Assembly (NCBI GenBank): GCA_026993355.1
Contig: JALWTX010000013.1
Coordinates: 62,001-126,000 of the forward strand
Reading direction: 5' to 3'
Length of the DNA: 64,000 nt
Source: Flavobacteriales bacterium
GTDB lineage: Bacteria; Bacteroidota; Bacteroidia; Flavobacteriales; Flavobacteriaceae
In this document: piece after piece, positions 1 to 64,000 of the stretch
How the letters are laid out: the number at the start of each line of letters is the position of its first letter
How positions within the stretch are numbered: the stretch's first letter is position 1
Made by a program: the position numbers and the translations under genes
The notes under the pieces: generated by a model
The model's input: only the letters and a program-made list of their open reading frames with translations
Database searches by the model: none
Told to the model about the DNA's origin: nothing

Positions 1-444
1 ATTATTGAAATGGCTGATTTAATTGTGATTAATAAGGCAGAAAATGATAACAGGCATGCCGCTAAATTGGCGCAAAAAGCTTTTCAAACGGCTTTGCATT
101 TTTATCCGCCCAAACCAAGTGGGTGGTTCCCCAAAGTTTTGTTGGCCAGTGCCTTATATAATAAGGGGACGGACCTGATTGTCAAAGAAATTGAAAGTTA
201 CGTACAATTGACAAAGCAGAATGGTTATTTTGAGCAAAAAAGAACAGAACAAAATATTTTTTGGTTGAATGAAACTGTTATCCAACAATTGAAAGAACGG
301 TTTTTTACAAATGAATCTGTAAAAAATACGCTGCAGGAGTTGTTAAAACAATTGGAAGAAAAGAAAATTACAGCTTTTGAAGCCGCTGAAATTTTGTTGA
401 AAAAAATAAATTATAATGAATTTTTTCAAAAAAAATTTAACTGA
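1..444 (+). CDS. meaB: Methylmalonyl-CoA mutase-associated GTPase MeaB, C-terminal part
   Basis: The open frame enters from the left edge and reads IIEMADLIVINKAEND, the G4 NKxD-type region of the MeaB/ArgK P-loop GTPases. It is followed by the usual helical C-terminal part with a WFPKVLLASA stretch. In this family the protein loads and protects coenzyme B12-dependent methylmalonyl-CoA mutase in the cytoplasm. Only the last 147 residues are present; Walker A and the switch regions lie outside the window. The stop overlaps the next gene by 29 bases, which suggests translational coupling. The TonB receptor that follows looks BtuB-like, so a shared link to cobalamin is plausible but inferred. 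Confidence 0.85.
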   Translation: MIEMADLIVINKAENDNRHAAKLAQKAFQTALHFYPPKPSGWFPKVLLASALYNKGTDLIVKEIESYVQLTKQNGYFEQKRTEQNIFWLNETVIQQLKERFFTNESVKNTLQELLKQLEEKKITAFEAAEILLKKINYNEFFQKKFN

Positions 445-1078
445 TATTACTATTTTTATCTTGTTACAATATATTTTCATGGCCGTTGTCTTAATGTATT
501 TATATAATGGCGGGAATGTGGTAGATGCTCATAGTAAGGAGTATGTTTGGAATATTAATTTGTTAAATGATTTGGGACGCACCATTTTTTATAATGGTCA
601 AAAAAACATATTTTGGCTTTATTATAGTTTATCTCTTTTTTTGATCGGCATTGGTATCATGCTATTCTTCTATCTCATATCACGGCTAATCCAATCTTAC
701 CGTTTGCGTAATTTAATAATGATATTTGGGGGTATTTCGGGTTTAGGCTATATGATTATGGCTTTTTCACCCATTAATATCAATCCGGTTTTAAATTTAG
801 CAGCCAGTAAGGTGGGGTTATTTGCATTTATTTTGGCAATTTTTGTTTTAAATTTATTTTTAGACAAAGATAAATACCGTTTTTTATATTATAACATTTT
901 AATATTTAACACTTTACTTATCATTGCTTTGTTCTATCAAAGTTTTATGCTTGAATTTAATAAACCTGATTTTATTATTAAATATAGAGCTGTTATGCAA
1001 AAAATTATTGTTTTTTTTCAGTTAGTATTTGCTTCATTCGTATTGTATTATATCAAAAAACGTAAATTATACTTTTAA
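416..1078 (+). CDS. Uncharacterised six-helix inner-membrane protein
   Basis: This 220-residue protein is very hydrophobic, with about six predicted membrane spans (near residues 10-30, 62-88, 97-116, 124-147, 157-176 and 192-212) and a lysine-rich C-terminus (IKKRKLYF) that should face the cytoplasm. I do not recognise a family. The motif NDLGRTIFYNGQKN in the first external loop is the most distinctive piece. It starts inside the end of meaB in another frame, so translation is probably coupled. Nothing in the sequence gives a catalytic or transport function. Confidence 0.7.
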   Translation: MNFFKKNLTDITIFILLQYIFMAVVLMYLYNGGNVVDAHSKEYVWNINLLNDLGRTIFYNGQKNIFWLYYSLSLFLIGIGIMLFFYLISRLIQSYRLRNLIMIFGGISGLGYMIMAFSPININPVLNLAASKVGLFAFILAIFVLNLFLDKDKYRFLYYNILIFNTLLIIALFYQSFMLEFNKPDFIIKYRAVMQKIIVFFQLVFASFVLYYIKKRKLYF

Positions 1079-1149
1079 TACCATTAAACTAACCGGTTTA
1101 GAATTTAGGTAAAGTTTTATATCTTGCGCCTTATTTTTAAATGGTACTC

Positions 1150-3126
1150 ATGAAAAGAATTGTGCTCTTTTTTTGTCTTTTTTATGGTCTTTGGTCAATG
1201 TCTGCCCAGAATAATAGCGATCATATCCAAGTTTTGGACACCCTTCAACTAAATGCTTACGGTTACCAAAATACGCCGGCGAGAATTCCTAAAACCATTC
1301 AAATTATAAAGATCAATAAACTTACAGCTGCTCCTGTTGAAAGTTTGGATGCTTTATTAGAACTTGTTGCCGGCATTGATGTCCGAAGCCGAGGTAGCAA
1401 AGGCGTTCAATCTGACTTGAGCATACGCGGCGGAAATTTTGATCAAGTTTTAGTTTTGCTCAATGGTGTCCCAATCAATAATCCGCAAACAGGTCATCAT
1501 AATTTAGATCTTCCGGTTGATTTTAATATGCTGGATCATATTGAAATTTTAGAGGGTGCATCCGGCGACAATATTGGTGTCAATGCTTTTAGTGGTGCTA
1601 TTAATTTGGTAACGAAAAGTCCGCATCGTAAACAAGCAAAAGCCATATTAAAAGCCGGTCAATTCGGGTATGTTAAAGGTGTTTTTGATCTGTCACATCA
1701 ATTGAAAAATATTGCGGTCTACAATGGCTTTTCATTTCAACGCTCAAATGGATATTTAGTCAATGATAGTATTAATAATACCGATTTTTACAGTTTAAAA
1801 GATTTTGTGAATATTCATTATAATGGGGTTAAATTTCCTCTTGACTTGCAAGCCGGTTATCATCAAAAAGATTTTGGAGCCAATAGTTTTTATACGGCCA
1901 AATATCCTTGGCAATATGAAAAAACCGAAGGATACTTTGCGGCTTTATCCAGTCAATTTGGCAAGAAATTTATCTTAAAACCAGTGGTATATTATCGATT
2001 GAATTTTGATCAATTTCAATTGTTTAGAGAAAGTGTTTACCGGTATGAAAAACCTTATTTTATATATCACAAAGATACGGCCCAATATGCGCCCGGCATT
2101 TATTATCCTGGACACAATTACCACAAAACAAGACAATTAGGTGGTGAATTGCACCTTAGTTTTCATTCCAAATACGGCTATACTTTTGGGCATGTTGCTT
2201 GGCAAAATCAAAAAATTTGGAGTAATAAATTGGGCGAAAATTTATCACAGCCTATCGTGGTAAATGACCGTATTTCATATACTAAATATGCCGGGCGGTC
2301 TTATTTTGAAACAAGTTTAAATCAACAAAAAAAATGGCATAATTGGATATTTGGGGCAGGAATCAATACGCTGTTTGACGAAAAATATGGCTGGCAAGTA
2401 ACCGGTGGTGGATTTGTCAATCACAAATGGTCACATTTAATGCAATACATTAGTATAAGCTCGGCTTCGCGCTTACCGACTTTTACAGATTTATATTACC
2501 AAGGTCCCTCTAATATTGGTAATCCTGATTTAAAACCCGAAAAATCATGGACTTATGAATTCGGTAGCAAATATTGGTATAAAAACAGTCAGATCAATGC
2601 CAGTATTTTTTATCGTCAAGCTAACCAAACCATTGATTGGGTCAAATTTAATATAAACGATAAATGGCAACCTCAAAATTTGACAAAATTGCAAACTTTA
2701 GGATTAGAATTTTCCTTTAGGCAAGTATTTCAACATAAATTTTTTAAAGAATTTGCTTTGTCTTATGCTTATTTGCAGATGAATAAAGACAACACATCTG
2801 ATTTTATATCAAAATATGCCTTGGATTATTTGAAGCATAAATTGACTTTTCAATTCTCGCATCGTTTTATTTTCCAAACTAATCTTTTTTGGACAGGCAT
2901 CTATAAAAATAGGAACGGACAATATTTAACTTACGAAAATGATGCCTATCGGTTATACGATTTTAAACCTTATTTTTTAACGAATTTAAAATGGTCTAAA
3001 CAAGCGAAAAAGTTTCGTGTTGGGTTAAGTGTCGAGAATCTTTTTAATATTACGTACAGAGATTTGTCATATATAAAAATGCCAGGACGTTGGCTTATAT
3101 TTGAATTGCAATACCAAATTAAATAA
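1150..3126 (+). CDS. TonB-dependent outer-membrane receptor, BtuB-like
   Basis: The start at 1150 gives a clean signal peptide (MKRIVLFFCLFYGLWSMSAQ); an ATG three codons upstream (1141) would only add MVL. A plug domain covers roughly residues 45-160, with SIRGGNFDQVLVLLNGVPIN and the IEILEGASG motif, followed by a 22-strand-type barrel with many aromatic strands. At about 658 residues it is the size of BtuB-type receptors and smaller than the SusC class, and no SusD partner is adjacent. Such proteins use TonB/ExbBD energy to import scarce ligands. The closeness of meaB suggests cobalamin or a corrinoid, but the substrate cannot be read from the sequence; an iron chelate is the main alternative. 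Confidence 0.85.
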   Translation: MKRIVLFFCLFYGLWSMSAQNNSDHIQVLDTLQLNAYGYQNTPARIPKTIQIIKINKLTAAPVESLDALLELVAGIDVRSRGSKGVQSDLSIRGGNFDQVLVLLNGVPINNPQTGHHNLDLPVDFNMLDHIEILEGASGDNIGVNAFSGAINLVTKSPHRKQAKAILKAGQFGYVKGVFDLSHQLKNIAVYNGFSFQRSNGYLVNDSINNTDFYSLKDFVNIHYNGVKFPLDLQAGYHQKDFGANSFYTAKYPWQYEKTEGYFAALSSQFGKKFILKPVVYYRLNFDQFQLFRESVYRYEKPYFIYHKDTAQYAPGIYYPGHNYHKTRQLGGELHLSFHSKYGYTFGHVAWQNQKIWSNKLGENLSQPIVVNDRISYTKYAGRSYFETSLNQQKKWHNWIFGAGINTLFDEKYGWQVTGGGFVNHKWSHLMQYISISSASRLPTFTDLYYQGPSNIGNPDLKPEKSWTYEFGSKYWYKNSQINASIFYRQANQTIDWVKFNINDKWQPQNLTKLQTLGLEFSFRQVFQHKFFKEFALSYAYLQMNKDNTSDFISKYALDYLKHKLTFQFSHRFIFQTNLFWTGIYKNRNGQYLTYENDAYRLYDFKPYFLTNLKWSKQAKKFRVGLSVENLFNITYRDLSYIKMPGRWLIFELQYQIK

Positions 3127-3247
3127 TCATTCTCTTCTGATGGACAAAGTACTTTTTAGATAGATTGGTTATGTTTAACTTTACCTTTTTCTTTGTGCTG
3201 GCGTGTTATTATGCTGATTATTTATTTTCTTAAAACTTAACTCAGAG

Positions 3248-3268
3248 AAAGAATCTTTTGAATTCTTT
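3248..3268 (+). terminator. Weak hairpin downstream of the TonB receptor
   Basis: The AT-rich stem aaagaat/attcttt with a 7-base loop is followed by two more T residues. It lies in the 274-base gap between the receptor and the convergent T9SS gene, where I see no convincing gene. Its stability would be low, so this is a weak call. Confidence 0.3.
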
Positions 3269-3400
3269 TTAATGAAGCACACGGTTGTTTATTAAAATTT
3301 TATTTCGAACAAAATATATTATAATAAGATATTCCCACAAAATGAATTTGTCTTTTGTCTTAAATTTTTCAATAAAAGCATAAAGGTTTTAATATTAGCT

Positions 3401-4588
3401 TCATTTCATAAACTTATCATAATAATGGTTTCCTCTTTGGTCGCTCACATTCAAGAGATAAATGCCATGAGGCAAAGTTGCAATATTATAATTGTTTGCA
3501 GATTTGCTGAATTTTAAAACCGTTTTTCCTGTTAAATCGTTTATGACAATAGATCGTACTTTAGATTTATACTTTAATTTAATATATAAAAAGTCGTTTT
3601 TGACAAACGTACGTAAGGCTTTTTTATTATAATTAGCAATAGCATTGGTGTCGTCATGAGCTAACCAAACGCTGGCATTAAGCATCAATTTTCTATGTGA
3701 ACCGTTGCCTTCGTCATACCATCCATTATACAAGCGGTCATGGGGATCACCTGTTCCGTCATCTGCCGGTGAACTGTCTCCTATAGCTACCACCCGTCCT
3801 TGTCCAAATTGGGCCGATACAAATAAAGCTTCATCTTGTAAAGATTGTCTAAAAATTAAGCCTTGGACCGTGTTGTTGTCAGTGGGGAAAAGATTTATAC
3901 TGGTGCCGCCATGAAATTCAAGAGCGGTTACATCGCCAAAAAAACCATGTAATATAGGGTTGCTTGGTAAGTTGGCTACATTAGACGTGGTTTCGCTAAA
4001 GTTTTTATAGTTAAATAAAAAACCGAAAGGGTCGGATTGCATTGGATTATTTTGAAAAAAATCATTCCAAACATCAACAGAATCATCACCGTCACCATTA
4101 CGATCAGATCTGTCGTGATCTGAAGTTATAAACAAACCACCACCATTTTGCACAAAGTTCATCAAAGCTAATTTTTCATTAGCCGTAAACAAAATATTAG
4201 GTTCTGTAACTATAAAGACGTTATAGTTTGTTAAATCTTGCGGATTGTTACTATCCCCATAAGTGATTTGTCCATTATAAGGCAAGGTTTCGACCTGGTA
4301 GCCATATTGCACTAATTCAATGCCCCAAGCAGAGTTGGCACCGGTCCAGTAGCTTTCATCTGTTTGCATAGTCACTGTAGATTGGTCCGGGCTTGGAAAA
4401 CGTTGCGGATTAGCCTCATTACCACCAATAACCGGATTGGGATTGTATTTTAAGTTAAAATTATCGGCATCTATTTGCCAATCGGCATTGTTGGCTGTTT
4501 CTGCTTTGGTTGCATCAAAAAGTATTTTAATTTGTGCTGTTCCGGCAAGTCCGGTTAACAGCCAAAAAAGAAGAATAATATTTTTCAT
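3401..4588 (-). CDS. Secreted amidotransferase-fold protein with T9SS sorting domain
   Basis: The 395-residue protein has a signal peptide ending near TAQ (residue 18). A central domain of about 290 residues has the look of a class I glutamine amidotransferase-like Rossmann fold: NYNVFIVTEPN, then NGGGLFITSDHDRSDRNGDG, then GQGRVVAIGDSSPADD. The last 75 residues form a type A T9SS C-terminal domain (GKTVLKF, then LPHGIYLLNVSD). Export by T9SS to the surface or medium is therefore expected. The acidic DRSDRNGDGDDSVD loop could bind a metal such as calcium (inference). The substrate is unknown. It lies 18 bases downstream of rimO and is probably co-transcribed with it. Confidence 0.75.
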   Translation of the reverse strand: MKNIILLFWLLTGLAGTAQIKILFDATKAETANNADWQIDADNFNLKYNPNPVIGGNEANPQRFPSPDQSTVTMQTDESYWTGANSAWGIELVQYGYQVETLPYNGQITYGDSNNPQDLTNYNVFIVTEPNILFTANEKLALMNFVQNGGGLFITSDHDRSDRNGDGDDSVDVWNDFFQNNPMQSDPFGFLFNYKNFSETTSNVANLPSNPILHGFFGDVTALEFHGGTSINLFPTDNNTVQGLIFRQSLQDEALFVSAQFGQGRVVAIGDSSPADDGTGDPHDRLYNGWYDEGNGSHRKLMLNASVWLAHDDTNAIANYNKKALRTFVKNDFLYIKLKYKSKVRSIVINDLTGKTVLKFSKSANNYNIATLPHGIYLLNVSDQRGNHYYDKFMK

Positions 4589-4606
4589 ATTAAAGGTATT
4601 TTTTGT

Positions 4607-5905
4607 TTATCTGATTGGTTCGCCATACAAATCGAACTCTTCGGCTTTTATAATTTTTAATGGAATAAATTTGCCTATTTCCAAAGCATATTTACGGGCA
4701 TCAACCCAAACTTCATTATCGACTTCAGGGCTGTCATATTCAGTCCTTCCGACAAAATAATCTCCTTCTTTCCGGTCGATCAAACATTTAAAAACTTTTC
4801 CGACTTTAGCCTGATTTTTGTCATAAGATATTTGACTTTGAAGGGCCATTATTTCAGCAACCCGTTTATTTTTTATGTCGTCAGGGACATCATCAATCAA
4901 TTTTCCTGCATGGGTATTTTCTTCATGTGAGTAGGCAAACACACCTAAACGGTCAAATTTGGTTTGGGCTACCCATTGTTTTAGTTCTTCAAATTTTTCT
5001 TCGGTTTCACCCGGATAACCTACAATTAATGTCGTACGAATGGCTAAATCCGAATTTTTTTCGCGCAATTTTCGTAAAAGATCTTCCGTTTTTTCACGGG
5101 TATGTCCCCGCCGCATCGATTTTAAGATATCATTATTAATATGTTGCAGTGGAATATCCATATAATTACAGATCTTTTCTTCTTGTGCAATGGTGTCAAT
5201 AACTTCTTCGGGAAAACCCGTGGGAAATGCATAATGCAGTCGAATCCATTCAATACCTTCAACCTTTGTCAAAGCTTTTAACAGGTCATTTAAGCGGCGT
5301 TTGCCATATAAATCTAAGCCATAAAAAGTTAAATCTTGGGCTATTAGAATAAGTTCTTTGACGCCTTTGGCAGCTAATTTTTTGGCCTCCATCACCAAGC
5401 TTTCTATAGTACGGCTTTGGTGTCCGCCACGCATGAGCGGAATAGCACAAAAGGAACAAGAACGGTCACAACCTTCTGATATTTTTAAATAGGCATAATG
5501 ACTCGGGGTTGTTAGTTTTCTTTCGCCAATAAGTTCATGTTTGTAATCGACATTGAATTCTTTTAGCAAATTGACCATATCGTGTGTGCCGAAATATTGG
5601 TCTACTTCCGGAATTTCTTTAGGTAGTTCCTCTTTGTAACGTTCGCTTAAACAGCCTGTTACATATACTTTGTCAATTTTTCCCGCTTCTTTATCATGTA
5701 TGGCTGCCAAAATAGTATCGACCGATTCTTGCTTGGCATCATGTATAAAACCACATGTGTTTATAATCACAATATCACCTTGGTCTCCATTATGGGTGAC
5801 TTGGTAGCCGTTATGGCTGAGTTGGCCCATCAAGTTTTCGCTGTCATAAACATTTTTAGAACAACCTAAGGTGATGATATTTATCTTTTTCTGTTTAACT
5901 TTCAT
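4607..5905 (-). CDS. rimO: Ribosomal protein S12 methylthiotransferase RimO
   Basis: This radical-SAM enzyme adds a methylthio group to an aspartate of ribosomal protein S12. The N-terminal MTTase domain has C15, C51 and C85 for the auxiliary iron-sulfur cluster. The radical-SAM motif CDRSCSFC gives C146, C150 and C153, and a TRAM-like domain closes the protein. The length of 432 residues is normal. RimO rather than MiaB is favoured by the opening INIITLGCSKNVYDSE and the CAIPLMRG sequence after the SAM cysteines. It is divergent from greA, with a 187-base spacer. Confidence 0.93.
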   Translation of the reverse strand: MKVKQKKINIITLGCSKNVYDSENLMGQLSHNGYQVTHNGDQGDIVIINTCGFIHDAKQESVDTILAAIHDKEAGKIDKVYVTGCLSERYKEELPKEIPEVDQYFGTHDMVNLLKEFNVDYKHELIGERKLTTPSHYAYLKISEGCDRSCSFCAIPLMRGGHQSRTIESLVMEAKKLAAKGVKELILIAQDLTFYGLDLYGKRRLNDLLKALTKVEGIEWIRLHYAFPTGFPEEVIDTIAQEEKICNYMDIPLQHINNDILKSMRRGHTREKTEDLLRKLREKNSDLAIRTTLIVGYPGETEEKFEELKQWVAQTKFDRLGVFAYSHEENTHAGKLIDDVPDDIKNKRVAEIMALQSQISYDKNQAKVGKVFKCLIDRKEGDYFVGRTEYDSPEVDNEVWVDARKYALEIGKFIPLKIIKAEEFDLYGEPIR

Positions 5906-5995
5906 TTACTATTTTATTGAGTGGCAAAGATACGGATTTAAACCTATTGTTCTTAAGTCTTTAATTTTTATCACCGGTTGATTTTTGGATTAAAC

Positions 5996-6027
5996 TTGAC
6001 AAGCACATTTAAATTTTTGTATCTTTG
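5996..6027 (+). promoter_or_regulatory. Flavobacterial-type promoter for greA
   Basis: TTG at 5996-5998 and TATCTTTG at 6020-6027 are 21 bases apart. This fits the Bacteroidota sigma-A consensus (TTG in the -33 region, TAnnTTTG in the -7 region). Transcription would start a few bases beyond 6027 and leave a leader of about 60 bases before the greA ATG. Confidence 0.7.
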
Positions 6028-6092
6028 TTTTATATTTCCTGCCAAAACCCATTGGTGGGAAATATTTTTTATCATTTTTAAAAACATTGAAT

Positions 6093-6566
6093 ATGAGCAA
6101 GATAATATATTTAACCCCCGAAGGACTGGAGAATCTGAAAAAGGAATTGGAATATTTGAAATTTACCGAGATGCCCGAAATCACTAAGCGAATTGCAGAG
6201 GCGCGCGATAAAGGAGATTTGTCCGAAAATGCAGAATATCATGCGGCAAAAGAAGAGCAAGTACGGGTGAATAATAAGATTCAAGAACTTCAATCGACCC
6301 TTGCCAATGCCCGTATTTTGGATGAAAAAGATTTGGATACTTCCAAGGTTTTGATTTTTTCGACGGTAAAGATTAAAAATTTGAAAACCAAAAAAGAAAA
6401 AAGTTATACTTTGGTGTCAGCTAATGAAGCCGATCCGGTAAAAGGCAAAATTTCGGTTGACTCTCCAATTGGAAAAGGCTTATTGGGTAAATCTGTCGGC
6501 GATATAGCTGAAATAGATGTTCCGGCAGGCAAACTGCAGTTAGAAATATTAGAAATTACGCGATAA
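6093..6566 (+). CDS. greA: Transcription elongation factor GreA
   Basis: GreA binds the RNA polymerase secondary channel and stimulates cleavage of backtracked transcripts. The 157-residue protein has the antiparallel coiled coil (about residues 10-75) with the acidic tip inside ARDKGDLSENAEYHAAKE, followed by the FKBP-like C-terminal domain (ISVDSPIGKGLLGKSVGD). The ATG at 6093 is chosen over a TTG two codons upstream because MSKIIYLTPEGL is the normal start for this family. The gene has its own promoter and ends at a bidirectional terminator shared with lpxB. Confidence 0.95.
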   Translation: MSKIIYLTPEGLENLKKELEYLKFTEMPEITKRIAEARDKGDLSENAEYHAAKEEQVRVNNKIQELQSTLANARILDEKDLDTSKVLIFSTVKIKNLKTKKEKSYTLVSANEADPVKGKISVDSPIGKGLLGKSVGDIAEIDVPAGKLQLEILEITR

Positions 6567-6592
6567 AACTTTTTGATAAATATATTAAACCA

Positions 6593-6618
6593 AAAAACCG
6601 GCTAATTTGCCGGTTTTT
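6593..6618. terminator. Bidirectional terminator between greA and lpxB
   Basis: A perfect 10-bp stem (aaaaaccggc/gccggttttt) with a 6-base loop has A/T tracts on both sides, so it can act for both convergent genes. The lpxB stop codon (complement of 6602-6604) lies at the stem-loop junction. Confidence 0.85.
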
Positions 6619-7735
6619 GTTTTTTTATAAAAGCAACTATTTCGTTGGCCGCTTTTTCTGACACCGGTTCTTTTCCCAGTAAATTTTCGAGTGCCTCATA
6701 GTCCTTTAAACATTGTTCCCGTTCAGGCCCTTTATTCAAAGCTTTCAGATGTTTAGTCAAGTTTTGTGTATTAAATTCATGTTGAAGTAATTCCGGAATA
6801 ATGGGGCGTTGCATTATCAAATTCGGCAGGGAAAAAAAATCGATTTTAACCAAGTGTTTGCCTATGGCATATTGCCAATTGTGTGTTTTATACACCACCA
6901 CTTGCGGAACTTTAAACAATGCGGTTTCAAGGGCAGCAGTTCCGGAAGTAACCACCGCACTGTGACTATGTTGAAGTAAATCGTATGTTTGATTAAAAAC
7001 AACCGGAATGTCCGGATAATTTTTGAGCCAATAGTGATAATCTTCAGGTTTAAATGATGGCGCCCCTGATATAACAAATTGATAACCGGGGAATTTTTTA
7101 ATAATTTTTAGCATTCCCGGCAATATCATTTTGAGTTCTTGCCGGCGACTGCCCGGCAATAGGGCAATAACCGGCTTGTCTTTTAATTTATTTTGATGAA
7201 GGAATTCTTTACGGCTTTTGCCTTGATGATTTTTTACGGCATCGACTACCGGATTACCGACATAAGTAGCTTCAATACCATGTTTTTTGTAATAGTCCGT
7301 TTCAAATGGTAAAATGACTAATAACTGATCGACATATTTTTTTATTTTCTTGACCCGACCTTCTTTCCATGCCCATAATTTGGGCGAGATATAATAAGTT
7401 GTTTTATACCCTTTTTTATGGGCAAAAGCGGCTATTTTTAAATTAAAACCGGGATAGTCAACCAAAATGACGCTGTCCGGCTTAAAAGCTATGAGAGCTT
7501 TTTTGGTTCTTTTAAAATTATGATAGATGGTTTTTATATTTTTAAGCACATCAATAACGCCCATAAAAGCCATTTTTTTATAATCTATAAGCGGTTCTTT
7601 GTGGCTGACCGCTTTCATTAAGTCGCCGCCAAGAAACATAAATTCTGCCTGCTTGTCTTTTTTTAAGAGCGCTTTCATAAGGTTTGCGGCATGTAAGTCA
7701 CCGGAAGCTTCTCCGGCTATAATAAAATATTTCAT
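6602..7735 (-). CDS. lpxB: Lipid-A-disaccharide synthase LpxB
   Basis: LpxB is a GT19 glycosyltransferase that condenses UDP-2,3-diacylglucosamine with lipid X at the inner membrane during lipid A synthesis. The N-terminus MKYFIIAGEASGDLHAANLM is diagnostic. It is followed by ILVDYPGFNLKIA, ALLPGSRRQE and TSGTAALETAL, the donor-binding half. A longer frame runs upstream to 7810, but the ATG at 7735 gives the conserved start and the usual length of 377 residues. The gene is convergent with greA. Confidence 0.95.
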   Translation of the reverse strand: MKYFIIAGEASGDLHAANLMKALLKKDKQAEFMFLGGDLMKAVSHKEPLIDYKKMAFMGVIDVLKNIKTIYHNFKRTKKALIAFKPDSVILVDYPGFNLKIAAFAHKKGYKTTYYISPKLWAWKEGRVKKIKKYVDQLLVILPFETDYYKKHGIEATYVGNPVVDAVKNHQGKSRKEFLHQNKLKDKPVIALLPGSRRQELKMILPGMLKIIKKFPGYQFVISGAPSFKPEDYHYWLKNYPDIPVVFNQTYDLLQHSHSAVVTSGTAALETALFKVPQVVVYKTHNWQYAIGKHLVKIDFFSLPNLIMQRPIIPELLQHEFNTQNLTKHLKALNKGPEREQCLKDYEALENLLGKEPVSEKAANEIVAFIKKQKPAN

Positions 7736-7866
7736 ATTATCTAATTTAAGGCAAAGATAAACAAGTATTCCTATATTGTTTAGTGTATTTGTTGCTCGGT
7801 ATTTTGCCAATTGCCAAAATATTAATTTTGTTTTTGGTTGATTAAATATTATTGTCTGTCATAGTT

Positions 7867-7893
7867 TGACTGGAGAATAAAATGTATTTTTGT
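7867..7893 (+). promoter_or_regulatory. Probable promoter for galE
   Basis: TATTTTTG at 7886-7893 matches the -7 TAnnTTTG element. A TTG at 7867-7869 lies 16 bases upstream, slightly closer than the usual 19-21. The galE ATG follows 20 bases downstream. Confidence 0.5.
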
Positions 7894-7912
7894 AGGGTAA
7901 ATTAAGAAAAAT

Positions 7913-8932
7913 ATGAAAGTTTTAGTTACAGGCGGATTAGGTTTTATCGGCTCGCATACAGTTGTTGAATTGCAACAAAAAGGATATGATGTTTTGGTGG
8001 TAGATAATTTATCTAATTCGACGCCGGCTGTTTTAGAAGGTATTGAAAGTATTACGGGACAAAAACCTTATTTCGAAAAACTGGATTTGCGTTATAAAGA
8101 CGCGGTACAAAAAATATTTGAACTTCATCCCGATATTGAGGGAGTGATTCATTTTGCTGCGTCAAAAGCAGTGGGAGAAAGTGTGGAAAAGCCCTTGTTA
8201 TATTACGAAAATAACATTTCGTCATTAATTTATTTATTGAAAGAATTAACCAATCGAAATATTAATAATTTTATTTTCAGCTCTTCATGTACCGTTTATG
8301 GTGAACCCGATGACTTACCTGTGACAGAACAAGCACCTATAAAACCTGCCTTATCTCCTTATGGTAATACCAAGCAAATAGGAGAGGAAATAATCAATGA
8401 TACCGTCAATGCTTATGCCGGATTTAAAGCTATTGCTTTACGGTATTTTAATCCTATCGGTGCGCATCCATCGGGTGAAATAGGCGAGTTACCGCGTGGT
8501 ATTCCGCAAAATTTGGTTCCTTTTGTCACGCAAACAGCCGCCGGTATTAGAAAAGAATTGTCTGTTTTTGGCAATGATTATCCAACACCTGACGGTACAG
8601 CTATTCGTGATTATATTCATGTGGTAGATTTGGCACAAGCTCATATTATTGCACTTGAACGTTTGTTTAATAATAAGCAAAAATCAAATTTTGAAGTGTT
8701 TAATATTGGAACCGGTCAAGGAAGTTCGGTCATGGAAATTATCAAAACTTTTGAAAAAGTAACCGGTGTACCGCTTAATTATAAAATTGTTGACCGGCGG
8801 CCGGGCGATGTTGTTGCAGTATGGGCCGATACGCAATTGGCAACAAACGAGTTGGGATGGCAAGCCAAATTAGGTTTAGAAGATGCTTTGCGTGATGCTT
8901 GGCAATGGCAACAAAATTTGGTTTCAAAATAG
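7913..8932 (+). CDS. galE: UDP-glucose 4-epimerase GalE
   Basis: This extended short-chain dehydrogenase interconverts UDP-glucose and UDP-galactose (or the GlcNAc/GalNAc pair) using bound NAD. The N-terminal GGLGFIGSH motif binds NAD, SSSCTVYG supplies the catalytic serine/threonine, and SPYGNTK is the YxxxK active site. The length of 339 residues is typical. Cytoplasmic; it feeds surface glycan and LPS synthesis. The next gene starts 6 bases after its stop, so the two probably form an operon. Confidence 0.93.
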   Translation: MKVLVTGGLGFIGSHTVVELQQKGYDVLVVDNLSNSTPAVLEGIESITGQKPYFEKLDLRYKDAVQKIFELHPDIEGVIHFAASKAVGESVEKPLLYYENNISSLIYLLKELTNRNINNFIFSSSCTVYGEPDDLPVTEQAPIKPALSPYGNTKQIGEEIINDTVNAYAGFKAIALRYFNPIGAHPSGEIGELPRGIPQNLVPFVTQTAAGIRKELSVFGNDYPTPDGTAIRDYIHVVDLAQAHIIALERLFNNKQKSNFEVFNIGTGQGSSVMEIIKTFEKVTGVPLNYKIVDRRPGDVVAVWADTQLATNELGWQAKLGLEDALRDAWQWQQNLVSK

Positions 8933-8938
8933 AACACA

Positions 8939-9988
8939 ATGTATGATTTTATAGTAGTCGGCTTAGGTATTGCCGGATGGTCTTTTTTGCAGGTTTTAGA
9001 AGAAAATCATCAGAATTTTATTGTATTTGATAATAATTCGCAACAATCGACCCGCATTGCCGGTGGGATGTATAATCCGGTTATTTTAAAACGTTTTACG
9101 CCGGCGTGGCAAGCGCACCAAATGTTGCCCTATTCTTTGCTTCAATTTAAAAAAGCTGAGTTTACTTATCAACAAAAATACATACATGATATAAACATTT
9201 ACCGCAAATTAACCGGTGTTGAAGAGCAAAACAATTGGATGGCTGCTTCGGACAAACCTGTTTTGTCAGCTTATATGAATGGTATAAGTCATGAATCTAT
9301 TGAAGGGATTCCTGCCAAATACGGGTTTGGTGTGTTGTATGGAACCGGTATTGTTAATGTCGCCCGCTTACTTGATGATGCAACCCAAAAACTTGAAAAA
9401 AAAGGCTTGTTAAAAAAAGAGAATTTTGTTTATGACCGGCTTGAAATTCATGACAATTTTGTGCAATATCAAGATATTAAGGCCAAATATATTGTTTTTG
9501 CAGAAGGCTATGGTTTAAAGAAAAATCCTTTCTTCCAAAATTTACCTTTGACAGGCACCAAAGGTGAGATGTTAATGATTGAAACCGGTGTACATATACC
9601 TTATATAGTTAAATCCAATGTGTTTATAGCACCAAATGTGGCAAAAAAAGGACAATATTACGTTGGGGCGACTTATAATTGGCAAGATAAAACCAATATT
9701 CCTACAGATGAAGCACGCCGGCATTTAACAGCTAAGCTTCAACAATTGCTGCATGCTCCATTTGACATTGTCCAACAAAAAGCCGGTATTAGACCTACGG
9801 TAAAAGACCGGCGTCCTTTGGTAGGCACACATCCCTTGCATCCAAATTTGGCGGTTTTAAACGGCATGGGAACCAGAGGCGTTATATTGGCCCCAACTAT
9901 GGCAAAGCAATTATTTAATCATCTGGTTTTTGATTTACCTTTGATGAAGGAAGTTGATATCAAGCGGTTTCGGACGGATAGTCAATAG
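8939..9988 (+). CDS. FAD-dependent oxidoreductase, DAO family
   Basis: The 349-residue protein opens with a dinucleotide-binding motif (FIVVGLGIAGWSF) and continues with AGGMYNPVILKRF, which resembles the D-amino-acid oxidase/glycine oxidase fold. Near the C-terminus, GIRPTVKDRRPLVGTHP and NGMGTRGVILAPTMA are the usual FAD-contacting segments of the family. The substrate is unknown; oxidation of a secondary or primary amine is the family expectation. It follows galE by 6 bases and its end overlaps the convergent NUDIX gene by 7 bases. Confidence 0.8.
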   Translation: MYDFIVVGLGIAGWSFLQVLEENHQNFIVFDNNSQQSTRIAGGMYNPVILKRFTPAWQAHQMLPYSLLQFKKAEFTYQQKYIHDINIYRKLTGVEEQNNWMAASDKPVLSAYMNGISHESIEGIPAKYGFGVLYGTGIVNVARLLDDATQKLEKKGLLKKENFVYDRLEIHDNFVQYQDIKAKYIVFAEGYGLKKNPFFQNLPLTGTKGEMLMIETGVHIPYIVKSNVFIAPNVAKKGQYYVGATYNWQDKTNIPTDEARRHLTAKLQQLLHAPFDIVQQKAGIRPTVKDRRPLVGTHPLHPNLAVLNGMGTRGVILAPTMAKQLFNHLVFDLPLMKEVDIKRFRTDSQ

Positions 9989-10590
9989 TTTTTTAGCCGG
10001 TCTAAATCTGAAAAAAGTAATTTGATATTTTCATAAGAGTTTTCAAGCGGCCATTTGTTTTTTTGAATATCTAACCATTCAACCTTTTCAATGCCTTCTT
10101 CTTCTTGTGGTATTAAAGGGCTTTTAGCGTCTTCATTCATTTTATACCAGTGGGTAATTTTAAGGCGTTTTTTTTTATTTTCGGTAAAAAGATGATAAGT
10201 GTCTAACAAAAAATGATCGATGCTGATATTTTGGATGCCACATTCTTCTTTTACTTCTCTTAGGGCCGTTTCATCCGGTTGCTCACCGGGTTCCATTTTT
10301 CCTTTTGGCAAGTCCCATTTGCCGTTCCGGTATATAAACAAATACTTATTTTCATCGTTTTGTACGATACCGCCGGCAGCTTCTATAACATCAAAATGGG
10401 TTTTAAAGTTGTGCCATGCGTATTTTATATTCGGATGATACAAAAATACTTCGGGTAGTAAATTATTTTGTAATTTTTGAATAATTTCATCTAAATTTAC
10501 TGAAGAAAAGGCATAAACATGGCGGGAATTGTTATTAAGATTGTCCGTTATCGTTATTGCTTTATCAAAGATGTAAACTTTATAGGACAT
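9982..10590 (-). CDS. NUDIX hydrolase
   Basis: The 202-residue protein has a complete NUDIX box: a glycine before MEPGE, then ALREVKEECG, matching Gx5Ex7REUxEExGU, so metal-dependent cleavage of a nucleoside diphosphate-linked substrate is predicted. The first 70 residues form a separate N-terminal piece found in several Bacteroidota NUDIX proteins. The substrate cannot be deduced; house-cleaning of oxidised nucleotides, or Ap4A or sugar-nucleotide hydrolysis, are options. It is monocistronic and its 3' end overlaps the FAD oxidoreductase gene. Confidence 0.85.
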   Translation of the reverse strand: MSYKVYIFDKAITITDNLNNNSRHVYAFSSVNLDEIIQKLQNNLLPEVFLYHPNIKYAWHNFKTHFDVIEAAGGIVQNDENKYLFIYRNGKWDLPKGKMEPGEQPDETALREVKEECGIQNISIDHFLLDTYHLFTENKKKRLKITHWYKMNEDAKSPLIPQEEEGIEKVEWLDIQKNKWPLENSYENIKLLFSDLDRLKNY

Positions 10591-10652
10591 AATTCTTAAT
10601 TTTCATACAAATTTAAGAAAATTTAAGAAAAAATGAAATATAAAGAATAGAA

Positions 10653-10678
10653 AAGCTTGTAAAATAAATTACAAGCTT
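10653..10678 (-). terminator. Terminator of rpe
   Basis: A perfect 10-bp stem (aagcttgtaa/ttacaagctt) with a 6-base loop lies 38 bases past the rpe stop. On the minus strand it continues into a short T-rich tail. Confidence 0.65.
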
Positions 10679-10716
10679 GAGTGTCAAATTATTAGCTTTT
10701 AATAAAGCGCGTTGGC

Positions 10717-11379
10717 TTATTTCCCAAAATATTTTAAATTTCTGATAGCTTTAAGTGGATTGTCGTGGTTAAAAATGTAACTGGCTGCGACCAACACGTC
10801 GGCACCGGCAGCATAGAGCTTAGGCGCATTGGTGTCATTAATGCCACCATCTACTTCTATGAGGGCTTTACTATCATTATCAGCAATCAAATCTTTGGCT
10901 TCTCTAATTTTATCATAAGTATGTTCGATAAATTTTTGACCACTATAACCGGGATTGACGGACATGATTAAGACTAAATCCAAATCTGCAATAATATCCT
11001 TTAATAAACTGACGGGTGTATGTGGATTTAGGGCTACGCCGGCTTTCATGCCGACTTTTTTAATTAAATCAACGGTGCGGTTTAAATGAATTTGCGTTTC
11101 GTAATGGACAGTAAGGATATCAACGCCGATAAGTTTGAAGTTATGAACGTATCGCTCTGGTTTTTCAATCATTAAATGTGCATCAAAGACTTTTCCGGTA
11201 AGTTTTCTTAAACTTTTAATCACCGGCATACCAAAACTAATATTGGGCACAAAGTTGCCATCCATCACATCTAAATGTATCCAGTCAGCTTCACTTTCGT
11301 TAAGCATTTTAAAAGTTTTTTCCATATCAGCAAAATCAGCTGATAAAATAGAAGGAGCAATAATGGGTGATTGTGACAT
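10717..11379 (-). CDS. rpe: Ribulose-phosphate 3-epimerase
   Basis: This TIM-barrel enzyme interconverts ribulose 5-phosphate and xylulose 5-phosphate in the pentose phosphate pathway. Family signatures are APSILSADFADM at the start, HLDVMDGNFVPNISFG with metal-binding His and Asp, HLMIEKPERY, MSVNPGYSGQKF and EVDGGIN. The length of 220 residues is normal. It is transcribed alone on the minus strand and is divergent from the glmU-glmS pair. Confidence 0.95.
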   Translation of the reverse strand: MSQSPIIAPSILSADFADMEKTFKMLNESEADWIHLDVMDGNFVPNISFGMPVIKSLRKLTGKVFDAHLMIEKPERYVHNFKLIGVDILTVHYETQIHLNRTVDLIKKVGMKAGVALNPHTPVSLLKDIIADLDLVLIMSVNPGYSGQKFIEHTYDKIREAKDLIADNDSKALIEVDGGINDTNAPKLYAAGADVLVAASYIFNHDNPLKAIRNLKYFGK

Positions 11380-11498
11380 AAGTATTAAATTTTTATAAGC
11401 TAAATTAATTATTTTTAACGAAAAAGGGAATGATTTTTGCTTATTTTTGCAACATAATTATCACCTGGTATTTAATATGTAAATAGTGACATTTATCC

Positions 11499-12680
11499 AT
11501 GAATTTTATTTTGTTTGACCAAAATTCCCTAAAGGAAAATCTTTTGCCTTTGACTTATTTCCGGCCGATTCCGGCTATTCGTTGTGGTATTCTTACACTC
11601 CAAGAGAAATGGGAATCGTTTTTAAATTCACCAACGAGTATTTTGTCTGAAACATATTTGCAAGAAAAATTTCCGGTTTCATATCAGACCGACAATGTAT
11701 ATATCAATAGCGCTGTTTTTCCTTCGCGAGAATTAGTCCGGGCTATTGATACTTTATTGCCCGGTGAAATCTTATCGAAAGGCAATTTCCCCATTGCCAT
11801 AAGGTCAGGGAAATTAAATTGGGAAGCAGTACAAAATTTCGCTGGAAAGAAAAAACTATACGATGGTAACTTGCAAACCTTAACCCATTTAACAGATATA
11901 TTTCGTCTTAACGGACAGCAAATAAAGCAGGATTTTGAAAGGCTTACATATGGCAAAGAAAGTAGGAAATTGCCTGAAACAGCTATTATAATAGGCGACT
12001 ATCCTGTTTTTTTAGAGGAAGGTGCCCAAATTGAATCGGCTATTTTTTATACCGGTGATGGTCCGGTTTACATTGGTAAAAATGTGAAAATTTTGGCCGG
12101 AAGTTTGATTAGAGGTCCTTTTGCCGCGTTAGAAGGTTCGGTGGTAAAAATGGGGGCAAAAATATACGGTGGAACTACTTTGGGACCAAACACCAAAGCC
12201 GGTGGCGAAATTAAAGATACGGTGTTTTTTGGCAATGCCAACAAAGGCCATGACGGTTATTTGGGTGATTCTGTGATAGGAGAATGGTGTAATTTGGGGG
12301 CCGATACCAATAATTCAAATTTGAAAAATAATTATTCCAATGTCAAATTATGGCATTATCCAACCGGAGATTTTGCGGATACAGGTTTGCAATTTTGCGG
12401 TTTAATTATGGGGGACCATTCCAAATCCGGCATTGCGACCATGTTTAATACCGGAACAGTTGTAGGGGTTAACAGTAATGTTTTTGGTGGTGATTATCAA
12501 CCCAAATTTTTTCCTTCCTTCAAATGGGGCGGGCAAAACTATGTTGATTACCGTTTGGATAAAGCCCAACAAGTTGCTGAGGCGGTTATGAAACGGCGAC
12601 AAAAAGATTTTGATTCGATTGAGCAAAATTTGTTCAAAGCAGTCTATAATTTGATTAAAGAAAAAGAAGCCGGCTTTTAG
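11499..12680 (+). CDS. Alternative bacteroidal GlmU: putative sugar nucleotidyltransferase/acetyltransferase
   Basis: The 393-residue protein has an N-terminal sugar-nucleotidyltransferase-like domain (starting MNFILFDQNSLKENLLPLTY) without the classical GxGTRM loop of GlmU. The C-terminal half is a left-handed beta-helix of hexapeptide repeats (about residues 165-330, including IGKNVKILAGSLIRGPF and GHDGYLGDSVIGEW). It fits the Bacteroidota-type GlmU family, proposed to make UDP-GlcNAc from glucosamine 1-phosphate by acetylation and uridylylation. Standing 31 bases upstream of glmS, which makes the glucosamine 6-phosphate precursor, supports this role. Bifunctionality is family inference. 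Confidence 0.8.
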   Translation: MNFILFDQNSLKENLLPLTYFRPIPAIRCGILTLQEKWESFLNSPTSILSETYLQEKFPVSYQTDNVYINSAVFPSRELVRAIDTLLPGEILSKGNFPIAIRSGKLNWEAVQNFAGKKKLYDGNLQTLTHLTDIFRLNGQQIKQDFERLTYGKESRKLPETAIIIGDYPVFLEEGAQIESAIFYTGDGPVYIGKNVKILAGSLIRGPFAALEGSVVKMGAKIYGGTTLGPNTKAGGEIKDTVFFGNANKGHDGYLGDSVIGEWCNLGADTNNSNLKNNYSNVKLWHYPTGDFADTGLQFCGLIMGDHSKSGIATMFNTGTVVGVNSNVFGGDYQPKFFPSFKWGGQNYVDYRLDKAQQVAEAVMKRRQKDFDSIEQNLFKAVYNLIKEKEAGF

Positions 12681-12711
12681 GTTTTTATTAAAATTTTAAA
12701 ATATAATACAT

Positions 12712-14556
12712 ATGTGTGGAATCGTAGGATATATAGGGCAAAGAAATGCTTTTCCAATTATTATTAATGGTTTAAAACGTTTAGAATACCGGGGTTATGA
12801 CAGCGCCGGCATGGCATTGTATCATCGAGATTTGATTTTAAAGAAAACTAAAGGAAAAGTAGCTGATTTGGAAGCTTTATTTGTTGAGGCTGATGATAAG
12901 CAAGGCAATATTGGGTTGGGGCATACCCGTTGGGCGACTCATGGTGAGCCAAATGATGTAAATGCACATCCGCATGTATCCAATTCGGGCAATTTGGTTA
13001 TCGTGCATAATGGTATTATTGAAAATTATGATGCCATTAAAAAAACCTTAAGTCAACGTGGCTACAATTTTGAAAGTGATACCGATACCGAGGTGTTGGT
13101 TAATCTGATTGAAGATGTGATGAAGCAAGAAGCTGTCGGCTTGGGAAAAGCCGTACAAATAGCTTTGAATGAAGTTGTTGGCGCTTATGCCATTGCCGTT
13201 TTTGACCGTCAAAATCCTGACGAAATTGTCCTGGCACGTTTGGGAAGCCCTTTGGCTATTGGCGTAGGGGAAGAGGAATATTTCATTGCTTCTGATGCCA
13301 CTCCTTTTATCGAATTTACCAAAAATGCTTTGTATTTAGAGGATGAACAAATGGCAATCATAAAAAAAGGCGCCGCCCCTGATATTAGAAACATAAAAGA
13401 CGATAAAAAGGTGGTACCTTACATACAAGAATTGCAATTGAGTTTGGATCAAATTGAAAAGGGGGGATATGAACATTTTATGTTAAAAGAAATTTATGAA
13501 CAGCCAAACGTTATAAGAGACACGATGCGCGGACGTGTTTTGCCCGGACAGAATTTGATTAAACTTTCGGGGATTGACAATCATTTGCAAAAATTTTTAA
13601 ATGCGGACCGCATTATAATGATAGGAGCCGGTACTTCATGGCATGCCGGATTGGTTGGTGAGTATTTATTTGAAGAATTAGCGCGCGTACCTGTTGAGGT
13701 AGAATATAGTTCCGAATTTCGCTATCGCAATCCTATTATTAGAGAAAATGATATCGTTATTCCTATTTCACAATCCGGCGAAACAGCTGATACCTTAGCA
13801 GCTATAAAATTAGCTAAAAATAAAGGAGCATTTATTTATGCGGTATGTAATGTTGTTGGGTCTTCTATTCCGCGCGAGTCTGATTCAGGTACTTATACCC
13901 ATGCAGGTCCTGAAATAGGAGTTGCTTCTACCAAAGCTTTTACAACCCAAGTGATGGTTATGGCCATGATGGCTTTGAAGTTAGCCAAAGAAAAGGGGAC
14001 CATTTCGATGTCTGAATATAATTTATATTTGTCCGAATTGGCTTCCATTCCGGATAAAATAGAGAAAACTTTGCAAACAGATTTGTATATACAACAGATA
14101 GCGCACCATTATAAAGATGCGACCAATGCATTGTATTTAGGACGTGGCTTTAACTTTCCGGTGGCTTTAGAAGGCGCTTTAAAACTCAAAGAGATTTCCT
14201 ATATCCATGCCGAAGGTTATCCGGCTGCAGAAATGAAGCACGGCCCCATAGCTCTGATTGACGAAAATATGCCGGTGTTTGTAATTGCGACCAAAAAAGG
14301 ACAATATGAAAAAATTGTGAGTAATATCCAAGAAATCAAATCGAGAAAAGGAAAAATTATTGCTATTGTCACTGAAGGGGATCAGCAAGTAAAAGAATTG
14401 GCCGATCATGTTATTGAAATACCTGAAACCATCGAAGCTTTTACGCCGCTTTTGGCTACCATTCCTTTACAATTGTTATCGTATTATATTGCTGTTTACC
14501 GGGCTTGTAATGTCGATCAACCACGCAATTTAGCAAAATCTGTGACAGTAGAATAG
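12712..14556 (+). CDS. glmS: Glutamine-fructose-6-phosphate aminotransferase (isomerizing) GlmS
   Basis: GlmS makes glucosamine 6-phosphate from fructose 6-phosphate and glutamine, the entry point to peptidoglycan and lipid A sugars. After Met1 the catalytic Cys2 is present (MCGIVGYIGQRNAF), with GHTRWATHGEPN in the class II glutaminase domain. Two SIS domains follow (GAGTSWHAG, SQSGETADTL, then GRGFNFPVALEGALKLKE). The C-terminus NLAKSVTVE is canonical, and 614 residues is full length. It follows the alternative glmU by 31 bases. I see no glmS ribozyme in the short leader. Confidence 0.96.
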   Translation: MCGIVGYIGQRNAFPIIINGLKRLEYRGYDSAGMALYHRDLILKKTKGKVADLEALFVEADDKQGNIGLGHTRWATHGEPNDVNAHPHVSNSGNLVIVHNGIIENYDAIKKTLSQRGYNFESDTDTEVLVNLIEDVMKQEAVGLGKAVQIALNEVVGAYAIAVFDRQNPDEIVLARLGSPLAIGVGEEEYFIASDATPFIEFTKNALYLEDEQMAIIKKGAAPDIRNIKDDKKVVPYIQELQLSLDQIEKGGYEHFMLKEIYEQPNVIRDTMRGRVLPGQNLIKLSGIDNHLQKFLNADRIIMIGAGTSWHAGLVGEYLFEELARVPVEVEYSSEFRYRNPIIRENDIVIPISQSGETADTLAAIKLAKNKGAFIYAVCNVVGSSIPRESDSGTYTHAGPEIGVASTKAFTTQVMVMAMMALKLAKEKGTISMSEYNLYLSELASIPDKIEKTLQTDLYIQQIAHHYKDATNALYLGRGFNFPVALEGALKLKEISYIHAEGYPAAEMKHGPIALIDENMPVFVIATKKGQYEKIVSNIQEIKSRKGKIIAIVTEGDQQVKELADHVIEIPETIEAFTPLLATIPLQLLSYYIAVYRACNVDQPRNLAKSVTVE

Positions 14557-14562
14557 CCCGGT

Positions 14563-15699
14563 ATGCATCATTTGTTATCTCAATACAAGCGGCTTATTAT
14601 TATTGGTGTTTCATTAACTGCACTAATGGTCACTTTGTGGAAAACAAATCAATTTTTACAAGATTTTAAAAAGGAAGAACATGCTAAAATGGCTATTTTG
14701 GCTTCGGCTTATCAAAAATTAATAGAAGTAAAAAACGACAATCAGCCTTTGTTTAACCTTTCATCCATGATTTTGGAAAATAACCACACTATTCCGGTAA
14801 TTATTGTCGATAAAAATGATCATATCGTATTTTACCGTAATTTTTCTAAAAATAAACCGGCATTTTTAAAAAAAAAATTACAGGCATTTAAGCAAACAGA
14901 TAAACATTTTAAACTGGATTTGGGAAAAGGCGATTATCAAATTTTATATTATGGCAACTCATCGCTTTTAAATAAACTAACTTATTATCCCCTTATTTTG
15001 GGTGGTATTTTTTTACTTTTTCTAATCATCATTTATTTATATTATCATACCGGAAAAATTTCTGATGAAAATAAATTATGGTCCGGTTTGGCCAAAGAAA
15101 CAGCTCATCAAATAGGGACTCCTTTAAGTTCATTAATGGGTTGGGTAGAGTTGCTTAAGGCCGAAGACAATATTGATATCCCGGTAGAAGAAATAGAAAA
15201 AGATGTGCAGCGTTTGAACGTTATTTCACAACGGTTCTCAAAAATAGGTTCTGTGCCTGTTTTGACTCAAGCTGATATTTATAAAATAACACAAAAGACT
15301 GTTCAATATATCAAAAACCGAAGTTCGAAATGGATTGATATTAAGTTGCATAAACCGGCCAAGCCTGTATGTGCTTTGGTTAACGAGCAACTTTATGCTT
15401 GGGTGATAGAAAATATCTTAAAAAACGCCATTGATGCGATGAAAGGTAAAGGCCAAATTGATATTGTTTTGACAGAGTCGGATAAACAAGTACTAATTGA
15501 TATTTCCGATACCGGCAGTGGTATACCGGCAGGTAAAGCCAAACGAATTTTTGAACCGGGATTTACCACCAAAAAAAGAGGATGGGGTTTGGGTTTGTCC
15601 TTAACCAAACGAATTATTGAACAATATCATAAAGGGAAAATTTATTTACGGCAGACCTCGGCAAAGGGAACAACTTTTAGAATTGTTTTACCTAAATAA
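14563..15699 (+). CDS. Membrane sensor histidine kinase
   Basis: The 378-residue protein has a membrane span near residues 11-28, a periplasmic sensor region of about 110 residues, and a second span near 141-162. The HisKA-type box ETAHQIGTPLSSL puts the phospho-accepting histidine at H182. The ATPase domain has an N box (ENILKNAIDAM), DTGSGIP and GWGLGLSLTKRI. No response regulator is adjacent; it follows glmS by only 6 bases and is probably co-transcribed with it, so a role in sensing envelope state is tempting but inferred. The signal is unknown. Confidence 0.88.
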   Translation: MHHLLSQYKRLIIIGVSLTALMVTLWKTNQFLQDFKKEEHAKMAILASAYQKLIEVKNDNQPLFNLSSMILENNHTIPVIIVDKNDHIVFYRNFSKNKPAFLKKKLQAFKQTDKHFKLDLGKGDYQILYYGNSSLLNKLTYYPLILGGIFLLFLIIIYLYYHTGKISDENKLWSGLAKETAHQIGTPLSSLMGWVELLKAEDNIDIPVEEIEKDVQRLNVISQRFSKIGSVPVLTQADIYKITQKTVQYIKNRSSKWIDIKLHKPAKPVCALVNEQLYAWVIENILKNAIDAMKGKGQIDIVLTESDKQVLIDISDTGSGIPAGKAKRIFEPGFTTKKRGWGLGLSLTKRIIEQYHKGKIYLRQTSAKGTTFRIVLPK

Positions 15700-15702
15700 A
15701 AA

Positions 15703-15724
15703 AAACTGTTCATATTATAAACAG
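15703..15724 (-). terminator. Weak terminator of tRNA-Cys
   Basis: On the minus strand the 5-bp stem ctgtt/aacag is followed by a run of eight T residues, just past the tRNA 3' end and overlapping the kinase gene tail. The stem is short, so confidence is moderate. Confidence 0.45.
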
Positions 15725-15737
15725 CTCAAATAATAAG

Positions 15738-15808
15738 AGGCACCTAGCAGATTCGAACTGCTGTAAACGGTTTTGCAGACCGCTGCCTAGCCACTCGGCC
15801 AAGGTGCC
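15738..15808 (-). tRNA. tRNA-Cys (GCA)
   Basis: Read on the minus strand, a 7-bp acceptor stem (GGCACCT/AGGTGCC) is followed by a D arm, an anticodon loop CTGCAAA with anticodon GCA, and a T arm with TTCGAAT. The discriminator base is U, the cysteine identity element. CCA is not encoded. The length is 71 bases with a short variable loop. Confidence 0.95.
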
Positions 15809-15857
15809 TTTTAAAGTGGGACAAATTTACACTTTTTTTCTATTATGCCAAAGTTCT

Positions 15858-16214
15858 TTATCGTCTTTTTTTCATCAAAACACTGACGGCTTCAATATTG
15901 CCACCAACCGGCGGATTTAATTTGGTAATTTTAACTTCTACCTTTTGAGCATTGTCAAATTCTTGCATAATATGATCAATAATCCGTGCGGCAACTGTTT
16001 CCATTAATTTGGCTCTGATTTTCATTTCTTCAATAACTATTTCATTTAATCTGGTATAATCCAAACCATAAGCCAAATCATCTGTTTCAGCAGCTTTTTT
16101 CATATTTGTTTTGACCTTAAGATCTGTCCTGAATTCAGCTCCTATTTTTTCTTCTTCATCCATGCAACCGTGAAAGCTGTATGTGCGTATATTAGAGAGG
16201 ATGATATAACCCAT
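15858..16214 (-). CDS. folB: Dihydroneopterin aldolase FolB
   Basis: FolB converts 7,8-dihydroneopterin to 6-hydroxymethyl-7,8-dihydropterin in folate synthesis. The 118-residue protein has the typical start (MGYIILSNIRTYSFHGCMDEEE), a central DYTRLNEIV segment, and the C-terminal KLNPPVGGNIEAVSV with the conserved catalytic lysine. It is a single-domain protein of the usual size, expected to form an octamer in the cytoplasm. No other folate genes are adjacent. Confidence 0.9.
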   Translation of the reverse strand: MGYIILSNIRTYSFHGCMDEEEKIGAEFRTDLKVKTNMKKAAETDDLAYGLDYTRLNEIVIEEMKIRAKLMETVAARIIDHIMQEFDNAQKVEVKITKLNPPVGGNIEAVSVLMKKRR

Positions 16215-16293
16215 AAATGTTTTTGCGACAAAAATACATTTTTTTAATCAATCAAGGTTAAGCTTTTAATCCAATATAGCTGTTGAATATTAA

Positions 16294-16319
16294 AAAAGTC
16301 GCCATTTGAGGCGACTTTT
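16294..16319 (-). terminator. Terminator of the thioredoxin gene
   Basis: A perfect 10-bp stem (aaaagtcgcc/ggcgactttt) with a 6-base loop has a minus-strand T run beyond it, 21 bases past the thioredoxin stop. Confidence 0.75.
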
Positions 16320-16339
16320 AAAATAAGTGTTTTAGAATT

Positions 16340-16735
16340 TTAGTTTTCTTTAGAGGCATCTTTTTGTTCGTTACCCCCTTCTTTAAACAATTCTTTCTTG
16401 ATGATTTCGTCATAAACATTTTCAGGAAGTGCACCCGGTTGCATCATCGGGGTGCCTTCTTTAGGTATGAATAAAATACTGGGGATGCTACGAATGCCAA
16501 ACATGCCGGCTAATTCACGTTCCTTCTCAGTATCTACTTTATAGACTTTTAATTTTCCTTCATATTTGTTTGAAAGATTTTCCATAATGGGAGCAACCAT
16601 TTTACATGGTTGACACCAATCTGCCCAAAAATCTATAATAGCAGGGACATCTCCTTTGTATTTCCACTCTTTCTCGTTTTCGTAATCAAAAATTTCATCC
16701 TTAAATTTTTGTAAGGTCAAATCAATTGTTGGCAT
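16340..16735 (-). CDS. trxA: Thioredoxin
   Basis: This 131-residue protein has the thioredoxin fold with a redox site WCQPCK (C41 and C44), a cis-proline region (IRSIPSILF) and no signal peptide, so it is a cytoplasmic disulfide reductant. The active site is CQPC rather than the commoner CGPC, a variant seen in Bacteroidota thioredoxins. A charged tail of about 20 residues (KKELFKEGGNEQKDASKEN) extends past the fold. The gene stands alone with its own terminator. Confidence 0.88.
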   Translation of the reverse strand: MPTIDLTLQKFKDEIFDYENEKEWKYKGDVPAIIDFWADWCQPCKMVAPIMENLSNKYEGKLKVYKVDTEKERELAGMFGIRSIPSILFIPKEGTPMMQPGALPENVYDEIIKKELFKEGGNEQKDASKEN

Positions 16736-16850
16736 AATTTCAGTTTTTTAATGAGTTGCAAATATAAAACATTTTAATAGGCATTGTCAAGTATTTGCCT
16801 GAAAAAGTAAATACTTAATTTTCAGCGGCTTATTTTTTTCTTTGTAACAT

Positions 16851-18212
16851 TTATGTCACATTTTTAAACCACTTGTATTTGATTAAGATAATCAACCCGG
16901 CAATAGCGGTCAAAATATTGGTGATAGGATAAGATATCCATATGCCAAATTGTTTTAAATCAGTATGATAGCCTAAATAGTAGGCCAATGGGAACCGTAA
17001 TAACCAGACTGAAAGAAGGGCCAAAATCATTGAAATTTTTGTTTTTCCGGCACCTCTAAATGCTCCCATTAATACCAATAATATTCCTAGAAAGCCAAAA
17101 GAAATGGACAGACATTTGATAAAACGGGCACTTTCTTGTATGGTGGCTATGTCATTTGGGATAAAAAATTTTGCCACTTCAATGGCATAAATAAAAAGAA
17201 TGATTCCAATAAAACTTAAGACCCCAAAAGCGATTCCTAAGCTTAATTCCAAGGTTTTTTTAACCCGGTAATAAGCTTTGGCCCCAATATTTTGTCCCAC
17301 CAAAGTAGATGTTGCCATACTCAGTCCAAAAGCCGGAATAATAATAAAACTTAAAATTCGAGAGCCAATACCATAACTGGCTAACACCATAGTGCCAAAA
17401 TGCGTTACCAGCATAACCATCATAAATATACCCAAAGCACGGCTTACTTGTTCAATAGAAACAGGCAAACCTAGTTTAAAGAGTTCTTTGATTAGTTTAA
17501 AATCGGGTTTATAATCGCTTAAGCTTATTTTGATACCTTGTGACCCGTTAAACATATAATACAGCGCAATGCCAGCCGATAAAATTTGGGTGCCGACGGT
17601 TGCCAAAGCAGCTCCTTTTACCCCAAAACCGGGCAAAATATCTTTATAACCGAATATAAAAAGCGGATCGAGTATCAGATTGAGCAAGACCGTTGTCAAC
17701 ACAATATAAAAGGGCAATTTTACCTTCCCGATACTTCGCATCAGAGATTGGAATGTCAGATAAATAAAAGAGGCCGGTAAGCCTAAAAAAGTTATTTTCA
17801 AATAAGCCACGGCTTCTTCATAAACATCCGGTTTTACTTTCATGATACCTACCAAAACCGGGCTTAGAAAGTAGCCGGTTGCCGACAGTATGATGGAGAT
17901 AAAAAAGACACTGTAAAAAGTTTGTGAAGCAATATGGGCGACCGATTTTAAATCTTTAGCACCTTTGCGTTTAGCAACTAAAATAGAACCGGCTATGGCC
18001 ATGCCCGATCCCAACGAAATGATGATAAACACGATAGGGAATGCCAATGAAACGGCAGCAACAGCCACACTTCCCAACCGGCCAACCCAAAAGGTATCGG
18101 TCAGGTTATAAGCAGTTTGTAATATATTGGTTAAAATTAAAGGGATCGATAATTTTATAAGCGCCTTTAAGATGGAGCCTTCCGTTAAATTTTCTAAATC
18201 TGTTTTTTTCAA
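16851..18212 (-). CDS. MATE family efflux transporter
   Basis: The 453-residue inner-membrane protein has twelve predicted spans in two homologous halves. The first half has SIPLILTNILQTAYNLTDTFWVGRLG and the second LGLPVSIEQVSRALG, both typical of the NorM/DinF superfamily, which exports cationic drugs or metabolites by Na+ or H+ antiport. The substrate is unknown. It lies 11 bases downstream of dnaE and is likely co-transcribed with it. Confidence 0.88.
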   Translation of the reverse strand: MKKTDLENLTEGSILKALIKLSIPLILTNILQTAYNLTDTFWVGRLGSVAVAAVSLAFPIVFIIISLGSGMAIAGSILVAKRKGAKDLKSVAHIASQTFYSVFFISIILSATGYFLSPVLVGIMKVKPDVYEEAVAYLKITFLGLPASFIYLTFQSLMRSIGKVKLPFYIVLTTVLLNLILDPLFIFGYKDILPGFGVKGAALATVGTQILSAGIALYYMFNGSQGIKISLSDYKPDFKLIKELFKLGLPVSIEQVSRALGIFMMVMLVTHFGTMVLASYGIGSRILSFIIIPAFGLSMATSTLVGQNIGAKAYYRVKKTLELSLGIAFGVLSFIGIILFIYAIEVAKFFIPNDIATIQESARFIKCLSISFGFLGILLVLMGAFRGAGKTKISMILALLSVWLLRFPLAYYLGYHTDLKQFGIWISYPITNILTAIAGLIILIKYKWFKNVT

Positions 18213-18223
18213 ATCGATTGCTT

Positions 18224-21200
18224 TTAAATTAATTTAAATTTAATTTTGTTTTGTTCCAACCATTTTATCAGTTCCGGTGTTACTTTAATGCCTAATTTGG
18301 TGGATAAAGGCAGACTCAAATCAGGCTCTTTACGGTCAATTAAATTGATTTTAAATTTTTGTTTTCCCGGAAATTTATGCAAATTTTCATGTAAATTATC
18401 AATAACTTCTTTAGAAAGCTTATCTGCATATAAGGTCATGGTTAAGTCTTTGGGATTTTTCTCAAAGACTTCATTGAGTAATTGGATGTCTAAAATATTA
18501 ATTCTTAAACGTTTAGGGTCATAGAAACTCCGGCTGACACGTAATTTTACCAAAACAAAAATTTTTGGAACAAAGAAACGTGAAAATTTCAAATAATCAT
18601 CATTCCATAAATCCAAGGTGATGCTGTCTGAATAATCTTCCAATGTCAATTCGCCTTTTTGCTTACCATTGCGTGTTTCAAAATGACGTGCTCCAACCAC
18701 CATGCCTGCAATTACCAAATCTTTCCCCAGCATTTGTTCATATTTACGATATTCGAGCAGTTTTTCTACCTTCTCTTCTTCATTTTCAAGTAGTTCTGCT
18801 CCTTCTATTTGTCGCTCTTCATCCTTTTTGCCGGATAATGTTTCAATCATTTTATTGATTTCATAAATGGATTTTTGAACATAATATTCATATTCGGTTT
18901 TTAAAGTGTCTAATGGATGCCCGGATAAGTATATGCCGGTTACTTCTTTTTCTTTTTCTAATTTTTGTAATTCGGACCAAGGTTCACAAGCCGGAATTTC
19001 GGGTTCGGGAATTTGTACTTCAGCCGAATTGCCAAATAATGAAGTTTGTAAAGAAGCTTCATTTTTTTTATAATTTTGGCCAAACTTAATGGCTTTTTCT
19101 ATAAATGTTGCCCCATTGGTTTCATGAAAATATTGCGCCCGGTGCGTGCCTTCAAAACAATCGAATGCACCGGCTTTTACCAGTGTTTCTATCGTTCTTT
19201 TATTAACGGCTCTCAGGTTAACACGTTTTATAAAATCAAAAAAAATTTTGTAAGGTCCATTCTTTTGTCGTTCGTTGATGATGGCTTCGACAGCCGCCTT
19301 ACCAACGCCGGCCGCTCCGCCTAAACCATAGCGTATATTACCTTCTTTGTTAACCGTGTATAAATAATTAGATTCATTGATATCAGGCGGTAATACTTTA
19401 ATCCCCATTTTGCGGGTTTCTTCCATTAAAAAGGACAATTTTTTTGCATCTTTTAAATTATGCGACAAAACGGCTGCCATATATTCAGAAGGATAATTGG
19501 CTTTAAGATAAGCCGTTTGGTAGGATACTACCGCATAGCTAACCGCATGTGAACGGTTAAAGGCATAGGAAGCAAAACTTTTCCAGTCTTCCCAAATCTT
19601 TTCCAATATTTCTTTAGGATGCCCGTTTTTAGTTGCACCTTCAATAAAGAGGGGATACATTTGTGCCAATAAAGCATGGTTTTTTTTACCCATTGCTTTA
19701 CGCAAGGTATCGGCTTGTCCTTTGGTGAAACCGGCCAATTTTTGTGACAGCAGCATAACTTGTTCTTGATAAATGGTTATACCATAAGTGGTTTTAAGGT
19801 ACTCTTCCATTTCAGGCAAATCGTATGTCACCGGCTCTTGACCATATTTACGGCGGATATAATTTGGAATTTTTTCCATGGGTCCGGGACGGTATAGGGC
19901 AACCATGGCAATCAAATCTTCAAATTCTGTTGGCCGTAAGTTCATCAAATGCTTGCGCATTCCGTCCGATTCAAATTGGAAAACGGTAGCCGTTTGCCCA
20001 CGTTGAAACAAACGGTAAGTGTTTTCATCGTCCAACGGCAAGTTATCTATATCAATTTTTTCACCTCTGCGTTCTTCTATTAATTGTAAGGCATCGCGGA
20101 TGATGGTCAAAGTTTTAATGCCCAGAAAATCCATTTTCAATAGTCCGGCCGACTCCACAACCGAGTTGTCAAACTGGGTGACAAACATGTCAGAACCTTT
20201 GGCAGTGGTAACCGGCACGACATTGTCCAGATTTGTCGGGGCAATAATAAAACCACAGGCATGCAGCCCCAAATTACGTAACGATCCTTCTATACGTCCG
20301 GCTGTCTTAACGGTACGGGCAAGTTCATCGGTACCACCGGCTATTTCTGCCAATTCAAGCACGTCGGCAATCAACTCAGGGCGCTTGGCTTTTTCTTTAA
20401 TCTTAGCTTCGTCTTTTTTTAGGACCAAACTTAAAGATACATGGGCCTTTTTGGCCAATTTTTCCGATTCGGACAAAGGTAATTCGGTTACTCTGGCAGC
20501 ATCTTTTATCGACGATTTGGCAGCCATGGTGCCGTAAGTAATAATTTGTGCGACCCTTTCACGTCCATATTTATTGATGACATATTCGATCACTCTTTCA
20601 CGTCCTTCATCGTCAAAATCCATATCAATATCCGGTAACGACACCCGTTCGGGATTGAGAAAACGTTCGAAAAGTAATTGGTATTTTATTGGATCGACAT
20701 TAGTAATGCCTAAGGTATAAGCTACAGCCGAGCCAGCTGCCGAACCCCGTCCGGGACCGCACATAACGCCCATTTTTTTGGCTGCTTTTATGATATCTTG
20801 AACGATGAGGAAATAACCCGGATAGCCTGTTTTTTCAATAGTATCCAATTCAAATTCAAGTCGTTCTTTAATCTCAGGTGTCAGTTCGCCCCAACGCTTT
20901 TTGGCGCCTTCATAGGTGAGATAACGCAAATAGGCATTTTCACCACGTTTGCCGCCATCTTGTTCGTCTAAGGGATCAACAAATTCTTCCGGAATATCAA
21001 ATTTGGGTAGCAAAACATCTCTTTTGAGCTTAAAGACTTCAACTTTATCCACTATTTCTTGAATATTGATAATGGCTTGCGGAATGTCTTTAAACAATTC
21101 TTTCATCTCCTCGGGCGATTTGAAGTAAAACTCATTGTTGGGTAAGCCATATCTGAAACCCCGGCCACGACCTATAGGAGTCGATTTTTTTTCATTGTCA

Positions 21201-22642
21201 CGAATACAAAGCAACACATCTTGTGCATCGGCATCTTCTTGCTCTATATAATATGTGTTATTGGCTGCCACCGTTTTTACTTGATGCTTTTGCGACAAAG
21301 CAAGCATTACCCGGTTAACATGTTCTTCTTCTTCCAACCCATGCCGGTTGAGTTCTAAATAATAGTCATCACCAAAAAGATTCTTCCACCACAGCAGTGC
21401 CTCCTCGGCCTGATTATTGCCCATGCTTAAGATTTTTTGGGCAATTTCACCATTGAGAGCACCACTGAGGACAATTAAGTTGTCTTTGTATTTTTCTATC
21501 CAATCACGACCGATACGCGGCACATAATAAAAGCCCTCAGTATGGGCTGCAGAGGTTAGTTTAATGAGGTTTTGATAACCTTTTTTGTTTTTAGCGATAA
21601 AAATAGTGGCATAACCATTATCTTTAACATCTTTTTTTGTGTGGTCGTTTACGACATTTAATTCAACGCCAACCAAAGGTTTAATTTGTTCGTTTTCTGG
21701 TTTATTTTGATTATGTTTTTCGATGGCAGAAACAAAATGGAAAACGCCCATCATATTATTGCTATCCGTTATAGCTACAGCCGGCATTTTGTATTCTATG
21801 GCTTTTTCGACCAACTCATTAATTTTGGTAGTTGACTGCAATACAGAATACTGCGTATGGTTATGCAAATGGACAAAAGGGACTTCAGCCAAAGAAATTT
21901 GGCTTTGCTCTTTTTGTACGGTTTCACCTTTATTTGTTTTTTGACGTAAAGCAGCACTTTTTTGTTTAAAACTCTCGTGCTTTAAACCGATAAGTTGGAA
22001 AGGCTTAGGATTTTTTTTCTGAAAGGTTTCGATATATTCAGCCCTATGTTCTAATTCTTGAGGACTAAAATGCCCTTGACGAAGTAACTCGAGAAAAATA
22101 CGTGCCGTTGCTTCTACATCGGCCGAGGCATTGTGGGCTTCGGCAAAATCCTCGCCAAACAAATGCCGGTATAGTTCACCTAATCTGGGTAGCTTATAAC
22201 GGCCATGACGCCCGCCGGGTAGTTGACACAATTGAGCCGTTTTTTCGGTCATGGTATCCAAAGCTTTCTTGTCAAGCAGATCACTTGGAATTTTTTTTCT
22301 GATAAATTCGGCAGCGGTTACTTTACGGTCAAATTCAATATTGTGTCCTACAATGAATTTAGCTTGGCGCAAAGCACGATTAAAAGTGTGTAAGACTTCT
22401 TCTAAATCATGTCCTTCTTTCATTGCCAGTTCGGTGGAGATTCCATGAACTTGTTCCGATTCAAAAGGAATATTAAAACCTTCAGGTTTAATCAGAAAGT
22501 TTTGTTGTTCTATAAGATCACCCCATTCGTCATGTAATTGCCAAGCAATTTGTATGACCCTGGGCCAATTATCAGTGTCGGCAGCAGGTGCTTTAAAATT
22601 TTTAGGTAAGCCGGTGGTTTCTGTGTCAAAAATTAAATACAT
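18224..22642 (-). CDS. dnaE: DNA polymerase III alpha subunit with fused N-terminal proofreading exonuclease
   Basis: The 1472-residue replicative polymerase begins with a DnaQ-like DEDDh exonuclease (residues 1-190: D6, E8, D105, H170, D175), so proofreading is in the same chain. A PHP domain starts near residue 255 (HLHNHTQYSVLQS). The palm follows, with GPGRGSAAGS at 629-638 and catalytic D671 and D673 in PDIDMDF. Then come the fingers, a helix-hairpin-helix and an OB domain (GELTLEDYSDSITLDLW). This fused arrangement is the usual DnaE of Flavobacteriia. It works with the clamp DnaN encoded at 34120. No frameshift is visible. Confidence 0.95.
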   Translation of the reverse strand: MYLIFDTETTGLPKNFKAPAADTDNWPRVIQIAWQLHDEWGDLIEQQNFLIKPEGFNIPFESEQVHGISTELAMKEGHDLEEVLHTFNRALRQAKFIVGHNIEFDRKVTAAEFIRKKIPSDLLDKKALDTMTEKTAQLCQLPGGRHGRYKLPRLGELYRHLFGEDFAEAHNASADVEATARIFLELLRQGHFSPQELEHRAEYIETFQKKNPKPFQLIGLKHESFKQKSAALRQKTNKGETVQKEQSQISLAEVPFVHLHNHTQYSVLQSTTKINELVEKAIEYKMPAVAITDSNNMMGVFHFVSAIEKHNQNKPENEQIKPLVGVELNVVNDHTKKDVKDNGYATIFIAKNKKGYQNLIKLTSAAHTEGFYYVPRIGRDWIEKYKDNLIVLSGALNGEIAQKILSMGNNQAEEALLWWKNLFGDDYYLELNRHGLEEEEHVNRVMLALSQKHQVKTVAANNTYYIEQEDADAQDVLLCIRDNEKKSTPIGRGRGFRYGLPNNEFYFKSPEEMKELFKDIPQAIINIQEIVDKVEVFKLKRDVLLPKFDIPEEFVDPLDEQDGGKRGENAYLRYLTYEGAKKRWGELTPEIKERLEFELDTIEKTGYPGYFLIVQDIIKAAKKMGVMCGPGRGSAAGSAVAYTLGITNVDPIKYQLLFERFLNPERVSLPDIDMDFDDEGRERVIEYVINKYGRERVAQIITYGTMAAKSSIKDAARVTELPLSESEKLAKKAHVSLSLVLKKDEAKIKEKAKRPELIADVLELAEIAGGTDELARTVKTAGRIEGSLRNLGLHACGFIIAPTNLDNVVPVTTAKGSDMFVTQFDNSVVESAGLLKMDFLGIKTLTIIRDALQLIEERRGEKIDIDNLPLDDENTYRLFQRGQTATVFQFESDGMRKHLMNLRPTEFEDLIAMVALYRPGPMEKIPNYIRRKYGQEPVTYDLPEMEEYLKTTYGITIYQEQVMLLSQKLAGFTKGQADTLRKAMGKKNHALLAQMYPLFIEGATKNGHPKEILEKIWEDWKSFASYAFNRSHAVSYAVVSYQTAYLKANYPSEYMAAVLSHNLKDAKKLSFLMEETRKMGIKVLPPDINESNYLYTVNKEGNIRYGLGGAAGVGKAAVEAIINERQKNGPYKIFFDFIKRVNLRAVNKRTIETLVKAGAFDCFEGTHRAQYFHETNGATFIEKAIKFGQNYKKNEASLQTSLFGNSAEVQIPEPEIPACEPWSELQKLEKEKEVTGIYLSGHPLDTLKTEYEYYVQKSIYEINKMIETLSGKKDEERQIEGAELLENEEEKVEKLLEYRKYEQMLGKDLVIAGMVVGARHFETRNGKQKGELTLEDYSDSITLDLWNDDYLKFSRFFVPKIFVLVKLRVSRSFYDPKRLRINILDIQLLNEVFEKNPKDLTMTLYADKLSKEVIDNLHENLHKFPGKQKFKINLIDRKEPDLSLPLSTKLGIKVTPELIKWLEQNKIKFKLI

Positions 22643-22784
22643 AAGCGCTTAAGAATAAGAAGATAATAATCAAAAATAAGGTCAAAATATCTTAAGCAAA
22701 GGTATAAAATATTGCCAACGACAGATTAAATAGTTATTAACAATAAGAACAAAATAGGCTTATATTGTTGTAAAACTTCATTCT

Positions 22785-23696
22785 TTAAAAAATACTCCAA
22801 CCAAGTTTAGTGGTTAATAATTCCAGAGCTTTCATGCCTTTGATAGAATTGCCTTTGGAGTTAAGTAAAGGACTCCACACAGCAACAGCATATTTACCCG
22901 GATGTATGGCAGCAATACCACCACCAACCCCACTTTTTCCGGGAAGTCCGACGCGGAATGTAAACTCACCTGCTTCGTCATAAAAACCACAGGTTTGCAT
23001 GATCGCATTAAGGCGTTTACTCTGACTTTCGGTCAAAATTTGGACATTACTATTAGGCAATTTTCCTCTGTTGGCATACATTAAAAAAGTTTGGGACAAC
23101 TCGGCGGTTGTCATCTCAATGGAACAGAGTTTAAAATATAAATCTAAAACCTCTTCCGGATCGTTGTTTATGCGGCCAAATGATTTCATTAAATTAATGA
23201 GGGCTCTGTTTCGGAAACCGGTAGATTTTTCGGACTTATAGACAGCCGTATTGTAAGTTATCTTTTCATTTCCGGCTATTTGACGTATAAAAGACATCAA
23301 TTCTATTTCAGGATTTGCCAATTCGTTTATTAAAACGTCGCAAACGGCCAATGCACCGGCATTAATCAGTGGATTGCGCGGAAAACCTTGTTCTTGTTCT
23401 AATTGAACCAATGAATTGAACGGATCGCCGGAAGGTTCAACGCCGACATGATTAAAGATACCGGCACCTTTGATTTTATAAGCTAAACTAAAGGCAAAGA
23501 CTTTAGCAATACTTTGGAGGCTGAATTTTTCGTCAAAGTCACCCACGCCGTATTTTTGTCCGGTAATGGTGCTCAGGTGAATGGCAAATTTATCTGCAGG
23601 GATATTTGCCAATTCAGGTATATAAGCGGTCTGCTGACCGGTTAAACGAAGTGCTTTAACTTCATGATATATTTGAGAGAGAAGGTCTTGATACAT
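22785..23696 (-). CDS. glsA: Glutaminase GlsA
   Basis: Glutaminase hydrolyses glutamine to glutamate and ammonia using a serine-beta-lactamase-like fold. The catalytic SxxK pair appears as S62-K65 in FSLQSIAKVFAFS. Other family segments are PRNPLINAGALAVCD, KSTGFRNRALINLMKSFG and the C-terminal GLPGKSGVGGGIAA. The length of 303 residues is normal and there is no signal peptide. The gene lies 52 bases downstream of tyrS, with a hairpin between them. Confidence 0.94.
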   Translation of the reverse strand: MYQDLLSQIYHEVKALRLTGQQTAYIPELANIPADKFAIHLSTITGQKYGVGDFDEKFSLQSIAKVFAFSLAYKIKGAGIFNHVGVEPSGDPFNSLVQLEQEQGFPRNPLINAGALAVCDVLINELANPEIELMSFIRQIAGNEKITYNTAVYKSEKSTGFRNRALINLMKSFGRINNDPEEVLDLYFKLCSIEMTTAELSQTFLMYANRGKLPNSNVQILTESQSKRLNAIMQTCGFYDEAGEFTFRVGLPGKSGVGGGIAAIHPGKYAVAVWSPLLNSKGNSIKGMKALELLTTKLGWSIF

Positions 23697-23715
23697 TGGT
23701 TGTTATGAATAGAAT

Positions 23716-23743
23716 AAAAGCCTTATCATTTGACAAGGCTTTT
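23716..23743 (-). terminator. Hairpin terminator between tyrS and glsA
   Basis: A 9-bp stem (aaaagcctt/aaggctttt) with a 10-base loop lies just past the tyrS stop and before the glsA start. The minus-strand tail is only moderately T-rich, so it may attenuate rather than stop transcription. Confidence 0.55.
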
Positions 23744-23748
23744 GTTTT

Positions 23749-25044
23749 TTATTGCACATTTACTAAAAAATATTTCTTTTTGCCCCGTTGCAATAGAATA
23801 TATTTATCACTAATAAGGTCATTTGTTGACAAAATTTTCTCACCCGACACCTTTTCTTTGTTGACTGACACCGAATTCTCTTTGAGTGCCCGTCGTGCTT
23901 CGTTTCCGGATGACAAGAAACCACTTTCGATAAGCGCAGTGGCAATGTCAACCCCTTTTTCGATCGCTTCACGGCTTAAATTGCCTTGCGGCACACCTTC
24001 AAATACATCTAAAAAAGTTTGTTCGTCCAGTTGTTTAAGGGCTTGTGCTCCTGCTTTTTTATTAAACAGAATTTGACTGGCTTCCTGTGCTTTTTGGTAA
24101 GCTTCTTCGCCATGAACCATTCGTGTTACTTCTTCGGCTAATTTTTTTTGAAGTAATCGCAAATGAGGTGTTTCTTGATGTTCAGCTATCAGTTTTTCAA
24201 TCGTTTCCTTATCTAAAAAAGTAAATATTTTGATATACTTTTCAGCGTCTTCATCACTGACATTGATCCAGAATTGGTAAAATTTATAAGGTGAGGTATA
24301 TTTGGCACTCAACCAAACATTGCCTTGCTCGGTTTTGCCGAATTTGCCGCCATCGGCTTTTGTAATCAGTGGTACGGTCAAGGCATAAGCTTTACCGCCT
24401 TCAACACGCCTGATGAGTTCGGTTCCGGTGGTCATATTGCCCCATTGGTCACTGCCGCCCATTTGCAATTGGCAGTTGTTTTGCCGGTATAAATGTAAAA
24501 AATCATAACCTTGAAACAATTGATAAGTAAATTCGGTAAAAGACATGCCGGCACTGTCATCATGTTCGGGATTAAGCCTTTTTTTAACCGAATCTTTGGC
24601 CATCATATAATTAACGGAAATATGTTTACCAATATTCCGGACAAAATCGATGAGGGATATATCCTTAAACCAATCATAATTGTTGACCAAAACAGCGGGA
24701 TTGTCTTTGGCGTCAAAATCGATGAATTGTGCCAATTGTTTTTTAATGGCTTCGACATTACGATTAAGCGTTTCTTCATCCAATAAATTTCGTTCTTTGG
24801 ATTTGCCTGAAGGGTCACCAATCATGCCGGTAGCCCCGCCGACCAATGCAATGGGTTTATGTCCTGCACGCTGAAAATGCATTAAGATAAGGATGGGAAC
24901 CAAACTGCCAATATGTAAGGAGTCAGCCGTCGGGTCAAAGCCGATATAACCACTGACTTGTTTACTGTCTAACAATTCTTCTGTGCCCGGCATCATATCA
25001 TGTAATAAGCCACGCCATTTTAGTTCTTCTACAAATTTACTCAT
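23749..25044 (-). CDS. tyrS: Tyrosyl-tRNA synthetase
   Basis: This class I aminoacyl-tRNA synthetase charges tRNA-Tyr. The HIGH-type motif is HIGS at residues 44-47 and the KMSKS-type loop is KFGKT at 234-238. GGSDQWGN and [12 protein letters not shown] line the tyrosine pocket. A C-terminal S4 RNA-binding domain (about residues 365-431, with [17 protein letters not shown]) binds the tRNA. The length of 431 residues is full. Confidence 0.96.
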
Positions 25045-25110
25045 GGGTTGTCATTTTTATCATGCAAAAGTATAAAAACGCGATGAAGTAAAAAAGTCGC
25101 CACTTATAAT

Positions 25111-25141
25111 TTGTAAGATTAGAATTATAACTGTATGTTTG
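25111..25141 (+). promoter_or_regulatory. Promoter for the CDGSH protein gene
   Basis: TTG at 25111-25113 and TATGTTTG at 25134-25141 are 20 bases apart, a near-ideal Bacteroidota promoter. The ATG follows 20 bases later. Confidence 0.7.
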
Positions 25142-25161
25142 CTATTATAAAAAAGTAACTT

Positions 25162-25389
25162 ATGAATCATCCTGTAAAAGTAAAATTAGAAGCCGGTAAA
25201 AATTATGCCTGGTGCACATGTGGTCTGTCTTCACGTTTGCCATTTTGTGACGGCAAACATTCGGATACCGGCATGCGTCCGCTTATTTTTAAAGTAGATG
25301 AAACCAAAGAATATATGCTTTGTGCCTGTCAGCATACCCAAAATCCTCCTTTTTGTGATGGCAGTCATAAAAAACTTTCTCAAAAATAA
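25162..25389 (+). CDS. CDGSH iron-sulfur protein with two cluster motifs
   Basis: The 75-residue cytoplasmic protein is made of two CDGSH-type zinc-finger-like motifs: CTCGLSSRLPFCDGKH and CACQHTQNPPFCDGSH. Each supplies three Cys and one His for a redox-active, acid-labile [2Fe-2S] cluster. Bacterial tandem-CDGSH proteins are linked to iron-sulfur and redox homeostasis, but a precise role is not established. It has its own promoter and lies just upstream of the cbb3 oxidase gene cluster. Confidence 0.9.
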   Translation: MNHPVKVKLEAGKNYAWCTCGLSSRLPFCDGKHSDTGMRPLIFKVDETKEYMLCACQHTQNPPFCDGSHKKLSQK

Positions 25390-25415
25390 TATTTGTTGAA
25401 TTGAACTGTTTAAAA

Positions 25416-25511
25416 ATGAAAGGACAAGATGCCGTTTTATATATCATGGGCTTAATTATGATAATGTTAATGCTGGTTTTTTTTATGCAATTGTTTAGCG
25501 CGGGCAAATAA
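25416..25511 (+). CDS. Possible 31-residue single-span membrane protein
   Basis: The frame codes for a short acidic-polar start (MKGQDAVLY), one hydrophobic segment rich in Met, Leu, Ile and Phe, and a short SAGK tail. It sits 26 bases after the CDGSH gene and 62 bases before the copper ATPase gene. The composition is what a small accessory subunit of a membrane complex would have, but I recognise no family and the length is near the chance level. Reported as a candidate only. Confidence 0.45.
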   Translation: MKGQDAVLYIMGLIMIMLMLVFFMQLFSAGK

Positions 25512-25573
25512 ACATTATTTTAACAGTCATTTAGTGATATTTAGCTTAATTTTGCATCTTTAAGTTGCAACAA

Positions 25574-27985
25574 ATGTCATCAAAAGAAAAATTGACTTGC
25601 TACCATTGTGGCTTGGAGATGTCCGAAAACGAAACGGTTTGGTTTGACGATAAACCATTTTGTTGTAATGGCTGCAAGACGGTTTATGAAATTTTAAATC
25701 AAAATAAACTTACCCAATATTACAAAATAAATGAGGCGCCCGGGATTAAAACTGAACAGATAGACCAGCATATTAAGCAAAAATATGCTTATTTGGATGA
25801 GCCGGATATTGAGAAAAAATTACTGGAGTTTGAAGATGGTCCGGTGAAAATTGTCAATTTTTATATTCCAAATATTCATTGTAGCTCATGTATTTGGGTC
25901 TTGGAGAATTTAGATAAGATCAACCCATATATTACACATTCTGAAGTTAACTTTCCCACCAAAAATGTCCGTATTACTTACCAAGGTGATCATTTGACTT
26001 TGCGGCAAATAGTCGAGATTTTAGCTTCGATTGCCTATCCGCCTTTGATCAGTCTGGACGACGTGGAAAAGGATAAGAAAAAAAACAATAAAAAATTACT
26101 TTATCAATTGGCTATTGCCGGTTTTGCCTTTGGTAATATTATGCTGATGTCTTTACCGGAATACATTCAACAGCAGGGTTTTTGGATAGAAAAGTTTGCT
26201 CCGTTGTTTCGTTGGTTGATGTTTGCTTTGTCTTTGCCGGTCGTTTTTTATGCCGCGCAAGATTATTTTGAAAGTGCCCTCAAAGGTTTACGTCAAAAAA
26301 TTGTAAATGTCGATATTTTGATTGCCTTGGGCATCAGTGTTTTATTTTTGCGCAGTACCTATGAAATATTTACAGGGACAGGCCCCGGTTATTTTGATAG
26401 TTTAACCGGTTTGGTTTTCTTTTTATTGTTAGGAAAATATTTTCAACGTATTACGTATGATTATCTTTCTTTTGAAAGAGATTATAAATCTTACTTTCCG
26501 ATTGCTGTCACCAAAATTATTAATGGACAAGAAAAAATAACGCAAATTAAAGATTTGAAAGCCGGCGACCGTTTTCTTATCCGCAATGAAGAGATTATTC
26601 CGGTCGATGGCATTTTAATGAAAAATAAAGCCTTGATAGACTATAGTTTTGTAACCGGCGAATCAATGCCGGTTGAAAAGGAAGTAGGCGACAAAGTTTT
26701 AGCCGGCGGTAAACAAAAAGGAGGCTATATCGAAATTGAAGCCATAGCCGATGTGGACAACAGTTATCTGACCAAATTGTGGAGTCGCGAGGCTTTTAAA
26801 GATGATAAACAGCAGACGATTAAAACTTTAACGGACAAAATAAGTCAATATTTCACCTTTGTTATTTTGAGTATTGCCATCATTGTCGGTTTATATTGGG
26901 CTTTAACCGATCATTGGTCAACGGCTATTTGGGTCGTAACCGCTGTTTTGATAGTAGCTTGTCCGTGTGCTTTGGCATTGTCCGCTCCCTTTGCATTTGG
27001 TAATATATTGCGCCGGTTTGGTTATCATCAATTTTATTTAAAAAATGCCCGGGTTGTCGAAAATATGTCCCAAATAGATAGTTTGGTTTTTGATAAAACC
27101 GGAACTTTAACTAAACAAGACAAATACAAATTGACATATCAAGGAGAACCTTTGTCGTCTGTTGATAAAGCTGTTTTTAAAACCATGGTCAAAGCCTCGA
27201 ATCATCCTTTGAGTCGTTTAATTTATCAACATTTGGCGCAAGCCGGACAAGAAAACCTATCTTCTCTAAAAGAAATACCGGGTAAAGGTATCGAAGCCGT
27301 TTTTAATGGAGCTATATATAAACTTGGCTCGGCAGATTTTACTAATAATAAAACCGACAATAAGAGTACAGAAGTTTATTTGTCAAAAAATAATCAAAAA
27401 ATAGGTAAATTTATTTTTACAGCCAATTACCGTCCCGGCTTATCAGATCTTTTTAATAAACTTTCAAAGAAATATACATTATATGTTTTATCCGGCGATA
27501 ATGCCAACGAAAAACAAATTTTAGAAAAAATTCTTCCGGAAGGGGTCACTTTTAAATTCAATCAGTCGGTCCATGATAAAATGAATTTTATTCGAGATTT
27601 GCAAAAAGCGGGTCATCATGTTATGATGATTGGCGATGGTTTAAATGATGCCGGTGCCTTACAACAAGCCGATGTGGGCGTAGCTTTATCTGACGATACA
27701 AATGTTTTTACCCCTTCTTCAGATGCTATTTTGCAAGGAAACAAGTTGATACAACTTCCTGTTTTTTTGGAAATTTCGAAACAAACTAAAAAAATTATTT
27801 ATGTCAGTTTTTTAATTGCTTTTTTGTATAATATTATTGGATTGGGTTTTGCCGTGACCAATCATTTGACGCCTATTGTGGCGGCTATTTTAATGCCAAT
27901 TAGTTCAATCTCGATAGTTATTTTTGTAACAATTATGACAAATATCATTTCTAATAAATTAAAAAACAGCAAATTAGATAATTAA
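25574..27985 (+). CDS. ccoI: Copper-exporting P1B-type ATPase of the cbb3 oxidase cluster (CcoI/FixI)
   Basis: The 803-residue pump delivers copper for assembly of the cbb3 oxidase. A cysteine-rich N-terminal metal-binding unit (C9, C12, C30, C31, C34) is followed by an HMA-like domain with CSSC (C103-C106). The membrane CPC motif is at 463-465 and the phosphorylated aspartate is D507 in DKTGT. The TGES and GDGLNDAGAL motifs are intact. The ATG at 25574 is preferred to a TTG three codons upstream. A TAATTTTG -7-like element at 25547-25554 may be its promoter. It heads the cco cluster. Confidence 0.93.
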   Translation: MSSKEKLTCYHCGLEMSENETVWFDDKPFCCNGCKTVYEILNQNKLTQYYKINEAPGIKTEQIDQHIKQKYAYLDEPDIEKKLLEFEDGPVKIVNFYIPNIHCSSCIWVLENLDKINPYITHSEVNFPTKNVRITYQGDHLTLRQIVEILASIAYPPLISLDDVEKDKKKNNKKLLYQLAIAGFAFGNIMLMSLPEYIQQQGFWIEKFAPLFRWLMFALSLPVVFYAAQDYFESALKGLRQKIVNVDILIALGISVLFLRSTYEIFTGTGPGYFDSLTGLVFFLLLGKYFQRITYDYLSFERDYKSYFPIAVTKIINGQEKITQIKDLKAGDRFLIRNEEIIPVDGILMKNKALIDYSFVTGESMPVEKEVGDKVLAGGKQKGGYIEIEAIADVDNSYLTKLWSREAFKDDKQQTIKTLTDKISQYFTFVILSIAIIVGLYWALTDHWSTAIWVVTAVLIVACPCALALSAPFAFGNILRRFGYHQFYLKNARVVENMSQIDSLVFDKTGTLTKQDKYKLTYQGEPLSSVDKAVFKTMVKASNHPLSRLIYQHLAQAGQENLSSLKEIPGKGIEAVFNGAIYKLGSADFTNNKTDNKSTEVYLSKNNQKIGKFIFTANYRPGLSDLFNKLSKKYTLYVLSGDNANEKQILEKILPEGVTFKFNQSVHDKMNFIRDLQKAGHHVMMIGDGLNDAGALQQADVGVALSDDTNVFTPSSDAILQGNKLIQLPVFLEISKQTKKIIYVSFLIAFLYNIIGLGFAVTNHLTPIVAAILMPISSISIVIFVTIMTNIISNKLKNSKLDN

Positions 27986-28014
27986 AAGATTTTTTAGTAT
28001 TTTATAAATATTTG

Positions 28015-28022
28015 TATCTTTG
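28015..28022 (+). promoter_or_regulatory. Possible -7 element upstream of ccoS
   Basis: TATCTTTG matches the TAnnTTTG consensus and lies 20 bases before the ccoS ATG. No good TTG is found at the expected distance, so this may be an internal or regulated promoter of the oxidase genes. Confidence 0.4.
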
Positions 28023-28042
28023 TAAAGTTTAAGTAAAAAAAG

Positions 28043-28231
28043 ATGATTGCCTTATACCTGACCATTTTTATCAGTTTAATTATAGCCCTGATTTTTTTAG
28101 TGCTATTTATGAAATCTGTAAAAGCAGGTCAATACGAGGATACTTATACACCATCGGTTCGAATGATTTTTGAAGATGAGTTCACAGATGATCCTGATGA
28201 GGATTTGCCTTCAGAAAAGGATAAAAATTAA
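28043..28231 (+). CDS. ccoS: Cbb3-type oxidase assembly protein CcoS
   Basis: This 62-residue protein has one N-terminal membrane span (about residues 3-25) followed by the family sequence FMKSVKAGQYEDTYTP. A short acidic tail ends the protein. CcoS is needed for cofactor insertion (heme b and CuB) into cbb3 oxidase. It lies between ccoI and ccoNO, the expected place. Confidence 0.88.
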   Translation: MIALYLTIFISLIIALIFLVLFMKSVKAGQYEDTYTPSVRMIFEDEFTDDPDEDLPSEKDKN

Positions 28232-28252
28232 ATTAATCAAAATTATATTAAT

Positions 28253-30451
28253 ATGTTAAAAGAGAAATTTTATTATGATGACAAAATTGTAAAGCTGTTT
28301 TCGTGGGCAACGGTTGTCTGGGGTATTACAGCCTTTACAGTTGGTCTTATGGTAGCCTACTTGTATTGGTTCCCGCATTATATGGATGGGATTTCATGGC
28401 TGAGTTACGGCCGGTTAAGACCCTTGCATACCAATGCCGCTATCTTTGCTTTTGTTGGTAATGGTATTTTTGCCGGTGCTTACTATAGCACCCAACGATT
28501 GTTAAAAACCCGGATGTATAGCGATGTGTTAAGTCGTATCCACTTCTGGGGTTGGCAATTAATCATTGTTTTAGCTGCCATTACTTTGCCATTGGGTTTT
28601 ACACAAAGTAAAGAATATGCCGAATTAGAATGGCCAATTGATATTTTAGTCGCTTTAATTTGGGTTGTTTTTACTATCAATCTTATTATGACGGTTGTGA
28701 ATAGACGGGTGCGTCATATTTATGTGGCTATATGGTTCTATTTGTCAACCGCTGTCACCATTGCGATGCTTTATATTTTCAATAACTTGAGTTTACCGGT
28801 AAGCTTGTCTTCCATGAAAAGTTATTCAATTTATGCCGGTGTCGAGGATGCAGTGGTACAATGGTGGTACGGACACAATGCTGTGGCATTTTTCTTGACC
28901 ACACCCATTTTAGGTTTAATGTATTATTTTGTGCCGAAAGCAGCCAAACGACCAATTTATTCCTATAGATTATCTATTATTCATTTCTGGTCATTGATTT
29001 TTATATATATCTGGGCAGGGCCACACCACTTACTCTATTCTGCCGTTCCCGAATGGGCACAAATTTTAGGAACTATTTTCTCCGTTATGCTTATTTTCCC
29101 ATCTTGGGGTGGTATGATCAACGGTTTATTGACCTTACGTGGTGCTTGGGATCGTGTTCGGGAAGACCCCATCTTGAAAATGTTTGTAGTGGCAATCACT
29201 TCTTATGGTATGAGTACGTTTGAAGGACCGATGTTGTCTTTCAAATCATTAAATGCCATTGCGCACTTTACCGATTGGATTATAGCACACGTGCACGTAG
29301 GAACTTTAGGATGGAATGGATTTATGATTATGGGCATGCTCTACTGGATGGTGCCACGTTTATATAAAACCAAATTATATTCCAAAAAATTAGCTAATTA
29401 TCATTTTTGGATCGGAACACTTGGAATTTTATTATATGTTATTCCCATGTATATTGCCGGTTGGACACAAGCACTGATGTGGAAAGAATTTAATCCGGAT
29501 GGCACATTAAAGTATGGTGAATTTATGGATACGGTTACCGAGATTTTGCCAATGCACTATATGCGTGCCATAGGTGGAACCTTATACTTAACCGGTGCTT
29601 TGATTTTAGTTTATAACTTGTTAAAAACTGTCAAAGGTCATAGCGTTGAAGACACGGCAGCTGAAGCTGCACCGCTTAAACCAATTCCGGCAGCCCGTCA
29701 AAAAGGTGAAGATTTTCATAATTGGTTGGAAAGACGAGGCGTCTTATTCACAGTTTTAGCCTTGATTGCAACTGCCATTGGTGGTGCAGTCGAAATTATT
29801 CCGACTATTTTTATCGACTCTAATATACCCAAACTAGCTTCTGTTAAACCCTATACTCCTTTAGAAGTTGAAGGACGCGATATTTATGTCCGTGAAGGCT
29901 GTTACAACTGCCACTCACAAATGATTCGTCCTTTCCGTAGCGAAGTTGAACGCTATGGCCCTTATTCTAAAGCCGGTGAATATGTCTATGATCACCCGTT
30001 CCAATGGGGATCTAAACGAACCGGACCGGATTTGTTACGCGAAGGGGGGAAACGTCCTAATTTGTGGCATTTTAATCACATGTACGAACCTGAATCGATG
30101 ATGTACGGTTCTATAATGCCTAACTACAAATGGATTGTAACCAACGATTTGGACACGTCGGATATCAAAGAGAAGTTAAAAACTTTGCGTAAATTGGGAA
30201 CCAAACTGAAAGATGGTACCGAATATTATACCGACGAATATATAGAAAATGCGCCTAAATTATTGGAAAAACAAGCCAAAGAAATTGCGGCTGATTTAGA
30301 AGCCAATAATGTTGAGTCAACTGAAGCCTATGCCAAAGCTTTTGGTAACAAGAAAGTTGATTTGAGCAAGAAAGAGATCGTTGCATTGATTGCTTATTTG
30401 CAACGTTTAGGAACCGATACAACTAAAAAAGTTGAAACTGCAAAAAAATAA
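28253..30451 (+). CDS. ccoNO: Cytochrome cbb3 oxidase subunits I and II, fused CcoN-CcoO
   Basis: One 732-residue chain joins the catalytic subunit CcoN (about residues 1-480, twelve or more spans) to the cytochrome c subunit CcoO (about 500-732). CcoN has HTNAAIFAFVGN, WYGHNAVAFF with the CuB-ligand region, and AHVHVGTLGWNG with heme ligands. CcoO has a CYNCH heme-binding motif followed by SQMIRPF. The link contains a membrane span that anchors the CcoO part. This oxidase reduces oxygen at low concentration while pumping protons. The fusion is common in Bacteroidota. Confidence 0.95.
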   Translation: MLKEKFYYDDKIVKLFSWATVVWGITAFTVGLMVAYLYWFPHYMDGISWLSYGRLRPLHTNAAIFAFVGNGIFAGAYYSTQRLLKTRMYSDVLSRIHFWGWQLIIVLAAITLPLGFTQSKEYAELEWPIDILVALIWVVFTINLIMTVVNRRVRHIYVAIWFYLSTAVTIAMLYIFNNLSLPVSLSSMKSYSIYAGVEDAVVQWWYGHNAVAFFLTTPILGLMYYFVPKAAKRPIYSYRLSIIHFWSLIFIYIWAGPHHLLYSAVPEWAQILGTIFSVMLIFPSWGGMINGLLTLRGAWDRVREDPILKMFVVAITSYGMSTFEGPMLSFKSLNAIAHFTDWIIAHVHVGTLGWNGFMIMGMLYWMVPRLYKTKLYSKKLANYHFWIGTLGILLYVIPMYIAGWTQALMWKEFNPDGTLKYGEFMDTVTEILPMHYMRAIGGTLYLTGALILVYNLLKTVKGHSVEDTAAEAAPLKPIPAARQKGEDFHNWLERRGVLFTVLALIATAIGGAVEIIPTIFIDSNIPKLASVKPYTPLEVEGRDIYVREGCYNCHSQMIRPFRSEVERYGPYSKAGEYVYDHPFQWGSKRTGPDLLREGGKRPNLWHFNHMYEPESMMYGSIMPNYKWIVTNDLDTSDIKEKLKTLRKLGTKLKDGTEYYTDEYIENAPKLLEKQAKEIAADLEANNVESTEAYAKAFGNKKVDLSKKEIVALIAYLQRLGTDTTKKVETAKK

Positions 30452-30453
30452 TT

Positions 30454-30651
30454 ATGTTAAGAAACATCAAAGATTATTTGGCGAGTCATCCGGGATTAAA
30501 CTTTTTTGACGTTTTTCCTATTATACTTTTCACATTCATTTTCATTTTTGTGATAGTATATACTTTTGGCTTACCAAAAAGACATATTGATGAATTAAAA
30601 GAATTTCCCCTTAACGACCAAAACGATTTAGATTATGGCAAAAAAGAATGA
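30454..30651 (+). CDS. ccoQ: Cbb3 oxidase small subunit CcoQ
   Basis: The 65-residue protein has a single membrane span (about residues 18-42) and a polar C-terminal tail containing LPKRHIDELKEFPLND. CcoQ/FixQ stabilises the interaction of CcoP with the CcoNO core. It starts 2 bases after the ccoNO stop and its end overlaps ccoP by 17 bases, so it lies in the same operon and is probably translationally coupled. Confidence 0.85.
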   Translation: MLRNIKDYLASHPGLNFFDVFPIILFTFIFIFVIVYTFGLPKRHIDELKEFPLNDQNDLDYGKKE

Positions 30652-31255
30652 ATCTGCTTTTGACAGACTATTAAAAAAGTTAACAAAAGCAACCCCTATA
30701 GAAGAAGAAAGTTCCGTTAAATTAGACCATGATTTTGACGGTATTCAAGAACTTAATAATCCGTTGCCACCCTGGTGGACAGCCGGTTTTATTATCACCA
30801 TTATTTTATCTGTATTTTATATCTTTTATTATATGGTGCAAGGTAAAGACAGTCAGTATGTCGAGTATCAGCGTGAAGTAGCACGTGCCAAAGCACAAGT
30901 AGATGCTTATAAAAAAGCACATCATATTGTTGATGCAAATACGGTAACGGTTTTAACTGATAAAAAGTCTTTAGAAGAAGGTAAAGAAATCTATCTGAAA
31001 AATTGTGCGGCTTGTCATGTTGCCGATGGTGGTGGTTTGGTTGGTCCTAATTTGACAGATGACTATTGGATTTATGGTTGTGACATCAAATCAATTTTTA
31101 ATGTCATTACCAATGGAACCAGCAAAGGCATGCCGCCATGGAAAGCCTTAGGTGCTGACAAAATACAAAAGGTTGCCAGTTATGTTTTGTCTTTGCATGG
31201 TACTAAGCCGGCCAAACCTAAAGCCCCGCAAGGTAAACCTTGCAAACGTGGTTAA
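30635..31255 (+). CDS. ccoP: Cbb3 oxidase subunit CcoP with a single heme c site
   Basis: The 206-residue protein has a cytoplasmic N-terminal part containing LDHDFDGIQELNNPLPPWW, the family hallmark. One membrane span follows (about residues 49-69), then a periplasmic cytochrome c domain. Only one CxxCH site is present (CAACH, near residue 126), with an axial-Met candidate in SKGMPPWKAL. Classical CcoP has two heme c domains and about 300 residues, so this is the short mono-heme form. A hairpin follows the gene. Confidence 0.9.
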   Translation: MAKKNESAFDRLLKKLTKATPIEEESSVKLDHDFDGIQELNNPLPPWWTAGFIITIILSVFYIFYYMVQGKDSQYVEYQREVARAKAQVDAYKKAHHIVDANTVTVLTDKKSLEEGKEIYLKNCAACHVADGGGLVGPNLTDDYWIYGCDIKSIFNVITNGTSKGMPPWKALGADKIQKVASYVLSLHGTKPAKPKAPQGKPCKRG

Positions 31256-31277
31256 AATAAATATAATTGACTTAAAT

Positions 31278-31303
31278 AAAGCAGTTTGAAATCAAACTGC
31301 TTT
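31278..31303 (+). terminator. Hairpin between ccoP and ccoG
   Basis: A perfect 10-bp stem (aaagcagttt/aaactgcttt) with a 6-base loop is followed by attttgattt. It separates the oxidase structural genes from the assembly genes ccoG and ccoH. Confidence 0.7.
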
Positions 31304-31328
31304 ATTTTGATTTAAAAAATTATTTAAA

Positions 31329-32747
31329 ATGAATACAAATAACCAAGAATCATTTAGAGATCATATAGGAACTATTAATGAAGAAGGATTACGAAATTGG
31401 ATACACCCAAAAAAACCACATGGTCGTTTTTATACGCGAAGGACTATTTTAAGTATTATTTTACTGACTTTATTTATAATTGGCCCTTTTATTAAGGTGA
31501 ATGGCGAACAATTTATGTTGTTTGACATTTTAGGAAGAAGATTTCACATTTTCGGAAAACCCTTTTTCCCTCAAGATTTTTATTTATTGGCATTGGCAGC
31601 TGTCATTGCTCTGATTTTCTTAGTTTTATTTACGGTTGTTTATGGCCGGATTTTTTGTGGTTGGCTATGTCCACAAACCATTTTTATGGAAATGCTTTTC
31701 CGTAAAATTGAATATTTCTTTGAAGGCGACCGGCCAAAACAAATCAAATTGGATAGAATGCCTTGGAACGCCGAAAAAATTAGAAAGCGCGGACTAAAAT
31801 GGGTGGTATTTTATTTAGTTTCTTTAGGCATTACCAGTGTTATGTTGGCCTACGTGGCCGGTTCGGATTATGTGATTAATTTTTGGAAACATCCTTTTGC
31901 TGATGTTAAAGCTTGGATTATTTATTTGGCTTTTACCACTGTATTTTATTTTGTTTTTGCCTGGTTTAGAGAGCAAGTTTGTATTATTGCTTGTCCTTAT
32001 GGCCGGCTTCAAGGTGTATTAACCGACGAAAACACTATTATGGTGGCTTATGATTATAAACGGGGTGAAAAACGCGGGCCTATGCGTAAAGGACAAGACC
32101 GTGAAGCCTTGGGCTTGGGTGATTGTATTGATTGTAAACAATGCGTATTGGTTTGTCCCACCGGTATAGATATACGTAATGGAACACAATTGGAATGTAT
32201 CAATTGTACCGCTTGTATGGATGCCTGCGATGCTACAATGGATGCTATTGGTAAACCACGTGGTTTAATCCGTTACGCCTCAAAAGTAAGTATTGAAGAA
32301 GGTCATAGTAAAATTTTTACCCCACGGGTCAAATTTTACACGGTTGTTTTAGTAGCTTTGTTAAGTGCTTTTATTTATTTGTTTGCGCATCGTCCCGATG
32401 TCCAATTAAAAGTTTTACGCACACGGGGACAGGTATTTACGGAGTTGCCAAATGGTAAAATACAAAATATGTATCAAGCCACTATTGTCAATAAAAGTAC
32501 TCATGCTTATAAAGGTTTAAAAATTAAGTTGATAGATCCCAAAGATGGCGAAGTAACTGTTTCCGGTAGTAATAGTGGTACCGGAAGTGGCCTTGATTTA
32601 AAGAAAGAAGAAATAAAACAGGTCATAATTTTTATTGATTTTCCTAAAAATAAATTTCATGGTAAGCATAAAATAAAATTAGGTATTTATGACAAAAATA
32701 AGCTTTTAGATAGCTATAAAACCGTATTTATTGCACCTGTTAGATAA
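31329..32747 (+). CDS. ccoG: Cytochrome c oxidase accessory protein CcoG
   Basis: The 472-residue polytopic membrane protein carries two [4Fe-4S] ferredoxin motifs (C266, C269, C272, C276 and C290, C293, C296, C300) and the membrane CxxxCP pairs CGWLCP (110-115) and CIIACP (218-223). A C-terminal immunoglobulin-like periplasmic domain covers about residues 355-472. CcoG reduces copper for cbb3 oxidase assembly. It stands between two hairpins, so it may be partly uncoupled from ccoNOQP. Confidence 0.93.
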   Translation: MNTNNQESFRDHIGTINEEGLRNWIHPKKPHGRFYTRRTILSIILLTLFIIGPFIKVNGEQFMLFDILGRRFHIFGKPFFPQDFYLLALAAVIALIFLVLFTVVYGRIFCGWLCPQTIFMEMLFRKIEYFFEGDRPKQIKLDRMPWNAEKIRKRGLKWVVFYLVSLGITSVMLAYVAGSDYVINFWKHPFADVKAWIIYLAFTTVFYFVFAWFREQVCIIACPYGRLQGVLTDENTIMVAYDYKRGEKRGPMRKGQDREALGLGDCIDCKQCVLVCPTGIDIRNGTQLECINCTACMDACDATMDAIGKPRGLIRYASKVSIEEGHSKIFTPRVKFYTVVLVALLSAFIYLFAHRPDVQLKVLRTRGQVFTELPNGKIQNMYQATIVNKSTHAYKGLKIKLIDPKDGEVTVSGSNSGTGSGLDLKKEEIKQVIIFIDFPKNKFHGKHKIKLGIYDKNKLLDSYKTVFIAPVR

Positions 32748-32758
32748 TTTTAATTTTT

Positions 32759-32786
32759 CAACAGGTTGTCAAATCGCAACCTGTTG
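32759..32786 (+). terminator. Hairpin between ccoG and ccoH
   Basis: A perfect 10-bp stem (caacaggttg/caacctgttg) with an 8-base loop is followed by atttt. It lies 21 bases before the ccoH ATG and could terminate or attenuate. Confidence 0.6.
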
Positions 32787-32806
32787 ATTTTAAATATAAT
32801 ATTATA

Positions 32807-33259
32807 ATGAAAAATTTTAAATTCCATTGGGGTTGGCGTATTTTGTTAGTTTATCTTCTTTTTATGAGTGTTTTTATTTTTTATTTTGTTCGCTCATTTA
32901 AAGAACAGGAGACCAATGAAATGGTTACGAATGATTATTATAACAAGGAATTGAATTATGAAAAGGTTATCGACAAAAAAAAGAATGCCGATACTATGCG
33001 CGTGGCGGTGCAAATATTGCAAACCCCTAAAGGCTTAAAAATTCAATTTCCTTCATATGTATCGGATGTACATGGACAAATTGAACTTTACAAACCTGAT
33101 AACTCAAAGCTTGATAAAGCTGTGGATATAAAGTTGGCTAAAGATAATAGTCAACTTATTCCTTCCAAAGAAATGGTGCCGGGGCGTTGGAATGTTAGTG
33201 TAGATTGGCAAAGCGGGAAAGTACCATACCGGGTAGAAAAAAAAATAATGCTTAAATAA
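32807..33259 (+). CDS. ccoH: Cbb3 oxidase assembly protein CcoH (FixH family)
   Basis: The 150-residue protein has one N-terminal membrane span (about residues 8-30) preceded by FKFHWGWRI. The periplasmic part begins VTNDYYNKELNYEKVIDKKKNA, the hallmark of FixH/CcoH. It ends with a small beta-sandwich. CcoH stays bound to assembling cbb3 oxidase. It stands 1 base before the TauE/SafE-like gene. Confidence 0.9.
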   Translation: MKNFKFHWGWRILLVYLLFMSVFIFYFVRSFKEQETNEMVTNDYYNKELNYEKVIDKKKNADTMRVAVQILQTPKGLKIQFPSYVSDVHGQIELYKPDNSKLDKAVDIKLAKDNSQLIPSKEMVPGRWNVSVDWQSGKVPYRVEKKIMLK

Positions 33260-33260
33260 G

Positions 33261-34019
33261 ATGACGACTATTCTCTTAACGGCTTTGTTACTTGGTTTAA
33301 TGGGTAGTTTTCACTGCTTGGGCATGTGTGGCCCCATTGCTTTTATTTTGCCGGTTGACCGGCATAGTAAACCCAAAATGGCTATTCAAACTTTTCTATA
33401 CCATTTGGGACGAATATCAGCTTATGCCAGTATCGGATTGATTTTTGGTTATCTGGGTAAAGGTATTTCTTTAATTGGATTTCAACAAAAGGTGTCCTTA
33501 ATAATGGGCGTGTTAATGCTTATTTTTGCCTTTGTCCCCTCTAACAAAGTTTTAGGCTTAAAAGCCTTTAGGTGGTGGAATACTTTTGTATATTTTGTCA
33601 AAAATAATTTGAGTGCCTACCTGCATAAGCGTACTACATTAGGTTTTTATGTGATAGGATTTTTAAACGGACTTTTACCATGCGGACTTGTCTACATTGC
33701 TTTGGTTGGCGCTATGGCTACAGGAGACCCGCTCTTGGGCGCTTTATATATGGCAATTTTTGGTCTGGGTACAACTCCAATGATGACCTTGGCTGTGTAC
33801 TTGGGAAGCTTTGTTTCTATTAAAATGCGTAACAAGATCAACCGTTTAATTCCATATGCAGTCGCTTTTGTAGGAATATTGTTTATTTTACGCGGGTTAA
33901 ATTTAGGCATCAAATTTATTTCACCATCTGATACAATGCTCAACACGGACAGTAAAATGATCCGGATGAAATCAAAGCAAATGCATCATAAAATCGATAA
34001 AATGATTAAAAAACAATAA
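33261..34019 (+). CDS. TauE/SafE-like membrane protein of the cbb3 cluster
   Basis: The 252-residue inner-membrane protein has about six spans. It begins LLLGLMGSFHCLGMCGPIAF, with the HCxxMCGP motif of the UreH/TauE-SafE-like branch found in cbb3 oxidase clusters; a second proline-cysteine element (NGLLPCGLVYIAL) follows in the second half. The Cys and His could bind copper, so a role in copper supply for oxidase assembly is plausible. It starts right after ccoH and closes the cluster. Confidence 0.82.
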   Translation: MTTILLTALLLGLMGSFHCLGMCGPIAFILPVDRHSKPKMAIQTFLYHLGRISAYASIGLIFGYLGKGISLIGFQQKVSLIMGVLMLIFAFVPSNKVLGLKAFRWWNTFVYFVKNNLSAYLHKRTTLGFYVIGFLNGLLPCGLVYIALVGAMATGDPLLGALYMAIFGLGTTPMMTLAVYLGSFVSIKMRNKINRLIPYAVAFVGILFILRGLNLGIKFISPSDTMLNTDSKMIRMKSKQMHHKIDKMIKKQ

Positions 34020-34119
34020 ATGTAAGTTATCAAACTATTTTTTTTCTATTGTATAGCCTTATAAATATATAAACTACAAGAAAAATTGCGTACATTTGTT
34101 ATTGAAAAAATTAAGACTT

Positions 34120-35235
34120 ATGCAATTTTTAGTATCAAGCGATGAATTAATAAAAAATCTTCAGGCATTACGTAATGTCATTAATAATAATAATACCATT
34201 CCGGTTTTAGATAATTTTTTATTTGAACTAAATAATAATTCTTTAAAAATAACCGCTTCTGACTTAGAGACAACCATGACAGCAACTGTTGCGGTAGAAT
34301 CTAATGACACCGGGAAATTTTTGTTGCCGGCACGCATGCTTGTTGATACCATTAAGGCATTACCTGTACAACCCTTAACTTTTATGTTTAATGACAATAA
34401 TACCATGAATATTGTCAGTGAAACAGGAAAATACAGTTTTGCCTATGCGGATGCGGCCGATTATCCTAATCCGGTGGAAATGGAAGAAGCCGCCCAAATT
34501 TCTATACCTTCAGGTGTTTTGGCCGATGCTGTCAGTAAAACGATCTTTGCAACCAGTAACGATGAATTGCGTCCAACCATGACAGGCGTCTTATTTGAAT
34601 TTTCGCCTCAAGGCTTAAATTTTGTGGCTACAGATGCTCATAAGTTGGTTAAATATGAACGCAATGATCTGAAAGCCGATGCCGAAACCCAATTTATCGT
34701 ACCCAAAAAACCTCTGCAAATTCTAAAAAATTATATTGCAGGGTCAAATGACGAAGTGCAAATAACTTATGATGACAGGAATGTAAAATTTAATTTTGAT
34801 AATATTCAGTTATTATCACGATTGATAAATGGGCAATATCCCAATTATCGTGCGGTAATTCCAACCGATAATCCCAATGTTTTGATTGCTGACCGGCAAA
34901 ACCTGTTAAATGTAGTCAAACGGATTGCTATTTTTGCCAATAAGGCGACCCATTTAATCCGTTTAGATATTACGGGTGCTGAACTGAAAGTATCTGCAGA
35001 AGATTTGGATTTTTCAAATAGAGCAGAAGAAAGGATGACTGCTAATTATCAAGGTGATGATATGTCCATTGGTTTCAATTCCAAATTTTTGGTCGAAATG
35101 TTGTCCAATTTAGATTCGGATGAAGTGTCGCTTAACATGTCCGGCCCCAGCAAAGCTGCTTTAATTCATCCTATGGACGGTTTGGAAGAAGGTGAATTTG
35201 TAACCATGTTGGTCATGCCTTTGATGTTGAGTTAA
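34120..35235 (+). CDS. dnaN: DNA polymerase III beta sliding clamp
   Basis: The 371-residue protein forms the ring clamp that tethers DnaE to DNA. It starts MQFLVSSDELIKNLQAL and has three clamp domains; the ending FVTMLVMPLMLS is canonical. The ATG at 34120 is chosen over a TTG at 34096 because it gives the conserved start. A TACATTTG -7-like element at 34091-34098 lies at a suitable distance. The dnaA gene is not adjacent. waaA starts 11 bases downstream. Confidence 0.95.
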   Translation: MQFLVSSDELIKNLQALRNVINNNNTIPVLDNFLFELNNNSLKITASDLETTMTATVAVESNDTGKFLLPARMLVDTIKALPVQPLTFMFNDNNTMNIVSETGKYSFAYADAADYPNPVEMEEAAQISIPSGVLADAVSKTIFATSNDELRPTMTGVLFEFSPQGLNFVATDAHKLVKYERNDLKADAETQFIVPKKPLQILKNYIAGSNDEVQITYDDRNVKFNFDNIQLLSRLINGQYPNYRAVIPTDNPNVLIADRQNLLNVVKRIAIFANKATHLIRLDITGAELKVSAEDLDFSNRAEERMTANYQGDDMSIGFNSKFLVEMLSNLDSDEVSLNMSGPSKAALIHPMDGLEEGEFVTMLVMPLMLS

Positions 35236-35246
35236 GACGGCATATC

Positions 35247-36482
35247 ATGCAATATTTGTACAATATAATACTTTATATTTCCGAAAATTTGTTGAAAGTT
35301 TTCGGAAATTTTTTTGGTGCAAAGGTTCGACAATTCAAAAACGGCCAATCTGAGGTATGGCAAAAACTATCAAAATGTAAAAATCTCGATCAACCTGTTA
35401 TTTGGGTGCATGTGTCGTCTTTAGGTGAATATGAACAAGCTCTACCGGTTATCGAATCCTTAAAATCCGCGAAAAAAAAATATGCTATCCTTTTAAGCTT
35501 TTTTTCGCCATCGGGCTATGAAATTATTAAAAATAATTCTCCTGCTGATTGCACGGTTTATTTACCTTTGGATACGACGGATAATGCCAAAAAATTTGTA
35601 GAACTGGTAAAGCCTCAAATGGCTATTTTTGTCAAATATGATTTGTGGCCAAATTACTTACGGCAATTACAAATCCATAAAATTTCGGTTTTTCTCATTT
35701 CGGCTACATTCAATAAAAAACATCCCTTTTTAAAATATAACTGGCTCCGAAAAATCTTACATAATTTTGCTCATATATTTGTACAAGATCAGACGTCTCA
35801 AAACATTTTGAATGGTCATGGCATTCAGCAAGTCACACTGGCCGGCGATACCCGTTTTGACCGGGTTTTTCAGTTAGTTCAAAATAATAAAAACTTATCA
35901 TTTGTGCATCGATTCAAAGCAGGAAAGCCACTTTTGGTGGCCGGTAGTACGTGGCCAAAGGATGAAGAACTACTGATAAAATACATTAATCAAACTAATT
36001 TCCCTTTTAAAACAATTTTGGCACCTCATGAAATAAATGAGACGCATATTCAGCAAATAGTTAAGCAATTACAAGTGCCTTACATATTGTATTCCGATAT
36101 CGATGAAAATACCAATCTGGAAGATTTTAAAGTGATGATTTTGAATACAATTGGTGTATTAAAATATATTTATGCCTATGCTGATGTGGTTTATATTGGC
36201 AATGGTTTCGGTAAAAGTATTCATAATGTGCAAGAACCGGCTGTTTATGGGGTCCCTATTATTACAGGGCCACATATCCATCAGTTTGAAGAGGCCAAAG
36301 CTTTAAAAAAGTTAGGGGCATTAATGACGATAGAATCCGGACAAGATTTAAGCCAAACTTTAGATAGCTTGTGGCAAAACCCGCAACTTCGTCAAGAAAA
36401 GGCTCAATTGACTAAAAATTATGTGTCAAGCAACCTGGGAGCGACCCAAAAAATCATAAATCACCTCAAGAAATATTTATGA
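35247..36482 (+). CDS. waaA: 3-deoxy-D-manno-octulosonic acid transferase WaaA
   Basis: WaaA (KdtA, GT30) adds Kdo to lipid IVA at the inner membrane. The 411-residue protein has an N-terminal membrane-binding helix, the catalytic Glu in WVHVSSLGEYEQALP (E61), LLVAGSTWPKDEE at the start of the second Rossmann domain, and NGFGKSIHNVQEPAVYG near the CMP-Kdo site. It lies downstream of dnaN and overlaps the next gene by 4 bases (ATGA), so the two are translationally coupled. Confidence 0.93.
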   Translation: MQYLYNIILYISENLLKVFGNFFGAKVRQFKNGQSEVWQKLSKCKNLDQPVIWVHVSSLGEYEQALPVIESLKSAKKKYAILLSFFSPSGYEIIKNNSPADCTVYLPLDTTDNAKKFVELVKPQMAIFVKYDLWPNYLRQLQIHKISVFLISATFNKKHPFLKYNWLRKILHNFAHIFVQDQTSQNILNGHGIQQVTLAGDTRFDRVFQLVQNNKNLSFVHRFKAGKPLLVAGSTWPKDEELLIKYINQTNFPFKTILAPHEINETHIQQIVKQLQVPYILYSDIDENTNLEDFKVMILNTIGVLKYIYAYADVVYIGNGFGKSIHNVQEPAVYGVPIITGPHIHQFEEAKALKKLGALMTIESGQDLSQTLDSLWQNPQLRQEKAQLTKNYVSSNLGATQKIINHLKKYL

Positions 36483-36952
36483 CCAGTTTATATTTGCATG
36501 GTTTAAACAGTACCAATATAAATGATAGAACCGATTGGCTATCACAATTTGGTCGTGTAATTAATCCGTTGATGGCCTATCAAAATTTACCCGCTGATTA
36601 TGGTAAATTAGAAAAATTGATAAAAAAATATCATCCGGATGTCATTGTAGGCAGTAGCATGGGCGGTTATTTTGGCTTTCATTTGGCTAATTATTTTGGC
36701 TTGCCTACCGTTTTATTTAACCCGGCTTTAATTATGACAACTATTATAAAGCCAAACCTTAAGCCAATGGCCATTTGTGGTTTTCATCATATTAGTTTAG
36801 GCAATAATGATAAGGTTATTCCACCGTTAACGACGAAATACTTATTAAATTATTGGCAGGTGCCACACCAAATTTATCCGGTAGACTTGGGCCACGAAAC
36901 ACCTATTGAAATATTTACCTCCGTGTGTCAAAAAACCGGTTTATTCAGATAA
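36479..36952 (+). CDS. YqiA-like alpha/beta hydrolase
   Basis: The 157-residue protein starts SLYLHGLNST and has the nucleophile elbow GSSMGG (serine near residue 60). The short alpha/beta hydrolase fold ends with a histidine in LGHETP. This matches the YqiA/YcfP-type (UPF0227) esterases. The natural substrate is unknown. It overlaps waaA by 4 bases. A terminator follows at once. Confidence 0.8.
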   Translation: MTSLYLHGLNSTNINDRTDWLSQFGRVINPLMAYQNLPADYGKLEKLIKKYHPDVIVGSSMGGYFGFHLANYFGLPTVLFNPALIMTTIIKPNLKPMAICGFHHISLGNNDKVIPPLTTKYLLNYWQVPHQIYPVDLGHETPIEIFTSVCQKTGLFR

Positions 36953-36976
36953 AAAACCGCCCAAAATGAGCGGTTT
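36952..36976. terminator. Terminator between the YqiA-like gene and maeB
   Basis: The stem aaaccgc/gcggttt with a 9-base loop lies between the convergent genes. The T run is better on the minus strand (for maeB) but the hairpin can serve both. Confidence 0.7.
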
Positions 36977-37005
36977 CTATTAGGTTAATCCAAGTTTTCT
37001 AAGGA

Positions 37006-39318
37006 CTATTGTTCTACTTTAATCAAGGCTTTTTTCTTGGCTTTATTCCGTTTTTCTTGCATTTGTGCATCAATAACAGCTACAACTGTCATATTGACGA
37101 TTTCATCGGCTGTAGAACCGAGTTGTATAATATGTACCGGTTTATTCATTCCCATTAAAATTGGCCCTACCATTTGTGCACCCGTTAACTCTTTGATCAT
37201 TCTGTAAGAAATATTTGAGGCATCGAGGTTAGGAAAAATAAGTGTGTTGATCTTTTTGTTGACCAAGGTTGAAAATGGAAAAGTTTCTTTTAAGAGTTTT
37301 TTATTTAAAGCAAAATCAGCTTGCATTTCTCCGTCAATGGTCAAATTTGGATATTTTTCTTTGAGAATTTCGGTTGCCTTTTTCATTTTTTGGGCATCAG
37401 GATGTTTAGATGAACCAAAGTTTGAATAGGATAGTAAAGCAATATTAGGTTTTAAACGGAATATTTTCAGCACATCTTTCATCATGGAAGCCATATTGAC
37501 GATATCATTAACATCCGGATTGATGACGATAGATGAGTCGGTAAAAAATAAAGGGCCTTTTTTGGTGATGAGTAGCGTGGTAGCAAAAACTTTGTCAACA
37601 TTGGGTCTTTTGCCAATGACTTGAATCATGGGTTTGAAAATCGTTTTAAAACTACGCGAATAACCCGAAATTATGGCATCAGCCTGTCCTGTTTCGACCA
37701 TCATGGCGCCAAAATAATTTCGATTTCGCATAAGTTTTCGCGCCTCCAGAAGGGTAATGCCTTTACGCTGATTTCTTTCCCAGAACCGGTTAGCAAAATC
37801 TTCCACCATTTCATTGGCTTCGGATGAAATTATATCGATTATCGGAAGATCTTCAACATAGTCCAATTCCTTTTTAAGCTCTTCAATAGTTTCCTTATTC
37901 CCTAATAAAATCGGTTTGGCAATGCCTTCTTCATGGGCAATATAAGCCGCTTTTAATACTTCCGGCAAATCGGCTTCCGGGTAAACTACTGTTTTCGGAT
38001 CCTTTTTGGCCTGGTTGGTAATCATCCTGATTTGTTTACTTTCAATGCCTAAACGTTCGATGAGTTCTTCTTCATATTTTTTAAAATCCTCAATGGGTTT
38101 TCTGGCAACACCGCTGTCCATTGCTGCTTTGGCTATAGCCGGTGGAATTTTGTAAATCAACCGGGGGTCAAAAGGTTTGGGTATAATATATTCTCTACCG
38201 AAAGCCAAATGTTTTTCTTGGTAAGCGGCATTGACTTGTTCCGGAACAGATTCTTTAGCCAATTCGGCCAGCGCATATACGGCAGCCAGTTTCATTTGTT
38301 CATTAATGGCTTTGGCACGAACATCTAAAGCACCACGGAAAATAAATGGGAAACCCAACACATTGTTAACTTGGTTGGGATAATCTGACCGGCCTGTGGC
38401 CATTATAATGTCTTTTCTTACTTTGGTTGCAAAATTATAATCTACTTCCGGTGTCGGGTTGGCCAACGCAAACACAATAGGATTTGGGGCCATAGACTTT
38501 AAATGCTTTTCATTTAAGATATTGCCGACAGATAAACCGACAAACACATCGGCATTTATCATGGCTTCATCTAAAGTGTGAATATCTCTGTCGGTCGCAA
38601 AAAGTTTTTTTTGTGCCGATAAGTTTTCACGGTCGCTTCTGATAACACCTTTGCTGTCAAGCATGACAATATTTTCTTTTTTGACACCCAAAGATTGGTA
38701 TAATTTGGTGCAAGATACAGCTGCAGCGCCGGCACCATTGATGACAATTTTAATGTCTGATAGTTTTTTTCCGGCCAGTTCAACGGCATTGAGCAAGGCT
38801 GCTGACGAAATAATAGCAGTGCCGTGTTGGTCATCATGCATCACCGGAATGTCTAATTCTTTTATTAAGCGTTCTTCAATTTCAAAAGCCTCGGGCGCTT
38901 TAATGTCTTCTAAATTAATGCCGCCAAAAGTTGGCGCAATATTTTTAACGGTTTCGATAAATGCATCAATATTTTCGGTATCGACTTCGATATCGAAAAC
39001 GTCAATGTCAGCAAATATTTTAAAGAGTAAACCTTTACCTTCCATAACCGGTTTGCCGGCTTCGGCACCTATATTTCCTAAGCCTAATACAGCCGTACCA
39101 TTGGATATGACAGCAACGAGATTGCCTTTATTGGTGTAATTGTAAACATCATCCGGATTTGCATGTATTTCCATACAAGGGATCGCGACCCCCGGTGAGT
39201 AAGCCAAGGATAAATCCCTTTGGGTAGAATGTTTTTTAGTAGGAACTACCTCAATTTTTCCCGGGCGTGGCTCCATATGATATTTTAATGCTTCTTTTCT
39301 GAGTCTTTTTTCTTTCAT
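37006..39318 (-). CDS. maeB: NADP-type malic enzyme with phosphotransacetylase-like domain (MaeB)
   Basis: This 770-residue protein decarboxylates malate to pyruvate with NAD(P) reduction. The malic enzyme part (about residues 1-430) has LAYSPGVAIPC, GNLVAVISNGTAVLGLGNIG and the nucleotide-binding VINGAGAAAVSC. The C-terminal 340 residues form a phosphotransacetylase-like domain (ISGYSRSFKT and GPILMGMNKPVHI), which in this enzyme class is regulatory and not catalytic. The gene is divergent from etfBA across a 300-base spacer. Confidence 0.94.
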   Translation of the reverse strand: MKEKRLRKEALKYHMEPRPGKIEVVPTKKHSTQRDLSLAYSPGVAIPCMEIHANPDDVYNYTNKGNLVAVISNGTAVLGLGNIGAEAGKPVMEGKGLLFKIFADIDVFDIEVDTENIDAFIETVKNIAPTFGGINLEDIKAPEAFEIEERLIKELDIPVMHDDQHGTAIISSAALLNAVELAGKKLSDIKIVINGAGAAAVSCTKLYQSLGVKKENIVMLDSKGVIRSDRENLSAQKKLFATDRDIHTLDEAMINADVFVGLSVGNILNEKHLKSMAPNPIVFALANPTPEVDYNFATKVRKDIIMATGRSDYPNQVNNVLGFPFIFRGALDVRAKAINEQMKLAAVYALAELAKESVPEQVNAAYQEKHLAFGREYIIPKPFDPRLIYKIPPAIAKAAMDSGVARKPIEDFKKYEEELIERLGIESKQIRMITNQAKKDPKTVVYPEADLPEVLKAAYIAHEEGIAKPILLGNKETIEELKKELDYVEDLPIIDIISSEANEMVEDFANRFWERNQRKGITLLEARKLMRNRNYFGAMMVETGQADAIISGYSRSFKTIFKPMIQVIGKRPNVDKVFATTLLITKKGPLFFTDSSIVINPDVNDIVNMASMMKDVLKIFRLKPNIALLSYSNFGSSKHPDAQKMKKATEILKEKYPNLTIDGEMQADFALNKKLLKETFPFSTLVNKKINTLIFPNLDASNISYRMIKELTGAQMVGPILMGMNKPVHIIQLGSTADEIVNMTVVAVIDAQMQEKRNKAKKKALIKVEQ

Positions 39319-39618
39319 TTTATTAACTTTTAGCCTAAGCTTTGGTTTTCTATATGCAAATTTAAGGGCTATCGCTTATAAAAAAATGTAAAATGTTCTT
39401 TTTTTTAAAATTATTTTGAGTTGCCGTAAAGGAATTTATTTTTTTGGAATATATGCCATTTATATTGAATATAAAATTAAAAACAAACGCCAAAACTGAT
39501 AATTTTTTAATTTTACAAAAAATTTATTATGCGTGCATAATAAATTCAAAATAAAATTGTAAATTCGTATCGATTAAAATTCAGGGTTTATTCCATTAAA
39601 AATCAAAAAAATAAGCAT
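39319..39618. promoter_or_regulatory. Divergent control region of maeB and etfBA
   Basis: This 300-base AT-rich spacer has no gene. TAAATTTG on the minus strand (39364-39357) is a -7-like element for maeB. A perfect palindrome sits at 39521-39546, about 70 bases before the etfB ATG. No other clear structure was seen. Confidence 0.6.
39521..39546. promoter_or_regulatory. Perfect 12-2-12 palindrome, probable operator of etfBA
   Basis: The half-site aatttattatgc is repeated exactly in inverted orientation around a GT centre, giving a core TTATGC-N2-GCATAA. The size and symmetry are those of a site for a dimeric repressor (TetR-type or similar). It lies upstream of the etfB promoter region and no T run follows, so a terminator is unlikely. 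The cognate regulator is not in the window. Confidence 0.6.
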
Positions 39619-40371
39619 ATGAAAATATTATTTTTAATGAGCAGTGTTCCCGACACTACTTCAAAAATTAACTTTACAGACAATGATACTAAATTTGATG
39701 AATCGGGAATTCAGTTTGTCATTAATCCACATGATGAGTTTGGCTTAACCAAAGCAGTTCAAATTAAAGAAAAAAACGGTGCCGAAATCACAGTATTAAA
39801 TGTAGGTACGGCAAAAACAGAGCCTGTTATCAGAAAAGTTTTAGCCATTGGTGCCGATAAAGCTGTACGAATAGATGCCGAACCACTTGACTCATATTTT
39901 ACGGCGGTGCAAATAGCTGATTACATCAAAAAACACAATGATTTTGATTTAATTATTGCCGGAAAAGAGTCTTTGGATTATAATGGCGCCATGGTGCATG
40001 GTTTGGTAGCCGGTATGACCGGTTTAAAATTTGTGAACGCGGTGATGGGGTTAGAACTCAAAGATGACAAAACAGTGGAGGTAGCCCGTGAAATAGATGG
40101 CGGAAAAGAATACATCGAAACAACTTTGCCGTTAATTATAGGCGGACAGAAAGGTTTGGTTAAAGAAGAAGAATTGCGTATTCCGAACATGCGTGGTATA
40201 ATGATGGCGCGTAAAAAACCTTTAGAAGTACTTCCTCCGGTTGATGCTCCTGTTCGTACCAAAATCGATAAATATGAAAAGCCGGCTCCGAAAGGTGCTA
40301 TTAAATTAGTCGATAAAGATAACCTGGATGAACTAATTGATTTGTTACACAACGAAGCGAAGGTTATTTAA
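39619..40371 (+). CDS. etfB: Electron transfer flavoprotein beta subunit
   Basis: The 250-residue protein binds AMP and forms the ETF heterodimer that takes electrons from acyl-CoA dehydrogenases. The start MKILFLMSSVPDTTSKI, the INPHDEFGLTKAVQI segment and the C-terminal MRGIMMARKKPLEV fit the EtfB family. It is followed 28 bases later by etfA. A palindrome upstream suggests repression, perhaps lifted when fatty acids are used (inference). Confidence 0.94.
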   Translation: MKILFLMSSVPDTTSKINFTDNDTKFDESGIQFVINPHDEFGLTKAVQIKEKNGAEITVLNVGTAKTEPVIRKVLAIGADKAVRIDAEPLDSYFTAVQIADYIKKHNDFDLIIAGKESLDYNGAMVHGLVAGMTGLKFVNAVMGLELKDDKTVEVAREIDGGKEYIETTLPLIIGGQKGLVKEEELRIPNMRGIMMARKKPLEVLPPVDAPVRTKIDKYEKPAPKGAIKLVDKDNLDELIDLLHNEAKVI

Positions 40372-40399
40372 TTTAATGTTTAACTAAAAAATTATTATT

Positions 40400-41365
40400 A
40401 TGTATATCTTAATATATGCAGAATCACAAAATGGAAAAGTTGCTAAGAGTGCTAAAGAATTAGCTTCTTATGCTAAAGCTTATGCCGATAAAACAGGACA
40501 AGAAGTATTTGCTGTAGGTGCAGGTCTTGAAGATGCCGGTGAATTGTTTAAATATGGTGTGAATAAAGTTTTGACGGTCGAAAATGAGACTTTGAAACAA
40601 TTTAATGCTTTTGCACATGCACAAATGGTAGCCGATGCTGCCAAAAAAAACGACGCAAATTTGGTGTTAATTAGTTCCAGTAATGATGCGGTTTATATGG
40701 GACCTGTGTTGGCAGACTTGTTAGATGCAGGTTATGTTTCTCAAGTTATTTCATTGCCCGAAGAAAGTGATACTTTTATAGTGAAACGCAAAGTCTTTTC
40801 TAATAAAGGAATTGCCTACACAGAAGTTTTAACGGATAATAAATTATTGCGCATTGCCAAAAACTCTTTTGAGGTTATAGAAAAACCGGTAGAAGGTACT
40901 CTTGAAAAATTTGAGCCTGAAGTCGATTTAAGTGTTTATGATGAATATAAAGTTGTTAAAGTAGATAAGGCTACAGGTAAAATTTCTTTATCGGATGCCG
41001 ATATTGTTGTCTCTGCCGGACGTGGCTTAAAAGGCCCTGAAAATTGGGGAATGATAGAAGAATTAGCCGATGTTTTAGGGGCGGCCACGGCTTGTTCTAA
41101 GCCTGTTGCCGACTTGGGCTGGCGTCCACATCAAGAGCACGTGGGGCAAACAGGTAAACAAATTGCGCCTAACCTGTACATTGCCGTAGGTATATCCGGC
41201 GCTATACAACATTTGGCAGGAGTAAACGGGTCCAAAAATATGGTTGTTATTAATAATGATCCGGAAGCGCCTTTCTTCAAAGCAGCCGATTATGGTGTTG
41301 TTGGTGATGCTTTTGAAGTGGTTCCCAAACTAATTGAAAAAATAAAAGCTTTTAAAAAGCAGTAG
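40400..41365 (+). CDS. etfA: Electron transfer flavoprotein alpha subunit
   Basis: The 321-residue partner of EtfB binds FAD. The C-terminal FAD domain has [14 protein letters not shown], then [16 protein letters not shown], then [15 protein letters not shown] and [19 protein letters not shown], all standard. The heterodimer passes electrons from acyl-CoA dehydrogenases to ETF-quinone oxidoreductase. The operon ends at a strong hairpin. Confidence 0.95.
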
Positions 41366-41383
41366 ATATTGTTTTTAATCTTG

Positions 41384-41413
41384 AAAAAGCTGCCTCTTAA
41401 AGGTAGCTTTTTT
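41384..41413. terminator. Terminator between etfA and the LytTR regulator gene
   Basis: An 11- to 12-bp stem (aaaaagctgcct/aggtagcttttt) with one G-T pair and a 5-base loop has T runs on both strands. It serves the convergent ends of both genes. Confidence 0.8.
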
Positions 41414-42165
41414 TATGAAATATTAAGTGCTGTAAAAATATTTTTACGATGACTGCGCGAAATCGGAATAATTTTTTCATTGCTCAAAATCAATTCTCCC
41501 GAACCTTGTTTTATAAGGCCTTTGATTTCATTTAAATTAACAATATAGGATTTATGAATACGTAAGAAAACCGTATCAGGTAATAACTCTTCAATATGTT
41601 TAATATTTTTAGAAACAACGTGCTCATCTCCATTACGCATAAAAATAGTGGTATAGCTGCCATCAGATTTGCAATAGAGAATATCTTCATAATCGACTAA
41701 GATAATTTTATTGCTTAAACCTAAAGGTATTTTTTTTGTTTTTTGCAAGTTGTCTTTGACCAAATTGTTCAAAACAGTTTCAATATTTTTAGTGGAAGTT
41801 TGCGAAGTTTGTCTGTTTTTAATTTTCTCTATGGCTTGTGTTAAATCATCAGGATCAATGGGTTTTAACAAATAGTCAATGGCATTGGCTTTAAAGGCCT
41901 GTATGGCGTATTGATTATAGGCAGTGGTTATAATCAAATCAAAGTTTTTGTAATCTAATAATTGTAACAACTGAAAACCATCAATTTCAGGCATTTCTAT
42001 ATCCAAAAAAACCAAATCGGGTTTTAAATAATTAATTCCGCTAATGGCATCTTTCGGATTGGTAAAAGATTCTATAACCTTTACTTCTTGGCTAAAATTT
42101 TCAATCTCCCATTGCAAACTTTCAATGGCGAGTTGTTCATCATCAATTATAATTGCTTTGATCAT
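41413..42165 (-). CDS. LytTR-type response regulator without adjacent kinase
   Basis: The 250-residue protein has an N-terminal receiver domain (acidic D8/D9, phospho-acceptor D55 in FLDIEMPEIDG, K102-type lysine in DYLLKPID) and a C-terminal LytTR DNA-binding domain (about residues 150-250: ILYCKSDGSYTTIF, then FLRIHKSYIVNL). Partners are usually LytS-like (His_kinase) membrane proteins, but none is nearby. It is divergent from the surface-protein cluster that starts at 42532, with 366 bases between, so it may control that cluster. Confidence 0.9.
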   Translation of the reverse strand: MIKAIIIDDEQLAIESLQWEIENFSQEVKVIESFTNPKDAISGINYLKPDLVFLDIEMPEIDGFQLLQLLDYKNFDLIITTAYNQYAIQAFKANAIDYLLKPIDPDDLTQAIEKIKNRQTSQTSTKNIETVLNNLVKDNLQKTKKIPLGLSNKIILVDYEDILYCKSDGSYTTIFMRNGDEHVVSKNIKHIEELLPDTVFLRIHKSYIVNLNEIKGLIKQGSGELILSNEKIIPISRSHRKNIFTALNIS

Positions 42166-42531
42166 ATTCTGACAAATTTTTTTACTGATATAAATTTAAG
42201 AAAATTTTAGATATATACCTTGTCTTTTTGTTGAATATACAAATATGATTCAAGAACAGTCAATTTTAGGTTATGAAAAAACTTTCTTTTATGAAATAAA
42301 TCCGGACCATTTATAACAGTTATAATTTTTTTTTAGACTTATCTATATTTCTACAGGTTAATTAAAGTAAACCGAATCTAATTTTGATTTCATTTAATTT
42401 TTTCATTAAAAAATAGTTAGATAGTCAAATTAACCCTTTCGGGTGGTAAGAATTCATCCTTTAAAATGAGATTAAAATAAGCTTGTCAGTGTAATTTTGT
42501 TGTAGAAAATAAATTTTAAAAATACTTTCTA
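42166..42531. other. Divergent intergenic region ahead of the surface-protein cluster
   Basis: The 366 bases are AT-rich and hold no credible gene. TAATTTTG at 42492-42499 is a -7-like element 33 bases before the ATG at 42532, without a good TTG partner. A tiny hairpin accctttcgggt lies at 42433-42444. I found no convincing pair of LytTR direct repeats. Confidence 0.5.
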
Positions 42532-44994
42532 ATGAAAAAAATTATTTACTTATTTACATTCCTATTTGGAATATCCTCTTTTGCTCAAGGCGTACTTTGG
42601 CAAGAAGATTTTGAAGGAAATACAATCCCAAGCGATTGGACAACTTGGGGAAGTGGAGGAACATCAGAATGGTCTTTTGGAACCGGAGACTTTCCTTGGC
42701 ATGATGCAACAGACTGGAATTTTGATAACAATGCCGCAATTTTTAGCGACTATACCTCAGACGAAGATAGCCATAATATAAGAATTTTAGCAAGAACAGA
42801 ACAAGGAGTGGATGCTTCTAACTTCACTAATTTAAAATTAGAATTCTATGCATCTTTAAGAACATCCGGTTCTTATGGTAACGGCGAATTAATTGTATTG
42901 GTTTTTGATCAAAGTACTAATTCGTGGCGGCATATGGCCACCTACACTTCCGATGTAATTACGGCAGATATAGTTTTAGATTTAGAAGCCTATATGAATA
43001 CTTATCCCGGAATTGACCGTTCCGATTTAAGAGTTGGATTTAAATACGACGATTTAAACCATGGCATTACCTACGGAGCAGGAATTGCTTGGGTAAAAAT
43101 AACCGGAAATCCGATTAATGATACCTGTAGCAATGCAACACAAGTTACTTTGTCAAACGAACAAGGTACTTCTTTGCACAATCAAACTCTTTTAGGGACA
43201 TCCAATAATAATGGCGGTGTAGATGCTTGTAACAATGGTACTTATGATGGCGTTTGGTACACTTTTACGCCAACACACAGTTGGGGAATGAAAATTTTTA
43301 CCAGTAGCATACTTGCAGATAACTTAGAAGTTTATACCGGTTCTTGTGGAAATTTGTCTTGTGTCGATATAACAAAATCTGAGAATGGGCCTTACAGTTC
43401 AATTTATGAATTAGATGTTATTGCCGGTACGCAGTATTGGGTTAATGTCAGTAAATATGGTTTTTCACAAAGTGATTATAATACCTATGATGATACTTTT
43501 AACTTATCGTTTTTTTATAATCATCCAAGAAACGATGATAGAACACATCCGGAGATTATTAATCATTTTCCATACTCCAATACTCAATCCATTGATGGGA
43601 CGACTAATAATGATGATACAGCTACAAACGGATTTGTGACTATTTGTGCTCCGGGAATGAACGATGGCGTTTGGTACGATTTTTATGCACCTGCTGATGG
43701 GGAAATAAATATTGAGGCTATAGCCGGTCAAGTAGATTTGGAAATAGGCTTATACGAATTGAACGATCCAAATGAATTATCAGATTTTAGCAATTATTCT
43801 TGTGTGGGCAGTGCGGATAGTCACGGCTCAGGTAATGGCGAACTTTTAACAGCTCAAGTAACGGGAGGAAAACACTATATGATCAATCTAGGTGATTATT
43901 CCAGTACGGCAAATCATATTGAGGAGGGTAATTTATCTTTAAATGTATATTATTCTGCACCGGCTAATAATAATTGCAGTCAAGCTCAAGAATTAAATCT
44001 CAATCAAACTGTGCAAGGCTCGACGGCAGGTGCAGATGCCAGTATTACAACTTGTGGAAATACCGTAAATGATTTAGGGGTTTGGTATCATTTTGTATCA
44101 ACATATGGTGGAATGGTAAGTATTGATGTCGCTGATACAAATCATAGCGCAAATGTGGCAGTCCTGACGGGTGATTGTGCGAATTTAACCTGTGATTTTA
44201 ATATTCAAGATTATAATCCTTATGCAGAATTTGAAACCCAAATAGGAGCAGCCTATTATATTTATGTATCTACCGATGATGATGAAATTACAAATTTTAG
44301 TTTGACAATAAACGGAATTCCTCCTCAAAACGATGAGGCCTCAGGGGCCATAGAAATACCGGTAAATGGCATTGGTGTAACTTGCACCAACCCTACAATA
44401 GTTTGGAATGCAAATGGTGTAACCGATTCTTCTCCTATAAACGGCACACCTTCTTGTGGTAATTATGCCGGAGGCGATTCTTGGTATAAATTTGTTGCAC
44501 CAAATTCAGGTGGAATAAAAATTAACAGACCAAATGATGGAGATTGGGGCGCTTTGGGTTATGCCATTTATGATTCAGAAACAAGTAGCTCAACTTTAAC
44601 TTGTGGGGTGATAGCACAAGGAGTTACTTCAAGTGGCAATATTACCGGTTTAACACCTAATAATTATTATTGGCTGCGGTTGTGGGAATGGAATAATAAT
44701 GATTTTGGTTCTGTAGGTATTTGTTTGCAAGAAGTTACGACCGCAAGCACTGAAGATTTGTCCCTATTTAATGTGGAATTTTATCCTAATCCGATTGAAA
44801 ACATCTTGCATATACGATCAGATGAACCGATGGATAATATTAAAATATTTTCTTTATTAGGACAACAAGTTTATCAAAAAGAAATTGATAATACTGAAGA
44901 TAATATTGAATTGTCCGGATTAGCACCGGGTATTTATTATTTAAAAATACAAGTTGATCATCAATCTGGCATATATAAAATTGTAAAACAATAA
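42532..44994 (+). CDS. Large T9SS-exported surface protein with four PPC-like repeats
   Basis: The 820-residue protein has a signal peptide (cleavage after SSFAQ). A jelly-roll-like domain covers about residues 20-190. Four divergent beta-sandwich repeats of about 130 residues follow, each with a cysteine pair and a GVWY or DSWY-F motif (NDGVWYDFYAP, DLGVWYHFVS, GGDSWYKFVAP). The last 80 residues are a type A T9SS sorting domain (FYPNPIENILHI, then LAPGIYYLKIQ). Binding of polysaccharide or cell partners is typical for such repeats, but no catalytic site is visible. It is first in a run of secreted proteins. Confidence 0.82.
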   Translation: MKKIIYLFTFLFGISSFAQGVLWQEDFEGNTIPSDWTTWGSGGTSEWSFGTGDFPWHDATDWNFDNNAAIFSDYTSDEDSHNIRILARTEQGVDASNFTNLKLEFYASLRTSGSYGNGELIVLVFDQSTNSWRHMATYTSDVITADIVLDLEAYMNTYPGIDRSDLRVGFKYDDLNHGITYGAGIAWVKITGNPINDTCSNATQVTLSNEQGTSLHNQTLLGTSNNNGGVDACNNGTYDGVWYTFTPTHSWGMKIFTSSILADNLEVYTGSCGNLSCVDITKSENGPYSSIYELDVIAGTQYWVNVSKYGFSQSDYNTYDDTFNLSFFYNHPRNDDRTHPEIINHFPYSNTQSIDGTTNNDDTATNGFVTICAPGMNDGVWYDFYAPADGEINIEAIAGQVDLEIGLYELNDPNELSDFSNYSCVGSADSHGSGNGELLTAQVTGGKHYMINLGDYSSTANHIEEGNLSLNVYYSAPANNNCSQAQELNLNQTVQGSTAGADASITTCGNTVNDLGVWYHFVSTYGGMVSIDVADTNHSANVAVLTGDCANLTCDFNIQDYNPYAEFETQIGAAYYIYVSTDDDEITNFSLTINGIPPQNDEASGAIEIPVNGIGVTCTNPTIVWNANGVTDSSPINGTPSCGNYAGGDSWYKFVAPNSGGIKINRPNDGDWGALGYAIYDSETSSSTLTCGVIAQGVTSSGNITGLTPNNYYWLRLWEWNNNDFGSVGICLQEVTTASTEDLSLFNVEFYPNPIENILHIRSDEPMDNIKIFSLLGQQVYQKEIDNTEDNIELSGLAPGIYYLKIQVDHQSGIYKIVKQ

Positions 44995-45015
44995 ATCTAC
45001 AAATAAGAATTCATT

Positions 45016-46290
45016 ATGAAAGCTATAATTAAAACCTTATTTATTTTAACGTTTTTTTTGATAACACCGCAGCAATCTGAAGCACAATTTTTTAAAAAAC
45101 TCGTGAAGCATGCACAAGAAAAAATAAAATCGGAAGCCGAACGACGATCCGAAAGACGTGTCGACAAAGGTATTGACAAAACATTTGACAAAGCCGAAAA
45201 CGAAATTGACGGTAAACACAAAAAATCGAAAGAAAAAAAATCGGCAAAAAAAACTAAATCACAACAATCAAGTGATAGTGATCCCGAAACCACTTCCGGC
45301 AAATCGTCCAAAGCCAAAAAACACAATTTGGTTTGGAGTAGATATGATTTTGTCCCCGGTGACACGGTGATTTTTGAGGACGGACCAAGTCCCGATGAAG
45401 AAAACGGTGAATTCCCGAGCCGGTGGGATTTATATCAAGGTGGTGCCGAGATAGCGGAATTTGACGGTGAACCGGTTATTACCTTTATCACGGATTCCGG
45501 TAATATGTACAGAAAAGGAATTGTACCCTACTTAAAAAACGCTGAACAAGATTATTTACCGGATGTGTTTACCATTGAATTTGATGCTTATTATAAACCA
45601 AATGTCTATAATGAAAGGTATTATCTGACGTTATATGACCGTAAAAATCAATCTTATTGTTGTTCGCAAATAGAGATTTATGTTAATAGTGTTAGTTGCG
45701 GAGACTCTGAAGGCTCTTTAAAAGGAAAAGAAAGGAGTAACCGGGATCCGGAAGGTGGTTGGCGTCATATAGCTGTTGCTTACACCAAAGGGAAACTCAA
45801 AGTATATTTAGACGACCAACGATTAATCAACATTCCGCATTTTGAAGGCAATCCTACCGGTGTAACCGTTACTGCTACTGATGAAAATATGTATATCAAA
45901 AACTTCCGTATCGCTAAAGGAGGTGTCAAATATTACAAACGGGTTTTATCTGATGGTAAAATCATCGTCAACGGCATCAAATTCGATGTCAATAAAGCTA
46001 CGCTCAAACCCGAAAGTATGGGACCCATCAACCGTATTTATAAGTTGATGAAAAAACAACCCGACCTTAAATTCAGCGTCGAAGGTCACACCGACAGCGA
46101 CGGCGATGAAGCTTTCAATATGAAGCTTTCAAAAGCACGTGCCAAAACCGTGATGGATAAATTAATTTCAATGGGAATAGACAAATCCAGATTAAAATAT
46201 ACCGGTTGGGGTGAAAGCAAACCCATAGATACCAATGCCACACCCGAAGGTAAGGCAAATAACCGAAGAGTTGAGTTTGTTAAATTTTAA
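45016..46290 (+). CDS. OmpA-family protein with internal concanavalin-like domain
   Basis: The 424-residue protein has a signal peptide (about residues 1-24) and a highly charged Lys/Glu/Ser region up to about residue 105. A beta-rich domain resembling a LamG/concanavalin fold spans about 110-310 (GGWRHIAVAYTKGKLKVYLDD). The C-terminal OmpA domain (about 318-424) has SVEGHTDSDGD and NNRRVEFVKF, the aspartate and arginine that hold diaminopimelate of peptidoglycan. It should be exported, anchored to the wall, and may bind a glycan. It is 21 bases from the previous gene and 16 from the next. Confidence 0.82.
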   Translation: MKAIIKTLFILTFFLITPQQSEAQFFKKLVKHAQEKIKSEAERRSERRVDKGIDKTFDKAENEIDGKHKKSKEKKSAKKTKSQQSSDSDPETTSGKSSKAKKHNLVWSRYDFVPGDTVIFEDGPSPDEENGEFPSRWDLYQGGAEIAEFDGEPVITFITDSGNMYRKGIVPYLKNAEQDYLPDVFTIEFDAYYKPNVYNERYYLTLYDRKNQSYCCSQIEIYVNSVSCGDSEGSLKGKERSNRDPEGGWRHIAVAYTKGKLKVYLDDQRLINIPHFEGNPTGVTVTATDENMYIKNFRIAKGGVKYYKRVLSDGKIIVNGIKFDVNKATLKPESMGPINRIYKLMKKQPDLKFSVEGHTDSDGDEAFNMKLSKARAKTVMDKLISMGIDKSRLKYTGWGESKPIDTNATPEGKANNRRVEFVKF

Positions 46291-46306
46291 AACTTATAAA
46301 AATCTT

Positions 46307-47497
46307 ATGAAAAAACTAAACTTATTAATATTGTTAATTGTTATTCTTACAGGTTTTAGTAGCTGTAACAAAGACAATCAGGATGATACAAATACGCCAA
46401 TTGTTACTACAAATCCAATTACCAATATTACCAAAACTACAGCCACAGCCGGAGGTAATGTTATTGACGATTCAGGTAGCTACGTAACAGCAAAAGGCGT
46501 TTGTTACAGCACAAGTCCCAATCCCACTATAGCAGATAATATTACAGAGGACGGAACAGATACAGGCGCGTTTACCAGCAACTTATCCGGTTTACAACCC
46601 AATTCAACTACCTACTATGTGCGGGCATATGCAACTAATAGCAACGGTACGGGATATGGTGATGAAATTCAATTTACAACAATGGCAGGTAATATAGACA
46701 TCATACAAATGGAAACTGTTTTTGTAGCCGGCGGGACATTTCTTATGGGAAGCGATGCCTCAGATAATGAAGCTGAAAACGATGAAATGCCAAAGCACAG
46801 CGTTACAATTAGTGATTTTAGAATAAGTAAATACGAAATTACCAATCAACAATATGCAGATTTTTTAAATGCCATAAATGCAAACAGTGACGGCAGTGTA
46901 AATGGTGTAACTTATATAGATATGGCTAACAATGATTGTAAAATAGATCATGATGGCAATAATTTTGTTGTGTATCCCGGTAAAGAAAATTATCCGGTAA
47001 TAGACGTAACTTGGTTCGGCGCCAAAGCTTATTGCGAATATCATGGTGGACGACTACCAACCGAAGCTGAATGGGAATTTGCCGCAAGAGGTGGTAGCAA
47101 TAGCAATGGTTATATTTATGCCGGTAGTAATAATATTGATGACGTTGCTTGGTACGATGCTAATTCAAACAATCCGGATAATGATATACTGGATGGACAA
47201 GGCACTCATATAGTAGGCACAAAAAACCCTAACGAATTAGGTATTTATGATATGTCAGGTAATGTAAATGAATGGTGCAACGATTGGTATGACAGCAATA
47301 TTTATAACGATTATTATAATTCAGGAACTGTTGTTGATCCGCAAGGACCTTCACAAGGACAAGGTATTTATGATCGTGTTTTTCGTGGTGGCGATTGGTT
47401 TCACCCTGATTACACGAGTAGAGTTGCTAACCGTTCTCGCGCTCATCCTACTGATGTGGGTAACAATCTGGGATTCCGTCCGGTGTTTGCTCCTTAG
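46307..47497 (+). CDS. Lipoprotein with fibronectin-like and formylglycine-generating-enzyme-like domains
   Basis: The start at 46307 gives a lipoprotein signal peptide (lipid-carrying C20 in GFSSCNKD); the open frame extends upstream into the OmpA gene without a good start. Residues 34-125 form a fibronectin-like sandwich (AKGVCYSTSPNPT). Residues 130-396 have the FGE/SUMF1 fold: GGTFLMGSDA, NYPVIDVTWFGAKAYCEYHGG, LPTEAEWEFAARGG, SGNVNEWCNDWYD, and RSRAHPTDVGNNLGFRPV. The C-terminal cysteine pair of true FGE is absent, so sulfatase maturation is unlikely; binding or a structural role is more probable. Confidence 0.85.
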   Translation: MKKLNLLILLIVILTGFSSCNKDNQDDTNTPIVTTNPITNITKTTATAGGNVIDDSGSYVTAKGVCYSTSPNPTIADNITEDGTDTGAFTSNLSGLQPNSTTYYVRAYATNSNGTGYGDEIQFTTMAGNIDIIQMETVFVAGGTFLMGSDASDNEAENDEMPKHSVTISDFRISKYEITNQQYADFLNAINANSDGSVNGVTYIDMANNDCKIDHDGNNFVVYPGKENYPVIDVTWFGAKAYCEYHGGRLPTEAEWEFAARGGSNSNGYIYAGSNNIDDVAWYDANSNNPDNDILDGQGTHIVGTKNPNELGIYDMSGNVNEWCNDWYDSNIYNDYYNSGTVVDPQGPSQGQGIYDRVFRGGDWFHPDYTSRVANRSRAHPTDVGNNLGFRPVFAP

Positions 47498-47621
47498 TCA
47501 AAAAAATTACCGGCAAAATATATTCTTGAAGCTTACAAACTAAAAACGGTCAGAGGTAAATTCTTGTTTCAATGTGTAACAGAAACAATGAAACGATATC
47601 AAGCATAATAAAAAAATAATT

Positions 47622-47660
47622 ATGAAAAAATTTAATTTACTACTTAAACTTACGATATGA
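47622..47660 (+). CDS. 12-codon leader ORF overlapping the start of the coiled-coil protein gene
   Basis: The frame reads MKKFNLLLKLTI and its TGA overlaps the ATG at 47657 (atATGA). It resembles the beginning of a signal peptide. It may be a leader peptide that couples translation, or a remnant of a gene start. Nothing shows that it is translated. Confidence 0.3.
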   Translation: MKKFNLLLKLTI

Positions 47661-48973
47661 AAAAATCAATTATTACCTTAGCAGCTATTTTAATAGCAAG
47701 TTTATCCTTTGCCCAAAGTGGCGGATTTAATTACAAAGCACTCATTACCGATAATGGTAATGCTTTACAAAACCACAATGTAACAGTCAGATTTACCATT
47801 TTAGAAAACGGTTCCACTTCTGTGTATCAAGAAACACATACCGCGACAACCGATGCCAACGGTATTATAGTCTTAAATATAGGTGAAGGAACTGTTGTTT
47901 CCGGTTCTTTTAACAGTATCGACTGGACTAATGAACAGTTTTTAAAAACCGAAATTAATACCGGTAGCGGTTATACAGATTTTGGCACAACCGCCTTTAA
48001 AGCGGTACCCATATCAAAAAATACTGATAAACTGGAAGGAAAAACCATTGCCGACATTAAAGCAGAACTGGATACAGAAAGATTTAATAGCATTTTGTCT
48101 CGTTTAGACAATTTGGAAACTCAAAATACTGCTTTATCTAACCAAGTTAGCTCTTTGCAATCTGATGTAAGTACGCTGCAAACGCAAAATACCACTTTAT
48201 CCAATCAGATTAGTGCCATGCAGTCTGACATAAGTAATCTGCAAACACAGAACACTGCTTTAAACAATCAAGTTAGTTCTTTGCAGTCAGATGTGAATAC
48301 GCTGCAAACACAAAACACTGCATTGACCAACCAAGTAAATGCTTTACAATCAAAATTGGACTTGATAACAGTTACGCAAAATGTAAACTTAGACGATTTA
48401 GAAACAAGTGTTACAAATAATACCGCAAATATAGCTACCAATACTTACGATTTAAATGATTCAAACGGCAGGCTTCAATATTTTGTAAACCTATTGAATG
48501 CCAGAATAGATCCCATCGAAACCAAAACTGCTGATATGAGTATTGTTCAATTAACTTACGAAGGCACATCATATAAAACGGTCAGATTTAGTCATGTAAA
48601 TGTACAAATAGTAAACGGAACCGGTGCCACGGATAGAGCTGAAAACGGCATGTTATTAGGAGAAGGTTTGGGTAACCTGATTATCGGGTATAACGAGCAA
48701 GCCCCCGATACTAATGTACATCCTAGTCTTAGAACCGGTTTTCATAATTTGATCATTGGAAAAGTTAATAATTATACTTCGTATGGTGGTGCTGTTTTTG
48801 GAGAAGGTAATCGTATAACTAAAAAATTTGCAACAGTTACCGGCGGTTATGATAACGCAGCAACCAAACCCTATTCGTCTATCAGTGGCGGTGCGCAATT
48901 ATATATACCTTATGGTACCGATGATAATGACAATTGGTTTTATTGGAGAGGAGGTCCCTATCATTCAAACTAA
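47657..48973 (+). CDS. Secreted tail-fibre-like protein with trimeric coiled coil and beta-helical head
   Basis: The 438-residue protein has a signal peptide (cleavage after LSFAQ). An N-terminal beta-sandwich (FNYKALITDNGNAL, then GTTAFKAVPIS) of the kind found in many Bacteroidota fibre proteins spans residues 20-130. Heptad repeats at 140-240 include three near-identical 21-residue units plus a part (TQNTALSNQVSSLQ). The C-terminal part from about 340 has YadA-head-like strands (GGAVFGEGN, then VTGGYDNAATKPYSSISGG). No membrane anchor or T9SS domain is seen. The next gene, a small T9SS protein, may be its partner. The fold resembles trimeric adhesins; this is inference. Confidence 0.75.
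   Translation: MKKSIITLAAILIASLSFAQSGGFNYKALITDNGNALQNHNVTVRFTILENGSTSVYQETHTATTDANGIIVLNIGEGTVVSGSFNSIDWTNEQFLKTEINTGSGYTDFGTTAFKAVPISKNTDKLEGKTIADIKAELDTERFNSILSRLDNLETQNTALSNQVSSLQSDVSTLQTQNTTLSNQISAMQSDISNLQTQNTALNNQVSSLQSDVNTLQTQNTALTNQVNALQSKLDLITVTQNVNLDDLETSVTNNTANIATNTYDLNDSNGRLQYFVNLLNARIDPIETKTADMSIVQLTYEGTSYKTVRFSHVNVQIVNGTGATDRAENGMLLGEGLGNLIIGYNEQAPDTNVHPSLRTGFHNLIIGKVNNYTSYGGAVFGEGNRITKKFATVTGGYDNAATKPYSSISGGAQLYIPYGTDDNDNWFYWRGGPYHSN
48119..48355 (+). repeat. Tandem 63-bp repeat in the coiled-coil gene
   Basis: Units at 48119-48181, 48182-48244 and 48245-48307, plus a partial one to 48355, encode 21 residues each (three heptads). The units differ at several third-codon positions, so they are old. 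The unit length is a multiple of 3, so gain or loss would keep the frame. Confidence 0.9.
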
Positions 48974-48988
48974 AAAAACATTTATACG

Positions 48989-49468
48989 ATGAAAATTTTT
49001 ACTATTCTGCTATTATTACTATTTGGCATACAAGGTTTTTCTCAAACAGCAATAAAAAAGTCAAGTATTTCGTCCGGCGGTAATCTTTCTAGGGTTAATA
49101 ATACCCAAGTTGTATTTTCTATTGGCGAAACTGCCGTACAAGAAAATACACAAGGAAACATCCATCTCTCGGAAGGTTTTATAGGACCGGATTTAAGGCA
49201 ATCTCTAGGTATTACTGATGAAGTCTTATTCAGTGATTTTAAAGTTTTTCCTAATCCGTCAACGGATATAATTCATATAAACTTTACCCAATCATCGGAT
49301 TATAGTATGCAAATCAGTGATATGAATGGCAAAATATTTATGGTTAAAAACACTAATCAATTAACCAATACATTGGACCTATCTCATTTGGCAAGAGGTA
49401 TGTATTTACTGTTGTTGCAAGATACAACTAATCATACCTATAATGTGTTGAAAATTGAAAAAAAATAG
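48989..49468 (+). CDS. Small T9SS type A sorting-domain protein
   Basis: The 159-residue protein has a signal peptide (cleavage after GFSQ), a short conserved module (SISSGGNLSRVNNTQVVFS, then GETAVQENTQGNIHLSEGFIGPDL) and a T9SS C-terminal domain from about residue 85 (FKVFPNPSTDIIHINF and LARGMYLLLLQD). Almost half of it is sorting signal, so the cargo is small. It follows the coiled-coil gene by 15 bases and may anchor or escort that protein to the surface (inference). Confidence 0.82.
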   Translation: MKIFTILLLLLFGIQGFSQTAIKKSSISSGGNLSRVNNTQVVFSIGETAVQENTQGNIHLSEGFIGPDLRQSLGITDEVLFSDFKVFPNPSTDIIHINFTQSSDYSMQISDMNGKIFMVKNTNQLTNTLDLSHLARGMYLLLLQDTTNHTYNVLKIEKK

Positions 49469-49546
49469 TAAAATATCGAAAGTTGCCTGACAACTGATAT
49501 ATAAAATTTCCGGTTATTGCCTTATAAACCTAAATCTTATTCATTA

Positions 49547-50725
49547 ATGAAACAAAAATTTTTTTTAAATCTTTTCTATTCCTTTATAACGATTCAAGTG
49601 TATGGGCAAACCAAGCCGGTAACCGGAAATTGGCTATTAACTTTAATAGAAACCGGTCAAAAAACGGATCAACCTTATATTATAAACCATTTTGATGCCA
49701 ATGGAGATATTTCCATTTACAGCACCAAAATAGCTGAATTTACACAAAGGAATCAAACGATTGATTTTAAATCGGAGCGTGTAAAATTTTATAACGGGCG
49801 TTTTCATATTCTGAAGCATACGCCAAAAGACTTGATATTGGGAGGCGATTCTGCTACTTTTTATTATAAACGGGCTTATAATCCCAAGCAACAAAATAAT
49901 CCGGTTTATCAAAATTTGATCGGTACTTGGCTAATGCACGGCACAAGGCCTACTTATGTGAAGTTTGAAGAAGACGGCCGTTTTATCATGTTAAACTTGG
50001 AAGAAGAAATGAATGTCACCACCAAAGGTTCATGGTTGTTTATCCCTGACGAAAAAGCTTTTGTAGTTCTGGCCGATGTAGATGTGCTAAGAAGAAAAGA
50101 TTCCATCCTGAATATTAATAAGGAATATATGGAAGTCCTGAATAAGGGCATTCAATATCAGCTGGAAAAACAACCGGAGGTATCATCAATCAAACATTTA
50201 CAAATTGATGAAGACTCCTTGCCCGAACCCACAGAAGGACAGCCGGACTTGCCTTGGAATGATGACGACCTATGGATGTTTTTGCCTAAGTTAAAAAATC
50301 TTCATTATAAACGTTTTGTTTATCACCCTGAGGTCAAAGTTTTTTCCGAGGATGATATTTCGGTGGATGTCCTTGTAAATCCTGATAAGCAAAGTATAAA
50401 ATTTAATAGTTATAAGGAGATGGATGAGGAACGTATCCCATTTATCACGAGGACAAAAGGACCTTTGATGGAGTCTTATAACCGCTTTTTTCCGCAAAAA
50501 GATTTAGATAGGTATCGTATTATAGACCGCAAACGGCCATGGAAAATTGGGGATAAAACTTTTGAATGTACCGTTATCAACGGAATTATCGGAGATGAAC
50601 AATACCAATATTGGATGATTAATAACCTGCCGGGGGTGTTTGCAAAAATAATTCATGAAGCGCCCGGTTTGATGGATGAGCCGGTTTATATCAAGTATGA
50701 ATTAGATAATATTAACAAGCGATAA
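49547..50725 (+). CDS. Secreted protein with two lipocalin-like units, function unknown
   Basis: The start at 49547 gives the signal peptide MKQKFFLNLFYSFITIQVYG. Two similar units follow: VTGNWLLTLIE with an up-and-down strand pattern (about residues 24-105) and LIGTWLMHGTRPTYVKFEEDG (about 122-180). The C-terminal 190 residues have an acidic linker (LPEPTEGQPDLPWNDDD) and an unrecognised beta-rich domain. I know no family for the whole. The stop and the next ATG overlap by one base (TAATG), so it is coupled with that gene. Confidence 0.65.
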   Translation: MKQKFFLNLFYSFITIQVYGQTKPVTGNWLLTLIETGQKTDQPYIINHFDANGDISIYSTKIAEFTQRNQTIDFKSERVKFYNGRFHILKHTPKDLILGGDSATFYYKRAYNPKQQNNPVYQNLIGTWLMHGTRPTYVKFEEDGRFIMLNLEEEMNVTTKGSWLFIPDEKAFVVLADVDVLRRKDSILNINKEYMEVLNKGIQYQLEKQPEVSSIKHLQIDEDSLPEPTEGQPDLPWNDDDLWMFLPKLKNLHYKRFVYHPEVKVFSEDDISVDVLVNPDKQSIKFNSYKEMDEERIPFITRTKGPLMESYNRFFPQKDLDRYRIIDRKRPWKIGDKTFECTVINGIIGDEQYQYWMINNLPGVFAKIIHEAPGLMDEPVYIKYELDNINKR

Positions 50726-51402
50726 TGAAAAAACAAATAATACTTTTCTTTTTTACATTAATTTTTGGGGCGACTTTTGCACAATCCCCTCAGAAAGTGA
50801 ATAAAGAGAACTTGCAGGACTATCTCAGTGTTTATATGGATTATTTCAAAGAATACGACCCACTTGCCCCTGAACCGGTGCGAAAAGCAAAATTTAATAG
50901 AATTGTCGATAAAGAAAATCCCCGGCTATCCAAAGCGGATAGAGAAAAAGCTTTTAAGATTGTTGATGCTTATATTCGGGCGGATAAAGGCTTAGATCCG
51001 GGATATAGAATCTCGGAAAAAGACAAGCAACTCATTAAAGATATGTGGGAAACTGCCGAAAAACAAAAAGAAAAAGGCATGCAAGCCATGCTGGGCGAAA
51101 TGGGACGCTACAGGAATATGTCTTATGGCGAATTCAAAAATTTTATCACTCAAAACGGACAAATACCCTATAAGGAAGCCGAGATTAAAAAAGCCTATAA
51201 TCAAATGCATAAAAATGATGGTAAGCAGGTAACTATCACCCCCCAAGATGAGCAAAAAAGCAAACAAATGAATCAAATAGAAGCCATCGATATTTTACGG
51301 GAACCCAAAAAACACAGTTTTGGCGAATTTAAAGCAGCAATGAAATTGCTAAAACCGGATATCTCGGACGAAGAAATACAAAAAAATTGGAAAAATTTAT
51401 AG
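50725..51402 (+). CDS. Secreted helical protein with internal duplication, function unknown
   Basis: The 225-residue protein has a signal peptide ending near TFAQ. The rest is charged and predicted helical. Two segments match each other: residues 132-161 (MSYGEFKNFITQ, then EAEIKKAYNQM) and 197-225 (HSFGEFKAAMKL, then DEEIQKNWKNL). This looks like a duplicated helix-loop-helix of about 30 residues. No catalytic motif is visible. Its ATG overlaps the previous stop by one base, so the two products are probably made in fixed ratio. Confidence 0.6.
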   Translation: MKKQIILFFFTLIFGATFAQSPQKVNKENLQDYLSVYMDYFKEYDPLAPEPVRKAKFNRIVDKENPRLSKADREKAFKIVDAYIRADKGLDPGYRISEKDKQLIKDMWETAEKQKEKGMQAMLGEMGRYRNMSYGEFKNFITQNGQIPYKEAEIKKAYNQMHKNDGKQVTITPQDEQKSKQMNQIEAIDILREPKKHSFGEFKAAMKLLKPDISDEEIQKNWKNL

Positions 51403-51433
51403 TAATTAAGCTTTTATTTTATTTAAAAATATT

Positions 51434-51441
51434 TACTTTTG
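51434..51441 (+). promoter_or_regulatory. Possible -7 element upstream of the small beta-barrel gene
   Basis: TACTTTTG matches TAnnTTTG and lies 75 bases before the ATG at 51516. No good TTG lies at the expected distance. Confidence 0.4.
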
Positions 51442-51515
51442 TTGAGTGTTGGGAATAAGCCGAAAAACCAACTAAAAAAGGGAGTAGGCATAAAATTAAC
51501 TAAAATTTATTTATT

Positions 51516-52019
51516 ATGAAAAAAGGATTATTATTGTTATTAATTGCTATGATGAGCGTTTCAACAATTAAAGCCCAAGATGTAAATGGTATTATTAAAG
51601 TAAACCCTATTGGTTTTGCATTCGGAATTTTTAATGCCACTTACGAAAAACCACTTAATGACAAAAATTCATTTGCGGTTGGTGCCAGTTTTTTCAATTG
51701 GGGAAGTGTTCATGTTTCAGGCTTTGGGTTGAGCGGTGAATATCGTTTTTACTTCTCAAATAACACAACAGCACCGGAAGGTTTATTTGGCGCGCCTGTT
51801 TTAAATTTGAATTCATATTCCTATTCAGGCGGGTCACAAACTGAATCTGTTTTTGCCGTTGGCGGTGGTGTTAAAGGAGGTTACCAATGGGTATGGGATT
51901 CCGGTGTTGCCTTAGATTTATACTTTGGTTATGGATACCGTGGGGCAAAATTTGACACCTATGACTATTCCGGAGGATATCCTATTTTAGGCTTGGCCGT
52001 TGGTTATGCTTTCCAATAA
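51516..52019 (+). CDS. Small outer-membrane beta-barrel protein
   Basis: The 167-residue protein has a signal peptide (cleavage after TIKAQ) and about eight amphipathic strands with glycine and aromatic residues (FAFGIFNATYEKPL, then GVALDLYFGYGYRG). It ends with an aromatic residue before Gln (YAFQ), typical of outer-membrane barrels. It resembles the small DUF3575-type barrels of Bacteroidota. No ligand is predictable. A strong bidirectional terminator follows. Confidence 0.75.
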   Translation: MKKGLLLLLIAMMSVSTIKAQDVNGIIKVNPIGFAFGIFNATYEKPLNDKNSFAVGASFFNWGSVHVSGFGLSGEYRFYFSNNTTAPEGLFGAPVLNLNSYSYSGGSQTESVFAVGGGVKGGYQWVWDSGVALDLYFGYGYRGAKFDTYDYSGGYPILGLAVGYAFQ

Positions 52020-52040
52020 AAAGTATGCCCATTCCAATAA

Positions 52041-52075
52041 AAAAAACCGTTCTGAAAAAATCAGAACGGTTTTTT
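52041..52075. terminator. Strong bidirectional terminator between the beta-barrel gene and groEL
   Basis: A 15-bp stem (aaaaaaccgttctga/tcagaacggtttttt) with a 5-base loop and T runs on both strands sits between the convergent genes. Confidence 0.9.
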
Positions 52076-52090
52076 TTATGACTTTAAATT

Positions 52091-53743
<1,653 letters not shown>

Positions 53744-53811
53744 TTAGTTCACTTCTTTTTTTTTACAGAAATTGTGCCAGCTGAGATAAGAAAGGAAAAA
53801 TATAAAAAAAA

Positions 53812-53834
53812 GTGCCAATCTGTCAGACTGGCAC
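53812..53834 (-). terminator. Terminator of the secG transcript
   Basis: On the minus strand the 9-bp stem (gtgccagtc/gattggcac, one G-T pair) with a 5-base loop is followed by a run of eight T residues. It separates secG from groEL. Confidence 0.75.
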
Positions 53835-53864
53835 CTTTATATTATAAAATGTTCTTTTAAGAAT

Positions 53865-54218
53865 TTATTTTTTGTCGGATTTTTTAGCCGGAATAATGGG
53901 GTTTGGCATCGGCTTTTGCTGTTCATCTGCCGATGGAATATGATTTTCAATAGCCTCTTTGGCAGGAGAAACATCAGTATTATTAGTACTCATAATAGCC
54001 GCATTGGATACTAAAATAAGGACTACCAATAAGCTGAATAAAAACCATGTGGCTTTGTCTAAAAAATCAGTGGTTTGCTGAACACCGCCAAACATATTGG
54101 CTCCGCCGCCCCCAAAATTAGAATCCAAACCACCACCTTTTGGGTTTTGTACCATGATGACGGTTATTAATAAAAATGCCACAATGGCAATTAACAGTAT
54201 AAAAATGTATAAACTCAT
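53865..54218 (-). CDS. secG: Preprotein translocase subunit SecG
   Basis: The 117-residue inner-membrane protein has two membrane spans (about residues 3-22 and 56-76) with the loop VQNPKGGGLDSNFGGGGANMFGG between, the SecG signature. It assists SecYEG-mediated export. The C-terminal tail is longer than in E. coli, Pro/Lys-rich and probably unstructured. It lies 6 bases downstream of the TPR-like gene. Confidence 0.92.
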   Translation of the reverse strand: MSLYIFILLIAIVAFLLITVIMVQNPKGGGLDSNFGGGGANMFGGVQQTTDFLDKATWFLFSLLVVLILVSNAAIMSTNNTDVSPAKEAIENHIPSADEQQKPMPNPIIPAKKSDKK

Positions 54219-54224
54219 AATTTA

Positions 54225-54959
54225 TTATTTTAAATTTTGTTTTATTTCTTTGATTTGATTTGCAAAATAACTACTTTTTTTTGGATATTTCAAACTTAAT
54301 ATGCGAAAAGCTTGAATTGCTTTATCATATTTTTTTTGTTTAACATATAAATTGGCCAAAGTTTCGGTCATAAGCATTTGTTTTTCGGCAATACTTTTCT
54401 CGACAATGTCGGGTGTTTTAACAGAAACGTGCCGTTTGGGAACAATTTTAGGCCGTTCTTTTAAAAATCTTTCAATCGGATCTAAAGTTTCTTGTCTGTT
54501 TTTCTCAGGTTTTTCAGGGGGATTTTTAAATTTTTGCAACCACTGTGTATAGCTTAATTTTTCTGCTTCCGGTTTTTCAGTGATGCTTATGCGATGTTTT
54601 TTTGCGCCGCTTCTTTTCTTTTCCTGAATCTCTTTGGTTTTTTCTGTTTTTTTATGCTTGGGTTTAAAAACAGGTTTGACAACGACATTGGCTGATATAT
54701 TTGATTCTTTTTTTCTTATGACCGCTTTTTTTTGTTCTATATGTCTAAAAAGAACTTCTCTATCGATACTACGCGCTGCTGTTTGTTGCAAAATGCCATG
54801 ATAATTTTCACCCTTATATTTGAGCCATTTTGTTTTAAGTACATATAAAACTTGAAAATAAGGATAGGCTTCAATGAGTTGATCGACTTGATCAATAGCC
54901 AAATCATTAAGGTTATTTTGCTTAATGGCTTCTAATATGTTGGTTTTGACATTTACCAT
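54225..54959 (-). CDS. TPR-like protein between lptE and secG
   Basis: The 244-residue protein has no signal peptide. The N-terminal 70 residues look helical; the middle is very basic with many KKxK runs (low complexity). Near the C-terminus a helix pair (ETLANLYVKQKKYDKAIQAFRILSL) fits a tetratricopeptide repeat. A role beside LPS export and protein secretion is suggested only by the neighbours. It overlaps lptE by 7 bases. Confidence 0.7.
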   Translation of the reverse strand: MVNVKTNILEAIKQNNLNDLAIDQVDQLIEAYPYFQVLYVLKTKWLKYKGENYHGILQQTAARSIDREVLFRHIEQKKAVIRKKESNISANVVVKPVFKPKHKKTEKTKEIQEKKRSGAKKHRISITEKPEAEKLSYTQWLQKFKNPPEKPEKNRQETLDPIERFLKERPKIVPKRHVSVKTPDIVEKSIAEKQMLMTETLANLYVKQKKYDKAIQAFRILSLKYPKKSSYFANQIKEIKQNLK

Positions 54960-55456
54960 TTGGCCAATGTGTCGCTGAATAAATTATCTAAAATCGTTTC
55001 AAGTATTTTTTTGTGTGCTTCGGGAGCAACTTGGTCTCTGGTTAAATCGGCCGGATAATCATAATACCACGTATAAGTTTTTTGGACATTTTCGGCTTCA
55101 TTTTTACGGTTAATGTAATCTATTTTAATACTGATGCTTAACCGGTTTTGCGCCGCAGTTTGTCCTGCGGTCAATGCTACGGGGGATACTTTATAATTTG
55201 TTATTTCGCCTTGAAAGGTGATATCACCATTATTTTCAACCTGAACTAAATTGGTTTGTTGCTCAATACGGTCAATAAGCATATTTCTAAATGCTTCATT
55301 TAACCCGGGAACAATAAAAGAGGCATTATTAGGAATATAATCTACTTCAAATGTTTTGATATTCTTAGAAATGTTAATGCCCGAAAAAGAATAGTTTACT
55401 TTGCAGGCTTGCATTAAGATGAGTGTTAATATGAAGATAAGTGCTTTCTTGTGCAT
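54953..55456 (-). CDS. lptE: LPS-assembly lipoprotein LptE family
   Basis: The 167-residue protein has a lipoprotein signal (C18 in LMQACKVNYSFSG), then NISKNIKTFEVDYIPNNASF, typical of the Bacteroidota LptE family that plugs LptD in the outer membrane. It ends with a helix over the last 30 residues. It is encoded 1 base downstream of the sigma-54 activator and overlaps the following TPR-like gene, so the four genes to secG form one transcript. Confidence 0.82.
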   Translation of the reverse strand: MHKKALIFILTLILMQACKVNYSFSGINISKNIKTFEVDYIPNNASFIVPGLNEAFRNMLIDRIEQQTNLVQVENNGDITFQGEITNYKVSPVALTAGQTAAQNRLSISIKIDYINRKNEAENVQKTYTWYYDYPADLTRDQVAPEAHKKILETILDNLFSDTLAKW

Positions 55457-55457
55457 A

Positions 55458-56684
55458 TTATAAGTTATACTGCTTAATCTTTCGGTATAAAGTTCGTTCT
55501 GAAATACCTAATTCCTCGGCGGCTTTTTTACGTTTGCCATGGTGTTTTTCAAGGGCTTTCTTTATTAAATCTATTTCTTTATCTTGTAAAGACAAAGATT
55601 CTTCTTCCGCTTGTCGCAAATTTATTATTGGAGGGTGGTTGCTGAAATTGTGGTTGGCCGGGTTCATGGATGTTTCCCCCGGATATATTATTTCTACGCC
55701 GTCATCTATTTGCTTGGATTTTGGCGCTACAGTAGTTTCGTGCAGACGCATAGGCGTGTTTTGTTGCAAATGCACCTGTTCTTTAAGATGATCGATTTCT
55801 TTTTTCAAATCAAAAATCAATTTGTAAAGGACTTCACGGTCTTTATTGAAATCGAAATGAGCTGACTCATGAGGAATAACCGATGGTAATTTTTGACGGT
55901 AATTTGGTAAATATTTTTTTAAAGTTTCGCCATCAATAAGTCTTTTCTCTTCCATCACCGAAATTTCTTCGACGACATTTCGCAACTGCCGGATATTGCC
56001 GGGCCACTCATAACTTTCTAATACGGCAATGGCTTCAGGGGTAAGCCGGATAGCCGGTTTGCCATATTTTTGGGCAAAATCCGAAGCAAATTTACGAAAG
56101 AGTAGATGAATGTCTCCCTGACGTTCACGCAAGGGCGGAAGTTCAATTTCAACGGTATTTAAACGATAGAATAAGTCTTCTCTAAATTTTCCTTCTTCTA
56201 TGAGTTGAATCAAATTTTTATTGGTGGCCGTGACAATGCGTACATCGGTTTTTTGGACTTTAGACGAACCAACCTTAATAAATTCACCATTTTCCAAGAC
56301 TCTTAATAAACGGACTTGGGTTGTTAAAGGCAACTCGCCTACTTCATCTAAAAACAAAGTGCCGCCATCCGCTACTTCAAAGTAGCCTTTTCGCGTGCCG
56401 GTAGCGCCGGTAAAAGCACCTTTTTCGTGACCAAACAATTCACTGTCAATAGTCCCTTCGGGTATTGCGCCACAGTTGACGGCAAAATAAGGACCATGTT
56501 TGCGATGGGAATTCTGATGAATTATTTTAGGAATATTTTCTTTACCCACTCCGCTTTCTCCGGTAATTAACACGGTAATATCGGTTGGGGCCACCCGGAC
56601 AGCTTTGTCAAGCGCTCTGTTTAGTTTAGGATCGTTGCCAATTATGCCAAATCGTTGTTTAATACTTTGCAAATGGTCGTACAT
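55458..56684 (-). CDS. Sigma-54-dependent activator without receiver domain
   Basis: The 408-residue protein starts almost directly with the AAA+ domain: Walker A GESGVGKE (42-49), sigma-54-contacting GAFTGA (89-94), and Walker B GGTLFLDEVGE with D113/E114. The Fis-type helix-turn-helix is at the C-terminus (ISERTLYRKIKQYNL). There is no N-terminal receiver, PAS or GAF domain, so activity may be controlled by expression or a partner. It heads the operon with lptE, the TPR-like gene and secG. Confidence 0.92.
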   Translation of the reverse strand: MYDHLQSIKQRFGIIGNDPKLNRALDKAVRVAPTDITVLITGESGVGKENIPKIIHQNSHRKHGPYFAVNCGAIPEGTIDSELFGHEKGAFTGATGTRKGYFEVADGGTLFLDEVGELPLTTQVRLLRVLENGEFIKVGSSKVQKTDVRIVTATNKNLIQLIEEGKFREDLFYRLNTVEIELPPLRERQGDIHLLFRKFASDFAQKYGKPAIRLTPEAIAVLESYEWPGNIRQLRNVVEEISVMEEKRLIDGETLKKYLPNYRQKLPSVIPHESAHFDFNKDREVLYKLIFDLKKEIDHLKEQVHLQQNTPMRLHETTVAPKSKQIDDGVEIIYPGETSMNPANHNFSNHPPIINLRQAEEESLSLQDKEIDLIKKALEKHHGKRKKAAEELGISERTLYRKIKQYNL

Positions 56685-56786
56685 ATTGTTGCCGGTTATT
56701 TGGGGTCAGAAATGTGCTCACTGTTGCAAATATAATTAATAAAAATGAATTTCTGCCAAAATGACATTTTCTTTTTCCAACAAAAA

Positions 56787-56804
56787 AACCGGCTTTTGCC
56801 GGTT
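56787..56804 (-). terminator. Terminator of the WXXGXW lipoprotein gene
   Basis: The 7-bp stem (aaccggc/gccggtt) with a 4-base loop is followed on the minus strand by a T run. Confidence 0.7.
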
Positions 56805-56826
56805 AAATAACTCCTGAAAAAAATGT

Positions 56827-57153
56827 TTATCGCCAGTGTCCGGGTATCCAACGCCAGCCGTGTGGAGTGTGTTTCCAATGACCGGGGACCCAAACCATGC
56901 CCCGTCTCTTTTTTACACAATGTCCTTTTACCCAAACAAAAATATGGCCATTCCATTTCCAATGGCCTTTGATCCAAATATTATGTCGATGACATTTTTT
57001 TACGCGTTCATATTTGGGTTTAGGGGGTGTTTTCTTAACATAGACAACGGTGGTTACTTGTGCGCGTCGTTGTGCAACAGCTTGATTTGAACTACAGGCG
57101 CTAAGCAAAAAAAAGGACCATAAGGTTAAAAAATAAAAAATTTTAATTTTCAT
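56827..57153 (-). CDS. WXXGXW-repeat lipoprotein
   Basis: The 108-residue protein has a lipobox (C20 in LLSAC). The mature part is rich in Trp, His and Lys and has repeats of the kind WIKGHWKW, WVKGHC, WVPGHWK and WIPGHWR, which is the YXWGXW/WXXGXW family. Such small lipoproteins are found on the outer membrane of many Gram-negatives; their role is not established. The His and Cys residues might bind a metal (inference). It is transcribed alone. Confidence 0.8.
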   Translation of the reverse strand: MKIKIFYFLTLWSFFLLSACSSNQAVAQRRAQVTTVVYVKKTPPKPKYERVKKCHRHNIWIKGHWKWNGHIFVWVKGHCVKKRRGMVWVPGHWKHTPHGWRWIPGHWR

Positions 57154-57250
57154 ATCGGATAGGTTTTGATTTCATGAATAAGACAATGAACAAGCGCAAA
57201 GGTTTAATTAGTATTTTAAATCATTCTATAAAAAATACTTATAAATGAAA

Positions 57251-57281
57251 TTGTTGCCAATACTAAAAAATTCTATTTTTG
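57251..57281 (+). promoter_or_regulatory. Promoter of the ArsC-like gene
   Basis: TTG at 57251-57253 and TATTTTTG at 57274-57281 are 20 bases apart, a good Bacteroidota promoter. The chosen ATG (57297) lies 15 bases after the -7 element. Confidence 0.65.
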
Positions 57282-57296
57282 TTGCAAAGCATTATT

Positions 57297-57677
57297 ATGG
57301 CAAAAAAAGTTTATTATTTAAAAACCTGTGATACTTCAAGACGCATTATAAAGGAATTAGGGAGCTTGCTGGATGGTTTTGAATATCAAGAAATAAAATC
57401 AGAACCTATTACAGCACGACAATTAGAAAAGATGCGCAATTTGGCAGGGTCTTATGAAGCCCTTTTTAGCCGGAGGGCAAAAAAATATCATGCGATGGAT
57501 TTGAAAAATCAAGCATTGACAGAAGATGATTATAAATATTACTTATTAAATGACTATACTTTTTTAAAGCTTCCGGTTATTATGGTCGACAATGATATTT
57601 TTGTAGGAAGCGGCAATAAAAATTTAAGCCAATTAAAGGAAACTTTGCAGAAAAAAATAGCCCCAAATGACCAGTAG
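57297..57677 (+). CDS. ArsC/Spx-like thioredoxin-fold protein
   Basis: The 126-residue protein starts MAKKVYYLKTCDTSRRI, with the family redox cysteine at residue 11, and ends with LPVIMVDNDIFVGSG, a cis-proline and strand typical of ArsC/Spx. Whether it reduces arsenate, binds RNA polymerase or does something else is open. The upstream ATG at 57279 lies inside the promoter, so 57297 is preferred. Its end overlaps the transporter gene by 11 bases. Confidence 0.8.
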   Translation: MAKKVYYLKTCDTSRRIIKELGSLLDGFEYQEIKSEPITARQLEKMRNLAGSYEALFSRRAKKYHAMDLKNQALTEDDYKYYLLNDYTFLKLPVIMVDNDIFVGSGNKNLSQLKETLQKKIAPNDQ

Positions 57678-58614
57678 GCAAAAAGGTTTATTGTTTGCTT
57701 TTTTGGCGGCTCTTATTTATGGGGTCACTTTTACAGTTGCTAAAGATGTGATGAAAATTCATATTCCGTCATTTGCATTTGTTTTGATGCGGGTTAGCGG
57801 TGCCATGGTTATTTTTTGGTTACTTTCTTTTTTGTGGCCTAAAGAAAAAGTTGAACGGTCAGACTATCTGAAGTTTTTTGTGGCGGCACTGTTTGGTATA
57901 GGTATTAATATGATGAGTTTTTTGACCGGTTTGTCTTATACGTCACCTATTTCGGCATCAGTTTTAATGATTACGGCTCCGATTTTTGTGATGGTTTTTT
58001 CCTTTATTTTTTTAAAAAATCCCATTAACAGATACAAAATTTTAGGCGTTTTTTTAGGTATGGCCGGTGCCGCCTTTTTAATTATCTATGGAAAAGGCGA
58101 CCAAAGTCCGGGGAGCAACCCGCGTTTAGGTAATTTTTTGGTTGCTTTAAATGCCATATCTTACGCTTTGTATTTAATTTTGGCTAAACCTATCTTAAAA
58201 AAATATAATCCGGTAACTTTTGCCAAATGGCTTTATACCTTCGGATTTTTCCTTATTTTACCTTTTAGTCTAAAAGAATTTTTGGCCATAAAATGGCAGG
58301 TTATTCCTCTGAATATCCATTTAAAAATTGCTTTTGTCGTCCTGTTTTCGACTGTTTTGACCTATTTGTTTAATCTGTATGCCCTAAAAGCTTTAAAACC
58401 GACGACGATGAGTGTCTTTATTTATTTGCAACCGCTCATTGCCAGTATTTTTGCTATCTTTGTTGGTGCCGATCAACTAAGTTTAGTCAAAATAATTTCG
58501 GCTATTCTTATTATTTCAGGCGTATATTTAGTCAACATATCTACCAAACGTAAAACAAACAATGATACTATCCATGACAGGTTACGGCAAGGCCGGACAA
58601 AACTTTCAAAATAA
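57667..58614 (+). CDS. DMT-family (EamA) transporter
   Basis: The 315-residue inner-membrane protein has ten predicted spans in two EamA units. Features are YGVTFTVAKDV near the start, YTSPISASVLMITAPIFVMV, and the second unit with NAISYALYLILAKPIL and LKPTTMSVFIYLQPLIAS. It probably exports a small metabolite; the substrate is unknown. It overlaps the ArsC-like gene at its start and yicC by 53 bases at its end. Confidence 0.88.
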   Translation: MTSRQKGLLFAFLAALIYGVTFTVAKDVMKIHIPSFAFVLMRVSGAMVIFWLLSFLWPKEKVERSDYLKFFVAALFGIGINMMSFLTGLSYTSPISASVLMITAPIFVMVFSFIFLKNPINRYKILGVFLGMAGAAFLIIYGKGDQSPGSNPRLGNFLVALNAISYALYLILAKPILKKYNPVTFAKWLYTFGFFLILPFSLKEFLAIKWQVIPLNIHLKIAFVVLFSTVLTYLFNLYALKALKPTTMSVFIYLQPLIASIFAIFVGADQLSLVKIISAILIISGVYLVNISTKRKTNNDTIHDRLRQGRTKLSK

Positions 58615-59425
58615 AAATATTCAAATTGAGTTACGGGCTTTAAACAGTAAAAATTTTGATTTAAAAGCGCGAATTCCGGTTGCTTATCGAGAAAAAGAAA
58701 TGGACATCCGGAAATTTTTGTCCAATAAATTAAAACGGGGAAAAGTTGACCTTAATTTGATTGTGGAAGATGTCATTGACCAGCCCAAAAACCAAATTAA
58801 TACACCTATTTTAACCGCTTATTTACAGCAACTTAAATCCATTCAGCCTACTGCTGATGATACCCAACTATTGGTGGCTGCCTTGCGTTTGCCTGATGTT
58901 TTGCAAGCAGCACAAGAAGATATTGATGAGGCAGAATGGCAAATGTTAATGGCACTCTTGGCTGAGGCGGCTGATCAATTAACCCATTATCGGCGGGATG
59001 AAGGCATAGCTTTAGAAACTGATTTGAGAAAGCAACTTTATGCTATCGAAACCGGTTTGTCTAACATCTCTCAGCTCGATGGCAACCGCTTAATCAGAAT
59101 AAAAAGCCGCTTAAAAGAGGCTTTAGATCAATTAAAAATAGAGGTTGATGCCAACCGTTTTGAACAAGAATTGATTTATTATTTAGAAAAACTGGATATA
59201 AATGAAGAAAAGGTGCGATTAGCTAATCATTTAGCTTACTTTAAGGAGGAGTTGGAGACAAATAATGATTTAAAAGGGAAAAAATTAGGTTTCATAACCC
59301 AAGAAATAGGTCGTGAAATCAACACAATCGGATCTAAAGCCAATGACAGTGATATACAACGTGAAGTAGTCAAAATGAAAGATGCTTTAGAAAAAATTAA
59401 AGAACAAGTTTTGAATGTTTTATAA
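58562..59425 (+). CDS. yicC: YicC family endoribonuclease
   Basis: The 287-residue protein starts MILSMTGYGKAGQNF, the universal YicC signature. It has ELRALNSKNFDLKARIP and the C-terminal (DUF1732) ending ELETNNDLKGKKLGFITQEIGREINTIGSKAND in its usual place. YicC acts as an endoribonuclease in E. coli. In many genomes gmk follows, but here the next gene is an enoyl-CoA hydratase homologue. The 53-base overlap with the transporter gene is large but the start is well conserved. Confidence 0.92.
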   Translation: MILSMTGYGKAGQNFQNKNIQIELRALNSKNFDLKARIPVAYREKEMDIRKFLSNKLKRGKVDLNLIVEDVIDQPKNQINTPILTAYLQQLKSIQPTADDTQLLVAALRLPDVLQAAQEDIDEAEWQMLMALLAEAADQLTHYRRDEGIALETDLRKQLYAIETGLSNISQLDGNRLIRIKSRLKEALDQLKIEVDANRFEQELIYYLEKLDINEEKVRLANHLAYFKEELETNNDLKGKKLGFITQEIGREINTIGSKANDSDIQREVVKMKDALEKIKEQVLNVL

Positions 59426-59441
59426 ATAAACGGATACCCAT

Positions 59442-60197
59442 ATGGAGCAAGCTTATGTTAATTTAACGGTGGAACGTCAAATTGGAATTATTACTTTTTA
59501 TCATCCTTCGGCCAATGCCATGCCGGGATATTTATTGAGCCGGTTGGCTCAAACTATTACCAAGGCCGGTGAGGATGATCGGATTAGAGTGGTTGTCTTG
59601 CAAAGTGAAGGACGGACATTTTGTGCCGGTGCTTCGTTTGATGAATTATTGGCACTGAAAAATCATGAACAAGCAGTCGATTTTTTTATGGGATTTGCCC
59701 GTGTTATAAATGCCATGCGTGAAGCCCCCAAATTTATTTTGGCTAAAGTACAAGGCAAGGCTGTGGGTGGCGGTGTCGGTCTTATAGCGGGTGCCGATTA
59801 TGCCATAGCCAGTGAAAAAGCCGCCGTTAAATTGTCAGAGCTATCAATAGGCATCGGTCCATATGTAATAGGTCCGGCTGTGAAAAGAAAAATAGGGATT
59901 GCGGCTTTTTCGGAATTGTCTATTGACGCTACCACTTGGCATACAGCTTTTTGGGCAAAAGAAAAATCTTTGTATGCCAAAGTTTTGCCTTCTTTAAATC
60001 AATTGAATGAGGCCATTGATTTTTTGGCTGATAAATTGCTTAAATATGATCCGGTTGCGACCGCCCGTTTAAAACAGGATTTATGGGATGGAACAGAGAA
60101 TTGGCCTGTTTTATTGGCTGAAAAAGCAGAAATTTCGGCCCGTTTGGTCATGCAAGAATATGCTAAATCCTTTTTATCAAAATTTAAAAAGACTTAA
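59442..60197 (+). CDS. Enoyl-CoA hydratase/isomerase family protein
   Basis: The 251-residue crotonase-fold protein has the oxyanion-hole segments GRTFCAGASFDEL and VQGKAVGGGVGLIAGADYAIA, followed by LSELSIGIGPYVIGPAV. The catalytic Glu pair of classical hydratases is not clearly conserved (SELSIGI region has one Glu), so it could be an isomerase or a hydratase with another CoA substrate. It could feed into the same acyl-CoA catabolism as EtfBA, but it has no beta-oxidation neighbours. The palindromic element begins 20 bases after its stop. Confidence 0.85.
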   Translation: MEQAYVNLTVERQIGIITFYHPSANAMPGYLLSRLAQTITKAGEDDRIRVVVLQSEGRTFCAGASFDELLALKNHEQAVDFFMGFARVINAMREAPKFILAKVQGKAVGGGVGLIAGADYAIASEKAAVKLSELSIGIGPYVIGPAVKRKIGIAAFSELSIDATTWHTAFWAKEKSLYAKVLPSLNQLNEAIDFLADKLLKYDPVATARLKQDLWDGTENWPVLLAEKAEISARLVMQEYAKSFLSKFKKT

Positions 60198-60216
60198 CTC
60201 GTTCTTATTCAATAAA

Positions 60217-60378
60217 ACGGTTAATATATGGCGTCGTAGCGGGCTTAAAGTTCGCTTTCCTTCGCCTTATGCAACAATGATAGGAAAATTCATAGAATTT
60301 TCAGGTGCAAATACGCCTAAACATTGAAGTAGGCGAGAACCCCGCTATGCGCTATATATAGTGTTGGTAGCCGTTATT
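60217..60378. repeat. Nested palindromic element, attC-like in form
   Basis: An outer pair is tagcggg (60237-60243) with cccgcta (60341-60347), extended by atatatggcg (60224-60233) with cgctatatat (60350-60359, one G-T pair). An inner pair is tcgcctta (60262-60269) with gtaggcga (60329-60336). An exact apical hairpin gaaaattc-ata-gaattttc is at 60284-60302. All stems share a centre near 60292. The right flank gtgttggtagcc (60361-60372) recurs inverted at 61232-61243. The class of element is not identified. Confidence 0.7.
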
Positions 60379-60437
60379 AATATTAGCAGTTTTTAATCAT
60401 TGGATATAGATTAATAGAACTGCTAATTGTAAAAACA

Positions 60438-61031
60438 TTATAACATTTTACTCAATTGGAAACCAAAAATTGAAACTCCGTCGTCATGTAAATCTGTGGC
60501 ACCAAAAATAACACCCAACGCATAACTTTTAATATGATAGTTATAGAAAATTTTAAATGAATATGAATTTCGAACACCACTTTTATGAATTATACCTATA
60601 AAATCACCAGATGGATTGCTATAATTATAATAGTTATCTGAATAAATACTATATCCGTAACCTGCTCCAATTCCAAAATCAATTGAGTTGATTTTTTTGT
60701 TTTTAAAGTATTTAAATGGATTAACTAAAAGATAGATTTCTATCAGGCCTGCTGATTTTTCACCATTATTCCTATTTTTATTTATGAAGTACTCTTTACC
60801 ATCTATATCATTTTTATAATATTCAATCTGCTGTTTCTTTAATGATGAAGTTTCAAATGTAAAAGTAGGGGCAATTTGAATACCATTTAAGATTTCAAAA
60901 CCTATATCAGTTGAAAAATAATAACCATCAAATGGATTGCCATATCCGGCAAATCCCGTATTTAATCTTATTGTATTTTGTGAAAAAGTTAGTTGAGAAA
61001 TTAAAAGGGTAATAAAAAATATTTTTTTCAT
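60438..61031 (-). CDS. Small beta-barrel protein of a possible gene cassette
   Basis: The start at 61031 gives the signal peptide MKKIFFITLLISQLTFSQ; the frame extends 13 codons upstream without a better start. The mature part (about 180 residues) has alternating strands with glycine and aromatic residues (FGIGAGYGYSIYSDNYYNY, then SYALGVIFGAT), as in outer-membrane barrels. I see no named family. It stands alone on the minus strand between the palindromic element and an inverted copy of its arm, and its composition is more AT-rich than its neighbours. Confidence 0.7.
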   Translation of the reverse strand: MKKIFFITLLISQLTFSQNTIRLNTGFAGYGNPFDGYYFSTDIGFEILNGIQIAPTFTFETSSLKKQQIEYYKNDIDGKEYFINKNRNNGEKSAGLIEIYLLVNPFKYFKNKKINSIDFGIGAGYGYSIYSDNYYNYSNPSGDFIGIIHKSGVRNSYSFKIFYNYHIKSYALGVIFGATDLHDDGVSIFGFQLSKML

Positions 61032-61231
61032 AATATTAGATTTAATGATGATAAGTTTTCTATTGATCATTGATATTTTTTAATTCAAAAAATTTTATTT
61101 TGTTACCATACTACAAAGTAATAGTTTTACAAACTGATATCTTGAAACTATTAAATTAGGTTTTACATTTTACTCATCACGAAATTATTTTTTTTCTTGC
61201 TAATCTTTTATTAGAATAACCTTACTCCAAT

Positions 61232-61243
61232 GGCTACCAACAT
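61232..61243. repeat. Inverted copy of the palindrome arm
   Basis: ggctaccaacat matches the complement of 60361-60372 at 11 of 12 bases. With the first copy it brackets the beta-barrel gene. The 236-base gap between that gene and pdxA holds nothing else recognisable. Confidence 0.55.
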
Positions 61244-61267
61244 TTTAATAATTTTCACTTAAGGGTG

Positions 61268-62320
61268 TTATTTATTTCTTAAGTGATTAGTTTTTAGTAT
61301 ATTACTTGTGAGTTCTGCCCATTCTTTACGTTTTTTAAAGATGTCAATAGCGGTAAAGACTGCTTCTCTGAATGAGCCGGGGTCGGCTATATTTTTTCCG
61401 GCTATTTCATAGGCGGTTCCATGGTCGGGAGAGGTGCGGATTTTATTTAACCCGGCTGTATAATTTACGCCTTTTCCAAAACTTAAGGTTTTGAAGGGGA
61501 TTAAGCCTTGGTCGTGATACATGGCTAAAATCGCATCAAATTTTTTATAATTATCGCCGGTAAAAAAACTATCAGCTGCATAAGGCCCAAAAACCAAAAA
61601 GTCTTCCGCTTGAAGTTTTTCTATAGCAGGACGTATAATTTCATCTTCTTCTTTCCCGATAATGCCACCGTCACCCGCGTGGGGGTTGAGCCCTAAAACT
61701 GCAATTTTAGGTTTATCAATGCCGAAATCTTGTTGCAAACTTTGTGACATAATTTGCACTTTGTCTATTATTTTTTCTTCAGTAATATGTTCAGCAACTT
61801 CATTAATGGGTAAATGGTCCGTCACCAAACCTATTTTTAAATCTTCGGTGACCATAAACATCAAGGGGCTTCCGGATAATTCTTGCGCTAAATAATCTGT
61901 ATGTCCGGGAAAGTCAAAAGCTTCACTTTGTATAGTTTCTTTATTAAAAGGTGCCGTAACCAAGACATCTATTTCTCCTTGTTTTAAGGCTTCAACCGCT
62001 TTTATAAAGGAATCAACGGCATATTGACCAATAATTTTAGTCGGTTTTCCTGGATCCATGGGCACCGGTTCTTTCCACAAGTTTAAAACATTCAGTTTAT
62101 TTGGAAAGGCTTGGTTAACATGGGTAATACCATGTAAGTCTATTTTTAAGTTGAGTAATTTTTTTTGAAAAGAAAGTGCCTTTGTAGAGGCATAAACAAT
62201 TGGTGTGCAAAAATCAAACATCAAATTGTTTTGAAAAGTTTTTAAAATGACTTCGGCGCCTATTCCATTTAAATCACCAACGCTTATGCCGACCTTTATT
62301 TTATTTTTTTTATTTTTCAT
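61268..62320 (-). CDS. pdxA: 4-hydroxythreonine-4-phosphate dehydrogenase PdxA
   Basis: PdxA oxidises 4-phosphohydroxy-L-threonine in the DXP-dependent route to pyridoxal phosphate. The 350-residue protein has VGISVGDLNGIGAEV at the start, the metal-ligand histidines in FPGHTDYLA and AMYHDQGLIPFK, and the ending RTSPDHGTAYEIAGK. The ATG at 62320 is preferred to one nine codons upstream because MKNKKNKIKVGISVGD is the usual start. The pdxJ partner is not in the window. Confidence 0.94.
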   Translation of the reverse strand: MKNKKNKIKVGISVGDLNGIGAEVILKTFQNNLMFDFCTPIVYASTKALSFQKKLLNLKIDLHGITHVNQAFPNKLNVLNLWKEPVPMDPGKPTKIIGQYAVDSFIKAVEALKQGEIDVLVTAPFNKETIQSEAFDFPGHTDYLAQELSGSPLMFMVTEDLKIGLVTDHLPINEVAEHITEEKIIDKVQIMSQSLQQDFGIDKPKIAVLGLNPHAGDGGIIGKEEDEIIRPAIEKLQAEDFLVFGPYAADSFFTGDNYKKFDAILAMYHDQGLIPFKTLSFGKGVNYTAGLNKIRTSPDHGTAYEIAGKNIADPGSFREAVFTAIDIFKKRKEWAELTSNILKTNHLRNK

Positions 62321-62437
62321 GGTATTTCCTTTCAAGGTGTATAGCAAAGATATTAATTTTCTTTTAATCCTAAATTTTGATTATGAAATTGACTGGCGGT
62401 TGCAATCTAATTCAATGGACTATTGAGATGGGTGCCA

Positions 62438-62469
62438 AAAAAACACCGGCAATTTCACCGGTGTTTTTT
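62438..62469. terminator. Terminator of dps
   Basis: A perfect 12-bp stem (aaaaaacaccgg/ccggtgtttttt) with an 8-base loop lies just past the dps stop. The tract on either side suits both strands, but only dps on the minus strand runs into it. Confidence 0.8.
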
Positions 62470-62474
62470 AAATT

Positions 62475-62948
62475 TTAGCCTAAAAATGCAGAGTACATCC
62501 AAACGAGTTTTTCCTGCTCTCTGATATAATCACTCATTAAAGCATTGGTCCCTTCATCCCCAATTTGGTCTGACAGGTCCAAAATTTCTCGTTGTTTGAG
62601 AATTAAAAGTTTAAAAGCAGTCAATATTTCTTCCACATCTTTAATACTATCACTGGTAAAAGTGCTTTCTTTTATTTGCGCTAAAGAGATGTATTGTGAA
62701 TACCGGTATTCGGGGGAATACCCCAGTGTTAAAATCCTTTCGGCAATATCATCTATTTTAATAAACAAATCATTGTACAACTCTTCAAACTTAGTATGCA
62801 ACTCAAAAAATTTATCTCCTTTAATGTTCCAATGATAGCCTCTGACGTTTTGATAAAAAACGGAATAATTGGCTAATAATTCATTGAGTTTTCCGGCTAA
62901 TTTTTTACTTTCATTTTGGTTTAATCCTATTTGGTTTAATGTTTTCAT
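62475..62948 (-). CDS. dps: Dps-family DNA-protecting ferritin
   Basis: The 157-residue four-helix protein has the ferroxidase ligands in GYHWNIKGDKFFELHTKFEEL and DDIAERI, which at dimer interfaces bind iron. Dps forms a 12-mer that oxidises Fe(II) with peroxide and protects DNA. A TACTTTTG -7-like element lies on the minus strand at 62984-62977. The neighbour tpx is also an oxidative-stress gene, but each has its own terminator. Confidence 0.92.
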   Translation of the reverse strand: MKTLNQIGLNQNESKKLAGKLNELLANYSVFYQNVRGYHWNIKGDKFFELHTKFEELYNDLFIKIDDIAERILTLGYSPEYRYSQYISLAQIKESTFTSDSIKDVEEILTAFKLLILKQREILDLSDQIGDEGTNALMSDYIREQEKLVWMYSAFLG

Positions 62949-63070
62949 AATATATATTTTTTTAAAGTTTGTATGTCAAAAGTAAACCGGAAATAACTTT
63001 AATGTTATAAAATGTAATGATTGTTTTTTATATGGCTATAAAATTTTGTTATTCTTTGAGCATGAAAAAA

Positions 63071-63090
63071 AGTGCTGCAAACGCAACACT
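63071..63090 (-). terminator. Terminator of tpx
   Basis: An 8-bp stem with one G-T pair (agtgttgc/gcagcact on the minus strand) and a 4-base loop is followed by a T run, 27 bases past the tpx stop. Confidence 0.7.
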
Positions 63091-63117
63091 TCAATTATAT
63101 TATTTTGTGGGTATCAA

Positions 63118-63621
63118 TTATTTTAAAGCTGCTAAAACTTCATCGTAATTAGGTTCGTCTACAATTTCCGGTACTTGTTGTGTATAGATGACTTGTCCAT
63201 TTTCATCAATAACAACAACGGCTCTGGAAAATAATTCGGCCAAAGGGCCATCTATAATTTCGACGCCATAATCTTTACCGAAATTGCTGCTACATTTGAA
63301 ACCCGATAGGTCAATGACATTTTCAATACCTTCACTACTGCAAAAACGTGCATGGGCAAAAGGTAAATCTTTTGAAATAGCCAATACTTTGGTATTGTCT
63401 AAACCGGTAGCCAATTCATTAAATTTTCTAACAGATGCTGCACATGTAGGCGTATCTAAACTCGGAAAAATATTTAAGACTAATTTTTGACCTTTAAAAT
63501 CGGCTAGAGTTTTAGTACTTAAATCTGTTGCCGTTAATTTAAAGTCAGGTGCTTGGCTGCCTACAGCAGGCAATTCGCCTATGGTATTAACAGGATTACC
63601 TTTTAAAGTTATTTTTGCCAT
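63118..63621 (-). CDS. tpx: Thiol peroxidase Tpx
   Basis: The 167-residue atypical 2-Cys peroxiredoxin has peroxidatic C60 in PSLDTPTCAASV and resolving C94 in ARFCSSEG, the positions of E. coli Tpx. It reduces hydrogen and lipid peroxides with thioredoxin as donor. The start at 63621 gives MAKITLKGNPVNTIGELP, the family start; an upstream ATG adds nine unconserved codons. A TACATTTG -7-like element lies on the minus strand at 63655-63648. Confidence 0.95.
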   Translation of the reverse strand: MAKITLKGNPVNTIGELPAVGSQAPDFKLTATDLSTKTLADFKGQKLVLNIFPSLDTPTCAASVRKFNELATGLDNTKVLAISKDLPFAHARFCSSEGIENVIDLSGFKCSSNFGKDYGVEIIDGPLAELFSRAVVVIDENGQVIYTQQVPEIVDEPNYDEVLAALK

Positions 63622-63790
63622 TTTTTTATTTTTTAAAATTAATAACACAAATGTAATATTTAAATATTAACTTATTACGAAATTCGATATTAAAATAATT
63701 TATTTACAACATAATGAAAACTTATTGCACAAATTTATAATATCGCTTATTTTTTAATTAAATTTGATTTTTAAAACCTTGTTTTTAAGC

Positions 63791-64000
63791 ATGAAACACG
63801 AAGCGCGGAAATCTTTGGAAGAAGTTCATGGCAGTATAGATACCGAACAGAAAAAAGGCTTTGTCAGAAAGTTGTTGGCGTTTATGGGGCCGGCTTATCT
63901 GATTAGTGTGGGTTATATGGATCCGGGCAATTGGGCAACCGATTTAGCCGGTGGCAGTCAGTTTGGCTATACGCTGATTTGGGTCTTATTAATGTCCAAC
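63791..64000 (+). CDS. Nramp-family divalent metal transporter, N-terminal part
   Basis: The first 70 residues are present and the gene runs off the right edge. After a charged start the sequence [21 protein letters not shown] contains the DPGNW motif of the first Nramp span, whose Asp and Asn bind Mn(II) or Fe(II). Nramp proteins import these ions with protons. A TAAATTTG -7-like element lies at 63759-63766. The adjacent dps and tpx genes fit a metal and oxidative-stress neighbourhood, but this is only context. Confidence 0.88.

Follow-up and report, generated by a model that had tools for sequence, protein, structure and literature searches.

A palindrome in the maeB/etfB spacer

Within the window, the stretch of 64,000 nucleotides of flavobacterial DNA that was analysed as a whole, a malic enzyme gene and the two genes of an electron transfer flavoprotein (ETF) face away from each other across a 300-bp spacer, with start codons at 39318 (maeB, minus strand) and 39619 (etfB, plus strand). 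The spacer houses a perfect palindrome that can be read directly as AATTTATTATGC (39521-39532), GT (39533-39534) and GCATAATAAATT (39535-39546). All 12 pairs of its arms match, and the next outer pair, A at 39520 and C at 39547, is mismatched. An initial annotation had described a perfect 26-bp palindrome with 12-bp half-sites around GT, which was right to the base. The features of the locus are as follows.

37006-39318, minus strand: maeB-like malic enzyme fused to a phosphotransacetylase-like domain, the divergent neighbour (Pfam malic, Malic_M and PTA_PTB)
39521-39546, no strand: putative operator palindrome AATTTATTATGC-GT-GCATAATAAATT (direct reading, chance tests, family conservation)
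39526-39541: conserved 16-bp core AYTATGCRYGCATART of the palindrome
39560-39567, plus strand: predicted -7 box of etfBA, TAAATTCG, 34 bases after the core start (fits the etfB box of relatives at +33 to +37 and TAnnTTTG, PMC9723704)
39619-40371, plus strand: etfB, electron transfer flavoprotein beta subunit (Pfam ETF, 94.3 bits)
40400-41365, plus strand: etfA, electron transfer flavoprotein alpha subunit (Pfam ETF_alpha, 117.5 bits)

The 22-mer TTTATTATGCNNGCATAATAAA occurs a single time in the window, even with up to three mismatches allowed, and is absent from 100 dinucleotide shuffles. Perfect palindromes with arms of at least 12 and a spacer of 0-4 stand at two places in the window, 39521-39546 and the terminator-like 31277-31304, and none arose in 40 first-order Markov simulations. 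Because the shuffles and the simulations both came out empty, a chance origin of the palindrome at 39521-39546 is excluded. The second palindrome, TAAAGCAGTTTGA-AA-TCAAACTGCTTTA followed by TTTTG, has a cytochrome-c-like gene (30635-31255) on one side and a ccoG-like gene (31329-32747) on the other, both named by reading their sequences, and resembles the hairpin of a terminator or attenuator.

The initial annotation had also stated that no regulator gene is nearby. This holds for the open reading frames listed at 35000-44500, apart from one behind etfA (41413-42165, minus strand) whose sequence reads as that of a putative LytTR-type response regulator. On the other side of the palindrome, maeB was considered as a regulon member and set aside, its start being 209 bp away from the operator.

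Exact copies in the source genome and a MarR-family gene

The motif TTATGC-N2-GCATAA has three exact copies in the 2.2-Mb source genome, versus one for a reversed control pattern.

Copy 1, contig C13: upstream of etfBA, the palindrome in the window
Copy 2, C22:112013 (L016:8014): 53 bp, counted from the core start, before a 145-aa MarR-family gene
Copy 3, C22:116276 (L016:12277): in the gap between a thiolase gene and a fadE-type acyl-CoA dehydrogenase gene
marR, the 145-aa regulator, G000:C22:112066-112500: heads marR-fadB-fadA, which fadE follows closely

Downstream of marR follow a gene of the fadB type (3-hydroxyacyl-CoA dehydrogenase/enoyl-CoA hydratase) and one of the fadA type (thiolase). 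The site is shared by several unlinked pathway genes, etfBA on C13 and marR-fadBA plus fadE on C22, and one of its three exact copies stands at a regulator gene, marR. Judged by the genes behind them, the three exact sites are predicted to serve one pathway, made up of acyl-CoA dehydrogenase, ETF and the remaining beta-oxidation enzymes. Joint control of fadE and etfBA would be sensible because acyl-CoA dehydrogenase hands electrons to ETF.

Two ideas of the initial annotation gained support here: an operator-like palindrome with a distant regulator, given that marR on contig C22 has the site in its own promoter, and a fatty-acid or acyl-CoA regulon, given that the other two exact copies precede marR-fadB-fadA and an acyl-CoA dehydrogenase gene. 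The whole-genome scan for the core that it had proposed returned an acyl-CoA dehydrogenase gene and the thiolase-containing marR-fadB-fadA operon but no TetR gene behind any of the three exact sites. Its suggestion of a TetR-family repressor does not stand, as the regulator gene that has the site in its own promoter, and that is lost together with the site, encodes a protein of the MarR family (Pfam MarR PF01047, 38.7 bits versus a cut-off of 24.6; MarR_2 and HTH_27 are also above cut-off).

The predicted structure of the regulator is a MarR fold (pLDDT 92.5), for which the structure matches include DNA-bound MepR (4lln_D, Z 16.5, rmsd 2.0 over 137 residues), SlyA, FabT and CouR. None of the named NCBIfam MarR equivalogs (BilQ, HpaR, SlyA, OhrR, TcaR and others) was reached, the best score being 40.4 bits versus a cut-off of 125. 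A shared fold by itself shows no function for the regulator.

With the core loosened to two mismatches, the source genome yielded 184 matches versus 134 for the control, so its weak sites are mostly chance. A one-mismatch intergenic copy, TTATGCATGCATAG at L018:4950 (genome C2:45949), lies 60 bp upstream of a BioF/Kbl/serine-palmitoyltransferase-like gene and may be a real fourth site.

Conservation and further targets in relatives

Conservation was examined in 60 Flavobacteriaceae genomes, one per genus, by scoring upstream DNA at the 14 defined positions of AYTATGC-N2-GCATART, with sites at marR counted from 12/14 upwards. A MarR ortholog is present in 55 of the 60 genomes (45-59% identity, the source genome's own being 100%) and EtfB in 59. 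Every one of the 55 orthologs has the site upstream of marR. Upstream of etfB, the site occurs in 51 of the 55 genomes with marR versus none of the four without it (Fisher p = 1.5e-4, genomes being treated as independent despite their kinship); this table comprises 59 genomes, as G015 has neither a detected marR nor a detected etfB. The etfB site is missing from four genomes with marR (G020, G033, G041 and G052), and G015, which is 84% complete, contains an exact site with marR not found. These counts indicate that the site is lost together with the regulator gene. The initial annotation had set two outcomes against its own reading, a site solitary in the genome and a lack of conservation upstream of etfB in relatives; the two further exact copies and the 51 of 55 etfB promoters are what was found.

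The strict pattern AYTATGCRYGCATART matched 138 sites in 53 of the 60 genomes, and its reversed control matched one. In a separate search, from which the best 80 of 587 named loci were taken, these being related to one another, the site is present in 78 of the 78 with enough upstream DNA, including loci from Flavobacterium, Aquimarina, Kordia, Salegentibacter, Aequorivita and F. psychrophilum (L216). The gene order marR-fadB-fadA-fadE is found in 74 of these best 80, and the separate fadE operator of the source genome is also present in two close relatives (L152 and L153). One comparison of family orthologs used 29 of the 30 that were fetched, L041 being set aside for an in-frame stop.

Searching 296 genomes of the phylum gave 54 orthologs above 110 bits, whereas the scores of ordinary MarR proteins stayed below 48 bits. 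The 54 all belong to the same class, 30 of them to the Flavobacteriaceae and 24 to other families, where 20 of the 24 ortholog places were fetched. The site upstream of marR is accompanied by fadB downstream in 16 of these 20 distant cases, and the remaining four, which have no site, also have no adjoining fadB. Sites scoring 11/14 at distant orthologs are weaker singly than as a set, because about 3% of control windows (42/1318) score at least 11/14.

The recognition helices of the four site-less orthologs look much like the others. Whole-genome counts with a looser core in genomes of such orthologs were 9/9 versus 2/1 for the reversed control in G318, and 10/5 versus 4/5, a weak excess, in G271. 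Some of the sites in G318 and G271 stand before acyl-CoA dehydrogenase, thiolase and CoA-transferase-like genes and others before genes with no evident link, a picture that fits a regulon retained while the regulator gene moved. Furthermore, G306, from the distant family f10, has sites before etfBA and before acyl-CoA dehydrogenase and thiolase-like genes, and G154, a genome of the same order, has one before etfBA. Overall, the predicted switch appears widely shared among flavobacteria and their relatives. Separately, at least five places on several contigs of G247 (f10) match GTATGC(AA/TT)GCATA, which may be another family of palindromic sites.

Among the 138 strict-pattern sites, the 75 listed were classified as 27 upstream of marR, 21 upstream of etfB and 27 elsewhere. 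All 27 of the last kind were fetched, glmS and the group members being named by sequence resemblance with one protein per group searched. A FabK/nitronate-monooxygenase-like gene follows or adjoins 11 of them (L124-L126, L131, L134-L137, L140, L141 and L143), and nine are flanked by glmS and a TonB-dependent receptor gene (L122, L123, L128, L132, L133, L138, L139, L142 and L146). Some of the glmS/TonB-receptor loci continue with a gene for a GDSL-lipase-like lipoprotein, and the nine loci are candidates for a fatty-acid or lipid uptake system. The other seven are single cases that include a GDSL-lipase-like lipoprotein gene, a KAS III-like gene (L145), a carboxyltransferase/enoyl-CoA hydratase/thiolase-like operon (L147 being the carboxyltransferase gene) and two unknown genes. 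Sites away from fatty-acid genes also occur, at the single cases of pyruvate carboxylase (L130) and a subtilase-like gene (L127) and at a short unknown gene beside L124. In Aquimarina, seven loci have the site before a FadD-like acyl-CoA ligase gene (of these loci, two were opened, and one protein was searched).

Not all of these targets extend to the source genome. Its ortholog of the TonB receptor (53% identity, L336) shows no site within the 500 bp inspected (best 9/14), and a close homolog of the FabK/nitronate-monooxygenase-like protein was not found there (best 33%). For these reasons, both targets of relatives appear to lie outside the regulon here.

Promoter geometry and the proposed switch

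In flavobacteria, sigma-A promoters contain a -7 box of the form TAnnTTTG, located at -12 to -5 (PMC9723704), and the -7 boxes behind the operators fit this consensus. Relative to the first base of the 16-bp core, the box begins at +25/26 in 52 of 55 marR promoters, with no clear box there in the other three, and a related TAnnTTYG-like box is found at +33 to +37 in 49 of 51 etfB promoters. A clear -33 TTTG was not seen in the promoters examined. The box at +25/26 puts the marR operator core between the -33 and -7 elements, where it spans about -37 to -22. For etfBA in the window, the predicted transcription start is near 39572 and the core extends from about -46 to -31, over the -33 region. 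The etfB core thus sits about one helical turn further upstream than the marR core, with its centre at about -37.5 to -41.5; shifted by a full turn, a bound protein would stay on the same face of the DNA. Two tandem operators are present in one marR promoter at L051, L052, L053, L060 and L061, and this points to binding that is cooperative, or to control that is tighter, in some genera.

We consider it very probable that the palindrome serves as operator for a MarR-family repressor that controls fatty-acid beta-oxidation as well as its own gene. A MarR dimer would bind TTTAYTATGC-RY-GCATARTAAA with one half-site per wing-helix domain and, when fatty acids are absent, would block RNA polymerase at marR-fadBA, fadE and etfBA; the operator position at marR and that at etfB would each allow this. 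A fatty-acid-derived ligand, most likely an acyl-CoA, would then free MarR from the operator. We infer that the 145-aa MarR protein binds the site, that it represses instead of activating, and what its ligand is; that the ligand is a CoA thioester is a guess, made because of pathway logic and the precedent of CouR.

The geometry at etfB is where a different mode of action might be sought. There, the operator centre falls in a region often occupied by activators in contact with RNA polymerase, and it does so consistently, about 10 bp further upstream than at marR (49/51 versus 52/55 promoters). The same protein might therefore activate etfBA while repressing its own gene, a reading that we regard as unlikely, since the operator at etfB still covers the -33 region and the marR and etfB positions share a helix face and fit occlusion.

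Less likely again is that some other regulator, a TetR protein for example, binds the site and that marR is merely one of its targets. A regulator gene can itself be a regulon member, MarR binding is our own deduction, and G015 has the site without a detected marR. The association of site and gene is nevertheless tight, as all 55 marR genes have the site, the four fairly complete genomes with etfB and without marR have no etfB site, and marR is the only regulator gene behind a site among the named open reading frames of the annotated loci. A perfect inverted repeat in AT-rich DNA could also be a transcription terminator, an RNA element or a chance repeat, but this has a negligible probability: the palindrome occupies a divergent spacer, where it precedes both genes and follows neither, its 2-base loop could not close a hairpin, its sequence and place upstream of both marR and etfB are kept beyond mere complementarity, and chance fails against the shuffles and simulations.

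A repressor released by fatty-acid derivatives predicts derepression of beta-oxidation genes, and the rise of these genes with fish mucus and plasma in F. psychrophilum (PMC9723704), a species whose locus carries the site, agrees with that prediction. The regulon is a ready candidate explanation for this response, and the main text of PMC9723704 contains neither 'MarR' nor 'palindrom'. In a literature search covering mainly the open literature, we found no published account of the regulon, although a description may exist, and no described regulator of flavobacterial fatty-acid breakdown; the motif strings, searched as text, led to one unrelated paper only.

Flavobacteria and their relatives play a major part in breaking down organic matter, and there are fish pathogens among them. 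With one named protein, a site of 16 bp and a constant promoter geometry to work from, control of fatty-acid breakdown in these bacteria becomes directly testable. The broader proposition, to which we give rather better than even chances, is that lipid catabolism in the class Bacteroidia has a single MarR protein as its ancestral master switch. The reach of this protein would include uptake (the TonB receptor and the GDSL lipase-like lipoprotein, in some genera), activation by FadD, beta-oxidation, ETF and the FabK/nitronate-monooxygenase-like enzyme, with operators set by helical turns from the -7 box and a regulon re-wired when marR left fadB in one family. Such a switch would play the role that the unrelated FadR and PsrA have in Proteobacteria.

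MarR repressors whose own promoter contains an operator are an ordinary kind of system; the specific regulon is well conserved and precise, and is not described in the literature found. The MarR repressors CouR and those of the BadR type act through palindromic operators in the local control of a catabolic pathway for CoA thioesters. CouR, with structures in complex with p-coumaroyl-CoA (PDB 5cyv) and with DNA (6c2s), shares the MarR fold (5cyv_B, Z 14.9) at 18% identity. These systems deal with aromatic acids, whereas the predicted pathway here is general fatty-acid beta-oxidation together with ETF, and sequence identity is low. FabT of Streptococcus pneumoniae (PDB 6jbx), a MarR-family regulator of fatty-acid metabolism, likewise has the same fold (Z 14.8, 15% identity). 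FabT controls fatty-acid synthesis; the three exact sites here stand at beta-oxidation and ETF genes and none at a synthesis gene, while the KAS III-like gene (L145) and the carboxyltransferase gene (L147) have sites in single relatives. Elsewhere, FadR of the GntR family, and PsrA and other regulators of the TetR family, release beta-oxidation genes when fatty acids are present. This is the same job as the one proposed here, performed by unrelated protein families, whereas the flavobacterial regulator belongs to the MarR family.

Follow-up and report, generated by a model that had tools for sequence, protein, structure and literature searches.

In the 64,000-nt stretch of Flavobacteriales DNA analyzed here (the window), positions 60218-61240 very probably represent a single gene cassette of an integron-like system of the class Bacteroidia, whose XerA-like recombinase would act at G^TT. 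An initial annotation of the window had proposed an inserted cassette at 60361-61243; the cassette itself is retained, while its limits are redrawn here to take in the hairpin, which forms the 3′ tail of the gene (Table 1). All of the evidence is comparative, with one genome per species. A literature search that covered few subscription papers and had preprints outside its scope returned no description of such a system.

The tail of the cassette consists of nested stems, as first described, and includes an exact 8-bp apical stem (GAAAATTC-ATA-GAATTTTC, 60284-60291 paired with 60295-60302). The strand spanning 60200-60390 had a predicted fold energy of -61.1 kcal/mol as RNA and -32 as DNA (z about -4.4), and 0 of 200 shuffled sequences reached its stability. 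The inverted copy of one arm that had been noticed beyond the gene was also recovered: gtgttggtagcc (60361-60372) is present in inverted orientation at 61232-61243 with 11 of 12 bases matching, and corresponds to the 1R/R″ pair shifted by two bases. When the window was searched with covariance model R1, whose training arrays all come from genera other than that of the host and whose E-values are rough, the element was the single significant site (60209-60372, E=1.4e-8), the next best match having E=0.69. That weak match (22710-22776, 67 nt, TTACAAC...CGTTGGCAA) is possibly a decayed or minimal site. The gene of the cassette runs antisense to its left neighbors, as originally stated. It had also been called a beta-barrel gene, and its sequence fits that description; the barrel as such is left undemonstrated by a single-sequence AlphaFold model with a pLDDT of 32, and a Pfam search with the 197-aa protein matched no family.

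Table 1. Features of the predicted cassette and its surroundings, in window coordinates.
Feature	Position	Strand	Basis
Gene cassette (very probable), 1023 bp, from TTGGTAGCC (61240) to core G at 60218; predicted G^TT crossover at both ends	60218-61240	-	Boundaries by analogy with duplicated cassettes, in which identity ends at the GTT core
1R, cassette start GTTGGTAGCC, then conserved A (61231) on the minus strand; 10/10 complementary to R″	61232-61241	-	Sequence
R″ box GGCTACCAAC, with conserved C (60373) before it on the minus strand	60363-60372	-	Sequence
Core GTT, distal (R′) end of the attC-like site; runs into native flank GTTTTATTG	60216-60218	-	Sequence
Cassette gene, 197-aa predicted secreted beta-rich protein, unknown family	60438-61031	-	ORF, sequence
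Inverted repeat, 19-nt arms, 84%, between gene and R″	60373-60436	-	Repeat search
Flanking host gene, enoyl-CoA hydratase (echA)	59442-60197	+	ORF, annotation
Flanking host gene, pdxA	61268-62320	-	ORF, annotation
Apical hairpin, 8-bp stem and ATA loop	60284-60302	.	Sequence, fold
Outer stem, arm 1 (partner 60341-60359)	60224-60243	.	Fold
Outer stem, arm 2	60341-60359	.	Fold
Putative attC-like recombination site (hairpin), 3′ tail of the cassette	60213-60372	-	nhmmer; covariance model R1 (rough E=1.4e-8 over 60209-60372); fold

Numerous copies of the element were found beside unrelated genes in the host genome and five congeners, the recurrence that had been anticipated for a mobile cassette; at the nucleotide level it is absent from most of the family. 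The copies share a core running from AACGG...GCGGGC to CCCGCTATGCGCTATATATAGTGTT and differ in the flanks outside it, and two contigs of genome G001 (C55 and C106) each contain at least four of them, head to tail and with genes in between. At many loci the flank of a copy, GTT plus 6-7 variable bases, is present a second time, inverted, at the opposite end of the neighboring gene. Read along the gene strand, the order of elements is a start of G^TT and variable bases, the gene, an R″ that complements this same start, the hairpin, and the next core G^TT, which on the basis of sequence is the anatomy of a cassette. For sites set by the covariance model, mostly outside its training regions, 67 of 77 R″ boxes agreed at 6 or 7 of 7 bases with the beginning of the cassette they belong to, whereas 6 of 87 did so with the beginning of the cassette that follows. 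At position 11 there is a conserved mismatch, with A at the start and C at R″; 97 such links were counted versus 2.95 expected, and the mismatch was present in 48/48 perfect pairs of model-defined sites. The window pair, in which GTTGGTAGCC is followed by A and GGCTACCAAC is preceded by C, carries this mark, and no other such link was found on the window's minus strand. No description of the A/C mark was found in the literature search, preprints being outside its scope. An array test with 10-mers, allowing one mismatch and free choice of GTT, was dropped because reversed-sequence controls formed chains of up to 8; a test with 14-mers was also weak, position 11 being a conserved mismatch, and was superseded by the A/C-aware and model-defined tests.

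These ends also bear on the idea that the gene is an invertible segment, flipped between 10-bp inverted repeats by a tyrosine invertase as in Bacteroides phase variation. While the gene is indeed flanked by inverted repeats, and Bacteroidia use tyrosine invertases, the repeats are mostly particular to a cassette (48 distinct 1R heptamers among 77), the two ends are asymmetric in their A/C mismatch and in having the hairpin at one end only, and arrays are uniform in orientation, with 62 of 68 cassettes having their longest open frame in the direction of the integrase. We consider inversion a very improbable account of the locus.

In closed Flavobacteriales genomes, sites of the same kind follow one another head to tail in arrays located immediately downstream of a XerA-like tyrosine recombinase, with 139 and 125 sites in two closed genomes (G198 and G316, respectively); four genomes without a strong integrase match had 0, 0, 0, and 1 sites. 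Integrase homologues at E<=1e-70 were present in 82 of 296 Flavobacteriales genomes. Across 80 named integrase loci from public genomes (Polaribacter, Arenibacter, Gillisia, Algoriphagus, Maribellus, Spirosoma, and others), cassette links numbered 55 in 173 kb on the 3′ side of the integrase versus 4 in 434 kb on the 5′ side. A contig end was located within 500 bp 3′ of the integrase at 38 of the 80 loci, versus within 1000 bp 5′ at one; in draft genomes the position of the array coincides with contig ends, and arrays are likely under-assembled. Within the genus, tyrosine recombinases related to integron integrases are found at contig ends, and for most of them a GTT core lies no more than about 250 bp past the stop codon. 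An attI-like site, defined as an inverted repeat followed by GTT, was present at 17/71 loci versus 0/71 shuffled ones. Cassettes had a median length of about 660-710 bp and carried genes for unknown small proteins, toxin-antitoxin genes, and restriction-modification genes. The features of an integron in the wide sense that we found are an attI with a GTT core adjoining the integrase shortly past its stop codon, a cassette array beside the integrase in closed relatives, a palindromic attC with a GTT core whose structure is kept more than its sequence, and an R″ complementing the start of its own cassette (10/10 in the window pair).

One array (locus L146, genome G326) contains a cassette in three copies and others in two, at differing array positions. 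In the duplicate pairs, identity starts 1-3 bases before the core GTT and is lost no more than a few bases from the next core, with the exception of one pair that diverges earlier, ahead of its next core. As far as sequences can indicate, these boundaries are the footprint expected from site-specific exchange at G^TT. They also speak to the alternative that the initial annotation had offered, a non-autonomous repeat (MITE or REP-like) that merely lies beside genes. Such a repeat could explain why a palindrome of about 160-200 nt, with conserved ends, is dispersed through several congeneric genomes. However, the right flank of the palindrome complements the distal end of the same cassette and is thus tied to the neighboring gene, target duplications are absent, the arrays are uniformly head to tail and adjoin an integrase, and the duplications take in the gene, from core to core, instead of showing the palindrome moving alone. 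We consider a repeat of this type to be highly unlikely.

The initial annotation correctly reported no integrase in the window. A matching recombinase is encoded on another contig of the host (C11) as a 395-aa open frame 137 bp from the contig end, and the host's own array is not visible because the contig stops at that distance past the integrase gene. The protein has Phage_integrase and SAM_4 domains. It scored 225 bits against TIGR02249, below the IntI cut-off of 265, and passed NCBIfam NF040815 (236 versus 220 bits). In a comparison with the IntI4 structure (2a3v), two aligned blocks flanked an absent region; the spacing from KGxKDR to HxLRH is 58 residues versus 100-101 in IntI1 and an Aliivibrio IntI, and the additional domain specific to IntI (I2) was not found in the recombinase. 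In a tree, 11 IntI sequences formed one clade with 100/100 support and all 31 new sequences fell outside it. The catalytic part is closest to XerA (PDB 5hxy, 4a8e) in both sequence and fold, followed by IntI4. The new recombinases are thus similar to Xer proteins, but the known role of Xer is chromosome dimer resolution at a single dif site, whereas these enzymes head cassette arrays. At the N terminus they carry an additional domain of about 80-90 aa with the motif GxxWSxTxKCWY (L163 6001-6240 and relatives), of which apparent further copies occur in two longer proteins, of loci L096 and L097. Its best matches to the HARP domains of annealing helicases had E-values of 0.05 (PDB) and 0.0034 (Pfam), below thresholds, and we regard this similarity as a lead only. 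The NCBI annotation names some of these proteins "site-specific tyrosine recombinase/integron integrase". A recombinase on Acinetobacter and other plasmids (hits H9-H25), annotated as TnpF in one record, shares 51% identity with the host protein in its catalytic part. Bacteroidia-type integrases were also seen in two bins that bear the names of other phyla, a Bifidobacterium breve MAG record (L224) and a Rhodobacteraceae MAG (L164), and these are probably misbinned contigs or transfers.

The stems of the sites covary strongly, the outcome by which the initial annotation had suggested that folding be judged. In 34 sites, two-sided changes affected 14 of 18 pairs. In an alignment of 94 sites, which was fitted to the structure so that pairing figures lean that way, 94.8% of cells were paired, versus 75.4% when shuffled and 20-40% when slid, and two-sided changes numbered 274 versus 70. 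G-U intermediates were almost absent from these changes, which is consistent with a stem of DNA rather than RNA. This is of relevance to a reading of the element as a transcribed RNA hairpin, a terminator or riboregulator of the gene. Its position directly 3′ of the gene and its stable RNA fold are in keeping with such a role, but compensatory change without G-U intermediates is unlike RNA, there was no Rfam match beyond a chance one, and the gene has an inverted repeat of its own (60373-60436), a probable terminator, which can end transcription. We find an RNA function of this kind scarcely credible. The copies, the own-end rule, the covariation, and the integrase-linked arrays support the original reading of the element as an attC-like recombination site, for which a single-strand mechanism may be envisaged.

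In the circular form of the cassette, the bottom strand is nearly always predicted to be more stable than the top strand (-74.1 versus -58.1 kcal/mol for the window cassette). Where the top strand has the conserved A/C mismatch, the bottom strand has a G-T wobble, and it is therefore the bottom strand that probably folds, as a single strand, and is exchanged. We propose that the XerA-like recombinase joins cassettes at the G^TT core and that a double-stranded attI located just past the recombinase gene would recombine with the hairpin attC that closes each cassette on its 3′ side. On leaving, the cassette would form a circle in which a complete attC is restored, R″ pairing with its own 1R and the bottom strand folding with the G-T wobble where the top strand has A-C. 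It could then re-enter at attI, at another attC, or, as is suggested for the window cassette, at a secondary GTT site. Alternatively, the same cassette system may recombine double-stranded DNA, in which case the palindrome would be a cruciform-like or plain dimer-binding site and I2 would be unneeded. We weigh this reading because the recombinase has no I2, which is held necessary in IntI (PMC7790495), and the inverted repeat of the attI-like site is a plain one. Nevertheless, stems that are long and covary almost without G-U/G-T intermediates are most easily understood as a folded single strand, the G-T wobble arises on the bottom strand only, and the anatomy of the sites and of their own ends matches attC. 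Double-strand exchange is accordingly unlikely in our estimation, yet deserves serious weight.

The window cassette is solitary and far from the integrase. When its flanks are rejoined, they read AAAATG^TTTTATT between echA and pdxA, plausibly a secondary GTT target at which the cassette was inserted. An unoccupied locus had been named as a sign of insertion, and one was found at the gene level: in G009, the relative whose pdxA is most similar, the gene order is yicC-echA-pdxA, without the cassette and with a gap of 109 bp between echA and pdxA, although the rejoined flanks and this 109-bp intergenic region gave no base-by-base alignment. In two further genomes (G011 and G012), a gene other than that of the window sits between echA and pdxA. 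A homologue of the cassette gene (50%) occurs in G008, where reading by eye revealed what resembles a site remnant on its 3′ side. Elsewhere in the host genome, a paralogue of the cassette gene with 35% identity (G000:C13:45162-45731; L038 4163-4732, L268) is followed by a degenerate attC-like remnant, and is probably a second, decayed cassette outside the window. Two attC-like sites near the end of another host contig (G000:C18:34206-38553; L037) surround a gene for a 1237-aa DNA methylase/specificity protein and probably delimit a restriction-modification cassette. The R″ of the outer of these sites is GGCTACCAAC, the same as that of the window cassette.

Comparison with IntI integrons (class 1-3 and the Vibrio superintegron) reveals extensive likeness. 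Both have a tyrosine recombinase and an attI with a GTT core, and in both the cassettes are lined up head to tail, with an attC-like hairpin at the end of each and an R″ that is complementary to the first bases of the same cassette. The number of sites can exceed 100 per genome, and the cargo is similar. The differences concern the recombinase, with its extra N-terminal domain, its lack of the IntI-specific insertion, and its score below the IntI cut-off; the orientation, as the new integrase reads toward attI and has the array at its 3′ side with cassette genes in the same rather than the divergent direction; and the own-end match, which is longer here (10 bp plus the conserved A/C mismatch). 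We conclude that the system appears to work like an integron, but is not an IntI integron. By lying alone and away from an integrase, the window cassette resembles CALINs and cassettes at secondary sites, although its attC type and recombinase are not those of IntI; integron cassettes have been described to insert at secondary GTT sites (PMC10127599 and references there). Sites of the attC-like type at E<=1e-7 were present in 184 of 295 sampled Bacteroidia genomes, versus canonical IntI in 1 of 295; in the phylum sample, canonical IntI was found in 105 of 395 genomes, one of them in Bacteroidia. Model R1 identified 7 sites in a Chryseobacterium plasmid carrying the new integrase, none in three plasmids from records with IntI-like matches, and 5-8 in two genomes with canonical IntI; site architecture is therefore partly shared. 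In G335, R1 sites lie beside a canonical IntI of the same phylum (C1:1210334). The new and IntI lineages may share or exchange attC types.

Surveys of integrons have required the IntI-specific domain, and a survey with IntegronFinder found integrons to be nearly absent from Bacteroidetes (PMC9024848). The absence of this part of the enzyme may be the reason that integron searches missed the system, and a large gene-capture system of marine, soil, and gut bacteria in a major class may have been overlooked. Cassette capture is stated to require I2, a region that no other protein is known to have, while direct proof of its causal role is missing, since its deletion abolishes IntI1 function (PMC7790495). 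We lean toward the view, at somewhat better than even confidence, that Bacteroidia hold a separate and widespread integron lineage in which a recombinase lacking I2 acts on folded single-stranded attC and the role of I2 toward the substrate is taken by another part, e.g., the N-terminal domain. If a single strand is used without I2, the avoidance of second-strand exchange needs another explanation. If this view is true, the lineage would be a natural counter-example to the accepted origin of IntI by acquisition of I2, or a relic of the stage preceding it. The causal role of this domain becomes testable with a natural integron-like system that lacks it.
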